From positions 1-51,893 of the forward strand of contig CACGMO010000015.1 of the NCBI GenBank assembly GCA_902574225.1: DNA of 51,893 bases, read 5' to 3'. Positions 1 through 51,893 of the stretch are shown piece by piece (positions within the stretch are counted from its first letter, which is position 1; every line of letters begins with the position of its first letter). The notes under the pieces were generated by a model. That model made no database searches. It saw only the letters and a program-made list of their open reading frames with translations, and was not told the DNA's origin. Origin of the DNA: an uncultured Alphaproteobacteria bacterium (GTDB taxonomy: Bacteria > Pseudomonadota > Alphaproteobacteria > Rhodobacterales > Rhodobacteraceae). The translations under genes were made by a program, and so were the position numbers.

Positions 1-1
1 T

Positions 2-271
2 GACCCTAACTGGTCAATTCATATTGGCATTCATTCCGGACCATTGGTGGCGGGCCTTATAGGTAAAAAAAGTTTTCAGTTTGATGTGCTGGGTGGTAAT
101 GTAAATACAGCTTTTAATATATGCGATAGAACCGAACCTAATGAGATTTTGATTTCTAATGAGGCTTGGATGTCAGTAAGAAGTGAGGTGAATGTCCAAT
201 CGAAGGGTTTAATGAAACTTAAGAGTGATAACCAAATAGAAGTTTTAGAACTTCTTGGCGTAAATATTTAG
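2..271 (+). CDS. Adenylate/guanylate cyclase catalytic domain, C-terminal fragment (5' end outside window)
   Basis: The reading frame is open from base 2 and ends at TAG 269-271, so only the last ~89 residues are present. The fragment holds the second half of a class III nucleotidyl cyclase domain: an IGIHSGP-VAGLIG strand, then a FDVLGGNVNTA segment matching the family's D-x-W-G-x-x-V-N-x-A motif. The base-recognition Asp and the catalytic Asn are there, but the transition-state Arg expected four residues after that Asn is Asn (VNTAFN). The domain runs to the end of the protein, so any sensor or membrane part lies upstream of the window. This differs from the two cyclases at 11.6 and 30.9 kb, which carry the domain at the N terminus. 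The family call is strong; whether it is active is open. Confidence 0.85.
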   Translation, partial: DPNWSIHIGIHSGPLVAGLIGKKSFQFDVLGGNVNTAFNICDRTEPNEILISNEAWMSVRSEVNVQSKGLMKLKSDNQIEVLELLGVNI

Positions 272-281
272 GGAGAAAAAA

Positions 282-590
282 ATGGCGGTATCGATGCAAG
301 TGGCTTATCCAATCAATGACAATACGAGCTTTGATCTTGACTACTATGTGAAAAATCATTTGGCTATCATTAGGGAAAATTGGTCGGAGCATATTCAGCA
401 AATGATAGTTACTAAGGGAACGTCTGGAGGCAAGGATGTTCCTTCTCCGTACTACGCAATCGCAACCGTTATCTTCGAAAATGGTGACGAAATGAGAGCC
501 GCGATGAAAAAGGGCGGTCCAGTGTTCAACGATATCGGCAACTACTACAACATTAACCCAATCATGATGTTAGGTGAAGTTGTTGGCTAG
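282..590 (+). CDS. EthD family protein
   Basis: A 102-residue protein with the ferredoxin-like EthD fold pattern: an N-terminal strand with AVSMQVAYP, then FDLDYYVKNHLAII (family: F-D-x-x-Y-Y-x-x-x-H), and a C-terminal IMMLGEVV strand. EthD-like proteins are small dimeric alpha/beta barrels, often next to ring-cleavage or ether-degradation genes; no specific substrate can be read here. A GGGAG ribosome site sits just before the ATG. The gene begins 10 bases after the cyclase stop, so the two may share a transcript. Length matches the family. Confidence 0.85.
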   Translation: MAVSMQVAYPINDNTSFDLDYYVKNHLAIIRENWSEHIQQMIVTKGTSGGKDVPSPYYAIATVIFENGDEMRAAMKKGGPVFNDIGNYYNINPIMMLGEVVG

Positions 591-626
591 GAAGATTTTA
601 TTGTCAAGAATGAACTGTGTTAGATA

Positions 627-854
627 TTAAATGTTTATCTTGTAGATGTTTTTTAAAGCTCTTGCTTTGATCTCAGATCTGCTGAAACCCAACTCTGCTA
701 GGTCTCTGTTAGATATACTCTCAAGTTCTCTAACAGACTTTAGATATTCTTTTCTCTTTTTTACTCTGTCTAATGTTGCGAAGTAAGTTCCAATAAATAT
801 TTGGCTTACTTTGTCCATAAACCTAGTATTTGTTGTTATTTTCGTTACCGCCAT
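627..854 (-). CDS. DUF1127 family small protein
   Basis: I place the start at ATG 852-854, preceded by AGGGGTC, giving 75 residues; an upstream in-frame extension to 929 has no ribosome site and lacks family similarity. The C-terminal half has the DUF1127 signature: a basic helix ending in YLKSVRELESISNRDLAELG, then FSRSEIKARA. In alphaproteobacteria, short DUF1127 proteins are Arg/Lys-rich and some bind RNA and influence small-RNA turnover and growth transitions; this one is longer at the N terminus than the minimal ~45-residue type. It is monocistronic. Confidence 0.8.
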   Translation of the reverse strand: MAVTKITTNTRFMDKVSQIFIGTYFATLDRVKKRKEYLKSVRELESISNRDLAELGFSRSEIKARALKNIYKINI

Positions 855-1038
855 TTTGACCCCTATAAATAGTTTAATATTGAACTTTAATGCTTCTTGG
901 TTTTTATTTAGTTTAGTTCTAAACCACAATTGATATTTTTAGTAACCGGCTATCGAATAAATGCATAGGCAGAAGTTAAATAGTGAATTAATCAATCAAA
1001 ATGTTAATATTTTCAAATACTAATATATGAGAGGGTAA

Positions 1039-1836
1039 ATGACTGATATTGAAGAACTAAAAGAAAGAGCAAAGGTAGGATGGGCCTCATTTATATCTTT
1101 TGAGGCATTAACTAGTACGGCAGCACCAAAGCTTTTAAAGTTCAGTGGCGCAATACAAGGAATGAGGTTATTGGATGTTGCTTGTGGCACTGGAGTAGTT
1201 GCTTTGACAGCATCAAGGCAGGGAATTGAGGTGGAGGGTATCGATCTGACCCCAGAGCTAATCAATAGGGCAAATGAAAATTCAAAAATAATGGGACTTA
1301 AGGCAAAATTTGTTGAGGGTGATGCAGAGTTCCTACCTTATAAAGAAAATGAATTTGATATCATACTAAGCCAATATGGCCATATGTTCGCTCCAAGACC
1401 ATCAATTGTTGTAAAAGAATTGGCCAGGGTCTTGAAACCTGGGGGCATTTTGGCGTTTTCTACATGGCCAAAAGAGTTGTTCATGGGTAAATTTTTTAAG
1501 CTTATTGAAAGTTTTTCGCAACCGCTTTCCCCTGAAGTCGCCTCTCCAGTTCTATGGGGAGATATGACAGTCATAGAAGACAGATTAAAAGATGACTTTG
1601 ATCATATTGAATTTGGTAGAGACACTATGTTTGCGCCAACTATGAGCCCAGCACATATGCTCAAATTATTCGAAAAAAATGCCGGTCCATTAGCCAATTT
1701 GGTAAAAGCCCTGGCTGATGATCCCGACAAATTGAGTGATCTCCGCACTTCAGCTTTGTTGTTGATTGAGAAGTTTTTTTCAGAAAATTTTCTTAGGCAA
1801 GATTTTATAATGACAAGGTGTATAAAAAAGGCATAG
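1039..1836 (+). CDS. Class I SAM-dependent methyltransferase
   Basis: The 265-residue product has a Rossmann methyltransferase core: motif I LLDVACGTGVVAL near residues 44-56, an acidic end of strand 2 (EGIDLTPELI), EGDAEFLPY as the motif II region, and LKPGGILAFSTWP as post-motif III. This is the UbiE/Methyltransf_11 type. The C-terminal ~100 residues probably shape the substrate pocket and give no clue to the acceptor. GAGGG lies before the ATG. The gene converges with the ABC permease gene at 1850, 13 bases away. Substrate is unknown. Confidence 0.85.
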   Translation: MTDIEELKERAKVGWASFISFEALTSTAAPKLLKFSGAIQGMRLLDVACGTGVVALTASRQGIEVEGIDLTPELINRANENSKIMGLKAKFVEGDAEFLPYKENEFDIILSQYGHMFAPRPSIVVKELARVLKPGGILAFSTWPKELFMGKFFKLIESFSQPLSPEVASPVLWGDMTVIEDRLKDDFDHIEFGRDTMFAPTMSPAHMLKLFEKNAGPLANLVKALADDPDKLSDLRTSALLLIEKFFSENFLRQDFIMTRCIKKA

Positions 1837-1849
1837 ATATCTTAAATTG

Positions 1850-2752
1850 TTATCTCTTTCTCATTCTTGGATCAAGCGCATCTCTCAATCCATCTCCAAG
1901 GTAACTTACGCTCAGAACAGTCAACGATATACATAAGCCCGGCCAGAAAACTCTCTCAGGATACTGTTGTAAATAATCAACCGCATCGTTTAGAAGACGT
2001 CCCCAAGTAGGGAAATCTGGTGGAAATCCTAGACCCAAAAATGACAAAGCACTTTCGGTAATTATACCATTAGCTATTCCTAAAGTTGCCGATACCAATA
2101 TTGGTGATAGAACGTTCGGAAGTATATGTCTTCTAACCACTAACGAGTTTGAAGATCCACTGGATATAGCAGCTAGGACAAATTCTCTTTCCTTTAAAGC
2201 TAATACATCAGCTCGAACAATTCTTGCGGTAGGCATCCAGCTGGTAATCCCTATAGCGAAAACAATCAAAATAAACATACCTCTTTCTGGCCCATATGCG
2301 GAGCTCAGAGGCTCTCTAAACAAGAGCATCATCACTAAAAGTAACGGAAGTAAAGGTAAAGAAAGGAACAAATCAGTAAGCCTCATCAAAGGCCCATCAA
2401 GCCTTTTATAAAAACCTGCAGTAACCCCAATAAAGGTTCCAAGAAAAATAGTAAGGGCCATGGCACATAGACCGACGGCAATTGAAGTTCTACCTCCAGC
2501 CAACATTCGAGCCAGAGTGTCTCTCCCGAGCTGATCGGTACCGAATGGATGTATGAAGCTGGGCCCTTGATTTCTTGACCTAATATCAATGGCATTTGCT
2601 TCAAACGGCCATAAAAACGGTCCAACTATGACTGAAATTACAATTAATAGAAAAACAACGCCACCAAACAGAGCACCTTTGTGTTTCTTAAACTGATCCC
2701 AGACATCTCTGTATAGTGACCCCACTCTTTCCTTATTTCTTTCCTCAATCAT
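1850..2752 (-). CDS. Peptide/oligopeptide ABC transporter permease (DppC/OppC type)
   Basis: Inner-membrane permease of 300 residues. It has a short cytoplasmic N-terminal arm, a first membrane span (GALFGGVVFLLIVISVIVG), the OppC-type periplasmic segment with HPFGTDQLGRDTLARML, and a cluster of spans ending in the EAA coupling loop near ASSGSSNSLVVRRHILPN and SALSFLGLGF. The ATG (2750-2752) overlaps the stop of the upstream permease by 8 bases, so the two are translationally coupled. With the DppB-like partner it forms the pore for peptide, opine or nickel-type substrates; the substrate itself cannot be read. Confidence 0.93.
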   Translation of the reverse strand: MIEERNKERVGSLYRDVWDQFKKHKGALFGGVVFLLIVISVIVGPFLWPFEANAIDIRSRNQGPSFIHPFGTDQLGRDTLARMLAGGRTSIAVGLCAMALTIFLGTFIGVTAGFYKRLDGPLMRLTDLFLSLPLLPLLLVMMLLFREPLSSAYGPERGMFILIVFAIGITSWMPTARIVRADVLALKEREFVLAAISSGSSNSLVVRRHILPNVLSPILVSATLGIANGIITESALSFLGLGFPPDFPTWGRLLNDAVDYLQQYPERVFWPGLCISLTVLSVSYLGDGLRDALDPRMRKR

Positions 2753-3752
2753 ATCTAATCCTTGGGTCTAACAAACCATAAATAATGTCTGCCAACAAAT
2801 TAAAGGACACAATAAGGAACGCAAACATAAATGTTATTGTTTGAACAGTAGGGAGATCGTTGGCGTATATTGCTCCTATCAATTGGTGACCTATCCCATT
2901 AACTTTAAAAACTTGCTCAGTTATTAGCGCGCCACCAAATATATATGGAACATTTATCGCAATAACTGTTACAACTGGTATCATTGAATTTCGTAAGACG
3001 TGAACTGTTATTATAGTCCATTCTGTTAACCCTTTTGCTCTTGCAGTTCTTACATAATCTTGATTTAGGTTATCCAATGATGCAGACCTCATAAACCTAT
3101 TTATTTGAGCGGTGGTTTGCAATGCTAAAACCATTACTGGCATAACCATTTGCTTAACCTGGAATTTAAAAGTCTCCCAATCAACTACAGTATGGGTTGT
3201 ATCATAAATAGATGGCAGCCACCCTAGTTGCACTGAGAAAATCACTATCACAAAAACTCCACTAAAAAATGGAGGCACAGAATAACCAATCATTGAAACG
3301 AAGGTTCCGACGTTGTCAAAAATAGAATATTGTTTGTATGCAGAGTATAATCCAATTGGAAGAGCGATCAAAATTCCCACCACATAAGACATTCCGACAA
3401 CCCATAAAGTTTGAGGAAGTCGCTGAACAACAATATCCATTACCGGACTTCTTGTTTGCCAACTGATAATCCTCTGTTTTCCCTCAGAAAATGTAGTGTT
3501 GAATAAATAATCGAAAAGCACTTGAGGCTCTATCCAGAAAAATTGTACTAGCCATTTGAAAAATTGGATGTGTATAGGTTGCCCAAGGCCCAAAGCTTCA
3601 CGCATTTTCTGCTTTACCTCCGGGGGAACGGTTAGTGGCACCTGGGCCATTGGGTCGTTTGGTGCAAGATTTAATAATAAAAATACCACCAAGCTAATTA
3701 TTACAAGCGTTGGAATGGCTATAAATAACCTTCTGATAATAAAAGTGATCAT
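2745..3752 (-). CDS. Peptide/oligopeptide ABC transporter permease (DppB/OppB type)
   Basis: A 335-residue permease starting with the typical MITFIIRRLFIAIPTL arm and first span, a conserved LAPNDPM segment, and a C-terminal core with the EAA motif (VRTARAKGLTEWTII followed by HVLRNSMIPVVTVI). The insert around residues 70-110 is longer than in the shortest DppB proteins, as seen in OppB/microcin-C-type permeases. It is the middle gene of a minus-strand run: binding protein, then this, then the DppC-like gene. A strong stem-loop (3779-3806) separates it from the binding-protein gene. Confidence 0.93.
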   Translation of the reverse strand: MITFIIRRLFIAIPTLVIISLVVFLLLNLAPNDPMAQVPLTVPPEVKQKMREALGLGQPIHIQFFKWLVQFFWIEPQVLFDYLFNTTFSEGKQRIISWQTRSPVMDIVVQRLPQTLWVVGMSYVVGILIALPIGLYSAYKQYSIFDNVGTFVSMIGYSVPPFFSGVFVIVIFSVQLGWLPSIYDTTHTVVDWETFKFQVKQMVMPVMVLALQTTAQINRFMRSASLDNLNQDYVRTARAKGLTEWTIITVHVLRNSMIPVVTVIAINVPYIFGGALITEQVFKVNGIGHQLIGAIYANDLPTVQTITFMFAFLIVSFNLLADIIYGLLDPRIRYD

Positions 3753-3778
3753 GCTTTGATTAAATCATAAAAAGTGGT

Positions 3779-3806
3779 AAAGAGGCGTGAGTCATCACGC
3801 CTCTTT
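3779..3806 (-). terminator. Stem-loop between binding-protein and permease genes (partial terminator or mRNA stabiliser)
   Basis: A 12-base-pair perfect stem (3779-3790 with 3795-3806) and a 4-base loop. Read on the minus strand, it lies 10 bases after the binding-protein stop and is followed by TTTACCACTTTTTATG, only a weak U-tract. In many binding-protein operons such a hairpin lets the binding protein be made in excess over the permeases; that role here is inferred from position and shape. Confidence 0.7.
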
Positions 3807-3816
3807 GAATAATAAG

Positions 3817-5514
3817 TTACTTAATTCTGTACCAGTCAGCAACGTTCCAAAGTTCAGAGTCCCAGGTGTTCAAAACAACTCCACCTAGAGATTTAGCATG
3901 AGCCGATACTCTTCCTCTGTGTACCAAAGGTACTATTGTATAGCTATCTTTAGTCAGCATGTTATTCAACTGGATACCGATTTCTCCTCGCTTTTTGAGA
4001 TCACCAGTCGCGGATAGCTTATCTAAAAGCGCATCATAGGCTGGGTCACAATATCTATTGATATTTGCACCCTGCCACTGGCTTTCTGGCTTAGGTTCAT
4101 TTCCACATCTATACGCTGAAAGATACGCTTGTGGATCTGTACCATCAAATGTATTTGCATACATTTCAACATCCGCATAAAACTTCTGATAAGTATCGGG
4201 AGACCCTGGATCACCTCCAAAGAAAACGGAAGCATTAAGGTTTCTTAGTTCTGTCTCAACACCAATTTGCTGCCACCATTCTTTAATCAAAGCCTGGAAG
4301 TCTTGTCTTACTGCATTGGTCGATGTTTGGTAGAGTATGGATAGTTTTACGCCGTCTTTGGCTCTTATGCCGTCAGAACCCTTTTTCCATCCTGCTTTTT
4401 CTAACAATGCATTAGCTCCAGCTATGTCTTGCTTAAGACAATGCGTATTTTTAGCAGCGTAGAGGTCAGGCGCTGGAACCAGATCACAAGTTACATCGCC
4501 TGCTTTTCCATAACCAATCTCTACAAGCAAAGGTCTATCAATTGCCATTGATAAAGCTTTTCTCACGTTAATGTCAGAGAGAAAAGGATGCGGTGCCTTT
4601 CGGGTTGACCTTGTATCTGCATCAAGAGAAGGAGATGGATCCGTCATATTCATTTCTAGTCTCTCAACCAAAGGTCCAAAACCGGCTATTGCGACGCCTT
4701 TTCCAGCTTTTTCCATATTTGCAATAACTTCGGGTGCTAATTGTAGATTCCAAGCATAATCAAATTCGCCTGTCTCAAGAACTGATCTACCAGCTGCTGT
4801 TGCGTCTCCACCACCTTTAAACGTAACGGTGGCAAATGCTGGCTTACTGGGATCCCTGTAGTTGTCATTGGCCTTCATCTGAATTACGTCATTTGGCTTG
4901 AATTCTGTAACCACAAAGGGACCTGTTCCTATTGGTCCAAAGTTTTCTGCAGTACAGTTGGGAGCTTTTGCACCCATACAATTTGCAAATTGCTTTTTCT
5001 GCAGAATCGGTGTTTGACCTCCCACAAATGGTCCGTAAGGGTTTGGCTTTGGTGCAGAGAAGCTAACTACAATTGTTCTATCATCTGGTGTTGCAATACC
5101 AGTGACACCATCAAACTTTTCCAGCTGTGCACAACCACCATCAGGATCCATGCAATATTCACCAGTGAATTTTACGTCAGCAGATGTTACCGCAGATCCA
5201 TCTGACCATTTAAGCCCACTTTTCAGTTTCCAAGTGATAGACTTTAGATCAGCACTAACTCCACCATTTGCAACAGTGGGTATTTCTTCTGCTAAGAAAG
5301 GAACAAGAGCTCCTGTTTCATTATACCGAGCAAGCGGTTCAATGATCATTGAAGAAGATTCAATGTCCTTAGTACCACCTGAAAGGTAAGGATTTAATAT
5401 AGAAGGTGCTTGCCAATAGATAATGCTAACATTTCCATCTGAGCCCCTTCCCGCGAAACTAGCAGTGGCTATGAGAGCTGCCGCTAATCCCACAAATAAT
5501 GATTTGATACGCAT
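3817..5514 (-). CDS. ABC transporter substrate-binding protein, family 5 (peptide/oligopeptide type)
   Basis: A 565-residue periplasmic binding protein. Residues 1-21 are a signal peptide (MRIKSLFVGLAAALIATASFA). The mature part opens with NVSIIYWQAPSILNPYLSGG, as in the SBP_bac_5 family, and contains LKSGLKWSDGSAVTSADVKF, the family signature for the first lobe. Later segments NVRKALSMAIDRPLLVE and the C-terminal VPLVHRGRV are also typical. It has several Cys residues (CMDPDGGC, CMGAKAPNC) that could form disulfides in the periplasm. A GGGAG site precedes the ATG. First gene of the minus-strand transporter run and divergent from the ATPase gene. The ligand may be a peptide or an amino-acid derivative, given the M20 deacetylase nearby. 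Confidence 0.93.
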   Translation of the reverse strand: MRIKSLFVGLAAALIATASFAGRGSDGNVSIIYWQAPSILNPYLSGGTKDIESSSMIIEPLARYNETGALVPFLAEEIPTVANGGVSADLKSITWKLKSGLKWSDGSAVTSADVKFTGEYCMDPDGGCAQLEKFDGVTGIATPDDRTIVVSFSAPKPNPYGPFVGGQTPILQKKQFANCMGAKAPNCTAENFGPIGTGPFVVTEFKPNDVIQMKANDNYRDPSKPAFATVTFKGGGDATAAGRSVLETGEFDYAWNLQLAPEVIANMEKAGKGVAIAGFGPLVERLEMNMTDPSPSLDADTRSTRKAPHPFLSDINVRKALSMAIDRPLLVEIGYGKAGDVTCDLVPAPDLYAAKNTHCLKQDIAGANALLEKAGWKKGSDGIRAKDGVKLSILYQTSTNAVRQDFQALIKEWWQQIGVETELRNLNASVFFGGDPGSPDTYQKFYADVEMYANTFDGTDPQAYLSAYRCGNEPKPESQWQGANINRYCDPAYDALLDKLSATGDLKKRGEIGIQLNNMLTKDSYTIVPLVHRGRVSAHAKSLGGVVLNTWDSELWNVADWYRIK

Positions 5515-5686
5515 ATAATTTCTCCCAAGTTAAGGGCCTAAAACCAGAAATAGAGTAAAGATACTGATTCCAAAACCCGTTATAAGCAGTGACTGAGTAT
5601 GCAATATCGTTTTGTCATTGTAAATAATGTTATTGAAGTTATAAGATGAAAAATAGATACAGCATGAGTCGGAGATAAGGTAAGAA
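5515..5686. promoter_or_regulatory. Divergent promoter region of the peptide transporter
   Basis: These 172 bases separate the binding-protein gene (minus) from the ATPase gene (plus), so both halves of the transporter must be driven from here. I see AT-rich promoter-like stretches but no clear sigma-70 pair or long inverted repeat. The plus-strand gene has a GGTAAG ribosome site, the minus-strand gene GGGAG. Confidence 0.5.
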
Positions 5687-7516
5687 ATGCTAGATGTGAA
5701 AAAACCGCTTGCATCGTTTGAAAATTTACGTGTCGAGTTCGATACCAAGGATGGAAAAGTCGTAGCTGTTGAAGATGTGTCCTTCGAGATAAAACCAAAG
5801 CAAACTGTTTGTTTAGTAGGGGAATCTGGCTCAGGAAAGTCTGTTTCATCTCTCTCTATGATGCGATTAGTTGAGTTTGGTGGAGGAAAGCTCTCAGGTG
5901 GAAAAATTTTTTTTACAAATAGTGAAGGACGCAAAATAAACCTTTCGAATTCTAATCAAAAACAAATGCGAAATATACGAGGTAATGAAATAGGGATGAT
6001 ATTTCAAGAACCTATGACAGCACTCAATCCAGTTTTTACAATAGAAAGACAACTTACAGAAGGATTAATTGTTCATAAAAAAATCTCAAAGCGTAAAGCT
6101 AAAATGGAAGCATTAGAGCTTCTTCGTTTGGTTCGAATTCCTGAGCCCGAAATGCGAATGCAGCAATACCCACATGAATTATCTGGAGGAATGAGGCAAA
6201 GGGTAGTTATCGCAATGGCTCTAGCATGTGAACCTCGGTTGCTAATTGCAGATGAGCCTACAACGGCTTTGGATGTAACAATCCAGGCTGAGATACTTGC
6301 TTTAATTAATAGGCTTAAAGTAGAAACAAATGCCGCAATTCTTTTCATAACACATGATATGGCGGTGGTAGCACAAATGGCGGATCGTGTTGTGGTTATG
6401 CATAACGGAAAAAAAATGGAGGAGGGAACAGTGCATGAGATTTTCAATAATCCCCAGCATGAATACACTAAGTCCCTCTTAGCAGCGGTTCCAAAACTTG
6501 GGGAGATGGCGAGTCGGAAATACCCTGAACCGATGCGGTTAGTAGGACAGAAAAAGATGAAGGCCTTAAAGCCCATTGTGGGAACGAATGAGCCCCTGCT
6601 TAAAGTTAATAATTTGGTGACCCGCTACCCGGTTAAAGGCGGAATGTTAAGGCGGACGGTGGCACGTGTCCACGCCGTTGAGGATGTATCGTTTACCATC
6701 ATGAAAGGAAAGACACTCTCTCTTGTCGGTGAGTCAGGATGTGGTAAGTCAACAGTGGGACGATCGCTCATTCGATTGGTAGAGCCGACTTCAGGAGATG
6801 TGAATTTAGACGGTCGAAATATATTGTCATTAAATTCGAAGGATATGCGGGAAGCCCGTAGTAATATCCAAATGGTCTTTCAAGATCCCTTTGCTTCCTT
6901 AAACCCAACATTAACACTATTTGACCAAGTTGCAGAACCGTTGCGTAATTTTGGCACAAATAACCCAGGAGAGTTGAGGGTTAAGATCGGTGATCTCTTC
7001 GATCGCGTAAAGTTGCCAAGAAGTTTTATCCGTCGCTACCCACATGAGCTTTCTGGTGGTCAGCGTCAGCGGATAGCAATTGCGCGCGCGCTAGCTCTCA
7101 ATCCTAGTCTTATTGTTGCAGATGAGCCAGTTAGTGCGTTAGACGTATCGGTGCAGGCTCAAGTGTTAAATTTGATGATGGAACTCCAGGTTGAATTGGG
7201 ATTGTCCTACTTATTCATCAGCCATGATATGGCGGTTGTTGAGCGGGTAAGTCATGATGTTGGTGTTATGTATTTGGGACGCTTGGTAGAGATAGGACCT
7301 CGACCATCGATCTTTCGCAACCCGCAACATCCTTATACACAGGATTTACTAAAAGCGGTACCTATTGCGGATCCAGACAAGAGGAAGTCGGAAAGAGATC
7401 TAAACTTCAAACCGCTTCCCTCACCTATTCATGATTTGACCCATGATCCGACGCCTTCAGAATATAAAGAGGTTGCAAAAAATCACTATGTGTTAACAAC
7501 TGATTGTGGGTATTAA
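5687..7516 (+). CDS. Fused double ATP-binding subunit of peptide ABC transporter
   Basis: A single 609-residue chain with two complete ABC ATPase domains (DppD-DppF or GsiA/YejF type). Domain 1: Walker A GESGSGKS near residues 45-52, signature LSGGMRQRV, Walker B LLIADEPTTALD, and the switch His in ITHDM. Domain 2 begins near residue 305: Walker A GESGCGKST, signature LSGGQRQRIAIARAL, Walker B IVADEPVSALD, and ISHDM. Each domain ends in the oligopeptide-type tail (NPQHEYTKSLLAAVP and NPQHPYTQDLLKAVP). It energises the permease pair encoded divergently. Its stop is 4 bases before the ATG of the deacetylase gene, so those two are cotranscribed. Confidence 0.95.
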   Translation: MLDVKKPLASFENLRVEFDTKDGKVVAVEDVSFEIKPKQTVCLVGESGSGKSVSSLSMMRLVEFGGGKLSGGKIFFTNSEGRKINLSNSNQKQMRNIRGNEIGMIFQEPMTALNPVFTIERQLTEGLIVHKKISKRKAKMEALELLRLVRIPEPEMRMQQYPHELSGGMRQRVVIAMALACEPRLLIADEPTTALDVTIQAEILALINRLKVETNAAILFITHDMAVVAQMADRVVVMHNGKKMEEGTVHEIFNNPQHEYTKSLLAAVPKLGEMASRKYPEPMRLVGQKKMKALKPIVGTNEPLLKVNNLVTRYPVKGGMLRRTVARVHAVEDVSFTIMKGKTLSLVGESGCGKSTVGRSLIRLVEPTSGDVNLDGRNILSLNSKDMREARSNIQMVFQDPFASLNPTLTLFDQVAEPLRNFGTNNPGELRVKIGDLFDRVKLPRSFIRRYPHELSGGQRQRIAIARALALNPSLIVADEPVSALDVSVQAQVLNLMMELQVELGLSYLFISHDMAVVERVSHDVGVMYLGRLVEIGPRPSIFRNPQHPYTQDLLKAVPIADPDKRKSERDLNFKPLPSPIHDLTHDPTPSEYKEVAKNHYVLTTDCGY

Positions 7517-7520
7517 ATTT

Positions 7521-8678
7521 ATGAGTGAGATATCAGCCTTAGAAATTCTAGAAAAATTAGTTAGTTTTCCAACCGTGAGTGATAGAAGTAATCTTGAGCT
7601 TATAGACTGGGTCGAGGGATATTTAAATTCGTTCCATATAAAAACGTATAGGAAATATAATGACGATAGTGATAAGGCCTCACTTTTTGCTCATGTAGGT
7701 CCGCAAATAGAGGGAGGTGTAGTGCTATCTGGCCATACTGATGTTGTTCCGGTTGAAGGCCAAGATTGGGATACTGACCCTTGGACGCTTACTGAAAAAA
7801 ACAACAAGCTTTATGGTCGTGGATCCTGCGATATGAAAGGATTTAATGCATTAGCTATTTGGGCAATGGTAGAGGGTCATAAGAGTAATTTGAAAAGACC
7901 TCTTCAAATAGCGCTTAGTTATGATGAAGAGGTTGGCTGTATTGGCGCGCCACCAATGATCGATGAAATGATAAAAAAACTGCCAAAGGCTAGCATGGTT
8001 ATAGTTGGAGAACCGTCAACTATGCTTGCAGTAACTGGACATAAGGGTGCTTTAGGTTTTACAACGCATTTGGTTGGTAAAGAAGTTCATTCCTCAATAT
8101 TAGATAGAGGCGTAAGCGCAATAATGAATGGAGCAAAGTTAATTGATTGGGCTAACCAGCAGAATGTAAGCAATAAAAAAGCTGAGCAGACAGAAACGGC
8201 AAAATTATTCGATCCTCCCTATACCACCTTGCATGTGGGAGTTATAAAAGGAGGAACAGCTCATAACATTACCTCTAAAGATTGCACCTTTGAAATGGAT
8301 ATAAGAGTGGTCTCTGATCAGAAAGTTGATTTTTGGATTGATAAATACAGTGAAAAAGTGAAAGAAATCGAGTCAGAAATGAAAGGCATTTCTGCTGACA
8401 CAGAAATAATTGTTTCTAATAGATCGGCAGTACCAGGGCTGAGGCCCGAAGCTAATGGTGAAGCTGAAACTTTTGTTAGACAGATTACAGGCGATAATGG
8501 AAACCATTTCGTTTCTTATGGCACTGAGGCTGGTCAATTTCAAGAAAGAGGGTATTCTGCTGTAATATGTGGGCCAGGCGACATCTCTGTAGCCCATCAA
8601 CCTAATGAATATATTGAAAAATCTCAGTTTGAGCTCGGCCTAAGCTTTATGAAAAATATGATCAAAAAGCTCTCTTGA
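7521..8678 (+). CDS. argE: M20 family metallopeptidase, acetylornithine deacetylase type
   Basis: Start taken at ATG 7521, four bases after the ATPase stop; an in-frame GTG at 7506 overlaps that gene and adds only five residues. The 385-residue product has the zinc-site motifs of M20 peptidases: SGHTDVVPV with the DWDTDPW segment, GRGSCDMKG, the catalytic DEEVGC, GEPS, and the late His in AHQPNEYIE. The dimerisation domain fits ArgE. Members hydrolyse N-acetylornithine or related N-acyl amino acids. Since it follows the transporter ATPase, it may deacylate an imported compound rather than serve arginine synthesis; the symbol marks the closest family, not a proven role. Confidence 0.85.
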   Translation: MSEISALEILEKLVSFPTVSDRSNLELIDWVEGYLNSFHIKTYRKYNDDSDKASLFAHVGPQIEGGVVLSGHTDVVPVEGQDWDTDPWTLTEKNNKLYGRGSCDMKGFNALAIWAMVEGHKSNLKRPLQIALSYDEEVGCIGAPPMIDEMIKKLPKASMVIVGEPSTMLAVTGHKGALGFTTHLVGKEVHSSILDRGVSAIMNGAKLIDWANQQNVSNKKAEQTETAKLFDPPYTTLHVGVIKGGTAHNITSKDCTFEMDIRVVSDQKVDFWIDKYSEKVKEIESEMKGISADTEIIVSNRSAVPGLRPEANGEAETFVRQITGDNGNHFVSYGTEAGQFQERGYSAVICGPGDISVAHQPNEYIEKSQFELGLSFMKNMIKKLS

Positions 8679-8715
8679 AAATAATAAAAATTTAGTTTTT
8701 TATTGCCAGTTTTTA

Positions 8716-8750
8716 TTGACAGAATTGAGCTTGATAAATTACGCTCAATA
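8716..8750 (+). promoter_or_regulatory. Inverted repeat and promoter-like box upstream of the CbiM-like gene
   Basis: TTGACA at 8716-8721 is a consensus -35 box, though the -10 region is unclear. Just downstream lies a perfect 7-base inverted repeat, ATTGAGC (8724-8730) and GCTCAAT (8743-8749), separated by 12 AT-rich bases. Its place over the promoter, 27 bases before the ATG, fits an operator for a metal-responsive repressor; that is inference. No cobalamin-riboswitch-like element is visible in the 98-base gap. Confidence 0.4.
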
Positions 8751-8776
8751 AATTGAAATTTTAAGGAAATATAAAA

Positions 8777-9460
8777 ATGCACATAGAACCTGGAGTAGTA
8801 AACGGCGCAAAAATTGGACTGAGTTATTTAACCGGAGCAGCAGCGATAGCGATCGGATTAAAATTGCTTATACAGCATATGTCAAACAACAGATCTGTTT
8901 CGGTAACCGCGGTCAGATGTTTGATAACCACTATTTTCGTGTTTTCTTTTTTTGAGATTCTTCCACAGTACCCACTCGGCGTATCAGAGGTTCATTTTAT
9001 ATTTGGTGCAACTTTGTTCTTATTTTTTGGTGCTGGAGCGACAGCTTTTGGTTTGGTTGCAGGTTTATCTCTACAAGGACTTTTGTTAGCTCCATCAGAT
9101 TTGCCACAGCTCTACATAAACATATCAACCCTACTATTTCCTTTATTTGCAGTGTCGTACATTTCAAAGAAGTTAATTCCGGCCAATATTGCTTACACTG
9201 ATTTGCATTATAAGCAAGTTATATCTTTAACGGGTATTTATCAGGGTGGAATAATTCTTTGGGTAGCGTTTTGGTGTTTCTATGGGCAAGGATTTAATCA
9301 AGAAACATTATACAATGTCGGTATATTCTCCTTAGCCTACTCTTCGGTTATCGGCATAGAGTGTCTACTAGATGTTGGATTGCTGGCTATATTAAAAAGT
9401 TACAAAAAACGATCGTTGCCATCTGTATTTAATAAGAGGTTGATTTCTTTAAAAGACTGA
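8777..9460 (+). CDS. CbiM-like energy-coupling-factor metal permease
   Basis: A 227-residue membrane protein beginning MHIEPGVVNG. The N-terminal Met-His is the hallmark of CbiM/NikM substrate-binding (S) components, where His2 and the amino terminus coordinate Co2+ or Ni2+. About six to seven hydrophobic spans follow; segments such as HFIFGATLFLFFGAGATAFGLVAGL match the CbiM core with its H-x-x-x-G pattern. AAGGA precedes the ATG. No CbiN, CbiQ or CbiO partner lies next to it in this window, so it is either served by a distant ATPase module or works alone, as some BioY/CbiM-type components may. Metal specificity is unknown. Confidence 0.8.
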   Translation: MHIEPGVVNGAKIGLSYLTGAAAIAIGLKLLIQHMSNNRSVSVTAVRCLITTIFVFSFFEILPQYPLGVSEVHFIFGATLFLFFGAGATAFGLVAGLSLQGLLLAPSDLPQLYINISTLLFPLFAVSYISKKLIPANIAYTDLHYKQVISLTGIYQGGIILWVAFWCFYGQGFNQETLYNVGIFSLAYSSVIGIECLLDVGLLAILKSYKKRSLPSVFNKRLISLKD

Positions 9461-9560
9461 CTATTTCTCATATTCAGATAAAATAAAGTTAAATTAATTT
9501 TCAGAACTTGAAAGACCTTCTGCATCACTAATGTTAGAATCAAAATGAAAGGTTATTACG

Positions 9561-10796
9561 ATGAGTTCTATAAACATTGAGAAATTAGACAAGCTTGCTG
9601 AACTTTCAGTGAGTACAGGTGTTGGTCTGCAAAAAGGACAAAACTTATTAATAACAGCTCCATCAGATGCACTACCACTAGTTAGATTAGTTGCCAAGCA
9701 TGCTTACAAAATGGGAGCGAACGTGGTTACACCTTTTTTCTCCGACAGCGAAATAACCCTCGCAAGATATAAATACGCATCTGACGAAAGCTTCGACGAA
9801 GCAGCAGATTGGCTCTACAAGGGTATGGGTGAAGCTTTTGATAATAATACAGCTAGAATGGCAATTGCTGGTGATGACCCAATGTTGTTATCAGACATGG
9901 ACCCAGAAAAAGTTGCAAGAGCAAATAAAGCTAACTCTAAAGCTTACAAACCGGCAAGAGAACGAATTACCCAATTTAATATTAACTGGAATATAATAGC
10001 TTGGCCGGGCTTAGCTTGGGCAAAAAGAATGTTCCCTGACATCGCTCAAGAGGAGGCACAAACCCGATTAGCAGAGGCGATCTTTATGGCTTCGCGCGTT
10101 AATACGGAAGATCCCGTTGCATCATGGAAGGCACACAATCAGAGACTGAAAGAGAAAAGGGAGTGGTTAAATCAAAAAGATTTCAAAGAGATACATTTCA
10201 AGGGGCCTGGAACAGACTTAAAGGTAGGCTTAGCTGATGACCACGAGTGGATGGGTGGTGCTTCGATGGCTCAAAATGGTGTCGTTTGCAATCCTAATAT
10301 TCCTTCCGAAGAAGTGTTTACCACCCCACATGCGCAGAGAGTTGAGGGATATGTATCCTCTACTAAACCGTTATCACATCAAGGAACCTTAATTGATAAT
10401 ATTCGAGTTGTTTTTGAAAAAGGTAGTATCACAGACGCAAAAGCCAGCAAAGGTGAGACTGTTTTGAAGAAGGTTTTAGAGTCTGATGAAGGAGCTCGAA
10501 GATTAGGAGAAGTGGCACTCGTACCTAATAGCTCACCAATTTCGAACTCAGGACTTTTGTTTTATAATACTCTTTTTGATGAAAATGCTGCTTGTCATAT
10601 AGCCCTTGGTCAGTGTTACTCTAAATGCTTCAAAGGAGAAAAAAACCTATCATCGTCAGAAATAAGTGAACGAGGAGGTAACTCAAGCATGATACATATT
10701 GATTGGATGATTGGATCAGGTGAGATTGATATTGATGGTTTTGGGAAAAATGGAGAAATGGTGCCTATATTTAGAAAAGGTGAGTGGGTTGATTAA
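9561..10796 (+). CDS. M29 family aminopeptidase (PepS/AmpS type)
   Basis: A 411-residue cytoplasmic metallo-aminopeptidase. The family-specific NIPSEEVFTTPHAQRVEG stretch supplies the Glu and His metal ligands, and the C-terminal MIHIDWMIGS the His/Asp pair; both are clear. The N-terminal GVGLQKGQNLLI is also typical. M29 enzymes are dimeric and remove N-terminal residues from short peptides using two divalent metals. AAAGG precedes the ATG. With the peptide importer a few kb upstream it could process imported peptides, though it is not in the same operon. Its 3' end overlaps a small ORF by 8 bases. Confidence 0.93.
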   Translation: MSSINIEKLDKLAELSVSTGVGLQKGQNLLITAPSDALPLVRLVAKHAYKMGANVVTPFFSDSEITLARYKYASDESFDEAADWLYKGMGEAFDNNTARMAIAGDDPMLLSDMDPEKVARANKANSKAYKPARERITQFNINWNIIAWPGLAWAKRMFPDIAQEEAQTRLAEAIFMASRVNTEDPVASWKAHNQRLKEKREWLNQKDFKEIHFKGPGTDLKVGLADDHEWMGGASMAQNGVVCNPNIPSEEVFTTPHAQRVEGYVSSTKPLSHQGTLIDNIRVVFEKGSITDAKASKGETVLKKVLESDEGARRLGEVALVPNSSPISNSGLLFYNTLFDENAACHIALGQCYSKCFKGEKNLSSSEISERGGNSSMIHIDWMIGSGEIDIDGFGKNGEMVPIFRKGEWVD

Positions 10797-10965
10797 AACA
10801 GATATGCTAACATCAAAAGTACTAGGTGAGGGCTTAAAAAAAATAGTAAAGCTTGAAGGTGTCGATGAAAAAAAAGAGCCTTATGAAAAAACAAAAAAAA
10901 TTACCAAAGGGGTAGTGGTATCTTTGAGTTCAGAAGCAAAACAGAAAGTAATAAAGTCCCTATAG
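10789..10965 (+). CDS. Small hypothetical protein overlapping the aminopeptidase 3' end
   Basis: A 58-codon ORF starting at TTG 10789 with AAAGG eight bases upstream; an ATG at 10804 would give 53 residues but has no ribosome site. It overlaps the aminopeptidase stop by 8 bases, suggesting translational coupling. The product is Lys-rich and highly charged, with predicted helix and a C-terminal KGVVVSLSSEAKQKV segment. That tail vaguely recalls short segments in flagellar regulatory proteins, too weak to name. No family recognised. Real but function unknown. Confidence 0.5.
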   Translation: MIKTDMLTSKVLGEGLKKIVKLEGVDEKKEPYEKTKKITKGVVVSLSSEAKQKVIKSL

Positions 10966-10976
10966 GTTTTTAAAAA

Positions 10977-11411
10977 TCAATCCATGTCATAGAATTTTCT
11001 CAATAGCTCCAAAGCAGAAGGTTTCAAGTTATTTGGGTTTGACCAAAATTGGTCATCGTTAATATTAATGAAACCAGGCGTATGTTCAAGTGCCTCAGTA
11101 TTTAAGTTTTTCAAACCCATTGACCAAGTTGAAAAGTTTCTTGTTTCAAAACTCCCATCTTCTAGAACTGTTATGGTATGATGCCTGGGGTCAGCACAAA
11201 TTCTATCCCATGCAGACGATATTGATTTTTTAGGACCTTCGATAATTTGGAGGAAGTTACCTCTTTTAAACTTTTTATTATACCGATAAATAAGTAATCC
11301 TGTGATTTCATGCGCCTCATTCCATTCTCTTGCTTTCCGTAATAACTCTTTAAGCTCGCTATCACTTATTGTCGATTGAGAGAAGCTGTAATAAACAATG
11401 TATTCCAACAT
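10977..11411 (-). CDS. BLUF-domain blue-light photoreceptor, stand-alone
   Basis: The 144-residue protein is a single BLUF domain plus a short C-terminal cap, as in short BLUF proteins such as BlrB or PixD. All FAD-binding and signalling residues expected are visible: Tyr7 in VYYS, Asn31 in the AREWNEAHEITGLL helix, Gln55 in NFLQIIEG, and Trp96/Met98 in FSTWSMG. The RHH at 76-78 and the DPRHH turn also match. BLUF domains bind FAD and rearrange hydrogen bonding around the Gln on blue light, passing the signal to a partner protein. There is no fused output domain, so a separate effector is expected; a cyclase gene lies next door. Confidence 0.95.
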   Translation of the reverse strand: MLEYIVYYSFSQSTISDSELKELLRKAREWNEAHEITGLLIYRYNKKFKRGNFLQIIEGPKKSISSAWDRICADPRHHTITVLEDGSFETRNFSTWSMGLKNLNTEALEHTPGFININDDQFWSNPNNLKPSALELLRKFYDMD

Positions 11412-11433
11412 AGTAAGATTTGATTATTAATTA

Positions 11434-11448
11434 CCTATAACGTTATGG
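11434..11448. promoter_or_regulatory. Palindrome upstream of the BLUF gene
   Basis: A perfect 10-base palindrome, ATAACGTTAT (11437-11446), with near-symmetric CC and GG flanks, lies 26 bases upstream of the BLUF start codon. Position and symmetry suit a repressor site; the regulator is not known. Confidence 0.3.
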
Positions 11449-11595
11449 TAGAGTAAAATTTCGGAAGACACCAACTTTAGATTACTAAGCAGACCACTAT
11501 GTTATTTTTAAGATTGGGGATGATGGAAAATAAGAGAGCTAAAAAATTGGCTATGTATTCCAGAACGTTGTCGTTAATGTATTCTGATAATCGAG

Positions 11596-13365
11596 TTAGT
11601 TGAAAAACTTTTTTACAAAGCTTCCGAGAGACTCTCGTAAACCTTCATTATTTAAATGAAACCTATCTATTTCCATGTCCCAGTCCATCTCTTTAAACTG
11701 GTCTTTGTTGTCAGCAAACCATGGTTCGGATCTATATTCTATCTCTTCATCATCACAAATTTTTGCGGTGACTAACCATGACTTGAAGTCAATATCCTGT
11801 AGTTTGTTTACTAGCTCTTTACACATCTTACTGTTTCTATCCATAAAATATCCGAAAAGAACAGCACTAGTTCTATGGTCTGTATTTGTTTTCCCCATCG
11901 GTATCGGATCCAATTCAAGCGCGCTCTCTAGAAGCTCTATTCCCCTCTCTGTTGAACCCGTTCTTGATAGAATCTCTCCATAAACTGATAATACTCTCGG
12001 ATCATTTGGTACCATTTTAAATGAGGTACGCGCATGTCTTTCTCCAGCTTTGAAATCATGACTACTTAATGCAACTTCTGCTAGCATTCTATGGACTTCA
12101 AAGTCATTGTCATTTAACTGTTGAGCCTTCTCTATGCACTGCATTAAATTATCCCACCATTCCTCCGTGTCACCTTCGAGATAGTCGCGTCCCATTGCTT
12201 GGCCTATAGCGCAAGCCTTCCAAGCATATGCCTGACCATTATTATTATCGGCTTGGATCGCTTTATTAAAGGAATCGATAGCTTCAAGGCACGACTCTCT
12301 TTTAAACTTGTGGTGCAACACTTTTCCTCTTAGTAAAAGTTCATATGATGTAAGGTTTTCTGTGGGTTTACGATTGGCCCGTTCAAGGCTTGAAATTTCA
12401 ATCTCTCCTAAAAGTGCCAATGATATTTTTCTCACAATTTCGTCTTGCACATCAAAAATGTCTTCTAAAATACGATCATATTTATTGTTCCAAAGAGCAT
12501 TTCCATCAGTTGCGTCAGATAGTTCAACAGAAATTCTTACTCGCTTACCAGATGTACGAATGCTTCCTGAAACTGCAAAATCTACTCCAAATTTTTTACA
12601 AAAATCTCTTATACTACTGGTGGCATCACGAAATTCGAAACAAGACTGTCTAGACAAGACTTCAAGTTCTCGAATTCGTGAAAATTCTGTGATTAAATCT
12701 TCAACAACACCATCAACTAAATAACCGCTATCTTCATCATTATTCATATTATCGAAGGGTAAAACTGCTAATTTTGGCTTATAACTTTTTACTTTCTCTT
12801 GTGCTTCCTTTTCCTTTAGTGCATCGGTCCTAGAAATTTTTTCGCCAGAGGGCGAGATTCCATATACTTGAAAGGCTTCGTCAATATTCTTTAAGGATTT
12901 CGTCCCAGCATCTTCAATGGTGAAATTTATTCTTTTATTAACCTGATCTTGTACAGCTGTTGAGAGAAGAATTTGTCCTGGGGAGCAGGCAGTCTCAAGT
13001 CTGGCTGCAATGTTTACGCCGTTACCATAGACATTATCTCCTTCTATTATAACATCATCAAGATGTATACCAACTCTCCAGTCAAGCTGAGATTCTTCAG
13101 AAAGTGTATTATTTCTATCATTGATAGCTTTTTGAAAACCTATTGCGGCATTTACACATTCAACGGGACTTTCAAACTCTGCTATCACAGAGTCACCTGC
13201 TGTATAGAAAATCCTTCCTCCGAATTCCTTAATCTGCGGGTCAATTATAGATCTGCAGGCTTTTAGGTTTTCTAGTGTTAGTTCTTCATTCTCATCCATT
13301 CTTTTGCTAAAGCCGACACAATCAGTAGCAAGTATAGTTGTTAATTTGCGTTTAACTTTTGACAT
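11596..13365 (-). CDS. Class III nucleotide cyclase with TolB-like and TPR domains
   Basis: A 589-residue protein. Residues ~5-170 are a class III cyclase domain: metal Asp15 (ILATDCVGFS) and Asp58 (YTAGDSVIAEF), catalytic Asn118 and Arg122 (GVNIAARLE). Residues ~195-330 are the TolB-like domain common in alphaproteobacterial cyclases (LAVLPFDNM, SGYLVDGVVEDL, VSGSIRTSGKRVRI). Residues ~335-520 are TPR repeats. The two residues that normally recognise adenine (Lys in K-T-x-G-D and Asp in D-x-Y-G) are Tyr54 and Asn111, so nucleotide preference is uncertain. No membrane segment is seen. It lies 95 bases downstream of gcvP on the same strand, with a hairpin in between. A close paralogue is at 30866-32638. 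Confidence 0.92.
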   Translation of the reverse strand: MSKVKRKLTTILATDCVGFSKRMDENEELTLENLKACRSIIDPQIKEFGGRIFYTAGDSVIAEFESPVECVNAAIGFQKAINDRNNTLSEESQLDWRVGIHLDDVIIEGDNVYGNGVNIAARLETACSPGQILLSTAVQDQVNKRINFTIEDAGTKSLKNIDEAFQVYGISPSGEKISRTDALKEKEAQEKVKSYKPKLAVLPFDNMNNDEDSGYLVDGVVEDLITEFSRIRELEVLSRQSCFEFRDATSSIRDFCKKFGVDFAVSGSIRTSGKRVRISVELSDATDGNALWNNKYDRILEDIFDVQDEIVRKISLALLGEIEISSLERANRKPTENLTSYELLLRGKVLHHKFKRESCLEAIDSFNKAIQADNNNGQAYAWKACAIGQAMGRDYLEGDTEEWWDNLMQCIEKAQQLNDNDFEVHRMLAEVALSSHDFKAGERHARTSFKMVPNDPRVLSVYGEILSRTGSTERGIELLESALELDPIPMGKTNTDHRTSAVLFGYFMDRNSKMCKELVNKLQDIDFKSWLVTAKICDDEEIEYRSEPWFADNKDQFKEMDWDMEIDRFHLNNEGLRESLGSFVKKFFN

Positions 13366-13394
13366 TTTTTATTGCAGAAAACTCTGATTTTAAA

Positions 13395-13410
13395 GGGCAA
13401 CCAAGTGCCC
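13395..13410 (-). terminator. Weak terminator-like hairpin after gcvP
   Basis: On the minus strand, GGGCA (13406-13410 complement) and TGCCC (13395-13399 complement) form a 5-base-pair stem with a 6-base loop, followed by TTTAAAATC. It lies between the gcvP stop and the cyclase start and may partly end the gcvTHP transcript. The stem is short. Confidence 0.4.
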
Positions 13411-13460
13411 ATATCATACCCTAGTGTAAAACGAACAAATGATCAAAAGCTATAAAAAAA

Positions 13461-16334
13461 TTAGTTTGCCTCGTTCTTTTCCTCAAAGTCAGACATGGGC
13501 GGACATGTACATATTAGATTCCTATCACCATGGACGTTATCGATCCTATTTACGGGCGGCCAATACTTATCCACCCGGAAGGAACCAGGAGGAAAACAAG
13601 CTTGCTCTCTAGTATATGGTCTATTCCACTCTCCAACCAAATCTTCAACTGTATGAGGAGCGTTTTTCAAAGGATTATTATCCGGATCGATGCGACCCTC
13701 TTCAATATCCTTTGCTTCATGGAAAATTGCTATCATAGCGTCACAAAATCTATCAAGTTCTGCTTGGGTTTCACTCTCTGTTGGTTCAATCATAAGTGTT
13801 CCCGCAACTGGGAAACTCATTGTTGGTGCATGAAAACCACAATCAACTAATCTCTTTGAAATATCATCAACAGTAACACCTGTGTCTTTGGTAAGGGGTC
13901 TAATGTCTACGATACATTCATGGGCAATTCTTCCTTCAGGTCCAGTATAAAGAATGGGATAAAACTCTCCTAACTTTTTTGCAATGTAATTGGCATTCAA
14001 AATGGCTACTTTTGTAGCCTGTGTGAGCCCTGTTCCGCTCATCATCAAACAGTAAGCCCATGAAATGGTCAATATTGAACCTGATCCAAATGGAGCAGCA
14101 GAGACGGCTCCTCCATCATTATCCTCAACTGGATTGCCTGGAAGAAATGGAGTTAAATGATCTTTGACTGCTATCGGACCCATTCCTGGCCCACCACCAC
14201 CATGGGGGATCGCGAAAGTTTTATGAAGATTTAAATGGCTTACATCAGCGCCAATTTCTCCTGGTTTAACCAGTCCAACCATTGCATTTAGATTTGCACC
14301 ATCAAGGTAAACCTGACCACCATATTTATGGGTAATTGCACAAATTTTTGAAACATTAACCTCAAATACACCATGTGTTGAAGGGTATGTAATCATGCAA
14401 CATGACAGCCTATCCTTATATTCCTTAGCTTTACTTTCGAAGTCTTTTATATCGACGTCCCCATTATCTGATGTGTTGACTGGAACTACCTGTAATCCAG
14501 CCATCTGTGCTGAAGCCGGATTTGTGCCATGTGCCGACATAGGAATTAAACAAATGTCTCTTTTATTATCTCCCCTTGATTTATGGTATCGCCCAATTGT
14601 AAGCAATCCAGCATACTCTCCCTGAGCGCCTGAATTAGACTGCATCGATATCGAGTCATATCCAGTAATGTCACACAACATTTTAGACAAGTTATCTATC
14701 ATTATGTTATAGCCTAAGGTTTGTTCCTTAGGAGCGTATGGGTGTACTTGAGAAAACTCAGGCCAAGACAGGGGTAGCATTTCTGCAGCCGCATTGAGTT
14801 TCATAGTACATGAGCCAAGTGGTATCATAGATCTATCAAGAGCTATATCTCTGTCAACAAGACGGCGCATGTATCTTGTCATCTCACTCTCCGCTCTATT
14901 CATATGAAATATAGGATGTGTAAGGAAATCAGTAAGTCTGTATAATTCGTTTGGAATTCGATAACCTGAGTTTAAGTCTTTATCTTTTCGTTTTATACCA
15001 AATGATCTCCATACTGCCTCAATAATAGCTGGCCTAGTTCTCTCATCCAATGATATTCCAATTCTAGTCTCGCCTATCTTCCTAAGATTAATTCCCTCGC
15101 TAATTGCTGATTTAAGGATTACATTTTGCATGGGACCAACGTCTATTGTAATCGTATCAAAAAAATGTTTTTGTTCCACATTGAAACCATGTGCCTCCAA
15201 TCCCTTGGCTAATCTAACAGTTTTTCTATGAATCCTTTGCGCGATAGCTTTTAATCCATCTGGCCCATGCATCACAGCATAAAAAGATGCCATTACCGCT
15301 AGAAGGGCTTGTGCCGTACAAACGTTGCTAGTGGCCTTTTCACGTCTAATATGTTGCTCTCTTGTTTGTAGCGCCAATCGATACGCTTTATTCCCTTTAC
15401 TATCTATGGAAACACCTACAATTCTGCCAGGAAGAAAGCGCTTGTAAGTCTCTCTGGTAGCCATATAAGCGGCATGGGGCCCTCCAAATCCTTGCGGAAC
15501 ACCAAATCTTTGTGTTGATCCCACTGCGATATCGGCCCCCATGGAACCTGGTTCTTTCAGTAAAGTTAACGACATTGGGTCTGCTGAAATTGTAACAAGG
15601 GCACCAGTTTCGTGCAGTTTATCAGTCACATTTGTAAAGTCTCTGAGCGTGCCAAAAGTTCCAGGATATTGGAATATTGCTCCAAAGCAATCTTCATAGT
15701 TAATGTCTTTATCCGGATCACCAATAATAATATTTATCCCAAGTGGATGTGCTCTTGTCTTCAGGACTTCGATATTTTGTGGGTGGCATTCTTGGTCAAC
15801 AAAGAAATTGATGGAATTGTTTTTAGTTATCCTTTTTGCCATAGTCATCGCCTCTGCACATGCAGTGGCTTCATCAAGTAAAGAGGCGTTCGCTATTTCT
15901 AGTCCAGTTAGATCACTGATCATTGTTTGAAAATTAAGAAGAGCTTCCAAACGTCCTTGAGAAATCTCTGGCTGGTAAGGGGTATAGGAAGTGTACCAGG
16001 CAGGATTTTCTAAAACATTTCTTTGAATTGCAGGGGGTGTTATAGTTCCGTGATACCCTTGACCGATTAAGCTCATCATTTTTTTATTTTTTAACGCTGT
16101 TTCTCTAAGATGGAAAAGCATCTCTCGTTCAGATTTTGGCTTATCCCAATCAAGTAATTTTTTTTGTCTTATGGATGGAGGAATTGTTTGATCGATTAAT
16201 TGATCAATACTATTCAGACCAAGGAGCTTAAGCATTTTTTCCATCTCCTGAGGCGATGGACCTATGTGCCTCCTATTAGCAAAATCGTAAGGTAGATATT
16301 CTGTTGGCTCAAAATTATTATTTTCAAAATTCAT
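13461..16334 (-). CDS. gcvP: Glycine dehydrogenase (decarboxylating), P-protein
   Basis: Full-length 957-residue single-chain P-protein of the glycine cleavage complex, which decarboxylates glycine and passes the aminomethyl group to lipoyl-GcvH. The N-terminal half starts with [12 protein letters not shown] and [14 protein letters not shown]; the C-terminal half carries the pyridoxal phosphate Lys705 in [16 protein letters not shown]. Both halves are present, unlike the split GcvPA/GcvPB form. AGGGGG precedes the ATG. Last gene of gcvT-gcvH-gcvP, 21 bases after gcvH, so under control of the upstream glycine riboswitch. Confidence 0.98.
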
Positions 16335-16355
16335 TTTTTCCCCCTAATAATTTAG

Positions 16356-16715
16356 TTATTCGATATGTTTCTTATATTCGTCTTCACTCATTAGACCATC
16401 AAGCTCTCCTTGATTTTTTAAGGACATTTTGAAAAACCAAGCTTCGCCTGTTGGATCGTTGTTAACCATAGATGGATCATCCACTATTGCGTTATTGATC
16501 TCGGTAATTTCACCATCAAGAGGTGCCAGGATATCCGATGCTGCCTTTACACTTTCTATAACAACTATTTCTTGCCCTTTGGTAACTGAAGTTCCTACAT
16601 CTGGTAGTTCAATGAATACAATATCTCCCAATTGTTCCGCGGCATACTCTGTGATGCCAACCTTGACCATATCTCCGTCAGACTCAAGCCATTCATGCTC
16701 TTCTGTGAATTTCAT
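16356..16715 (-). CDS. gcvH: Glycine cleavage system H protein
   Basis: The 119-residue lipoyl carrier. The lipoylation site is Lys57 in VVIESVKAASDI, followed by the family's LAPLDGEITEIN and NNDPTGEAWFFKM. The N terminus EEHEWLESDGDMVKVGIT is typical. It shuttles the aminomethyl group from GcvP to GcvT and is reoxidised by dihydrolipoamide dehydrogenase, which is not encoded here. AGGAG before the ATG; 14 bases after gcvT. Confidence 0.98.
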   Translation of the reverse strand: MKFTEEHEWLESDGDMVKVGITEYAAEQLGDIVFIELPDVGTSVTKGQEIVVIESVKAASDILAPLDGEITEINNAIVDDPSMVNNDPTGEAWFFKMSLKNQGELDGLMSEDEYKKHIE

Positions 16716-16729
16716 ATTACTATCTCCTC

Positions 16730-17863
16730 TTAATTTCTTTTAAAACTGGTTGGTACGAACGGTAATTTTGTAAGTGTTACAGAAAAGAACTTGTTTCTTA
16801 CTTCACCAAAAATTGGTTCATCAACATTGAATTTATTATGATTCAAATACCCCATTGAAATCGGCCTTTCAAGAGATGGTGAATAGCCGCCAGATGTGAT
16901 CATACCAATTTCGTTTTTCCCTTTATCATCGCTAAACAGTTTAGTCCCAGATCTCAAAGGAGCTTTCCCATCGGGAAAAAAAGCCTCTCTCTTTAAATGA
17001 GGGTGTTCTTCAATTTGTTTTAAAATCTTTTTTTGTCCAACAAAACCGCCTTCTCTCTCTCCTCCAACCCGTCTAACTTTTTGAATAGCCCATTTTAAAC
17101 CGGCCTCAATAGGAGTAATTGTTTCATTTAAATCTTGTCCATAAAGGCACAGCCCGCATTCCAGTCTGAGGGTATCTCTGGCTCCCAATCCAATCGGTTC
17201 AATACCATCTTGGTTTAGAATGTTTTTACAGAAAACTTCACATAGACTATTAGGTAGTGATATCTCAAATCCATCTTGTCCAGTATAGCCAGACCTTGAA
17301 ACCCATAGCATCTCTCCTTTATACGAAAAGTTTTTCACATCAAGATACTTTAAGGAACTTAATTCTCCGATTAGGTTGGATAATATCTTTTCTGACAGAG
17401 GACCTTGAATAGCAATAAGTGCTCTTGTCTTAATTAAGTCAACATCGATTTCTTTAGAAATATTTTCTCTAAGATATTTAAAATCAATTTCCTTTCTCGA
17501 AGCATTTATAACAACAAAATAGTGATCGCCTCTATTGGATATCATCAGGTCGTCTATGATTCCTCCCTCTTTATTTGGTAAAAACCCATACCTCTGTCTG
17601 TCTTCACTAAGACCTAATACATCAATGGGAAGAAGTTTTTCCAACTCAGAAGCAATGAATTGCATAGACTGTGTATTAGACGAAATGACTAGCTGCCCCA
17701 TATGACTAACATCAAAAAGGCCTGCAGACTTTCTGCAATATAAGTGCTCTTTCATAATTCCTAAAGGGTAATTAACAGGCATTTCATATCCAGCAAAAGG
17801 TATCGCTTTAGCACCGAGAGATCGGTGAAGATCGTATAAAGCTGTCTTTTTAAGCTCTGTCAA
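16730..17863 (-). CDS. gcvT: Aminomethyltransferase, glycine cleavage T-protein
   Basis: A 377-residue T-protein that releases ammonia and transfers the methylene group to tetrahydrofolate. Conserved pieces are ALYDLHRSLGAKAIPFAGYEMPV at the N terminus (cited in part), GLFDVSHMGQ, the folate-site SRSGYTGQDGFEIS, and GARDTLRLECGLCLYGQDL. The start is TTG (17861-17863): the N terminus aligns with the family there and AAGAAGG lies seven bases upstream. First gene of the operon. The tandem glycine riboswitch ends ~75 bases upstream, with two mutually exclusive hairpins in the gap. Confidence 0.97.
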   Translation of the reverse strand: MTELKKTALYDLHRSLGAKAIPFAGYEMPVNYPLGIMKEHLYCRKSAGLFDVSHMGQLVISSNTQSMQFIASELEKLLPIDVLGLSEDRQRYGFLPNKEGGIIDDLMISNRGDHYFVVINASRKEIDFKYLRENISKEIDVDLIKTRALIAIQGPLSEKILSNLIGELSSLKYLDVKNFSYKGEMLWVSRSGYTGQDGFEISLPNSLCEVFCKNILNQDGIEPIGLGARDTLRLECGLCLYGQDLNETITPIEAGLKWAIQKVRRVGGEREGGFVGQKKILKQIEEHPHLKREAFFPDGKAPLRSGTKLFSDDKGKNEIGMITSGGYSPSLERPISMGYLNHNKFNVDEPIFGEVRNKFFSVTLTKLPFVPTSFKRN

Positions 17864-17880
17864 AACTTAACCTTCTTATT

Positions 17881-17945
17881 CCGGTATTAAATGATTTTAC
17901 CGGCATTCGTTAAAGATGTGTGTAAGTACACATCAAAGAATGCCC
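17881..17945 (-). promoter_or_regulatory. gcvT: Expression platform of the glycine riboswitch
   Basis: Between the second aptamer and the gcvT ribosome site three pairings are possible on the minus strand: GGCATTC with GAATGCC (17939-17945 with 17902-17908), the hairpin GATGTGT/ACACATC nested inside it (17915-17921 with 17928-17934), and CCGGTA with TACCGG (17898-17903 with 17881-17886) close to the ribosome site. The first and third share two bases, so they compete. There is no U-tract, which argues for control of translation rather than termination. Inference from pairing only. Confidence 0.5.
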
Positions 17946-18095
17946 CCTCTGTTCCTTTGCCTGAGATCGTTATCCCTTCGGCGGACTATTTAAAGTCGCT
18001 CTCCAGAGTGTTCAGTCTATACCGGTCCTTTTTGCCTGAGAGTTTCCGGGGCGGTTGCTCCTTCGGCAACTATTGCTAGTTTCTCCCGATACATC
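17939..18095 (-). promoter_or_regulatory. Tandem glycine riboswitch (two aptamers) before gcvT
   Basis: Two consecutive gcvT-motif aptamers read on the minus strand. Aptamer 1 (~18092-18011) has CGGGAGA, the GCCGAAGGAGCAA segment, and ACTCTCAGGCAAAAAGGACCG. Aptamer 2 (~18008-17941) has CTCTGGAGAG, CCGCCGAAGGGATAA, and ATCTCAGGCAAAGGAACAGAG. These are the consensus glycine-binding features, in the standard order and with a short linker. Known glycine riboswitches of this type turn on glycine cleavage genes when glycine is abundant. Confidence 0.96.
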
Positions 18096-18165
18096 AGTAA
18101 AGATATTACAAAAGCTTTAAACTTTCAAGAATTTTGGCCACGTAGATATCCACTGAAAAATAAAA

Positions 18166-19041
18166 CTATTCAGAAACGTCAAGTTTGTCCTGCGTTTTTA
18201 ATTCAAAATCCGACGCGTCATGTCTTTCATGCAACTGAAATCTTGGGTTTCCTACTACACGATTAACCATCCGTGCTTTACTTGCTGTTGGTCTTTGATC
18301 TATTTTTTCAGCCCAAGCAACGACATTTTTATATGAAGACACATCCAAAAAGTTACCAGCGCTATATAATCGACCAAGCACGAGCTGTCCGTACCATGGC
18401 CAAGAGGCTATATCAGCAATAGTGAATTTTTCACAAGCTAAGTATTCAGTTTGACTTAATCTTTGGTCCAATACGTCCAACTGGCGTTTGGTTTCCATCG
18501 CATATCTGTCTATTGGATATTGAAATTTTTCAGGCGCATAGGAATAAAAATGTCCAAAGCCGCCTCCCAAATAAGGCGTGCTTCCCATTTGCCAAAATAA
18601 CCAGGAAAGGCATTCAGTACGCTTGTTTAGTTCTGTTGGCAAAAACTCTGAAAATTTTTCGGCTAAGTATAAGAGAATAGCACCGGACTCAAAAACTCGT
18701 TGTTCTTTTCCATTTGACTGATCTAGTAACGCTGGAATTTTTGAATTGGGGTTTATTTCTACAAAACCAGATGAAAACTGCTCACCTTTATTTATTCGGC
18801 AAAGCCACGCGTCGTACTCAGCGCCTTCATGCCCCAAAGCTAGCAGCTCCTCTAACATCAATGTTATTTTTACACCATTTGGCGTTCCCTGAGAGTATAA
18901 TTGCAATGGATGCTTTCCTCTGGGAAGCTTCTGGTCATAAGCAGAGCCAGCTGTGGGTTTGTTTATGCTTTCAAACGCTCCCCCACTAGGCTTATCCCAT
19001 TCCCAAACCTCAGGTGGAATATATGTGCTTTCTTTATTCAT
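18166..19041 (-). CDS. yghU: Glutathione S-transferase family, YghU-type disulfide-bond oxidoreductase
   Basis: Start taken at ATG 19039-19041 with AAAGGGC upstream; the longer frame to 19098 has no ribosome site. The 291-residue product has a long N-terminal extension (PPEVWEWDKPSGG) typical of YghU, a thioredoxin-like domain with LYSQGTPNGVKITLMLEELL, and the cis-Pro region NPNSKIPALLD, then an all-helical domain with YLGGGFGHFY. YghU-type enzymes bind two glutathiones and reduce disulfides. Divergent from an MFS transporter across a 107-base gap. Confidence 0.9.
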   Translation of the reverse strand: MNKESTYIPPEVWEWDKPSGGAFESINKPTAGSAYDQKLPRGKHPLQLYSQGTPNGVKITLMLEELLALGHEGAEYDAWLCRINKGEQFSSGFVEINPNSKIPALLDQSNGKEQRVFESGAILLYLAEKFSEFLPTELNKRTECLSWLFWQMGSTPYLGGGFGHFYSYAPEKFQYPIDRYAMETKRQLDVLDQRLSQTEYLACEKFTIADIASWPWYGQLVLGRLYSAGNFLDVSSYKNVVAWAEKIDQRPTASKARMVNRVVGNPRFQLHERHDASDFELKTQDKLDVSE

Positions 19042-19133
19042 TTTGATGCCCTTTATGATCCCATAAAAAATTAACCTTTTAACAAAAGTTATATGCAAAA
19101 GTAACTATTTAATATCCCGTTTTGAGTAAATCG

Positions 19134-19149
19134 TGATAGTAAACTATCA
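19134..19149. promoter_or_regulatory. Inverted repeat overlapping the MFS start codon
   Basis: TGATAGT (19134-19140) and ACTATCA (19143-19149) form a perfect 7-base inverted repeat with a 2-base centre. Its last base is the A of the proposed ATG. It could be an operator, or an RNA structure over the start. The gene has no visible ribosome site. Confidence 0.4.
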
Positions 19150-20351
19150 TGCTTTCACGCTTTCGAAACAAAAAAATTCCTGACATATATCTTTTTATTA
19201 GTCATTTTTTAGACCACTTCATAATTCTTGTCTTTGCCAAGGCAGCTTATGATGCAGGGCGGGACATAGGGCTCACCTATGGTGAAACTATAAAGCTGGC
19301 AACATTGGGGTTTATTCTGTTTGGTATTGCATCACCAATAGCAGCCAGAGTAGCTGACATTTTTTCAAGATCTATTACAATGGTAGTATTTCATTTTGGG
19401 ATAGGCATTTCGTCGATCCTGATAAGTTTTTCTTACACATCACTCCATCTGGTATTAGGCTTGTCCAGCTTGGGTTTTTTTGCTGCTATTTTTCATCCGG
19501 TCGGAATAGCAATGCTATTGGAAAAAAAAGAGCGCGTCGGTCTACGCCTCGGTGTCAATGGATTATTCGGAAATATGGGCGTAGCTAGTGCTCCATTAAT
19601 TACAGGCATTATTATTTTTTATAGTGATTGGAAAATGGCTTTCTTGATATCTGGAATAATATGCATAATTTACGGAATATTTTTTGCGCATGCTCTCAAA
19701 CCTATGGAGTTGCCTAATGGAGGATCGCCTAAAATAAAGTCTGAAAAGTTTTCTCATGGCTGGAGGCAAGCTCTTTTAGCCTTAGCAATTAGTACCACCT
19801 TTGGAGGTTTCGTTTTTACAGCGGTAACTTTCCTAGTTCCTCGGTATTTGGAGCTTTATATGGAAAACCTTATGCTTTCTGTTGCGATGACTGGACTCCT
19901 TGCTTCTTTTGTCTATGCAATATCTTCTTTTTCACAGGTTGTTGTTGGATGGTTTATTGATCGTATATCGCCCAAAATAGTTTTATTTATTGTCTCAATT
20001 GGTCAGATAATCTTTATATATTTGGCGTCTCAATTCGACGGTTACAAGCTATTATTCTTTATGACGTTAGCGGTCTGTTTTGTTTTCGGGCAAATTCCAA
20101 TTATTGATGCTGTTATGGTACGGTATGTTCCTGATAGCTGGAGGAATCGCGTTCTTAGCATGAAGTTTGTTCTCAATCTTGGAGTTGGCGCTACTGTGCT
20201 ACCAACATGTAGTTTTATGTTGGACAAGGGATATAAGTTGTCGGAACTTTTTAGTTTTTTAAGTTTGTTTTCTGTTATTATTGTTCTGGCATCTATTTTA
20301 TTACCGTCACAAAGTTCTACTCGTGCTGAGAGGATGATTTTAAGGAAATAA
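19149..20351 (+). CDS. MFS transporter, fosmidomycin-resistance-like
   Basis: A 400-residue protein with about twelve hydrophobic spans in two six-span halves. The N-terminal half has IYLFISHFLDHFIILVF and GFFAAIFHPVGIAML, the latter a segment seen in Fsr-type efflux proteins; the cytoplasmic loop near residues 190-205 is basic. The substrate cannot be predicted. The ATG has no clear ribosome site and overlaps an inverted repeat, so the exact start is uncertain. Divergent from the yghU-like gene. Confidence 0.85.
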   Translation: MLSRFRNKKIPDIYLFISHFLDHFIILVFAKAAYDAGRDIGLTYGETIKLATLGFILFGIASPIAARVADIFSRSITMVVFHFGIGISSILISFSYTSLHLVLGLSSLGFFAAIFHPVGIAMLLEKKERVGLRLGVNGLFGNMGVASAPLITGIIIFYSDWKMAFLISGIICIIYGIFFAHALKPMELPNGGSPKIKSEKFSHGWRQALLALAISTTFGGFVFTAVTFLVPRYLELYMENLMLSVAMTGLLASFVYAISSFSQVVVGWFIDRISPKIVLFIVSIGQIIFIYLASQFDGYKLLFFMTLAVCFVFGQIPIIDAVMVRYVPDSWRNRVLSMKFVLNLGVGATVLPTCSFMLDKGYKLSELFSFLSLFSVIIVLASILLPSQSSTRAERMILRK

Positions 20352-20437
20352 TAAAGTTGTTGGGCTATTTTCTTTTGTCCAAATGCTATACTTTGATGTA
20401 ACTTTCTGTAACAAAAATAAATAATTGTGAGACATAT

Positions 20438-21049
20438 ATGAATGACTTTAGGAACAGAGATTTTTTTCATGAAGGAATGAGAGAGTTTCAGGATCTTTTT
20501 GACGGGCGCAGAACAGCTGAAGCCATTGAAACAAACAGAAAGCACTATGAATTTTGGGATGATGAAAAAAAATTAATAAAAAATGCGCAATTCTTCTTTA
20601 TAGCGAGCTCTTGGAAAGAATATATCGATTGTAATATAAAATCAGGGGATCCAGGATTTGTGAAGATACTTGAGGGAGGAGTAATTGAATATCCAGAATA
20701 TGATGGGAATTCCATGTATCGGACAGCCGGTAATATCATAAAAAATCCAAATGTTGCGTTATTATTTGTAAATTTTGATGGAAAAAGTCGCCGTATAAGG
20801 ATTAATGGACAGGCGAGTATTCATAGGGATAGAAAATCCTTGGAAAAACACCATGGTGCTAAGTTTGTTGTGCGAATAAAATGCGAAATTTACCCAAATT
20901 GCCCGCGATACGTACCAAATTTAAAAGAGAGTAAACCATCCGCGCATATTCCTAGAAAAGGAAAGGGAGTACCTCCGCCACCAGAGTGGAAACAAAGGGA
21001 TTATATTCGAGATATATTACCTAAGGGCGATCCACATAGGAAAAAGTGA
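20438..21049 (+). CDS. Pyridoxamine 5'-phosphate oxidase-like FMN-binding protein
   Basis: A 203-residue protein of the PPOX split-barrel superfamily. Recognisable parts are FFFIASSWKEYIDCNIKSGDPGFVKIL and YDGNSMYRTAGNIIKNPNVALLFV (both quoted only in part: DCNIKSGDPGFVKI and NIIKNPNVALLFV), then RRIRINGQASI, the usual flavin-binding strands. Proteins of this subgroup are uncharacterised FMN- or F420-type oxidoreductases; the specific reaction is unknown. The C-terminal PRKGKGVPPPPEWKQRD is also conserved in the subgroup as I remember it. Monocistronic. Confidence 0.85.
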   Translation: MNDFRNRDFFHEGMREFQDLFDGRRTAEAIETNRKHYEFWDDEKKLIKNAQFFFIASSWKEYIDCNIKSGDPGFVKILEGGVIEYPEYDGNSMYRTAGNIIKNPNVALLFVNFDGKSRRIRINGQASIHRDRKSLEKHHGAKFVVRIKCEIYPNCPRYVPNLKESKPSAHIPRKGKGVPPPPEWKQRDYIRDILPKGDPHRKK

Positions 21050-21090
21050 ATTACGGATACTCTATCAGAATAAGAAAGGAAATAGATTAA

Positions 21091-21711
21091 CTAAAAAATC
21101 GATATGGATATTCCTACAAGTACCAAGAGTATACCAGAAATTAAATTTGTTAAACTAATTGCGTTTGGAGAAGATAATAGTGACCTAATTTTTGCAACGA
21201 AAAGTATCATTAAAATATTTCCTATCATCGGGACGGAAAAAGAGAGAACTGAAATTAGAAAAACATCAGCAAGTCCTATTAATTCAAAATTGAAAAAACC
21301 TGGAAGCAGTGTCATATAGAAAAGTGATGCTTTGGGATTTGCAGTTACAGCGATGAAGCCTGCATAAAAACCTGCAACAAATCCTGATTTAGTAAGACGG
21401 TGATCTTCACTTAACAGCTTATTCCTTGAGTATATTATCTGCAATCCCATCAAGACTAAAACAAAAGAAGCAAAGTATCGAAATATCAATAAAATATCGG
21501 AATAAATTGATATAAGAAGACCCAAGCTAAAATAAACCGCAAAGGGCCAAAGCATGTCACCTAGAGAAACGCCTAGAGCAAGCGAAATTGAGGATTTAGC
21601 TCCACCAGAAACTGTCCTAGCAATTAGTGCCACCCAAACAGGACCAGGGGTAAGAAACAAAATAATTAATGCAAAAAAATAAAGGATGATTTGACTGTTG
21701 TCGATTGTCAT
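21091..21711 (-). CDS. LysE/RhtB family amino-acid exporter
   Basis: A 206-residue inner-membrane protein with about six spans. The N-terminal FLTPGPVWVALIARTVSGGAK is the LysE-type signature (P-G-P followed by the Gly-rich loop), and GASLGDMLW-like spacing (ALGVSLGDMLWPFAVYFSLG) and NPKASLFYMTLLPGF complete the family pattern. Such proteins export amino acids such as lysine, homoserine or threonine; the substrate is not readable here. Divergent from the homocysteine methyltransferase-like gene by 84 bases. Confidence 0.9.
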   Translation of the reverse strand: MTIDNSQIILYFFALIILFLTPGPVWVALIARTVSGGAKSSISLALGVSLGDMLWPFAVYFSLGLLISIYSDILLIFRYFASFVLVLMGLQIIYSRNKLLSEDHRLTKSGFVAGFYAGFIAVTANPKASLFYMTLLPGFFNFELIGLADVFLISVLSFSVPMIGNILMILFVAKIRSLLSSPNAISLTNLISGILLVLVGISISIF

Positions 21712-21795
21712 TAAATTTCCAAAAAAACTATTTGCTTCACTTTTTTTTGCTTAAAGTGCTAAAGAATAAATTACAAGGCAAAAAAAGGATATTTA

Positions 21796-22716
21796 ATGGA
21801 AACTGAATATGAGACCCTTAAAAAGAAAATTGATGAAAATGATTTGATTATACTGGATGGAGGCGTCGGAACTGAGTTGCAATTTAGGGGTATAGAGATG
21901 GATGGAACTTGGTGTGGGTCCGCCTCACTAAATACTCAAGTTTTAGAACAAATTCATTTAGATTACATAAATGCAGGTGCAGAAGTGATAACTACAAATA
22001 CCTATGCATCTAGTCGTTTAATGTTAGAAGCAGCAGGTCTGGCAGATAGCTTTAAAGAAATTAATTCAAAAGCGATTTTTGCAGCACAAGAAGCAAAAAT
22101 AAAGGCAAAAAGAGACGATATATTAATTGCAGGATCTTTATCTCATAGACTTCCGATACCTGACGGCGCAAAGCAATCTGATCCAAAGCACGGAGTATCC
22201 GAAAATAGATTGAGAGAAAATTGTGAGGAAATGGCTCTGTTTTTGGCTGAAAATGGGTGTGATATTATTATTTTAGAAATGATGTACCACCCTGATAGAA
22301 TGCTATCAGTCTTTGAAGCTGCAGCAAAAAGTAAAAAACCCGTATGGGCAGGTTTCTCAACTCGATTGAGCGATACGGGTCTTGTGTTAAGTTTTATGGA
22401 AGAAGATGATATTCCTTTTGAACGAATTGTTAATATAGTCAAAGATTTTAATATCGATGTTGCTGGCATTATGCACACAGATGTAAACGCCGTAAGCGAG
22501 TCGTTAAAGGTATTAAGAAACTTTTTTGATGGACCACTTATGGTTTATCCGGACTCGGGCGGATGGGTATCACCGAATTGGGACTTCAATAAAGTAATAC
22601 AACCTAAACAACTTAAATCCTTTGCTGAAAAATGGATTAAGGAAGGGGTAAATATTATTGGTGGCTGTTGCGGGTTGTCACCAAATCATATTAGAGAGAT
22701 AGCCCAATTAAAATGA
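21796..22716 (+). CDS. Homocysteine S-methyltransferase family protein
   Basis: A 306-residue TIM-barrel protein with LILDGGVGTELQFRG at the N terminus, TTNTYASSR, and the zinc-binding IIGGCCGLSPNHIREIA at the C terminus (Cys291, Cys292). In characterised members (MetH N-terminal domain, BHMT, MmuM) a third Cys, in a G-x-N-C motif, completes the zinc site; here the matching position is His227 in GIMHTDV. A Cys-to-His zinc ligand is plausible, but the methyl donor and acceptor are uncertain. Overlaps nothing and converges with the next gene. Confidence 0.85.
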   Translation: METEYETLKKKIDENDLIILDGGVGTELQFRGIEMDGTWCGSASLNTQVLEQIHLDYINAGAEVITTNTYASSRLMLEAAGLADSFKEINSKAIFAAQEAKIKAKRDDILIAGSLSHRLPIPDGAKQSDPKHGVSENRLRENCEEMALFLAENGCDIIILEMMYHPDRMLSVFEAAAKSKKPVWAGFSTRLSDTGLVLSFMEEDDIPFERIVNIVKDFNIDVAGIMHTDVNAVSESLKVLRNFFDGPLMVYPDSGGWVSPNWDFNKVIQPKQLKSFAEKWIKEGVNIIGGCCGLSPNHIREIAQLK

Positions 22717-22725
22717 AAATGTCAG

Positions 22726-23367
22726 TTAGGGTTTGTTTCTTATTAAACCCATCGGCATGGAAGAAATACGCTTCATCTCATCCGAAGAAAATAGCTCAGG
22801 ATTTTTTATAAAGTCTAACATCATATCCGATGCATCTCCTCCCCAAAAAACTTGTCCTTCGACTACAAACGTTGGTACGCCAAATACGCCATTTTCTATA
22901 GCTTTAGATGTGTTGGCACGCAATATCTTTTTAAGAGCACTTTCATCTTGTATCGAATGCGTTGATGATGTGTGTTCATTTACTACGGCTTCTAGTTTCT
23001 CTATTCCCTCTTTCTGATCCGGTTGTTGTCCTTGTTTGTAGATAATGTCGAATATTTCTTTAGTTACTTGAAAGGTTGAATTTCCTGCGATACATGACAG
23101 CAAGGCCGGTAGAGGGTTAAATGGGTGTGAGGGAGGCATAGTATATTTTATCCCTAACTTGTCAGCTTTCCATTTGAAAAAACGATAAGTAAATATTCTT
23201 TTAGGGACAATTTCTGCAGGTCCAAGTTGACCCCAATGTTTTAGAAGAGCGCCAAATACGACTGGATGTATTGTGATGTTAAGCTCATTTTCAAACTTTT
23301 TAAATTGTGAAAATTGTAAATAAGCAAAGGGAGAAATAAAATCAAAATACCAATCAACTTTTTTCAA
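22726..23367 (-). CDS. 2-hydroxychromene-2-carboxylate isomerase / DsbA-like protein
   Basis: A 213-residue thioredoxin-fold protein with DWYFDFISPFAYLQ at the N terminus (the family's Ser in SPFAY takes the place of the DsbA Cys pair) and GVFGVPTFVVEGQVFWGGD near the C terminus, the HCCA isomerase/kappa-GST pattern. Enzymes of this type use glutathione to isomerise aromatic-degradation intermediates; no aromatic pathway lies nearby, so the substrate is open. Start is TTG 23365-23367 with AGGAG seven bases upstream. Confidence 0.88.
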   Translation of the reverse strand: MKKVDWYFDFISPFAYLQFSQFKKFENELNITIHPVVFGALLKHWGQLGPAEIVPKRIFTYRFFKWKADKLGIKYTMPPSHPFNPLPALLSCIAGNSTFQVTKEIFDIIYKQGQQPDQKEGIEKLEAVVNEHTSSTHSIQDESALKKILRANTSKAIENGVFGVPTFVVEGQVFWGGDASDMMLDFIKNPELFSSDEMKRISSMPMGLIRNKP

Positions 23368-23426
23368 AATAATCTCCTAATATACCTATGCTATCATATA
23401 GAACGAACTTGTGCTTTTTTATTTAG

Positions 23427-23432
23427 TATAAT
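23427..23432 (+). promoter_or_regulatory. -10 box before the GST gene
   Basis: A consensus TATAAT lies 25 bases before the start codon of the GST gene, in the divergent gap. No convincing -35 partner at 16-18 bases is seen. Confidence 0.35.
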
Positions 23433-23456
23433 AGCATTTTATCCTTAGGAAACACT

Positions 23457-24119
23457 ATGTATAAACTTTACACAGCACCCACTCCAAATGGATGGAAAGT
23501 AGCTATGGCTCTTGAAGAGTTAAGAGCTCAATACGATGTACAGCTTATAGATTTACAATCAGGCGAGCAACATTCAAACTGGTTCTTACAAATAAATCCC
23601 AATGGACGAATTCCAGTTTTAAAAACAATGGGAAGAGATAGCAACATCATTTTTGACTCAAACGCCATCCTTATTTATTTGGCAGAAAAGTTTGGCCAGT
23701 TATTACCAATTAATGAACCTGATAGAACATTAGTCTTACAATGGTTAATGTTCCAAGCAAGCGGGATAGGGCCAATGCAAGGGCAGGCAGTGGTTTTTGA
23801 ACGGTACTTCCCAAATGATGTTCCTGCCGCGCGCAAACGATATCATAATGAAACAAGAAGATTATATGAAGTCTTAGATGTACGGCTCAGTCAATCTGAA
23901 TGGCTAGCCCGGGACTTTTCTATCGCGGATATTGCCAATTGGTCTTGGATAAGGAGTCATAAATGGGCACGAGTTTCGACTGAGGGTCTGGAAAGTTTGG
24001 AAAGATGGATGGAACAAATGCGTATACGTCCAGCTTGTGACAGAGGTCTTAACATTCCTCCATCGCCAGGAAAAGCAGATAAGGTAAAGTCTTTTGGAAG
24101 TGCGATGACCACGACATGA
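23457..24119 (+). CDS. Glutathione S-transferase, YfcG/Nu-class-like
   Basis: A 220-residue two-domain GST. The thioredoxin-like half has LYTAPTPNGWKVAMALEEL (the TPNG turn binds glutathione in YfcG-type enzymes), INPNGRIPVL with the cis-Pro, and IFDSNAILIYLAEKFG. The helical half contains FSIADIANWSW, the N-capping and folding motif. These often act as glutathione-dependent disulfide reductases rather than classical transferases. AGGA precedes the ATG. Its stop overlaps the next start (ATGA), so it is coupled to the VOC gene. Confidence 0.92.
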   Translation: MYKLYTAPTPNGWKVAMALEELRAQYDVQLIDLQSGEQHSNWFLQINPNGRIPVLKTMGRDSNIIFDSNAILIYLAEKFGQLLPINEPDRTLVLQWLMFQASGIGPMQGQAVVFERYFPNDVPAARKRYHNETRRLYEVLDVRLSQSEWLARDFSIADIANWSWIRSHKWARVSTEGLESLERWMEQMRIRPACDRGLNIPPSPGKADKVKSFGSAMTTT

Positions 24120-24598
24120 GTGAAATTGAGATTAATGGTATGGCTCATGTAATATTAACGGTTACACGTTTTAGTGAAGCAAGACAATTTTACAAAAGCC
24201 TTTTGCCAAAATTTGGAATGATCTGTGTTATGGATGGACAGGATTTTTGCTATCATGTTGGAGGTAGAACGGCTATAGGTATAAGAAGATGTGATCCTGA
24301 ATTTTCAGCCGAAACCTTCCAACAATATAGGGTTGGTCTTCATCATCTATGTTTAAGGGCTAAAAGTCGTGATGATGTCGATAGAACTTATGAGCTTTTG
24401 ACACAGATCAATGCAAAAGTTGTACGTGGCCCCGAAGAACGAGATTGGGCTCCAGGTTATTATTATGTATTATTTGAAGACCCAGATGGAATTCGGATAG
24501 AGGTAAATTTCATTCCTGGTGCTGGTCTATTGAAGGAGGGCGAAGAGTTTAAATCAAAAGATGATTACATTCGAAAGGATGGTAAGGATGTAAAGTAA
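24116..24598 (+). CDS. VOC (glyoxalase/dioxygenase superfamily) protein
   Basis: A 160-residue protein with paired beta-alpha-beta-beta-beta modules: MAHVILTVTRFSEARQFY opens the first, and GLHHLCLRAKSRDDVD and YYVLFEDPDGIRIEV close the second with the usual His and Glu metal ligands. VOC proteins include glyoxalase I, fosfomycin-resistance enzymes and dioxygenases. Coupled by ATGA overlap to a GST gene, it probably acts on a glutathione or thiol adduct, or a similar small electrophile; that is inference. Confidence 0.9.
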   Translation: MSEIEINGMAHVILTVTRFSEARQFYKSLLPKFGMICVMDGQDFCYHVGGRTAIGIRRCDPEFSAETFQQYRVGLHHLCLRAKSRDDVDRTYELLTQINAKVVRGPEERDWAPGYYYVLFEDPDGIRIEVNFIPGAGLLKEGEEFKSKDDYIRKDGKDVK

Positions 24599-24631
24599 TT
24601 AATATTAGGTTAAATCAAAATAGGGTAAAAA

Positions 24632-25039
24632 ATGCAACAAAATTTGCTAGAAGAGTATACGGATTTCGTAGATAAAGTTACAAGTGAAGCTTCAAAATCA
24701 TCGGATAAAATGAGGGAACGTATCGATTATCTCAATTCCAAAGATATCGAGATGTCACGATTGCTAACAGCTGGTATTGGTTTATCTGGAGAAGTTGGAG
24801 AGTTTAATGAAATAATTAAGAAAATAATGTTTCAGGAAAAGGCGTTTGATGTTGTTGCGCATGAACACATGAGAAGAGAATTGGGCGATATAATGTGGTA
24901 CGTAGCTCAAGCTTGTCTAGCGCTGAAGGTTGACTTAGTGGATATTATAAATGGTAATAAGGATAAATTATCAAAGCGATTTCCACAAAAACGGTTTGAT
25001 AAAAAGTTTGATACTAAAAGAAATACAGGGGACGTTTAA
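24632..25039 (+). CDS. MazG-like nucleotide pyrophosphohydrolase
   Basis: A 135-residue all-helical NTP pyrophosphatase of the MazG-like group. The Mg2+-binding acidic pattern is present: GEVGEFNEIIKK (E-x-x-E) and RRELGDIMWYVAQ (E-x-x-D), followed by NGNKDKLSKRFP near the end. Such enzymes hydrolyse non-canonical or excess (d)NTPs. AGGG precedes the ATG. The stop lies inside a bidirectional terminator hairpin shared with the convergent DoxX-like gene. Confidence 0.9.
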   Translation: MQQNLLEEYTDFVDKVTSEASKSSDKMRERIDYLNSKDIEMSRLLTAGIGLSGEVGEFNEIIKKIMFQEKAFDVVAHEHMRRELGDIMWYVAQACLALKVDLVDIINGNKDKLSKRFPQKRFDKKFDTKRNTGDV

Positions 25040-25046
25040 GGTCCCC
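25028..25046. terminator. Bidirectional terminator between mazG-like and doxX-like genes
   Basis: GGGGAC (25028-25033) and GTCCCC (25041-25046) pair around a 7-base loop that contains the stop codon of the plus-strand gene. TTAAAAT follows on the plus strand. Placement between two convergent genes fits a shared terminator. Confidence 0.7.
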
Positions 25047-25054
25047 TTAAAATA

Positions 25055-25483
25055 TTAAGCACGGTTTCCACGTAGAGCGAAAAATAAACCTCCGACCCAC
25101 ATAAATACGTGAAGGTTGTCATACAAAATTACGTCTAGAAAGCTTTCGGGTTCGCCAATCCATATCACGCCCGTAGTTATACAACCTATAGTAAACCCGC
25201 TGAAGCGCGTTAGGGTGTCTCCCAACCAACTTGGTATTTTTCTTGTGTTAAACAATCCGCCTGCTATTAAACCGAGCCCACTACCTAACTCACCAAGAGC
25301 TACCACCCACCAAACAAGAACAGAAAGACCATAGGATTCTGCTTCAGCAGGGTCTATGGGCAATTTCATCAATCCCATTTGGATGAACAATAACGCTAAA
25401 GGTATTCTTAATAACCAATGAGACGTGCAAAATTCTGGTATAGCGCTATTAAACCGTTCTAATCTTTTCACAATTGCATTCAT
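25055..25483 (-). CDS. DoxX-like inner-membrane protein
   Basis: Start placed at ATG 25481-25483, eight bases after AAGGAG; the upstream extension would overlap the CDGSH stop. The 142-residue product has about four hydrophobic spans with LLRIPLALLFIQMGLMKLPI near the N terminus (quoted in part), VALGELGSGLGLIAGGLF, and a C-terminal HVFMWVGGLFFALRG. This is the DoxX/SURF4-like layout. The function of the family is poorly known; some members partner with thiol-stress proteins. Fourteen bases downstream of a CDGSH iron-sulfur gene, probably cotranscribed. Confidence 0.7.
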   Translation of the reverse strand: MNAIVKRLERFNSAIPEFCTSHWLLRIPLALLFIQMGLMKLPIDPAEAESYGLSVLVWWVVALGELGSGLGLIAGGLFNTRKIPSWLGDTLTRFSGFTIGCITTGVIWIGEPESFLDVILYDNLHVFMWVGGLFFALRGNRA

Positions 25484-25497
25484 GTACTCACTCCTTG

Positions 25498-25713
25498 TTA
25501 CGCGCAGTCGCAAACAACTGTTTTTAAATCATTGCATCCGCAGACACTCACAGAAGTGTTTGCAGACGCGACATATTTTTCAGGAATGAAGGAGGTGTTT
25601 TTATGGCTTCCATCGCATAGCGGGTACTTTGCACTCTGACCACATTGGCAAATGAAATACGACTTTCCGCTTACGACGTCAAGCTTAGTAAATTTTTTCT
25701 CTTCGTTACTCAT
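25498..25713 (-). CDS. CDGSH iron-sulfur domain protein
   Basis: A 71-residue protein with CQCGQSAKYPLCDGSH, the complete three-Cys-one-His motif (C-x-C-x2-S-x3-P-x-C-D-G-S-H) that binds a redox-active, labile 2Fe-2S cluster as in mitoNEET. It has no membrane anchor. A Cys-rich tail (CGCNDLKTVVCDC) adds four further Cys and is unusual. First gene of a small operon with the DoxX-like gene. Confidence 0.93.
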   Translation of the reverse strand: MSNEEKKFTKLDVVSGKSYFICQCGQSAKYPLCDGSHKNTSFIPEKYVASANTSVSVCGCNDLKTVVCDCA

Positions 25714-25748
25714 TTGTTACTCCATAATCCCGGATTCTATAAATAATC

Positions 25749-26000
25749 TCAGTTAACAGCTACTAAATCGAGCGCCTTGTTGCATGAACTTATCGCACTC
25801 ACAGACATTCCCATGTCATGCTGTCTTTTGCATTCAGACTGCAAATATTTAATATCTGCCAGAGTCTTTTCGTTGAAAGACGCTGTCTTTAAAGCTTTCT
25901 TTATTTTTGTATTGAATGCCGCCATTTCGCTACAGCCACTTGCATAAACGCTTGTGCTAAAGAGTGTAATGACGAATACAGACGCAATAATTTTCTTCAT
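25749..26000 (-). CDS. Small secreted protein, function unknown
   Basis: An 83-residue protein with a clear signal peptide (MKKIIASVFVITLFSTSVYA, cleavage near residue 20). The mature ~60 residues are helical and charged with three Cys (CSEM, SECKRQ, SCNKAL), spaced as in small periplasmic helical proteins. No family recognised. It is divergent from the small membrane protein at 26162, with a symmetric motif in the gap. Confidence 0.7.
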   Translation of the reverse strand: MKKIIASVFVITLFSTSVYASGCSEMAAFNTKIKKALKTASFNEKTLADIKYLQSECKRQHDMGMSVSAISSCNKALDLVAVN

Positions 26001-26093
26001 TTTTAAATCTCCGCATTGTTTGTAGGCGATTAGATAGGTCTATTTTTTTTAAAACCAAGCTAAAAAAAAATTTTTTCCCAAATCTGAGGCAAA

Positions 26094-26113
26094 ATGACAC
26101 ACCCAGTTGTCAT
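26094..26113. promoter_or_regulatory. Inverted repeat in the divergent promoter of the cryptochrome operon
   Basis: ATGACA (26094-26099) and TGTCAT (26108-26113) form a perfect 6-base inverted repeat with an 8-base centre. TTGTCA (26107-26112) could be a -35 box for the plus strand, with an AT-rich CATATTTG about 17 bases on. The element sits 48 bases before the first gene of the small-protein/TIGR03643/cryptochrome run and so may control it. Confidence 0.4.
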
Positions 26114-26161
26114 CTTTTCGATCCAGAACATATTTGTTGAACAAAACAAGGAGAAATAATC

Positions 26162-26383
26162 ATGAGATCCAGGCAAACGTCAACTGCAGCTATGAAAAAA
26201 AAAGGTCAATATCCAAGTGATAGAGAAACACTTCAAGACTCTGTTGAACTAATATTCGGGTCAGATCCCGAAAGAATGAAAGAAATGGCTGCAAAAATGA
26301 GAACTAGGTTTGCTCAAGCAGCAATAGCAGGCGCTGTTGGTTCTGTAATTTTTTATTATTTACTGCTAAATCATCACATTTGA
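26162..26383 (+). CDS. Small single-span membrane protein, function unknown
   Basis: A 73-residue protein preceded by AAGGAG. A charged N-terminal 50 residues (with ERMKEMAAKMRTRFAQAA) is followed by one hydrophobic span (AIAGAVGSVIFYYLLL) and a short HH-containing tail. The stop TGA (26381-26383) overlaps the next ATG. No family recognised. Its position at the head of the cryptochrome operon suggests a role in that system. Confidence 0.7.
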   Translation: MRSRQTSTAAMKKKGQYPSDRETLQDSVELIFGSDPERMKEMAAKMRTRFAQAAIAGAVGSVIFYYLLLNHHI

Positions 26384-26583
26384 TGCAAAGCGTTGAAAAA
26401 AACTTATCTCAAGCGCGTTTGTCCGAATTAATTGAGCTAGCACTCAGTGACAAAGTAAGTTTCAAAGCTATAAAAAGTGAATTCGGGCTAAAGGAGATCG
26501 AAGTAAAAAATTTAATGCGAAAAAACCTTAGACCAGGAAGCTACACTGCGTGGCGTAAAAGAATTTTTCGTAAAGGGAATTAG
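26383..26583 (+). CDS. TIGR03643 (DUF2805) family protein, cryptochrome-associated
   Basis: A 66-residue basic helical protein starting at ATG 26383, overlapping the previous stop (TGATG). It has the family pattern: a short helix, FKAIKSEFGLKEIEVKNLMRKNL (quoted in part), then RPGSYTAWRKRI. The middle looks like a helix-turn-helix. Small proteins of this family are commonly encoded next to photolyase/cryptochrome genes, as here. Function is not established. The stop is followed within a few bases by the photolyase ribosome site. Confidence 0.82.
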   Translation: MQSVEKNLSQARLSELIELALSDKVSFKAIKSEFGLKEIEVKNLMRKNLRPGSYTAWRKRIFRKGN

Positions 26584-26591
26584 GGTGCCAG

Positions 26592-28097
26592 TTGAATATC
26601 GTGTGGTTTAAAAGAGATCTAAGGATCCTCGATCATGGTCCTCTCTCAGATGCTTGCGCAAACGGAAAAATATTACCTCTTTACATTTTAGAGCCGAATC
26701 TATGGAGACAGCCCGATGTTTCGTATCGGCATTTTCTACATCTTCAGCACTATCTCAGCCAACTCGACGATATGTTCATTAAAAGAGGCGCTAAGCTAGT
26801 AATCAAAGTTGGAGAGGCGCTTCCTATATTAAAGTCTTTGGCAACCCGACATAACATCAAAACCATTTTTTCTCACTATGAAACATGGAATAAATTTTCA
26901 AAAGATCGCGATTTAGCAATCCGAAAGTGGACCAATGGAAACTCTGTAGACTGGAAAGAATATCAACAAAATGGAGTGGTGAGGAATTTAAATTCTCGTG
27001 ACGGATGGTCGACCCTTTGGCACGGTCACATGCGTAAAAAGATTTATGAAATACCTGAAAAAATATTTTGTATATCTGAAGACTCTGATAATTTACCATC
27101 GTGTCAAGACATGCAGCTGGAATTTGATGGTTTTGAACCAAATACTAACTTCGGCAAAATTGAACCAGGACTAGTTCTAAAAAGTTTTTTAACTGAGCGG
27201 GGTGAAAACTATCAGAGAGAAATGTCTGGACCTTTATTATCTGCAGATTCTTGTTCTAGACTATCTACGCATATTGCCTTCGGGACTATTTCTATCAGAA
27301 CTATTTTCCAGAGGACTCAAGAACAAACCCAAAAAAAGCTAGACCTAGTTGGGGATAAATTAAAAAACTGGCGAGGCTCTTACAATTCATTCCAGAAAAG
27401 ACTCAGATGGCATTGTCATTTCATCCAAAAATTGGAAGATTTAAGGAGCATAGAGTGGAAAAATATTCATCCCATCTATGATAAATTGGAAAGAGAAACC
27501 GCTTATTCTGAGAATTTTGAAAGATGGAAGCGTGGAGAAACAGGTTTCCCCTTTGTTGATGCCTGTATGCGATCATTGATATCAACTGGATGGATAAACT
27601 TCCGTATGCGAGCAATGCTTGTTAGTTTCGCTAGTTACAATTTATGGATAGATTGGAGGCAAACATCTCGTTATCTGGCGCGTCTATTTTCAGACTATGA
27701 ACCTGGAATTCATTATTCTCAAGTACAGATGCAGTCAGGTACTACCGGTATTAATACAATAAGAATTTATAACCCAATCAAGCAAGGATTGGAACATGAT
27801 CCTCAAGGAAAATTTATAAAAAAGTGGGTTCCAGAATTAAGGCATATGCCCCAGGCAAACGTCCATACTCCCTGGGAGACACCAGAATTATTAGGTAAAT
27901 ATTATAGCCCCATTGTTGATGAGAAACTATCAAGGGAAAGCGCTTCGACAAGAATTCATCAACTCAAAAACTTAAAAATAGCAAGATCTCAATCGGAAGT
28001 TATTTGGAGGAAGATAGGTAGCAGAAAAATTTCTGAGAACGATTATCTTAAATCGAGAAAAAAGAAGTCAAAATTACAAAAAGAATTTGAGTTTTAA
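26592..28097 (+). CDS. Cryptochrome / deoxyribodipyrimidine photolyase family protein
   Basis: A 501-residue flavoprotein. The N-terminal Rossmann domain begins IVWFKRDLRILDHGPL (FKRDLR is the photolyase signature). The FAD-binding helical domain includes FPFVDACMRSLISTGWINFRMRAMLVSF (quoted in part: FPFVDACMRSL and FRMRAMLVSF), the LWIDWRQTSRYLARLFSDYEPGIH region (in part), and RIYNPIKQ. It is not the iron-sulfur FeS-BCP type, as there is no C-terminal Cys cluster. Start is TTG 26592 with AGGG six bases upstream. Members use blue light either to split DNA dimers or to signal; the sequence alone does not decide. Confidence 0.93.
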   Translation: MNIVWFKRDLRILDHGPLSDACANGKILPLYILEPNLWRQPDVSYRHFLHLQHYLSQLDDMFIKRGAKLVIKVGEALPILKSLATRHNIKTIFSHYETWNKFSKDRDLAIRKWTNGNSVDWKEYQQNGVVRNLNSRDGWSTLWHGHMRKKIYEIPEKIFCISEDSDNLPSCQDMQLEFDGFEPNTNFGKIEPGLVLKSFLTERGENYQREMSGPLLSADSCSRLSTHIAFGTISIRTIFQRTQEQTQKKLDLVGDKLKNWRGSYNSFQKRLRWHCHFIQKLEDLRSIEWKNIHPIYDKLERETAYSENFERWKRGETGFPFVDACMRSLISTGWINFRMRAMLVSFASYNLWIDWRQTSRYLARLFSDYEPGIHYSQVQMQSGTTGINTIRIYNPIKQGLEHDPQGKFIKKWVPELRHMPQANVHTPWETPELLGKYYSPIVDEKLSRESASTRIHQLKNLKIARSQSEVIWRKIGSRKISENDYLKSRKKKSKLQKEFEF

Positions 28098-28133
28098 TGT
28101 TTCCATTTTCTTAAGACAAACTATATTTTTCTC

Positions 28134-28877
28134 ATGGATAAATCAGGTAACAAACCGATAGCATTATTTTATGGTTTATTGTGCCATGGCATTTTTCTAG
28201 TGGCTGGCGCAATAATGTTTATTACAATTTTGACCGGTTTTCAATTTTCAGTTGGACCCTTCGAAGGCTTTAGTGCAGTGGTAATAAATCTTTTGTTGTT
28301 AATTCAGTTTCCTATAGGCCACTCATTCTTTCTATCTAACCGTGGTATGAAGATATTAGAGATTTTTGCGCCTAAAAGTTATGCCAAAACTCTTAGAACA
28401 ACGGTCTACGCTACTATAGCTTCTATACAACTTATACTCTTATTCTCTCTCTGGAATTTTTCCGAAGTTTTTATTTGGCAAATTGAAACACCAGCAAGCT
28501 TATACATGATCATACTAAACTTTCTTAGTTGGGCTTTATTATCTATTTCATCTATACAGGCAGGATATAAAGTGCAAACTGGTTCCTTAGGCTGGACATC
28601 TGTATATCAGGGGAAAACCCCCATTTTTCCTGATATGCCTACTCGTGGTCTTTTTTCGATAATAAGGCAAGCCATTTATTTATCTTTCAGTCTAGTTCTT
28701 TGGACAAGCCCATCCATGAGTTTGGACTTATTTATCGTTGCGTTGTCATACAGTCTTTATTGCTATTTTGGTCCTATGTTGAAAGAAAAAAGATTTCAAA
28801 AAATTTATGGTAAAAGGTTTTCCGACTATCAACAAAAAGTGCCTTATTATATGCCATCTATTTTTCGACGCATGTGA
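28134..28877 (+). CDS. Membrane methyltransferase-like protein (isoprenylcysteine methyltransferase/NnrU-like)
   Basis: A 247-residue protein with about six hydrophobic spans. The C-terminal part has the ICMT/PEMT-type SAM-binding pattern: R-Q-A-I-Y in a membrane helix, LYCYFGPMLKEKRFQKIYG, and FSDYQQKVPYYMPS (family: E-x-x-L, F-G-x-x-Y-x-x-Y, V-P). The acceptor is unknown and could be a lipid or thiol. 36 bases after the cryptochrome stop, likely same transcript, no clear ribosome site. Confidence 0.8.
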   Translation: MDKSGNKPIALFYGLLCHGIFLVAGAIMFITILTGFQFSVGPFEGFSAVVINLLLLIQFPIGHSFFLSNRGMKILEIFAPKSYAKTLRTTVYATIASIQLILLFSLWNFSEVFIWQIETPASLYMIILNFLSWALLSISSIQAGYKVQTGSLGWTSVYQGKTPIFPDMPTRGLFSIIRQAIYLSFSLVLWTSPSMSLDLFIVALSYSLYCYFGPMLKEKRFQKIYGKRFSDYQQKVPYYMPSIFRRM

Positions 28878-28986
28878 TAGTTCGATATGGTAATAGATGT
28901 AATGAAAGAGTTGAAAAACTAGTAAGAAACATAATACTATATCGAAATAGAGGGTTTATAAACTAAACTTTTAGACGGAGGATTTT

Positions 28987-29811
28987 TTGGTAGATTATAG
29001 TGATTTTTCACCGGCTCCCATACCCAGCAACGAAACCCGAAGACTTGAGGCAGTTCGAAAGACGGGGGTAATGGATGTCGCCAATGAAGAGCTGTTTTTA
29101 ATCTATACAGAGCTAGCAAAAGAAATATCAAATATGCCTGTTAGCTATACTGGCCTAATTGACGAAAAAAGACAGTACATGTTATGTCACATTGGATTGC
29201 CGGAGGACCGTCCTGAAAGCCCTAGAGAGAGAACATTCTGTCAATTCGCTCTAAACAGTACTGATCCGATAATAGTAGAAGATTGTAGTAAAGACGAGAG
29301 GTTCAAAAATCATCCTGTTGTTACTGGAGATCCATATGTAAAATTTTATGGGGGGTTTCCTTTAGTTACTCAGGGTGGTTTGATATTAGGAACGCTTTGT
29401 GTTGTCGATACGGAGTTGGGTAAAAAACTCGATAATAATCAAATTACACTTATACAAAAGCTCGCGGCAAGACTGGCACATCAACTTGAAACCCAGGGTG
29501 ATCAGAGAGAAATTACTGCATCTCGAGCAATAGATATGCTCAAAGTGGTTGTTAAAAATCATCCTGATATGACCATTAAAGATACCATAAATTTCTTAAC
29601 AGTTATTGAAGGAAGACCAATAGATGAATCAGGAAAACAAAATCTTATAAAATTTGACTTGCTTGACGCATCTGGAGTGATGACTAAAAAAGCTAGAGAG
29701 TTCCAAAGTGAACTAGATCTTGATCAGGGAATATTCAAGAGAATATCAATTACTAAAGAACAAGCTCAAGTCAATCTCGACAATATGCTCTCTGAACTGG
29801 GAGATATTTAG
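28987..29811 (+). CDS. GAF-domain sensory protein
   Basis: A 274-residue protein starting at TTG 28987 with CGGAGG five bases upstream. Residues ~15-165 form a GAF domain of the type seen in sensor kinases: ERTFCQFALNSTDPIIVEDC (in part), DPYVKFYGGFPLVT, GTLCVVD. The Cys in FCQFAL is conserved in a subset. The C-terminal ~100 residues are helical with no recognised output domain. The ligand is unknown; GAF domains bind cyclic nucleotides, bilins, or other small molecules. Directly followed (no gap) by an unknown protein. Confidence 0.88.
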   Translation: MVDYSDFSPAPIPSNETRRLEAVRKTGVMDVANEELFLIYTELAKEISNMPVSYTGLIDEKRQYMLCHIGLPEDRPESPRERTFCQFALNSTDPIIVEDCSKDERFKNHPVVTGDPYVKFYGGFPLVTQGGLILGTLCVVDTELGKKLDNNQITLIQKLAARLAHQLETQGDQREITASRAIDMLKVVVKNHPDMTIKDTINFLTVIEGRPIDESGKQNLIKFDLLDASGVMTKKAREFQSELDLDQGIFKRISITKEQAQVNLDNMLSELGDI

Positions 29812-30153
29812 ATGTTTGCAGTGATTTATCAATTTAAGTTTCCTGGTGTTAGTGAGGCAAAAGTAGCGGCTGGATTTTGTTCAGAGTCCTTGGGCGGAAA
29901 AATAGCAGAATATGATTTTCTAGGACTAAATATACTAATAAGTAAAGATGGTGATTTAAATATTCACGTGAAATTTGAGGATGCTAAAGCCTTGAAAAAG
30001 TTCGAAGATGACTCAGAAAAACTGCTAAGTGATTTGAGGAATAGCTTCGTTTTTAAGGAAAATAAGGTTTCTGGCGTTTTTGCCTTTACCTATGAAAAAG
30101 AAGCGGTTGCAACAGATATTAAAATTGAAGGCGCCTCTGTTGTAAGGAACTAA
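29812..30153 (+). CDS. Small hypothetical protein coupled to the GAF gene
   Basis: A 113-residue acidic protein whose ATG starts the base after the GAF stop, with GGGAG eight bases upstream inside that gene. It has an alternating strand/helix look (VIYQFKFPG ... LNILISKDGDLNIHVKF ... SGVFAFTYEK), with no signal peptide or membrane span and no Cys other than one. No family recognised. Coupling suggests it works with the GAF protein. Confidence 0.65.
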   Translation: MFAVIYQFKFPGVSEAKVAAGFCSESLGGKIAEYDFLGLNILISKDGDLNIHVKFEDAKALKKFEDDSEKLLSDLRNSFVFKENKVSGVFAFTYEKEAVATDIKIEGASVVRN

Positions 30154-30327
30154 TAGCTGAAATTTTTATCTGAACTGGTGTTAGATTTAGATGAAAATCC
30201 CATTAAATTGAAAAAATTTGAAAATGTGATATTGTCAAACCGATTAAACAGTTCACCAACTTATTTTTTGTGTCTTTATTATGTTCTAAGCAATTGAGGG
30301 AAGTAACTGAGATTAGTAGCACAAATA

Positions 30328-30708
30328 ATGATCTTTCTACTTGGGGTCTGGGCGCTCTTTGCAGGTATCGTTGCACTGTTGGGCTACTCTTTTTCTTTCC
30401 CTTTTGAATTTAATCAATCAATAGAGGAAATTCCCTTTCATAGATGGCAAATCGTACGGGTGAGTGTTTTTCTTACCTTTGGTTATCTCGCTATACGACA
30501 CTTTTTGCTTGGTAAGGAAAGAATGTTCCCGATCCAATTTCTTGATATATATTTAAAGTCCATAGGAGGCTCGGGCCTTGTTATTTATTATCAGAATGGA
30601 ATAACTGATTATCGTGAGTATGTGACGCTCGGTTTCTTTCTATTAGCTGCGTTACTCTCTCATTTTTTAGCAAGACCAGAATATAAAAAGATTTTTTTCA
30701 AAAGATGA
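30328..30708 (+). CDS. Small membrane protein, function unknown
   Basis: A 126-residue protein with three likely membrane spans: near the N terminus (FLLGVWALFAGIVALLG), middle (VRVSVFLTFGYLAIRHFLL) and C-terminal (LGFFLLAALLSHFLA). The start is uncertain; there is no ribosome site close to ATG 30328. No family recognised. Confidence 0.5.
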   Translation: MIFLLGVWALFAGIVALLGYSFSFPFEFNQSIEEIPFHRWQIVRVSVFLTFGYLAIRHFLLGKERMFPIQFLDIYLKSIGGSGLVIYYQNGITDYREYVTLGFFLLAALLSHFLARPEYKKIFFKR

Positions 30709-30865
30709 AAATTCCATTGAAGATTGGTTGAAAAATAATACTATTAGAATCTAAATGAATACCTAGAAATGTCATTCGCGGGAAAAATGGATCTAATAGA
30801 AGGAGCCCTAATGCTTCGGGCTGATCGTTTCTATAAGTTCAAAAGGAAAAAACGAAGGGTTAAAA
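30709..30865 (+). promoter_or_regulatory. Leader of the second cyclase gene with a GC-rich hairpin
   Basis: This 157-base gap contains AGCCC (30804-30808) and GGGCT (30818-30822), a 5-base-pair stem with a 9-base loop, about 45 bases before the start codon. The rest is AT-rich. It has no obvious terminator U-tract, so it may be an RNA structure in the leader. Weak evidence for a role. Confidence 0.3.
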
Positions 30866-32638
30866 ATGGCTAGTGTAAACAGAAGACTAACATCTATTTT
30901 GGCAACTGATTGTGTAGGATTTAGCAGTCTAATGGAAAAAGATGAAGAGAAAACACTAGAAAATTTAAAGGCCTGTCGTTCTATTATAGATCCCTATATT
31001 GAAGAATTTGGTGGAAAAATTTTCTATACCGCCGGAGACTCTGTTATTGCTGAATTTGCGAGTCCCGTTTCCTGTGTCAACGCTGCGATAAACTTTCAAA
31101 AAGCTATTGATGAAAGAAATAAAGTAACCGAAGAAAGCTCAATCATGACATGGCGAGTGGGAGTGCATATGGATGACGTGATTGTTGAAAAGGATAACAT
31201 TTATGGTAGTGGTGTTAACATAGCTGCACGGTTGGAGGCTGCTTGCACTCCTGGCCAAATACTAATTTCATCAACAGTGAAGGATCAAGTTGATAACAAA
31301 ATAGAATTCAAAGTTGAAGATGCGGGTACTAAGGCATTAAAGAATATTTCCGATAGTTATCAGACGTTTGGCATTTCTCCAACAGGTGGGAAAGTAGAGA
31401 AGACTGATGGTAGGAGCTACGCAAAAAAGGAGTCTGAGAAAAATTATAAGCCAAAGCTAGCTGTCATGCCGTTCTCGAATGCCAGCAATGACGAAGATAG
31501 TGGGTATTTAGTAGATGGAATCGTAGAGGACTTAATAACTGAATTTTCCATGATAAGAGAATTAGAGCTAGTCTCTCGACAATCATGTTTCGATTTTAGA
31601 GACAACGAGATGGATCTGAAAGCATTCTGTGAAAAGTTTGGCGTTGATTATGTTGTTGTTGGTAGTATTCGTTCATCTGGTAAAAGGGTTAGAATCTCAG
31701 TTGAATTGTCTGACGCAAAAGATGATAGCCAGATATGGAGCCAAAAGTTTGATAAAATCATCGAAGATATCTTTGATGTACAAGATGAAATAGTTAGACA
31801 AATTTCTGGAAAACTTCTGGGAGAGATTGAATTATCGAGCTTAGAGAGAGCTCAAAGAAAACCCACTGAAAATTTGTCTTCTTACGAATTACTTTTGAAG
31901 GGCAAGGTTTTACACCACAAAATACAAAAGGATGCGTTACAAAACGCTTTGACAACGTTTGATGAGGCTATAAAAGCTGACGAAACTAACGGTCAAGCGT
32001 ATGCTTGGAAAGCCTGTGCTCTCGGCCAGGGAATGAGTAGAGGCTTTATTGAGGGTGATATGGCTCAAATATGGAGTGAAGCGGAAGGATGCCTTAAAAA
32101 AGCACATGAACTTAATGATAATGATTTTGAGGTTCATCGATTGATGGCCGAGGTTAATTTATCGGGAAGAAACTTTAGATTAGCAGAAAGACATGCCTCT
32201 AAGGCTTACAAAATGGTTCCCAATGATCCACGAGTTTTATCAGTTTATGGGGAAGTATCACTGCGATTAGGAAAAATCGATCAAGGCTTAGATGCGCTGA
32301 AGCTAGCATTAGAGATCGACCCAATTGCACAAGGAAAAACAAACTCTGACTCCAGAACAGCTCCAGTAATATTTGGAGAGTTTTTGGCTAGAAATAAAGA
32401 TAATTGTCTCGAGTTAGTAGAAAAATTAGAAGATATAGACTCTAAATCATGGCTTTTAACTGCAAAGCTCTGTAGTGATGAGGAACACGATATAATAGAA
32501 GAAGATTGGTATAAACGCGGAAAGGAAGAGTTTAATGATAAAGATTGGGCAGCTGAAGTTGATAGCTTTCGGCTCAATAATGAAGGAGCAAAAGAGTCGC
32601 TAATAGAGTTTGCTGAAAGTCTTTTTTTAAAGGCTTAA
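30866..32638 (+). CDS. Class III nucleotide cyclase with TolB-like and TPR domains (paralogue)
   Basis: A 590-residue protein alignable along its whole length with the cyclase at 11596-13365. Cyclase domain: Asp15, Asp58, Asn118, Arg122 present at the same numbers, and again Tyr54 and Asn111 in place of the adenine-recognising Lys and Asp. TolB-like domain from ~195 (KPKLAVMPFSNASNDEDSG, VVVGSIRSSGKRVRIS) and TPR repeats from ~335 (NGQAYAWKACALG, VPNDPRVLSVYGE). A GAAGG-like site lies before the ATG. A gene duplication with both copies kept suggests distinct inputs. Confidence 0.92.
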   Translation: MASVNRRLTSILATDCVGFSSLMEKDEEKTLENLKACRSIIDPYIEEFGGKIFYTAGDSVIAEFASPVSCVNAAINFQKAIDERNKVTEESSIMTWRVGVHMDDVIVEKDNIYGSGVNIAARLEAACTPGQILISSTVKDQVDNKIEFKVEDAGTKALKNISDSYQTFGISPTGGKVEKTDGRSYAKKESEKNYKPKLAVMPFSNASNDEDSGYLVDGIVEDLITEFSMIRELELVSRQSCFDFRDNEMDLKAFCEKFGVDYVVVGSIRSSGKRVRISVELSDAKDDSQIWSQKFDKIIEDIFDVQDEIVRQISGKLLGEIELSSLERAQRKPTENLSSYELLLKGKVLHHKIQKDALQNALTTFDEAIKADETNGQAYAWKACALGQGMSRGFIEGDMAQIWSEAEGCLKKAHELNDNDFEVHRLMAEVNLSGRNFRLAERHASKAYKMVPNDPRVLSVYGEVSLRLGKIDQGLDALKLALEIDPIAQGKTNSDSRTAPVIFGEFLARNKDNCLELVEKLEDIDSKSWLLTAKLCSDEEHDIIEEDWYKRGKEEFNDKDWAAEVDSFRLNNEGAKESLIEFAESLFLKA

Positions 32639-32659
32639 ATAAACAAGTCTAAAAAAATT

Positions 32660-33607
32660 TTAACGAGTTAATATATGTTCCGCTAACTTTATTCCACTCG
32701 ATGCGGCATCAAGAATTGTTCCACCTAAACACCAATCGCCGCATATGCCAACATTTTCCGCGTTAGAAAAAAGACAAGATTTTCCCAAAGATCGTTCGGT
32801 GAATCCATAAAGCCATCTGTGCCCAGCTTCGTAAGTTGGTTTTGGTAGCGAAAAGGGAATAGCATCAGAAAGTTCTTTAAGTAATATCTCTTTAATTTCA
32901 TTTTTGTTTATTTTTACCACTTTTCTAGCGAAGGGTTCTTTTGTGTGGACGGTTAGGCAGAATAATTGCTGCTTACATTTGAACCGATTATTTTCTACAT
33001 GAATATGAATTTTTTCGTTCGAGAAGTGTTTATCTTTTATAGGTTTTGGATTTAGATCAAAGGAAAAAAGAGCAGCTGCAGAGCTCCTCATTTGGACACT
33101 TTCTAATAGACCGTCAAACTCATTGATTTGTTTATTAATTAACGTTTTAGCTTGATACGGAGGTATTGAAAGTATCAAGATATCATAAGGTGTGTTTTCG
33201 TAAACTCTACCCCTACACTCTATACCTATAGTTTTATTGTGCAAATTTAACGAAATAGCCTCACAGCTCTCCTGTATATTTAAATTCGCCCCACAATAAT
33301 TTACAAAGTCGGCAACTGAATTTATGGGCTCAAATAGATTTCCTTTACGCTGAATTATTTTTTCTTTCTCTGCTCTTTTGAATATTTCTAACCCAAATTC
33401 TGGCAATTCTTTATGACTGTAAAAGTCAGGTAAGGAACTTGCACCATGATGGAATACAGCCCCATCAGTTTGTCGTGTACTCATCCTTCCACCTATATTC
33501 CTGCCTTTATCAAGTATAAGAACTGAATGACCAGCTTCGGCTAATCTTTTGCCACATAATAATCCGGAGACTCCAGCGCCAATTACTACAATTTTCTTTT
33601 CATTCAT
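32660..33607 (-). CDS. FAD-dependent NAD(P)/amine oxidoreductase (renalase-like)
   Basis: A 315-residue flavoprotein with IVVIGAGVSGLLCGKRLAEAGHSV at the N terminus (in part; the GxGxxG dinucleotide fold), LILDKGRNIGGRMSTRQ (the GG motif of the amine oxidase/renalase group), and CGDWCLGGTILDAASSGIKLAEHI near the C terminus (the second flavin contact, in part). About the size of bacterial renalase-like proteins. The substrate could be an isomeric dihydropyridine dinucleotide or an amine; not readable here. Confidence 0.88.
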   Translation of the reverse strand: MNEKKIVVIGAGVSGLLCGKRLAEAGHSVLILDKGRNIGGRMSTRQTDGAVFHHGASSLPDFYSHKELPEFGLEIFKRAEKEKIIQRKGNLFEPINSVADFVNYCGANLNIQESCEAISLNLHNKTIGIECRGRVYENTPYDILILSIPPYQAKTLINKQINEFDGLLESVQMRSSAAALFSFDLNPKPIKDKHFSNEKIHIHVENNRFKCKQQLFCLTVHTKEPFARKVVKINKNEIKEILLKELSDAIPFSLPKPTYEAGHRWLYGFTERSLGKSCLFSNAENVGICGDWCLGGTILDAASSGIKLAEHILTR

Positions 33608-33626
33608 ATATAGATCACAATTAGGT

Positions 33627-33887
33627 TTAAGGTTTTTTTTTGTTAGATTTTTTCAAAATTAGAGATAAATTATTCAATTTTGATAAATAAGCAATGAGGG
33701 GGTGACCTTTTTTTTCAGAACATTCTTTATGCATAAAAAAGCAATTTATACATAGGGTTAATTTTCTTTTTTTTCCAATATCTATTCTGGTTATTGGAAT
33801 TGTTTCATCATAATCAGGATGAGGATTTTCTGTTGCCTTACAAAAATCACACTTTGCCTCAGGTTGGTTATAAATAAAGTTTTGCAT
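33627..33887 (-). CDS. Small Cys-rich protein (zinc-ribbon-like), first of a tandem pair
   Basis: Start taken at ATG 33885-33887; the frame upstream overlaps the neighbouring stop. The 86-residue product has CDFC, then RIDIGKKRKLTLCINCFFMHKEC, so two C-x2-C pairs with extra His/Cys, a layout that binds zinc or iron. It resembles the upstream protein in order: C-x2-C, then D-[IV]-G-x-x-R, then C-x-x-C/H. Basic C-terminal tail (KKSNKKKP). No family recognised. Likely cotranscribed with 33890-34135, two bases apart. Confidence 0.6.
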   Translation of the reverse strand: MQNFIYNQPEAKCDFCKATENPHPDYDETIPITRIDIGKKRKLTLCINCFFMHKECSEKKGHPLIAYLSKLNNLSLILKKSNKKKP

Positions 33888-33889
33888 TT

Positions 33890-34135
33890 TTAGCTCTTTT
33901 CTAAGCATCTGAAGTCAGCTGGAGGTCTATTTCCTTCAAAATCAATATGACAGATATTTTTCTCATGACGTTGGCACCAAACTTGAATGCCAATTCGAGT
34001 AAACCCGACATCTACCTTTACATAATCTCTCAGAGCTATGTCTGGGTTATCTAAATTTTTATATTCTTTGAGGCAGGCTTCGCAGACGATGGGCTCATAT
34101 ACATTATATAATAGATTTTCGTAGTTATCGTTCAA
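33890..34135 (-). CDS. Small Cys-rich protein (zinc-ribbon-like), second of a tandem pair
   Basis: An 81-residue protein starting at TTG 34133-34135, five bases after AAGGAG. An out-of-frame ATG (34138-34140) sits between them and stops after two codons. It has IVCEAC, then VKVDVGFTRIGIQVWCQRHEKNICHIDFEG, a Cys/His pattern consistent with a zinc knuckle. Paralogous layout to the gene downstream. No family recognised. Confidence 0.65.
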   Translation of the reverse strand: MNDNYENLLYNVYEPIVCEACLKEYKNLDNPDIALRDYVKVDVGFTRIGIQVWCQRHEKNICHIDFEGNRPPADFRCLEKS

Positions 34136-34229
34136 AACATCTCCTTAACAATCAAAATAAGTTTTAATAAAAATTTTCAAATCAATCCATAATCTTAGTT
34201 TTAGAAACTTAAAAATTAATATCGAAAAA

Positions 34230-35837
34230 TTATAATTCTTTGTGTGCCCTCTCTCTAAGAGGAGCCTTGGTAATTTTACCATTTACATTCCGTGGAAGTG
34301 GTTCTGTGGTAATTGTAATTTTATCGGGAACCTTATAATCAGCAACTTTTTCTAACAGTTGAAGCCGAATTTCATTAGCATCGAGCGAGGCCAATGAAGG
34401 AAAAACAAAAGCATGTGATCGTTCGCCAAGTATGGGGCAAGGGTAGGGCACCAAAGCGGCCTCTTGGACTTCATCCATCAACATCATTAGGTTTTCTATT
34501 TCGGCACTAAAAATTTTATATCCTCCACGATTTATCATGTCTTTTTTTCTATCATGAATGCGTATGAAACCATTTTTATCTTGACTGGCGATATCACCGG
34601 ACTTCCAGTAACCATTTTCGAAGGAGTTCTGAGTAGCCTTTTCGTTTTTCCAATATCCAGGTACAACCATCGGACCTTTAATCCAAAGCTCTCCAGTCTC
34701 ACCTTTATTAATTTCTTCGTTGTTTTCGTTAACAATCTTAATTTTTCCGCAAGGCACGACAAGACCTACGCTATCACCTGGGTCATTGCAATTAATTGGA
34801 ATGATAGTTGTAGGGGATGTGGTTTCAGTTGCACCGTAAGCATTGTTCAAACTTAGGAATGGCAGCTTTGAAGCCAATTTCTTCCTAACAGCATCGGGCA
34901 TTGGAGCTCCCCCAAAAGCGCCTATTCTCCATGATTCTAGATCTTCAGCGATTAACGCATTACGATGAAGTAGCAATGCATACATTGCTGGAACTAGTAT
35001 CGAATATGTTAATCCATGCTTTTTTGCAAGAATTGCAAACTCTTTTACTTCAAAATGCTCCATTATGACAATTTTCCCCGCACACCCTATTAAAGTCAGG
35101 ATTTGGGCCACTAGTCCGGTAACATGGCTTGCAGGTACAGCAAGAATAGTACATTCACCATCTTTAAGTCCCAACTCCATTTGGAAATGAAGAAAAGAAT
35201 GAACAAGCCCAAGATGGGTCAATATAGCTCCTTTTGGGCGACCGGTAGTACCGGAGGTATATAATAGTATGGACGGGTCTTCCTCATCGATCTTTTTTAA
35301 AGTGATATTTTCCTCAACGCCTTTTTCAAGTAATTCATTAAATTTTAGACATCCAGTTTGAGTCTCAGCTTGCGTAGTTATAAAAAGAGTAGAATTACCA
35401 TCTTCGCTAAGAGGTTGTTCTTTCTCGGTTTCTTTATCAAATAGAACTGCGTGTACCCCTGCATCATTATAAAGAGAAATAAGCTCATCTTTTTTATGTC
35501 TATGACCAACAGGCATAGCAATTAGCCCGATTTTAAAAGAAGCAAATAGAGCGACTACAAACTCAATGCTATTTGCGAGATTGATAACAAGGATGTTTTT
35601 CTCTTTTAGCCCAGATTTCAACAACCCTCCAGCAAAGCTATCGGACAACTCATCAAGTTTACTATAACTTACAGTTTTATCTTTGAAAACTAGAGCCGTT
35701 CGGTTTGGATATTTGTCAACGACGTTTTTAAAAATTTCAAGAAAGTCATTTGGTCTATTCCCAAAACATAAAAGGTCCCTATCATCATAATGAGTTTCGA
35801 ATTTTTTTTTTAAATTTATTGAACTATTTTTTGGCAT
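34230..35837 (-). CDS. Acyl-CoA synthetase (AMP-dependent ligase)
   Basis: Start placed at ATG 35835-35837, five bases after AGAAGG; 535 residues. The adenylate-forming motifs are complete: ILLYTSGTTGRPKG (P-loop, A3), NNAYGATETTSPT (A5), GELWIKGPMVVPGYW, SGDIASQDKNGFIRIHDRKKDMINRGGYKI (A7-A8, quoted in part: RKKDMINRGGYKI), and the catalytic Lys in PRNVNGKITK (A10). Probably activates a carboxylic acid (fatty, aromatic or similar) to its CoA thioester. No operon partner; a 296-base gap follows upstream. Confidence 0.93.
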   Translation of the reverse strand: MPKNSSINLKKKFETHYDDRDLLCFGNRPNDFLEIFKNVVDKYPNRTALVFKDKTVSYSKLDELSDSFAGGLLKSGLKEKNILVINLANSIEFVVALFASFKIGLIAMPVGHRHKKDELISLYNDAGVHAVLFDKETEKEQPLSEDGNSTLFITTQAETQTGCLKFNELLEKGVEENITLKKIDEEDPSILLYTSGTTGRPKGAILTHLGLVHSFLHFQMELGLKDGECTILAVPASHVTGLVAQILTLIGCAGKIVIMEHFEVKEFAILAKKHGLTYSILVPAMYALLLHRNALIAEDLESWRIGAFGGAPMPDAVRKKLASKLPFLSLNNAYGATETTSPTTIIPINCNDPGDSVGLVVPCGKIKIVNENNEEINKGETGELWIKGPMVVPGYWKNEKATQNSFENGYWKSGDIASQDKNGFIRIHDRKKDMINRGGYKIFSAEIENLMMLMDEVQEAALVPYPCPILGERSHAFVFPSLASLDANEIRLQLLEKVADYKVPDKITITTEPLPRNVNGKITKAPLRERAHKEL

Positions 35838-36139
35838 TGGCACCTTCTAGAGTAAGCTTTCTTTTATTAAACTTATTTTTAGATTATTTAAAAGTTTTAT
35901 CGATAAATTATGCTGCCTGCAATAATTACAATATTCTCACTATCATGGCTAATTGAGTGCTTCAATAAGACTGCACACCACCAAGAAAAAGCTAGTTTTG
36001 TATTTCTTTGGATTTTATTTTAAATTTAAATCCTTTGAATTGGTAAATAGCAATTTTGACAACACTTGTAGGTATCTATTTGCTAGTGACTAACTTAAAT
36101 TTAAGAAAAAGCGTTGAAATAAGCTCATCGAGATTTGCT
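35838..36139. other. Intergenic stretch without a recognised gene
   Basis: 302 bases between the ligase start and the epimerase stop. Very AT-rich, no credible ORF with a ribosome site, no strong hairpin. It should hold the ligase promoter (minus strand), but no clear -35/-10 pair stands out. Confidence 0.6.
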
Positions 36140-37129
36140 TTAAAATGGCTTACTTTTTATCCATTCAACAGTTTCACGCATTATCGTGGGGAAATCCCTT
36201 ATTTTTACTCCAAGACTATCTCTTCGTTTAAAATCAAACTGTGTTGGTGCTACGGGATCTTCTGAAATCGCTTCAGGCATTTGCATGTCTGGTATTAACC
36301 TCTGACACTCCTTATAAATGTCATTCCAATGAAAACTTTCCAAGACCCCAAAGTATCGACCAGAAGCTGAAGGGTTTTCGTATGCTGCCAAAAATAGCTT
36401 TGCTAAGTCTTCGAGGTGTATTAACGAAGCTGAGTCATTTGGCACTTTTTGATGTCTTGGAGGTCCCCCTTCGAGGACACTTTTAATCCATAAAAATGGA
36501 TTATGTTTTAAATGCTCTGGTAATATGCCGGGCCCGTATAATCCAGTGGGGAGAAACACGGACAGCCGCAAATTATTTTCATTACAAAATTTGAACGCTG
36601 CTCTCTCCATATATGTTTTAGCAGCTGATGTATACTTTTTTGAATTGCATTGCTCTTTTTCATCAGACCAATGATCCAGCTCGTTTTTTATTAGAACTGG
36701 GGGAATGGGGTTTGTACTTGAAGTAGAGGAACAAATTAAAATATTCTTAACGTTATTTATTTTTGCTGACTTAAGAATATTGAGGCACCCATCCACTGTG
36801 GGCTTGATGATTTCATTATACCCTCTTTCATCATCAAGCTCTTTTGCAGGTGTTCCGTCAAAGCCTTTATATGTGGGTATAAGACAACAGATAATAGCTG
36901 CATCGGAATTAATGAGCGGATGATCTAATGAAGAAATTTCCGCCATATCTGCCTGGAAGAATTTGGCATTATTTCCAGAAGGAAGGCTTTTTAATCTGGT
37001 AATTCTATCTTGCTTCTTGATATCTCTAAGTGTGCCATTCACATGATACCCTTTATCTAGTGCCTCTCTTAAAATGCTTGAACCAACTAAACCGCTAGCC
37101 CCAAAAATAGTTAATAACTTTTTCTCCAT
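36140..37129 (-). CDS. NAD-dependent epimerase/dehydratase (extended SDR)
   Basis: A 329-residue protein starting at ATG 37127-37129, six bases after GAGGTG. N-terminal LTIFGASGLVGSSILREAL is the dinucleotide-binding fold (GxSGxxG). STSSTNPIPP and the later PTGLYGPG are SDR active-site regions. The catalytic Tyr/Lys pair reads KYTSAAKTYME, with four residues between Tyr and Lys instead of the usual three, so either the site is shifted or this copy is inactive. Closest overall to dihydroflavonol-reductase-like proteins; substrate unknown. Confidence 0.85.
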   Translation of the reverse strand: MEKKLLTIFGASGLVGSSILREALDKGYHVNGTLRDIKKQDRITRLKSLPSGNNAKFFQADMAEISSLDHPLINSDAAIICCLIPTYKGFDGTPAKELDDERGYNEIIKPTVDGCLNILKSAKINNVKNILICSSTSSTNPIPPVLIKNELDHWSDEKEQCNSKKYTSAAKTYMERAAFKFCNENNLRLSVFLPTGLYGPGILPEHLKHNPFLWIKSVLEGGPPRHQKVPNDSASLIHLEDLAKLFLAAYENPSASGRYFGVLESFHWNDIYKECQRLIPDMQMPEAISEDPVAPTQFDFKRRDSLGVKIRDFPTIMRETVEWIKSKPF

Positions 37130-37182
37130 CAATTCACCTCTTAAAATTAAAAATCAGTATTCCTTAGTTTCTTTAAATCAGT

Positions 37183-38718
37183 TTAGTCCTTTAGAAAAAT
37201 TTCAGTTACGCCAATACCTGTTGCTTGATAAGCATCATATATTTCATCAGCTCCGGAAATTTTTAGCGTCTCTGGATTGCCTTGGGATCGTGTTGGCACA
37301 ATTATTTTTCCTTTGAAACCGTAGCGCCTTGCTTGCTGTGTAGACCAATTTTGGGCATGAAATTCTGGTAGAGCCAGGATAATGGCTTTTAATTTGCCAA
37401 ATCTTAGCTTTGACCAAAATCCTGGATCCTCTGCATCAGCAAACGTAACCCTCTTCCCAAATTTTAACTGTTCCTTAACAAGATTAGTATCAGCATCAAA
37501 CCCCACGACTTTAATATTTTTAGCTGACAAATTATCAAAAATCGCACTACCTACTCTTCCCATACCCAACACCATAACATCGGCTTCACCACATGTATGA
37601 GGTTGCTCATCTGGATGGTGTTGAGGTCTTTCAAAGTTAACTAAATACTTCTCAATAGCCACAAAAATCTCATGTACTGAGTTATTCAAGATAGCACCTA
37701 GAGCAAAGCTAAAGCATATAGTGCATATTAGAATGGAGAATGTCTCTGAATTTAAGAGCCCACTTTGTTCCCAAGATGATATAAGTATCAATGAGAATTC
37801 TGAGTAAGTTGCTAACGAAATGACTATTAAAAAAGCGGTATATGCTCTTAGCTTAAAAACCAAAAGAAGGCCAAATAAAATAATCGACTTTATAAAAATG
37901 AGGGTTGTTATCAACAATGCACTCTGGATAATTTGTAAATTCAGATCTAAGCTCATCCCCAGCGAGAAGAAAAATGCTACTAATAAGATCTCTCTTATTG
38001 TCCATATTCTTTCCCCGAGCTGTTTTGCCGACTTATAGCTAGCCATTAACATACCTAAAGTGAGGGCGCCTATTTCTCCTGACAATCCAGCGTATTTAAA
38101 AAGAGCAGAGCCCAATAGCAGAGCAAGTAAGATTGTAGCAATAAGCTCTAATTCCTCACTAGGATTAAACTTCTCTAATAATATTTTTAGTATTGGAATT
38201 AACAAGGGTAACGCAAGAAGGTAAAGAGTTGAAGGTGTCCATGATGTGTCATTTGTAAGTAACAGCACTATAAGTGCTAAGATATCTTGAAAAATTAACA
38301 ATGATATAGCCAGTCTGCCATGAAAGGTTGTTAGTTCATTTCGATTTTCAAGAGCCTTTGAAGCTATAATTGTACTGGAGAAGGTAAAGGCTACACAGAT
38401 AAGCAACTTGATTTCTAGGCTTAACCCAAGATTGAGAAGTAGAAGAAAAATTAAAAAAACAGCAGAAGAGTGCATCAAGAATACTAAAAATAATGAGGTG
38501 TTTAGAAGTGATGTTGGTTTGATTTTCAGACCTATTGAAAATAGAAGAAGTTCTACGCCAATCTCAGATGGTAAGTCTAATAATGATTGTCCGCTTCCAT
38601 CATAAAGTGAGAATAAGTAACCTGATAAAATAAATCCTACTATTGTGGGGATATATATTAACCTACACAAATACCCAGCAAAAAGTGCACCCGCCATCCA
38701 TAACAGTATCGTCTCCAA
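37183..38718 (-). CDS. CPA2-family K+/H+ antiporter with TrkA-N domain
   Basis: A 511-residue protein with ~12 membrane spans (Na_H_Exchanger domain, N-terminal two-thirds; LPSEIGVELLLFSIGLKIKP and SGEIGALTLGMLMAS are core parts) and a C-terminal TrkA-N/RCK nucleotide-binding domain (ADVMVLGMGRVGSAIFDNL, residues ~385 on). KefB/KefC/YbaL type. Start TTG 38716-38718 with GAGGAG seven bases upstream. Catalyses monovalent cation/proton exchange, with ligand control by the TrkA-N domain. Confidence 0.93.
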   Translation of the reverse strand: METILLWMAGALFAGYLCRLIYIPTIVGFILSGYLFSLYDGSGQSLLDLPSEIGVELLLFSIGLKIKPTSLLNTSLFLVFLMHSSAVFLIFLLLLNLGLSLEIKLLICVAFTFSSTIIASKALENRNELTTFHGRLAISLLIFQDILALIVLLLTNDTSWTPSTLYLLALPLLIPILKILLEKFNPSEELELIATILLALLLGSALFKYAGLSGEIGALTLGMLMASYKSAKQLGERIWTIREILLVAFFFSLGMSLDLNLQIIQSALLITTLIFIKSIILFGLLLVFKLRAYTAFLIVISLATYSEFSLILISSWEQSGLLNSETFSILICTICFSFALGAILNNSVHEIFVAIEKYLVNFERPQHHPDEQPHTCGEADVMVLGMGRVGSAIFDNLSAKNIKVVGFDADTNLVKEQLKFGKRVTFADAEDPGFWSKLRFGKLKAIILALPEFHAQNWSTQQARRYGFKGKIIVPTRSQGNPETLKISGADEIYDAYQATGIGVTEIFLKD

Positions 38719-38763
38719 GTTTCACTCCTCTATTATTAACTAAAGAGTAGTTTTAAAGTATAT

Positions 38764-39717
38764 TCAGTCAAATTTGGTTCCTTGTATCATTTTCGAAATG
38801 TTCTTTTCACGATGTTTTTTTTTGTGGCTCTTTAGCTTCAGAATGCCAGATGCCAAAAATACGCCGATGGCTACCAGAAAAATGCCTACCATCTTAATTG
38901 TTGGCACGGTCTCATTTAAAAACATAATTCCACCCAACATTGCAAGTATTGGCGTTAACGCACCAAAGGCGCCCATCTCCGATGCTCCTATTAATCGAAC
39001 CCCGTAGTTGAAAAGAATGGTGGCCAAAATACCGATTATTAAACTTTGAATGATTATAGTTATGCCTATATCCAATGCAGATACATTGTTGAAGTTTACC
39101 CTCCCTGTGAGAAGTAGTATAGGGATTATAAATAGAGTACCCCAAAACAAACCTATTAAAAGACCGTGAAGAGGAGTAAGTCCACTTTGCCGAAAAATAA
39201 CTGAATAGACAGCAAATAATCCAGACCCAATAAGAAAAAGAATATGGCCCCTCCAAACTCCTTCGTCAGAATTAAATAAAATTTGCCATAAGCCAACCAA
39301 TAGCGCTCCAATAAGTATAACAAACAATCCAGCTCGACGTATCTGGTCTAACTTTTCACCTAAAATCAAAAAAGCAGCGAGAGCGGTCCAGAAAGGTAGC
39401 ATGCCGGGAGCAAGCACTCCACCGTCGGAAGCTGGTGCAAACGATAGTCCACTTGAAACAATGTATGGGAAAATAGCACTAGCACCAATCATCAACATTC
39501 CAGCTTTTAACCAAGACAAACCTCTGGGGATCAAATCATATTTGATCATAAAAGGCGCCATGATCAAGGTACTCGGTACTAGTCTTAAAAATAAAACCTC
39601 CTCGACCGTAAAGTTAGTGCTCACAGAAAATCTAGTAGCAACTATGAAAACAGCCCAGATAGAAACTGTCATTAAAGCAACAATAACTCCTAAATATCGA
39701 CGGTCTAAACTTAGCAT
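38764..39717 (-). CDS. EamA/DMT family transporter
   Basis: A 317-residue inner-membrane protein with ten spans in two EamA repeats of five (first from ~10 to ~145, second from ~160 to ~300). Typical segments are RLVPSTLIMAPFM and FGALTPILAMLGGIMFLNE. A charged KLKSHKKKHREK tail. Drug/metabolite exporter family; substrate unknown. 45 bases upstream of the antiporter gene on the same strand. Confidence 0.9.
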   Translation of the reverse strand: MLSLDRRYLGVIVALMTVSIWAVFIVATRFSVSTNFTVEEVLFLRLVPSTLIMAPFMIKYDLIPRGLSWLKAGMLMIGASAIFPYIVSSGLSFAPASDGGVLAPGMLPFWTALAAFLILGEKLDQIRRAGLFVILIGALLVGLWQILFNSDEGVWRGHILFLIGSGLFAVYSVIFRQSGLTPLHGLLIGLFWGTLFIIPILLLTGRVNFNNVSALDIGITIIIQSLIIGILATILFNYGVRLIGASEMGAFGALTPILAMLGGIMFLNETVPTIKMVGIFLVAIGVFLASGILKLKSHKKKHREKNISKMIQGTKFD

Positions 39718-39831
39718 GAGTAATTTCTATATATATTCAACGAACTTTCTAGTTTTATTTTAAAAATTAGTTGTACTCTTATGGATAAAGGTCCCATACT
39801 CTGAATCGTTTAAGGATTAGAAAGGTGCTAA

Positions 39832-40248
39832 ATGAATATAGATGGTACATGTCTATGTGGGCAAATTAAGTTTGAAGCAATTATTGACCCAGAGACAGCA
39901 ACAATCTGTCACTGCACGGATTGTCAAATAAATTCTGGCACTGCGTTTGGTTATGTAGTTGGTGCTATTGATGATAGCTTCAATCTTTTAAAAGGAGAAT
40001 TGAGCTTTTATATTAAGTCAGCAGACAGTGGTGCAAAACGTGAGCTGGCATTTTGTGGAAAGTGTGGAACAAGAATTTATGCTAAACCTGAAAATGGAAA
40101 ATCTGGTTTTTTTGGGTTGAGAGTAGGTACGATTAGACAAAGAAAGAGCCTTCATCCTCGGAGGCAAGCGTGGAAAAAATCTTGTTTGGACTGGGTACAA
40201 GGTATCAAAACAGATCAGACATTTGAGACACAGCCAAAAATAAACTAA
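39832..40248 (+). CDS. GFA family protein (Cys-rich, zinc-binding)
   Basis: A 138-residue GFA-fold protein with all the zinc-binding motifs: GTCLCGQIKF (C-x-C-G), CHCTDCQ (C-x-C-x-x-C), and AFCGKCGTRIY (C-x-x-C-G). The family is named for glutathione-dependent formaldehyde-activating enzyme (Gfa), though many members have other or unknown roles. Ten amino acids spare at the C terminus are basic. AAAGG before the ATG. Next to a DUF1330 gene, 33 bases away. Confidence 0.92.
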   Translation: MNIDGTCLCGQIKFEAIIDPETATICHCTDCQINSGTAFGYVVGAIDDSFNLLKGELSFYIKSADSGAKRELAFCGKCGTRIYAKPENGKSGFFGLRVGTIRQRKSLHPRRQAWKKSCLDWVQGIKTDQTFETQPKIN

Positions 40249-40281
40249 AATAAATCCTAGTGAGTGTATTGAGGTTGAACT

Positions 40282-40572
40282 ATGAAAAAAGGCTATCTTA
40301 TTGGACAAATAACAATTACAGATCCAAAAAAATATCAGAAATACGCTCGCGAAACAGAAAATATAATAGAAAGTTTTGGTGGTAGGTACCTAATAAGAGG
40401 TGGCCATCAAATTATTGCTGAAGGAACTCCACAGGGTAATCGTGATGTAGTAGTTGAATTTGATACTTTAGAAAAAGCAAAGCAATTCTATGAGTCAGAG
40501 GAGTACGCAAAAATAATTGATATTCGCAAAGAAAACTCAACAGGATATATTCTTATGGTCGAGGGATATTGA
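40282..40572 (+). CDS. DUF1330 family protein
   Basis: A 96-residue ferredoxin-like dimeric alpha/beta-barrel protein. DPKKYQKYARETENIIESFGGRYLIRGG (quoted in part: KKYQKYARETENIIESFGG) is the family core, and ENSTGYILMVEG the C-terminal strand. GAGG before the ATG. Function of the family is not known. Possibly cotranscribed with the GFA gene. Confidence 0.92.
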   Translation: MKKGYLIGQITITDPKKYQKYARETENIIESFGGRYLIRGGHQIIAEGTPQGNRDVVVEFDTLEKAKQFYESEEYAKIIDIRKENSTGYILMVEGY

Positions 40573-40642
40573 TTTTAAAACAATTGATTAATTTTCTTAA
40601 ATAGTTCATTAATCGGACTGTCTTCATTTTTGTGTATTTTTT

Positions 40643-41494
40643 ATGACCACTTCATCGAAAAAAGGAATAATAACGCTAATTATAGCAACGTTCTTTCTTG
40701 CATTGATGGATGGTATGTCGCGCTATATGGCCGAACTTTATGATGTTTTAAACATAAACATGTTTCGATTTTGGATAATTGGAAGTTTTGTGATTTTAGT
40801 CAGCTTGAGAGGCCGGGGTGTTTTAAAGTCAATTTTAAATACTAAGCAACCAATTGCCCAGATCTCTAGAGGTCTTTTATTTATTTCATCCTTATTAATG
40901 GCTATCTACTCATATACTCAAGTTGGATTAATAGTGACACATGCACTTATGGCAGTTTTCCCCCTCCTAACGGTGCTGTTGTCTGGGCTGTTTTTAGAAG
41001 AGAAGATTACAAGAATAAAAATTGTAGCAGTAGGAGTAGGATTTATAGGAGTAATAATCATAATTAACCCAATAAATCTTGAATTCTCTTTAGTATCTGT
41101 CTTGCCTTTGATCTCTGCGGTTACATTCGCAATTTATGCAGTGCTTACAAGGAAGGTAGCTTCCACAGATAATACTGAAACCAGTTTTTTTTGGGTGTCT
41201 TTAGTTTCTGCAATGGCGATCACAATTCCTAGTCCGCTATTTTATAAGCCGATAATGTTCTCCGATTTATACTTCCTAATTTTGTTGTGTATGTTCAGCC
41301 TGGTAGGGCACTTTTTGCTTACCAACGCCTATCGCCATGCAGAAGCCAGTGTATTGCAACCATTTTCATATTTTCATCTTTTCTTTGCTTCTATAGTAGG
41401 AATTATATTTTTCCAAGACCCTTTAACGATTTCAACCGTTGCTGGGGGTGGTTTAATTGTTTCTGGTGGGATTTTGATTTCAAGAAAAAGTTGA
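40643..41494 (+). CDS. EamA/DMT family transporter (RhaT-like)
   Basis: A 283-residue membrane protein with ten spans in two EamA repeats. KSILNTKQPIAQISRGLLFISSLLM (in part) and HALMAVFPLLTVLLSGLFLEEKI are typical of the first repeat; EASVLQPFSYFHLFFASIVG of the second. Not closely like the DMT protein at 38764. Substrate unknown. It is the last gene before the polyamine operon, 61 bases before its likely promoter. Confidence 0.9.
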   Translation: MTTSSKKGIITLIIATFFLALMDGMSRYMAELYDVLNINMFRFWIIGSFVILVSLRGRGVLKSILNTKQPIAQISRGLLFISSLLMAIYSYTQVGLIVTHALMAVFPLLTVLLSGLFLEEKITRIKIVAVGVGFIGVIIIINPINLEFSLVSVLPLISAVTFAIYAVLTRKVASTDNTETSFFWVSLVSAMAITIPSPLFYKPIMFSDLYFLILLCMFSLVGHFLLTNAYRHAEASVLQPFSYFHLFFASIVGIIFFQDPLTISTVAGGGLIVSGGILISRKS

Positions 41495-41554
41495 AGGTGA
41501 ATAATGAGGTTTTCACAAAAAACATTTTTCTATTTCTTTTTTTTTAAAATTTTG

Positions 41555-41825
41555 TATAAACGCGTCTACGCTCGTGTCTCTAACCCCTGAAAATTCAGAT
41601 AATGGTTATGCAACGGCGTAAATGTTTTTAATTCGGGGCGGGCTTTGTTTGGTGCTCAAACGCATAAAGTCCCATCCGCCTAGTTTTGAGAGGGTTTGCG
41701 TTATCAAATAACTTTGTGTGCCAAAAGGGATATCTACCTTTTTTAGCATTTAACGTTAGGATTTTTATCGCGAGCTTTTCATTTTTAATATGGTGGCTTA
41801 TGCCAGTCAAAAAGGGAGAAATAAA
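41555..41825 (+). promoter_or_regulatory. Promoter and long structured leader of the polyamine operon (riboswitch-like)
   Basis: A TATAAA box (41555-41560) starts a ~250-base leader with several nested helices. TAACC/GGTTA (41581-41585 with 41604-41608) encloses CTGAA/TTCAG (41587-41591 with 41594-41598). A long composite stem pairs GGCGG with CCGCC (41637-41641 with 41676-41680), GCUUU with AAAGU (41642-41646 with 41666-41670) and GUUUG with CAAAC (41647-41651 with 41657-41661). GTTAT/ATAAC (41700-41704 with 41708-41712) follows. AAAAGG/CCTTTT plus two further T (41723-41744) resembles an attenuator. TGGC/GCCA (41794-41797 with 41802-41805) lies just before the GGGAG ribosome site. No ORF fits. 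It matches none of the riboswitch classes I know by eye; alphaproteobacterial speF-type RNA must be compared. Confidence 0.55.
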
Positions 41826-42278
41826 ATGACGGCACAAAATCAGATTATTTCCGACCCAGCTCCATGGGGTCAGCATCTAGTCTTAGATTTCAATGGATGT
41901 CCTAGAGAACTTATATCTGACAAAAAAAATATCCTAAATTGGAGCAACGAGCTTGTGGGCGCTATTAATATGGTTGCCTATGGAGAACCAGTAGTAGAAC
42001 ACTTCGCTACACATTCCCATGAAGCAGCGGGGTACACATTACTTCAGATGATTGAAACGTCAAATATTGCAGCACATTTTGCTGAAAATATTGGGCAGGT
42101 ATATATTGATGTTTTTTCTTGTAAGGCATTTGATGTTGATGTGGCTGTTGAGGTGTGTAAAAAATATTTCCGTCCCACTCAAGCCAATGTGCACAATATG
42201 GATCGAGGGTTTCACAAAGAGAATCAAGATAAGGCAAAAGATTTTACTGAGGAGGTTCAAGATGACCGGGCAGCCTAA
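41826..42278 (+). CDS. SpeD-like protein, divergent AdoMet decarboxylase homologue (possible pyruvoyl amino-acid decarboxylase)
   Basis: Start at ATG 41826, eight bases after GGGAG; 150 residues. It aligns with SpeD from the N terminus (GQHLVLDFNGC against GRHILADFWGV) through the processing region (ETSNIAAHF against SESHISIHTWPE) to DVFSC against DVFMC. The Ser that becomes the pyruvoyl group is kept (Ser79), as are the later His84 and Cys99, but Glu before it is Thr78, the His after it Asn80, and the TWPE segment is lost. Such neofunctionalised SpeD homologues are known to act as pyruvoyl-dependent ornithine or arginine decarboxylases. Beside speE and a true speD, that is the best guess. 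Overlaps speE by 17 bases. Confidence 0.75.
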   Translation: MTAQNQIISDPAPWGQHLVLDFNGCPRELISDKKNILNWSNELVGAINMVAYGEPVVEHFATHSHEAAGYTLLQMIETSNIAAHFAENIGQVYIDVFSCKAFDVDVAVEVCKKYFRPTQANVHNMDRGFHKENQDKAKDFTEEVQDDRAA

Positions 42279-43167
42279 TTTCATAGAAGATGTTCACAGT
42301 ATTTACACTGTAAAAGGCAGTAAGGCATTTCAGGGATTTGAGATCAATAAAACACTATTTGAAGGTAAAAGCGAATATCAAGATGTCTCAATTTATGAGA
42401 ATGACTCTCTTGGTCGTATTTTGACACTTGATGGTATCATTCAAATCACGGAATGTGATGAGTTTGTATATCAAGAGATGATGACACACGTACCGCTTTT
42501 TTCTCACGAAAACCCCAAAAATGTTCTTATTATTGGTGGAGGTGATGGTGGAATATTGCGCGAAGCTCTTCGTCATAAAGGAATAAAAAGAGTTGTTATG
42601 TCAGAAATTGATCAATTGGTAGTTGATGCTTGCATAGAATATATGCCCAGTATCAATAATCATGGTAAAGTTTACAAAGATCCTCGCACACAACTAATAG
42701 TTGGGGATGCTTTTTCTTTCGTAAAGGATACAGATTTAAAGTTTGATGTGGTTATCATAGACTCCACAGATCCCATTGGACCTGGGGAAAAGCTTTTCTC
42801 TTACGAATTTTACAAAAACTTGGTGCAAACTCTTAATGAAAATGCCGTGGTATCAACACAAGGTGGAGTTCCCCAATTCCAGCCTGGTGAAGTTGGGGCT
42901 ACACTGTCCTGTCTCGAAGATGCGGGATTGCGCGCTAATTGTTATATCGCTGCGGTTCCGACTTATTACGGTGGATACATGACCTTTGGTTTCGGTGCGT
43001 ACAAATCGAATTGGTCTTTACCAAAATTGGAGGCATTAGAGCAACGCTATAGCAGAGCTCGTATTACAACTAAACACTATAGTCCTAAGATGCATCTGGC
43101 ATCTTTTGTTCTTCCTCCCTGGATTGAAGATGACATTAATTCTTATCCTATGAAGAAGACGAGGTAG
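42262..43167 (+). CDS. speE: Spermidine synthase (aminopropyltransferase)
   Basis: Start at ATG 42262, six bases after GAGGAGG inside the upstream gene; 301 residues. LIIGGGDGGILREALRH is the SAM/dcAdoMet-binding motif, TECDEFVYQEMMTHVPL the N-terminal gatekeeping segment, VVIIDSTDPIGPGEKLFS the catalytic Asp region, and TYYGGYMTFGFG the C-terminal signature. It transfers an aminopropyl group from decarboxylated AdoMet to putrescine (or a similar amine). The middle gene of speD-like/speE/speD, with speD starting six bases after its stop. Confidence 0.96.
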   Translation: MTGQPNFIEDVHSIYTVKGSKAFQGFEINKTLFEGKSEYQDVSIYENDSLGRILTLDGIIQITECDEFVYQEMMTHVPLFSHENPKNVLIIGGGDGGILREALRHKGIKRVVMSEIDQLVVDACIEYMPSINNHGKVYKDPRTQLIVGDAFSFVKDTDLKFDVVIIDSTDPIGPGEKLFSYEFYKNLVQTLNENAVVSTQGGVPQFQPGEVGATLSCLEDAGLRANCYIAAVPTYYGGYMTFGFGAYKSNWSLPKLEALEQRYSRARITTKHYSPKMHLASFVLPPWIEDDINSYPMKKTR

Positions 43168-43173
43168 CATAAA

Positions 43174-43587
43174 ATGAACCATCTCGATAGTGATTATTTC
43201 TCAATGTGTTCATCGACGGGTGATCAGTTTGCTGGGCGTCATATACTAGCTGACTTTTGGGGAGTTGAGCGAATGAGCGATTTAGATTTTATCAAGAAGA
43301 CAATTGAAGAAAGTGCACGAAAGGCTGGCGCTAATATTCTCCATTCTTATTATCATCCTTTTGGGGACGGGATGGGTGTGAGTGGTGTGACTGTTTTATC
43401 TGAAAGTCATATCAGTATACACACATGGCCAGAACGCAGTTTTGCATCAATTGATGTCTTTATGTGTGGAAATTGTGATCCCCAAACCACTATAAATTAT
43501 TTAAAGAAGACTTTGAAACCCTCCTCAATTGATCAAAGCTTAAACCGCAGAGGAGTAGTTTCAGCTGTCGCACAAATATACAGTTAA
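43174..43587 (+). CDS. speD: S-adenosylmethionine decarboxylase proenzyme
   Basis: A 137-residue class 1 bacterial SpeD. The processing site is LSESHISIHTWPE: cleavage between Glu77 and Ser78 would make the pyruvoyl cofactor from Ser78; His83 and Cys98 are the processing and catalytic residues. It makes decarboxylated AdoMet for the preceding speE. GAGG before the ATG lies in the end of speE. The presence of this canonical gene means the SpeD-like protein two genes upstream is not simply the only SpeD. Confidence 0.96.
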   Translation: MNHLDSDYFSMCSSTGDQFAGRHILADFWGVERMSDLDFIKKTIEESARKAGANILHSYYHPFGDGMGVSGVTVLSESHISIHTWPERSFASIDVFMCGNCDPQTTINYLKKTLKPSSIDQSLNRRGVVSAVAQIYS

Positions 43588-43593
43588 ATATTT

Positions 43594-44442
43594 TCATAAA
43601 TTGATAGAAAGGAAACTGCGCATTACATGTTCGGCACCATCAGGGTTGTCTCTATGAGGCCCATGCCCACAAGCCTCAAAAAGTTTTAAGCAAGCATTCT
43701 TGCCAATAGCATCTGCAATTACTTGGGAGCAAATGGGAGGCGTCACGGGGTCAATAGTGCCTCCAATAACTAGCGTTGGACACGTGATGCTTGCAATCTC
43801 AGATCGCATATCCATTCGAGCCATTTCATAAGAGAAAAAATGGAGGGCTACCTCAGGACGTTCGATAGCGCGATTACGGAAATTACCAGCTGCTGGTGCA
43901 TTTGGGTTGCTATAAAGCGGCAAGCAGACTTTCCCATAGGTATCATAAGCAGCTTGAGATGGTTTAGAAAAGAATTGATATGCTACCTCTGCAGCATAGT
44001 CTCCCCCAAGTTTACGCATCATCTTCTTGGTCTCGTCCAGACGAAATTGAGCGGCAGTCGAAGATAGAATTAATTTTGCTACTGATTTAGGGTAACGCGC
44101 TGCGTAATGCATCGCCACCATTCCCCCAAAAGACTGCCCGAAAACAATTGGTGAGTCTATACCTAAGGTTTTACAAAATACTTCGAGATCGTCAGCCCAT
44201 TGATCCAGATGCCAAGTTTCCTGATCACCTGTTGATCTTCCGCAACCCCTATGATCCAGATAGATTAATTGATATGTGTCACTGTACCTGTCAAAGTAAG
44301 GGCGTAGAGTCGAATGGTCATATCCAGGTCCACCGTGCAACAATATCAGTGTTGGCCGTTTTACCATGTCAGCAGTCGCAGCATTCAAGCTTTCCCCTAC
44401 CACGTCAAAAAATAGGCGTGCTGAACCAACATCAATATACAT
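43594..44442 (-). CDS. Alpha/beta hydrolase, proline iminopeptidase-like
   Basis: A 282-residue hydrolase. ILLHGGPGYDHSTLRPYFDR has the HGGP oxyanion loop, VFGQSFGGMVAMHY the nucleophile Ser elbow, IDPVTPP the Asp, and CGHGPHRD the catalytic His. The HGGPG motif and length fit the proline iminopeptidase group (S33). Convergent with speD, six bases away. Substrate probably a small peptide or amide. Confidence 0.9.
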   Translation of the reverse strand: MYIDVGSARLFFDVVGESLNAATADMVKRPTLILLHGGPGYDHSTLRPYFDRYSDTYQLIYLDHRGCGRSTGDQETWHLDQWADDLEVFCKTLGIDSPIVFGQSFGGMVAMHYAARYPKSVAKLILSSTAAQFRLDETKKMMRKLGGDYAAEVAYQFFSKPSQAAYDTYGKVCLPLYSNPNAPAAGNFRNRAIERPEVALHFFSYEMARMDMRSEIASITCPTLVIGGTIDPVTPPICSQVIADAIGKNACLKLFEACGHGPHRDNPDGAEHVMRSFLSINL

Positions 44443-44576
44443 AACAATTCTCTTTTACTTTGCTTGCTGTAAACTTAACTTAATTACATCGCATGATATC
44501 AATTTTTTTTTAATAAAAGTAAGACAATTACACATTTTGGTTAAATAGTACTAGTGTCAGGTCTCAAAGCGTATAG

Positions 44577-44627
44577 ATGTGGTCATAAGGAGTTGTGAAG
44601 AAAAACACAAAAACTGTTGTCAAATTT
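44577..44627 (+). repeat. Diverged intergenic repeat, copy C (tail only)
   Basis: Carries TCATAAGGA, AACAC and AACTGTTGTCAAATTT in the same order as copies A (48149-48271) and B (50662-50774). Lies between a hydrolase gene and the end of a methyltransferase gene, overlapping the latter's stop. Short; could be coincidence in AT-rich DNA. Confidence 0.35.
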
Positions 44628-45432
44628 TTTGAGCTGTTACAATTTTATAGGGGAAGGGCATTTTCACGGTTCCTTCTTCTTCAAATTTTCTAAATCTGGA
44701 AACCAGTTCTGCTTCAATTTCAGGAAGTTTTTTTGTATCTTGAGCATCTAACAATCCCTGCGATCTAACCCCAACCTCTCTATATAAGGTAGGCATCTGC
44801 GATGGAGAAGCTCCTGTATCGAAGACATTATCTTCCGTTCTAAAATTTATCATACTCAACCCCTGTGCCGAAAGCTTTACAGATGCCCTTTTTTTGTCAC
44901 TAAAATCATCTATCGGAGGGCCTTGGGGTAACCCTACGTCAAAGCTACCCAGCTGGCTAATGACGTCGGCAAGAACGCCGAAAAAGGGAGATTCTTCCAC
45001 TGGAGCCCAAACGGTAAAAACAAAAATTCCTTTGTCTTTAAGAACTCTTCGAACTTCACTAAGAGCTTTATCAGGATGAGCAAAGTGAAGAACCCCAAAA
45101 GTACAAAATACCTTATCAAAGCTGTTATCTTCAAACTGCAGATTTTCTGCATCTGCTTGTTCAAATTTCAAGGCAGGAAAAAGGTTTTTTGCTTCCTGCA
45201 CCATCGATTCAGCAAAGTCTGTACCCAAAACGTTTTTCGTTTTTTTTGAAATTTCACTTGTACCGTAACCGGGTCCAGATGCCAATTCTAAAACATAATC
45301 GTCGCTAGATAAATTCAGAGCTTCAACAGCGATTGGTACTATTTGGCTAGTTACTGCCCAATTACCATAAGTTGAAGCGCGTTCCTCCCATCCATCTTTC
45401 TCAAAATTCTTAAAATCATCAAATTTAGCCAT
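44620..45432 (-). CDS. Class I SAM-dependent methyltransferase
   Basis: A 270-residue methyltransferase: motif I YVLELASGPGYGTSEI, strand-2 GTDFAESMV, EQADAENLQF (motif II), and LKDKGIFVFTVWAP (post-motif III). UbiE/Methyltransf_11 type, similar in size and layout to the one at 1039 but not closely alike. No clue to the substrate. A 332-base gap upstream. Confidence 0.85.
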   Translation of the reverse strand: MAKFDDFKNFEKDGWEERASTYGNWAVTSQIVPIAVEALNLSSDDYVLELASGPGYGTSEISKKTKNVLGTDFAESMVQEAKNLFPALKFEQADAENLQFEDNSFDKVFCTFGVLHFAHPDKALSEVRRVLKDKGIFVFTVWAPVEESPFFGVLADVISQLGSFDVGLPQGPPIDDFSDKKRASVKLSAQGLSMINFRTEDNVFDTGASPSQMPTLYREVGVRSQGLLDAQDTKKLPEIEAELVSRFRKFEEEGTVKMPFPYKIVTAQKI

Positions 45433-45764
45433 TTATCTCTCAGTTTAATTATTATTGGTTTTTTTGGGTTTAACTCATATTTTGTTATCTCGAAACGAGT
45501 ATTCTTATCTTTTATGATATCTATCATCTCTCGATCGTCAATAATTGTGAATATTAATTCTAAGACCTTAATTCCACTTATGTTAAATACTCGACGATAT
45601 ATTCAGTAAATTATGAAAATCCATTTTTATGCTGAGGGTATAGTAAATAAAGGGTTTTGAATACGAACAAGTTGTGCTCAAACAGCGCGCTCATCTAACA
45701 ATGTTTTTTATGCGTGATCAGAAAAATAAACTTCAACATTTCAAGTGAGTCCATCTTTCTCATA
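45433..45764. other. Intergenic stretch without a recognised gene; includes repeat copy D
   Basis: 332 bases, AT-rich, between the methyltransferase start and the otsA stop. No ORF with a ribosome site. 45705-45735 (TTTTTTATGCGTGATCAGAAAAA) resembles the TTTTTATGCGTTATCAGGAAAG block of repeat B, a fourth weak copy. The methyltransferase promoter must be here. Confidence 0.45.
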
Positions 45765-47150
45765 TCAGATTGTAATTATCGATGTTTGCAATGCTTCGAT
45801 GTAGTTAGTTCTCCACATACTAATATTAAAAGATTGTAATTGATCAAAAGCACTGAGCCATCTTCTCAAGCGTTCCTTTTTAGGCATTTTTAGTGCATGA
45901 TTCAATGCATCTGCTACTCCCTCCGGATCATGGGGGTTCACAATCAAAGCGTCGGGAAATTCCTCTGCTGCTCCTGCAAATCTTGACAAAATTAGTACTC
46001 CTGGATCACTAGCGCGTTGAGACGCAATATATTCCTTTGCCACCAAATTCATTCCATCTCGTAGCGGTGTTACGAGTCCAATTCTACTATTTCTAAAAAA
46101 TCCCATAAGACTTTTTTGCTGGAATCCCTTATTCAGATACCTTATTGGCGTCCAATCAAAGTCACCATACGCACTATTTATTTTTCCAGCACTAAGCTCT
46201 AATTTTTTTCTTATTTCTTTGTACTGAAAAACAGAACCTCTTGAGGTAGGGGCTATTTGAAGGAAAGTTGTTGATCTGATGTGTTCACTATGATTTTTAA
46301 GAAGATTATTATATGCCGAGAATCTAAGCTCAAGCCCCTTCGAATAGTCTAGCCTATCGACGCCAACAATTAGTTTGTCTGTTTTAATACTTTTGATTAG
46401 TCTTTTTACTTGAGGAGAGTTATCAGTTTCTTCTGATATTTTTACAATTTTGTTCGTATCTATAGATATTGGAAAATGTTTTACCTTAGACTTTTTACCT
46501 AAGGCAAATATTGATCCATCTGGTTCAACTGAGCCTCCTAGCTCACTAATGATATAATCTAAAAAGGTAAGCACATGTTTTCTGGTTTGAAAGCCTATCA
46601 AGTCAAACTCTAAGAGAGCATCAACAAGCTCTCGATGATCAGGTAATGCAGTCAAAATTTCTTTTGATGGCCATGGTATATGTAAAAAGAAGCCTATTTT
46701 CTGAGTGCATTTAAGCTTTCTTAACTCTTTAGCGATAAATAAAAAATGATAATCATGAACCCATATCAAATCTTCACTTTTTAGAAGTTTTTTAATCATT
46801 AAAGAAAAAGATTTATTAACCCCTTTATAACTTTCGAATTTTAATTTGGAATAATCTACCAAGTCCAATCTATAGTGAAAAATAGGCCAGAGTACTTCGT
46901 TACAATAACCGTTGTAGTAATTTTCATAATCTTTTTTGGTTAGGTCAACAACGGCAAAAGTTATTTGTTCATCCTTTTTGACAACTGGTTTAATATTCTT
47001 ATTTGTGGTGACTCCTCCACTCCAACCAAACCAAAGACCGTTTGTCTCCTGCAGCGTATCAAATAATGCAACTGCAAGACCACCAGCTGCTTCAGGTTTC
47101 TTTTCCTTAGGAAGCATAACTCTATTAGAAATAATGACTACTCTACTCAT
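45765..47150 (-). CDS. otsA: Trehalose-6-phosphate synthase
   Basis: A 461-residue GT20 enzyme. N-terminal VVIISNRV, then LAVALFDTLQETNGLWFGWSGG (in part), the substrate-binding WVHDYHFL, FFLHIPWPSKEIL, GVDRLDYSKGL, and the C-terminal RDGMNLVAKEYIA and GVLILSRFAGAAEE are all canonical. Joins UDP-glucose and glucose-6-phosphate to trehalose-6-phosphate. 15 bases after the otsB-like gene. Probably osmotic or desiccation protection; promoter region upstream of otsB. Confidence 0.96.
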   Translation of the reverse strand: MSRVVIISNRVMLPKEKKPEAAGGLAVALFDTLQETNGLWFGWSGGVTTNKNIKPVVKKDEQITFAVVDLTKKDYENYYNGYCNEVLWPIFHYRLDLVDYSKLKFESYKGVNKSFSLMIKKLLKSEDLIWVHDYHFLFIAKELRKLKCTQKIGFFLHIPWPSKEILTALPDHRELVDALLEFDLIGFQTRKHVLTFLDYIISELGGSVEPDGSIFALGKKSKVKHFPISIDTNKIVKISEETDNSPQVKRLIKSIKTDKLIVGVDRLDYSKGLELRFSAYNNLLKNHSEHIRSTTFLQIAPTSRGSVFQYKEIRKKLELSAGKINSAYGDFDWTPIRYLNKGFQQKSLMGFFRNSRIGLVTPLRDGMNLVAKEYIASQRASDPGVLILSRFAGAAEEFPDALIVNPHDPEGVADALNHALKMPKKERLRRWLSAFDQLQSFNISMWRTNYIEALQTSIITI

Positions 47151-47165
47151 AACTGTCCAATTGAT

Positions 47166-47960
47166 TTACCTTGATTTTAGAAGCTGCTTCATCAATTCGT
47201 GAACGGATTTAACATTAGGTAAAAAGAAGTTGGCTTTACTTCTTTTATAATTTCCAACACGAACTGACCAGCCACCTTTATTGTTAACAGTTTCAAAACC
47301 ATCTTCATCGCTAACATCATCACCGATAAAAATTGGTCTCCGCTTTATAAAAGGTTTGGTTCTCATAAAGTATGAAATTGCCGTTCCTTTATTGTGGCTC
47401 AGGGGTTTAACTTCTATAACTTCCTTTCCTTTAAGGAAAGTTAATTTGGGTTCATATTTTACGAGCTCCATTATTATTTTATTAATTTCTTTTCTGTCGA
47501 TCGTTGAATTTCGAAAATGAACAGTTAAATTTGAACCCTTATTTTCAATCTCAATATTTTTTTGTTCATCAAGTAACTCCTCAATTTTATGGGCAATTCC
47601 CTTTATAATTCCAGTATCGGCTTGGTACTCGTTGGTCCGGAATGCATCTCTCAATTGTGCTCCGTGGTTTCCAGCGAGAGGAATTTTATTGTTATCGAAA
47701 ATCCTATCTAGATCATCTAATGATCTACCACTTATAAGTCCTAATGCACCTCCAAGTCTATTACGGATGTTATGCAGTTTTTTTTGCAATCGAAAACAAG
47801 GTTTAATCAAGCTTGGACTATTCTCGATATTATATAGAGTGCCATCAACGTCCAGGAATAATGCTATTTGTTGGATATCTTTCGGAAGTATTTTTACAGT
47901 AAATTGTGACGCCACTTTAAAGGTTTCGTTTTTTTTGATTAAAATCGACCATATAAACAC
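47166..47960 (-). CDS. otsB: Trehalose-6-phosphate phosphatase
   Basis: A 264-residue HAD-superfamily phosphatase. IALFLDVDGTLYNIE is HAD motif I (D-x-D-G-T), LISGRSLDDLD motif II region, AGNHGAQLR, and FIGDDVSDEDGFETVN motif IV. It dephosphorylates trehalose-6-phosphate from the OtsA step. The frame opens at GTG 47960 but the first true codon is uncertain; GTG 47913-47915 is the next option. First gene of otsB-otsA. Confidence 0.93.
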   Translation of the reverse strand: MFIWSILIKKNETFKVASQFTVKILPKDIQQIALFLDVDGTLYNIENSPSLIKPCFRLQKKLHNIRNRLGGALGLISGRSLDDLDRIFDNNKIPLAGNHGAQLRDAFRTNEYQADTGIIKGIAHKIEELLDEQKNIEIENKGSNLTVHFRNSTIDRKEINKIIMELVKYEPKLTFLKGKEVIEVKPLSHNKGTAISYFMRTKPFIKRRPIFIGDDVSDEDGFETVNNKGGWSVRVGNYKRSKANFFLPNVKSVHELMKQLLKSR

Positions 47961-48361
47961 CTTACTAATTCACAGAGTTGATTTCACCTTATAGAAGCAG
48001 ATAACTGTAAAATCGGCAAAGCATATAAATGGTATTAACTAAATTTATTTCTTGCAAATGTTACGTAACGTAAGCCTAATAAATGAGTTTAGAGGTGAGT
48101 ATTAAATTTTAGGCATTAAATGGCTTTCTCTAAAAGATTTTAGCAACGGTATACCGTATCAAAACCCATGGATATTGCTATCAGGGTTCTCATAACCCTT
48201 TAAAATCATTCTTATCTAGCTGAAGTTTCTTATGCACTATAAGGAAAATCACCAAAATTGTTGTCAAATTTCCTTTTTAGTCTACCTAATACCTGGTAAC
48301 TGCAAACCTCAAGCGACAGCCTTGGAAATAAGATTAAAAAATTTCTTCTGTAAAACAACGA
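47961..48361. other. Intergenic region holding repeat copy A; otherwise no gene
   Basis: 401 bases between the divergent otsB and FG-GAP genes. It contains a perfect 12-base palindrome (ACGGTATACCGT, 48146-48157), the A copy of an intergenic repeat, and an AGGGTT/AACCCT hairpin (48183-48188 with 48194-48199, 5-base loop). TTGTCA at 48261-48266 could be a -35 box with CCTAAT (48285-48290) about 18 bases on, for the plus-strand gene. No ORF. Confidence 0.5.
48149..48271 (+). repeat. Diverged intergenic repeat, copy A
   Basis: About 120 bases that align with 50662-50774: AACC..TGGAT.TT..TATCAG, TTCTCATAAC, TAAAAT, TTATGC, AT.AGGAAA.TCAC.AAAA, TTGTCAAA. Many identities over its whole length with small gaps. 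Lies in the otsB/FG-GAP gap. Confidence 0.6.
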
Positions 48362-49867
48362 ATGTATAAAATGGATTTAAAAAAACTGTTCAAAAATGCT
48401 GCCGCATATATTATCTTGGCCAAACAATATAAATTTGTTCCAGCAATCTTTGCTGTTTATTTAGGTGTAGCTGAAAATAATCTTGCTGCTAACGCCCAGT
48501 TTTTTCAAAACATTACCGATAAAATAGAAATTAACGTACCAAGATTATCCTATGGTGTGGCTGTAACCGATTTTAACAAGGATGGAAAAATGGAGTTTAT
48601 AGTTACTGGGTTTCGGTATCCTAATCTTGCTCTAAGCTATGAGAATGGTTCATATAAAAATATTAATTCTAGTGAACTATTTGCTGATGAAAAAAGGTCA
48701 TCAATTGGAGTTGTTGCATGTGATGTGGATCAGGACGGATATGAGGAAATTTATTTCTTGAATACCGATACTTACAGTGGAACGAAAAAATATTCAGATC
48801 GTCTAATAGACGCCAACGAAACCATTTATGATATCTTTAGTTTTAAAAAAAATCAGGCAAACTTGAATCTTACAGCAGGTAGGTCGGTGGCTTGCGTTGA
48901 TAGACGTGGCGATGGTAACTATGGAATTTACGTCTCCAACTATGGGGGTCCAACACGATTTTACGAGCTAAAGAACGATATTATCCAAGACATCGCACCT
49001 TCGCTTGGCATAAATTCTACGACGGGTGGCCGTGCAGTCGTAGCAGGTCATATTCTATCAGGAAAAGTCGATATTTTTGCTGCTAATGAACGGGGGCCAA
49101 ATTTTTTACTAATAAACAGTAGCGGTACATATAATGACAAAGCTTTAGAGTACGGTATCGATGATACTCTTCAAAATGGGAGAGGAACGGTTCTCTCAGA
49201 TATTGGATATAATGGGAGCTTAGATCTTATTACAGGAAATTGGAATGGGTTTCATAGAATATACACTCATGCAAACGACACATTTGTCGACACAGCATCT
49301 TTAGATTTTAGACAACCTTCGAAAATAAGAACGGTTATTTCTGCTGATTTTGATAATGATGGTTTTGATGAGATATTTTTGAATAATATCGGTCAACCAA
49401 ATAAATTATTTAGAGTTCTTGATAACAATAAACTCGAACAGTTGGAACTGACGAATGCCCTAGAAAAGACAGGTCTGGGCACTGGCGGAGCAGTAGCGGA
49501 TCTAGATGGTGACGGAATTTTGGAGCTACTAATTGCTCATGGCGAAAGTGCTCCTGAACCATTAAGCCTTTTTTCAGCTAATGTTAAGGACGATTTTCAA
49601 TACTTAAGAATAGAACCTAGAAACTCCCATGATGCGCCAGCAAGAGGAGCTACCGTAACACTTAAGACAAATCTCAGAACCCACGCTAAAACAATAGATG
49701 CGGGCTCTGGGTATTTATGCCAGATGGAACCAGTAGCCCATTTTGGAATTCGCAGCAATGAAGAGATAGAATACATTCAGATAAATTGGACCGACGGTCA
49801 ACAATCAAAATACAAAATTGAAAAGCTGAACCATCAATATATTTTCAGCCAAGGAAAAACAAATTGA
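48362..49867 (+). CDS. FG-GAP/VCBS repeat protein with ASPIC/UnbV domain (CRTAC1-like), secreted
   Basis: A 501-residue protein. N-terminal hydrophobic stretch (residues ~25-40, then AANAQ) is a likely signal sequence. Then a seven-blade propeller with calcium-type loops D-x-[ND]-x-[DN]-G: DFNKDGKMEF, DVDQDGYEEI, DRRGDGNYGI, DIGYNGSLDL, DFDNDGFDEI, DLDGDGILEL. C-terminal ASPIC/UnbV domain from ~415 (RGATVTL, TIDAGSGYLCQMEP, HFGIRSNEEIEYIQINW). CRTAC1-family proteins are secreted or surface and presumably bind calcium and other matrix molecules. The next gene starts one base after the stop, suggesting a two-gene unit. Confidence 0.9.
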   Translation: MYKMDLKKLFKNAAAYIILAKQYKFVPAIFAVYLGVAENNLAANAQFFQNITDKIEINVPRLSYGVAVTDFNKDGKMEFIVTGFRYPNLALSYENGSYKNINSSELFADEKRSSIGVVACDVDQDGYEEIYFLNTDTYSGTKKYSDRLIDANETIYDIFSFKKNQANLNLTAGRSVACVDRRGDGNYGIYVSNYGGPTRFYELKNDIIQDIAPSLGINSTTGGRAVVAGHILSGKVDIFAANERGPNFLLINSSGTYNDKALEYGIDDTLQNGRGTVLSDIGYNGSLDLITGNWNGFHRIYTHANDTFVDTASLDFRQPSKIRTVISADFDNDGFDEIFLNNIGQPNKLFRVLDNNKLEQLELTNALEKTGLGTGGAVADLDGDGILELLIAHGESAPEPLSLFSANVKDDFQYLRIEPRNSHDAPARGATVTLKTNLRTHAKTIDAGSGYLCQMEPVAHFGIRSNEEIEYIQINWTDGQQSKYKIEKLNHQYIFSQGKTN

Positions 49868-49868
49868 T

Positions 49869-50579
49869 ATGGCTCGATATATTTTCACACTTTTTGTTAT
49901 CTGCTTATTGAGCCCCTCAATAAGCTTAGGAGAGACTCCAGGTTCTGATAGTTTAAAATTGATACGTTATTATGAAGAGTTACGAGCAGATTGGGGGAAA
50001 ATATTTCCAAACAAAAACAGAAATGCAGGCGGTGCTCTATTTTTTAAATATATTTTAGATAATTCGAACTCTAGAGACGAGTTTTTTGAGAAAAACAAAA
50101 TGTATTGTAGTGTTTCTGGGTCACTTGTGCGACCCGCTTCTCAACCTGAATTTGTTTCTGTTAGAGGCCAGGACCAAGATGAACTGATTTGCGGTTCGCT
50201 TTACAGGTGTTGTTGGCCCTGCTCTTGTGATGTGATGAAATTTGTTCAGGTGCTGACCCTTGAAAAAACATTTAATGACAAGACAGAATTGATAAACGTT
50301 CTAACAATAAAAAACCCTTGTGAAAAGCCAGATTTTCCTGAAGAGGTTGATAGGGATTCTATTTGTGTTGGCACTTCACTAAATAAAAAACGAGTGACTG
50401 AAATAAATGGAAGGCTTGTAGTTGGAGTACTATTCGGAGGCAAAATCTGTTCACCTAAGGACATTGAAAAGATAAATAGGGAAGTTATAACCGGAAGCTA
50501 CTGTCCACTTAGAAACAATACACCACTCAAAGAGGTCAGAGGAGGTATGGGGGACATATTCATAAAAATGGCTAATTGA
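49869..50579 (+). CDS. Secreted Cys-rich protein, function unknown
   Basis: A 236-residue protein with a signal peptide (MARYIFTLFVICLLSPSISLG, cleavage near residue 21). The mature part has about ten Cys, including a CCWPCSC cluster and isolated pairs (CSVS, CEKP, CVGTS, CSPK, CPLR), consistent with several disulfides in the periplasm or outside the cell. A thioredoxin-type active site is not present as such. The ATG comes one base after the FG-GAP stop. No family recognised. Likely a partner of the FG-GAP protein. Confidence 0.7.
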   Translation: MARYIFTLFVICLLSPSISLGETPGSDSLKLIRYYEELRADWGKIFPNKNRNAGGALFFKYILDNSNSRDEFFEKNKMYCSVSGSLVRPASQPEFVSVRGQDQDELICGSLYRCCWPCSCDVMKFVQVLTLEKTFNDKTELINVLTIKNPCEKPDFPEEVDRDSICVGTSLNKKRVTEINGRLVVGVLFGGKICSPKDIEKINREVITGSYCPLRNNTPLKEVRGGMGDIFIKMAN

Positions 50580-50839
50580 ATTTTATTTGATTTTGCTGTG
50601 CAAATTGATCACTTAACATGAATGTAGCATAAGATGGCTCTGTAATAGGGACCGAACCTACGGTAAACGGGACCAAAACCAGTGGATGTTATTATCAGAG
50701 TTATCAGGATTCTCATAACACAGTAAAATAGTTTTTATGCGTTATCAGGAAAGTCACGAAAACTATTGTCAAAGAAAGGGTAATTGATTGACTATTTTAA
50801 TCGAAATTTAATAGGGCTAGAAATTCTAGTAACTTATAA
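50580..50839. other. Intergenic region holding repeat copy B
   Basis: 260 bases between convergent genes. 50662-50774 is repeat copy B. I see no ORF and no strong terminator. Confidence 0.5.
50662..50774 (+). repeat. Diverged intergenic repeat, copy B
   Basis: Aligned with 48149-48271 (copy A) across about 110 bases; conserved blocks include TTCTCATAAC, TTATGC, CAGGAAAGTCACGAAAA and ATTGTCAAA. Same orientation as copy A, 2.5 kb apart, flanking the FG-GAP/Cys-rich gene pair on both sides. Confidence 0.6.
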
Positions 50840-51760
50840 TTATGATGCTTTACCAAAATCAAACTCGTTACAGTCGTAGCGTGGAAGGTATTGTTTAGAT
50901 TGCTCAAAATCATTTTCGTTTATGTCTCTCGAATCTACGTTGAATGAATACGCTACCTCTTCTAAGTGCAAAATATCGATAGTATGTTTATCAAAAGAGT
51001 GAAATCCGCCATAGGGATGACAGTAAGTTTTAATATCTGTACAGCCTATATTATCAAGAAACTGAAAGGATGACTTGATTTGTTCGGCTTGTTCAGTTTT
51101 TGATAACTTACTCATCAAAGGATGATCTACAGTATGAGATCCCAAAACCATTCCTTTATCGGCCATGACCTTTAAATTTTCTTTCTTAACATAAAAATTT
51201 TTTGGAAATTCAAATGACAATGTTTTCGCAATATTGTCTATCACATTTTGGCGATATTTGTAGCTAATAAAATAATTTAAAATTCTCTTGAATTCTGCAA
51301 CACCAATATATTCTTTATCTTTGTAGGTTTCAGAATGAAATTCTTTTCTACGAGTGTCTGGTATCATTTCTTTATTGATACGTTGCAACAAAAGATCATG
51401 AAGTTCTTTTCCATCAAAGGCCCCACATAAAAGATGGATTTTGTGAACATCAAGTATTTGCCCTGACTGGTATGGACCAGTTGGGATATAAAAGATGCCC
51501 CATAAGTTTCGATTTATAAGTTCCGGAAAAACGTAATCGAAATGGCAACTCATAGCATCATCAAATGTTAAAATAATTTGGCTGGGGTTTTCAGGCATAA
51601 TACCTGAATTAGTGAATTTATCCCAATCTTGTTTGGATAAAAAGCCAAATTCCTCCTTAAAAAAGTCCAGTTGTTTTCTAAAGTTCCCTATGTCTAAATA
51701 TCTAAAATTTGGATACTTTGTATTATGTTCTCTGACATAGTGATACATTATTGCTTTCAA
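50840..51760 (-). CDS. Polysaccharide deacetylase family protein (NodB domain)
   Basis: A 306-residue carbohydrate esterase family 4 type protein. LTFDDAMSCHFDYVFPELINR (in part) contains the TFDD catalytic base and metal-binding Asp; GSHTVDHPLMSKLS carries the H-x3-H zinc ligands; YCHPYGG the motif 3 Arg-like region. It removes acetyl groups from polysaccharides such as chitin-like or capsule polymers. No signal peptide is obvious, so it may act in the cytoplasm or be anchored through partners. 5' end lies inside the window; upstream is AT-rich. Confidence 0.9.
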   Translation of the reverse strand: MKAIMYHYVREHNTKYPNFRYLDIGNFRKQLDFFKEEFGFLSKQDWDKFTNSGIMPENPSQIILTFDDAMSCHFDYVFPELINRNLWGIFYIPTGPYQSGQILDVHKIHLLCGAFDGKELHDLLLQRINKEMIPDTRRKEFHSETYKDKEYIGVAEFKRILNYFISYKYRQNVIDNIAKTLSFEFPKNFYVKKENLKVMADKGMVLGSHTVDHPLMSKLSKTEQAEQIKSSFQFLDNIGCTDIKTYCHPYGGFHSFDKHTIDILHLEEVAYSFNVDSRDINENDFEQSKQYLPRYDCNEFDFGKAS

Positions 51761-51893
51761 TATTTTCTCCCAAATATGTAAAAGTCACAAATCTTTAAAA
51801 TAATCATCGATCTTCAAGTGCACTTTATGCTCATAACTATTAACAATGTTGTTTTTTTGGTTTGAATTTTTTAAATTTCCAAAAAACTTTACA
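51761..51893. other. Upstream region of the deacetylase gene; end of window
   Basis: 133 bases of AT-rich sequence to the window edge with no gene visible. It should include the deacetylase promoter (minus strand). No clear element seen. Confidence 0.5.

Follow-up and report, generated by a model that had tools for sequence, protein, structure and literature searches.

A SpeD-derived, predicted pyruvoyl-dependent ornithine decarboxylase in a speDC-speE-speD operon of an uncultured Rhodobacteraceae-like alphaproteobacterium

The SpeD family of S-adenosylmethionine decarboxylases (AdoMetDCs) has given rise to pyruvoyl-dependent enzymes that act on amino acids, and the available text of Li et al. 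(J Biol Chem 2023; PMC10407285) describes both the ornithine decarboxylases derived from SpeD, denominated SpeDC, and the arginine decarboxylases, SpeDA, which are likewise SpeD-derived. In this text, the SpeDC of Ca. Electrothrix aarhusensis (RWX43081), found in a context of nspC and carboxynorspermidine synthase genes, was assayed as an ornithine decarboxylase, while Gln, Thr, Phe, and Tyr residues are given as diagnostic of SpeDC, and S63, H68, and C83, with their respective roles, as the processing residues of the T. maritima SpeD. Among the phage enzymes presented in the accessible part of a second study (PMC9992855), that of HTVC201P was assayed as an arginine decarboxylase (ADC) and that of phiN3 as an AdoMetDC, and a third, UCP01, accepted both arginine and ornithine. 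A search of the literature for SpeDC as an ornithine decarboxylase (ODC) recovered the 2023 paper alone, and one for SpeDC in the Alphaproteobacteria recovered no papers. The idea of a pyruvoyl ODC derived from SpeD is not new, then, given that the family was published in 2023 (PMC10407285), and the protein described here would be a further SpeDC.

The locus lies in a window of 51,893 nucleotides—the whole stretch of DNA that was analyzed—from the genome (G000, 88% complete) of an uncultured Rhodobacteraceae-like alphaproteobacterium, a group not named as a carrier of SpeDC in the available text of PMC10407285. Three genes follow one another on the forward strand. These are speDC (41826-42278, +), which encodes the predicted pyruvoyl-dependent ornithine decarboxylase (150 aa; PF02675 AdoMet_dc, 77.4 bits against a cut-off of 25), the spermidine synthase gene speE (42262-43167, +; 301 aa; Spermine_synth, 194.8 bits; TIGR00417, 285.2 bits vs. 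249.55; NF002010, 315 vs. 260), and speD (43174-43587, +), encoding a canonical class 1b S-adenosylmethionine decarboxylase (137 aa) with the SESH...HTWPE signature (TIGR03330, 120.3 bits vs. 75.65; PF02675, 110.8 bits). The first two genes overlap by 17 nt and the last two are separated by a gap of 6 nt. The open reading frames have the coordinates first read from the sequence and, with their Pfam matches, bear out the original observation of a SpeD-like gene, speE, and speD arranged in one operon. The two operon genes are the only PF02675 genes in G000. The start of speDC at 41826 is favored over the alternative at 41790 by a GGAGAAA upstream and by the codons downstream, both of which are conserved. 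Elsewhere in the window, inspection by eye revealed two similar cyclase-like proteins (11596-13365, -, and 30866-32638, +) and a pair resembling trehalose-phosphate synthase and phosphatase (45765-47960, -).

The first protein retains Ser79, His84, and Cys99, the counterparts in the alignment of the three processing residues of the T. maritima SpeD, and these are invariant across 66 aligned relatives. The E-T-S-N motif and the absence of TWPE are also confirmed, as first read from the sequence. The description of the protein as a “degenerate” SpeD, by contrast, was wrong, given that residues 69-85 are invariant in 14 genomes of the genus, except for the nearly invariant position 81, and that the dN of speDC is low (0.10-0.14) in relation to a saturated dS (1.2-2.9) in 13 comparisons. 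In the AlphaFold (AF2) model, which has a mean pLDDT of 88.8, the protein adopts the AdoMetDC fold, and its best match in the PDB is the class 1b AdoMetDC of T. maritima, 1tlu (E 1.2e-9, with a TM of 0.69 when scaled to the query and 0.87 when scaled to the target), with which it shares the Ser, His, and Cys, but not the ESH and TWPE, which are replaced in the window protein, with the identity between the two being 23%.

The diagnostic set of SpeDC is complete in the window protein (Q74, T78, F85, and Y93), with the alignment columns of these residues being deduced from the available text of PMC10407285 and from the alignment with a locus of Ca. Electrothrix aarhusensis, L061. The L061 protein has all four of these residues and is 50% identical to the window protein over 115 residues. 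Downstream of its gene are nspC (411.7 bits, against a cut-off of 409.05) and then a carboxynorspermidine-synthase-like gene (479 bits, below the cut-off of 800), and the protein is equated with the assayed RWX43081 by organism and gene context, not by accession. When 227 SpeD-family domains were aligned, the Q..TS pattern was found in 163, none of which lacks the Ser, His, or Cys, and all four diagnostic residues were present in 131, with the Phe or the Tyr missing from 32 of the 163, while most of the remaining 64 domains have ESH and HTW. The assayed phage enzymes each share part of the set, that is, Gln and Thr in the case of HTVC201P, where both the Phe and the Tyr are missing and the Ser precedes a His, and Gln, Phe, and Tyr in that of phiN3, which lacks the Thr, so that no single residue is diagnostic.

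The first gene, speDC, very probably encodes a SpeD-derived pyruvoyl L-ornithine decarboxylase, and the operon would yield spermidine from ornithine and SAM with no PLP enzyme being involved. The SpeDC proenzyme would cleave itself between Thr78 and Ser79, with Ser79 being converted into the pyruvoyl cofactor, and the enzyme would decarboxylate ornithine to form putrescine. Following the established functions of their respective families, SpeD would convert SAM to decarboxylated SAM, and SpeE would combine this product with putrescine to form spermidine. The predicted identity of the first protein as a SpeD-derived pyruvoyl amino-acid decarboxylase, as originally proposed, is supported by the diagnostic residues, the identity with the Electrothrix SpeDC, and the phylogeny presented below. 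The window also agrees with the SpeDC systems, as presented in the available part of PMC10407285, in the fold, the self-processing and diagnostic residues, the operon with speE and speD, and a genome in which no PLP ODC or ADC was found, but differs in the speDC-speE-speD order of the genes and in a C-terminal extension of approximately 20 residues.

The proposed synthesis of spermidine from an amino acid in the absence of a PLP decarboxylase is also supported by the genomic context, given that no PLP or other pyruvoyl ODC or ADC was found in the genome or the genus, as assembled. A PLP ODC and a PLP ADC were searched for in G000, and neither was found in the assembled part, where the only PF02784 gene is LysA (TIGR01048, 464 bits); given that G000 is 88% complete, this absence holds for the assembled part only. 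In the genus, PF02784 is found in 20 of the 22 genomes, at 21 loci that are all relatives of LysA at 62-100% (the G079 gene is in two pieces), whereas neither PF01276 over its cut-off (one weaker match in G075) nor PF01862 (PvlArgDC) was found in any of the 22. Ornithine should be available, given that an argininosuccinate-lyase-like gene adjoins lysA (by eye). No speDC was recovered by tblastn from 60 other genomes of the family, although PF02675 is present in 12 of these, and PF02784 has two or more matches in 47. The 20 second PF02784 genes fetched from these genomes, chosen by score, are all 41-52% identical to the S. meliloti Odc2, and this similarity suggests that a PLP ornithine decarboxylase is present in at least 20 of the 60 members of the family that were sampled.

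The residues favor ornithine over arginine as the predicted substrate, and the possibility that the first protein is a pyruvoyl arginine decarboxylase of the SpeDA type, with an agmatinase encoded elsewhere in the genome converting the agmatine to putrescine, is improbable. The SpeDA enzymes are SpeD-derived as well, and that of pelagiphage HTVC201P, which was assayed on arginine, shares with the window protein the Gln and the ETS at the cleavage site, but has a His following the Ser, S-W in the position of the Phe, and Gln in that of the Tyr (PMC9992855, in the part available), where the window protein has Asn, Phe, and Tyr. Arginase-family genes are present in 20 of the 22 genus genomes, and G000 itself has one, on contig C9, that exceeds the agmatinase cut-off (184.3 vs. 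174.3), together with a second, on C3, that falls below it. The C9-type gene, however, occurs in eight of the 14 genomes with the operon and five of the eight without it (by eye, from the score and frame length), and is hence not tied to the operon, while its neighbors are unlike polyamine genes (by eye), and AguA is found in none of the 22 genus genomes.

It is far less probable that the first protein is a second bona fide AdoMetDC, even though it matches PF02675 and phiN3, which adjoins the SpeDC clade, is an assayed AdoMetDC, since phiN3 has Gln-Asp-Ser-His where the window protein has Glu-Thr-Ser-Asn, and a canonical SpeD is already encoded two genes downstream. The protein, which is without ESH and TWPE, also scores below the threshold of TIGR03330, the AdoMetDC model (43.7 vs. 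75.65 bits), as do the Electrothrix SpeDC (34.6) and the phage ADC HTVC201P (38.4). A catalytically dead, prozyme-like partner that activates SpeD, as in trypanosomes, is just as implausible, for while the gene is paired with speD in one operon and the T. brucei AdoMetDC/prozyme structure is among the weak matches of the fold (rank 30), the invariance of the self-processing triad and the proximity of the gene to CASDC in five of the best 80 of the 408 related loci (L053, L055, L060, L061, and L074), where tblastn found no SpeD, argue against a role of this kind.

The assignment of the window protein to SpeDC, as a pyruvoyl ornithine decarboxylase, was also evaluated in trees of the SpeD family, which are based on 137-141 columns and thus on little data. 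The sampling was reduced from 227 domains and HTVC201P to 96 rows and then, with 40 long-branch or redundant rows being dropped, to the 56 rows of a careful tree. The careful tree separates SpeD from all the others at 100/99 and recovers a clade with the SpeDC motif at 94/94, which contains both the window protein and L061. The window genus groups with the Micavibrio locus L034 at 98/91, and these group with gammaproteobacterial rows at 100/97. Micavibrio is counted here, by assumption, among the Alphaproteobacteria; the NCBI lineage places L034 elsewhere. When the motif columns were excluded, a quick tree produced a similar but less clean grouping, in which the SpeD-like group needs two changes, not one. 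The AU tests on single rows with the quick tree left other placements unrejected (p = 0.073 with SpeD, 0.66 with the pelagiphage ADC, and 0.33 with phiN3), and are hard to use, as one forced tree outscored the free tree; in the careful tree, two other placements were not rejected (p = 0.095 and 0.103). The phylogenetic check suggested at the outset thus recovers the SpeDC-motif clade and the separate SpeD, but with none of the other placements tested being rejected by the AU tests, the tree supports the SpeDC placement without proving it.

The window SpeD, in turn, groups with the SpeD of Micavibrio at 99/94 and is separate from those of two other members of the family (95/100), and the SpeE of L034 is 68% identical to that of the window. 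The grouping of both SpeD and speDC with Micavibrio fits the joint descent of the operon genes, which appear, from the trees of the first and third genes and the identity of speE, to share ancestry with the operons of Micavibrio and other proteobacterial MAGs. Adjoining the SpeDC clade, the phiN3-type SpeD of Sinorhizobium phages (L019 and L302) has the Gln, Phe, and Tyr of SpeDC but Asp-Ser-His at the cleavage site, which may perhaps represent a reversion to AdoMet activity.

Within the genus, speDC is present in 14 of the 22 genomes. These are also the genomes with exactly two PF02675 genes, which flank speE in every case, while the eight others have none and are 58-80% complete. The named loci are the best 80 of 408 relatives, and among these 80, the speDC-speE-speD order is found in 31 (13 from the genus, one from the Micavibrio MAG, L034, and 17 from proteobacterial MAGs, most of which have Gammaproteobacteria in the title) and speD-speDC-speE in five. 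Two MAG records titled Klebsiella pneumoniae (L046 and L050), with a gammaproteobacterial-type speDC operon, probably have the wrong titles. In Leptospira interrogans (L017, 2479-3345), a SpeDC-type protein in a speD-speDC-speE cluster has approximately 160 extra N-terminal residues that are unassigned by Pfam.

A viral origin of the speDC of the genus was considered and rejected, given that the best viral relatives are 45-54% identical to it, in comparison with 60-66% in the proteobacterial relatives. Viral relatives number at least 559 in a broader scan, of which the best 80 were kept, and none were found in a single-protein scan of viral contigs. Four viral contigs (L131, L175, L176, and L167) have two adjacent SpeD-family genes, one of the SpeD (or pelagiphage) type and the other of the SpeDC type, and the Microcystis phage MaAM05 (L020, 986-3348) has four consecutive genes, namely speD, another SpeD-like gene, which lacks the SpeDC pattern, speE, and speB.

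The region upstream of speDC may be compared with two described RNAs, that is, a spermidine riboswitch that is a variant of SAM-I (PMC10853860, in its available part), and the speF leader RNA (RF00518), which is associated with the PLP ODC genes of alphaproteobacteria. In the window, the interval between speDC and the EamA gene upstream, which ends at 41494, contains a candidate leader RNA of approximately 130 nt with a conserved rod-like fold (41596-41724, +), supported by alignments and the covariance model R1. It is preceded by a conserved 5' part (41545-41595, +), in which a possible promoter -10 element was read by eye and a CGCACGTGTCTCT-like block is conserved; a scan of the leader region for promoter consensus found no more sites than in shuffled sequences. 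The leader block of the window is 87-92% identical to that of ten relatives, with 76-79% in the speDC DNA. Its fold is a long rod, for which z is -1.9 in the window sequence and ranges from -2.0 to -4.1 in those of five relatives. In the alignment, 96.5% of the cells pair, compared with 37-49% when slid, although the structure was derived from this same alignment. The covariation analysis recovered no pairs changed on both sides, with the shuffles being as high as the observed values; paired changes in the apical stem of the Micavibrio leader were seen by eye only.

Given that R1 was built from the window, 12 loci of the genus, and L034, all these match it by construction. Under strict filters, R1 located the leader in 14 of the 293 genomes searched, once in each, and these are precisely the genomes that have the operon, with no match in the other 279 (eight from the genus and 271 others). 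The leader of L034, first found by blastn, is located at the same place, whereas R1 detected no leader in the gammaproteobacterial operons searched, and matched two of 62 sources overall. A nine-codon frame, MVMQRR[K/E]CF, is intact in 13 of the 14 leaders of the genus and cut short in L023, with a 16-codon version in Micavibrio. Rfam provided no credible match to the leader in either the window (41495-41840, E up to 10) or L034 (3640-3990), with none for SAM-I either. An independent small RNA, such as 6S, is not favored, because the leader is found only in operon genomes, under the strict filters, and has no match in Rfam.

The likeness to the speF leader, as presented in the accessible part of PMC1273637, is one of layout only, with a long 5' leader before an ODC gene and conservation that extends from near the putative start site on to a long bulged stem-loop. 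RF00518 itself has no match in the window or L034, whereas the same search detects speF in L340 and L341, and R1 found nothing above noise at these real speF leaders. Derivation from the speF element of a lost PLP ODC is not supported, with speF being absent from all 20 of the fetched PLP ODC-type loci of the family. One tentative reading, to which somewhat less than even confidence is given, is that an undescribed cis-regulatory RNA (41596-41724, possibly from approximately 41545) controls the operon, sensing ornithine, a polyamine, or SAM, or acting through the leader peptide, and that it has been kept with the PLP-free operon in two distant lineages, the window genus and Micavibrio. The leader may be more novel than the SpeDC assignment, as a lead and not a result, and if real, it would represent a regulator of polyamine synthesis that is absent from Rfam 15.

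For the biology of the group, these findings point to a PLP-free route to spermidine in an uncultured marine genus, where the operon would replace the PLP ornithine decarboxylase of at least 20 of the 60 sampled members of the family. The operon is a unit common to the window genus, Micavibrio, and mostly gammaproteobacterial genomes, and a question already raised in the literature, why PLP-dependent enzymes give way to pyruvoyl ones, becomes testable in small-genome marine bacteria.
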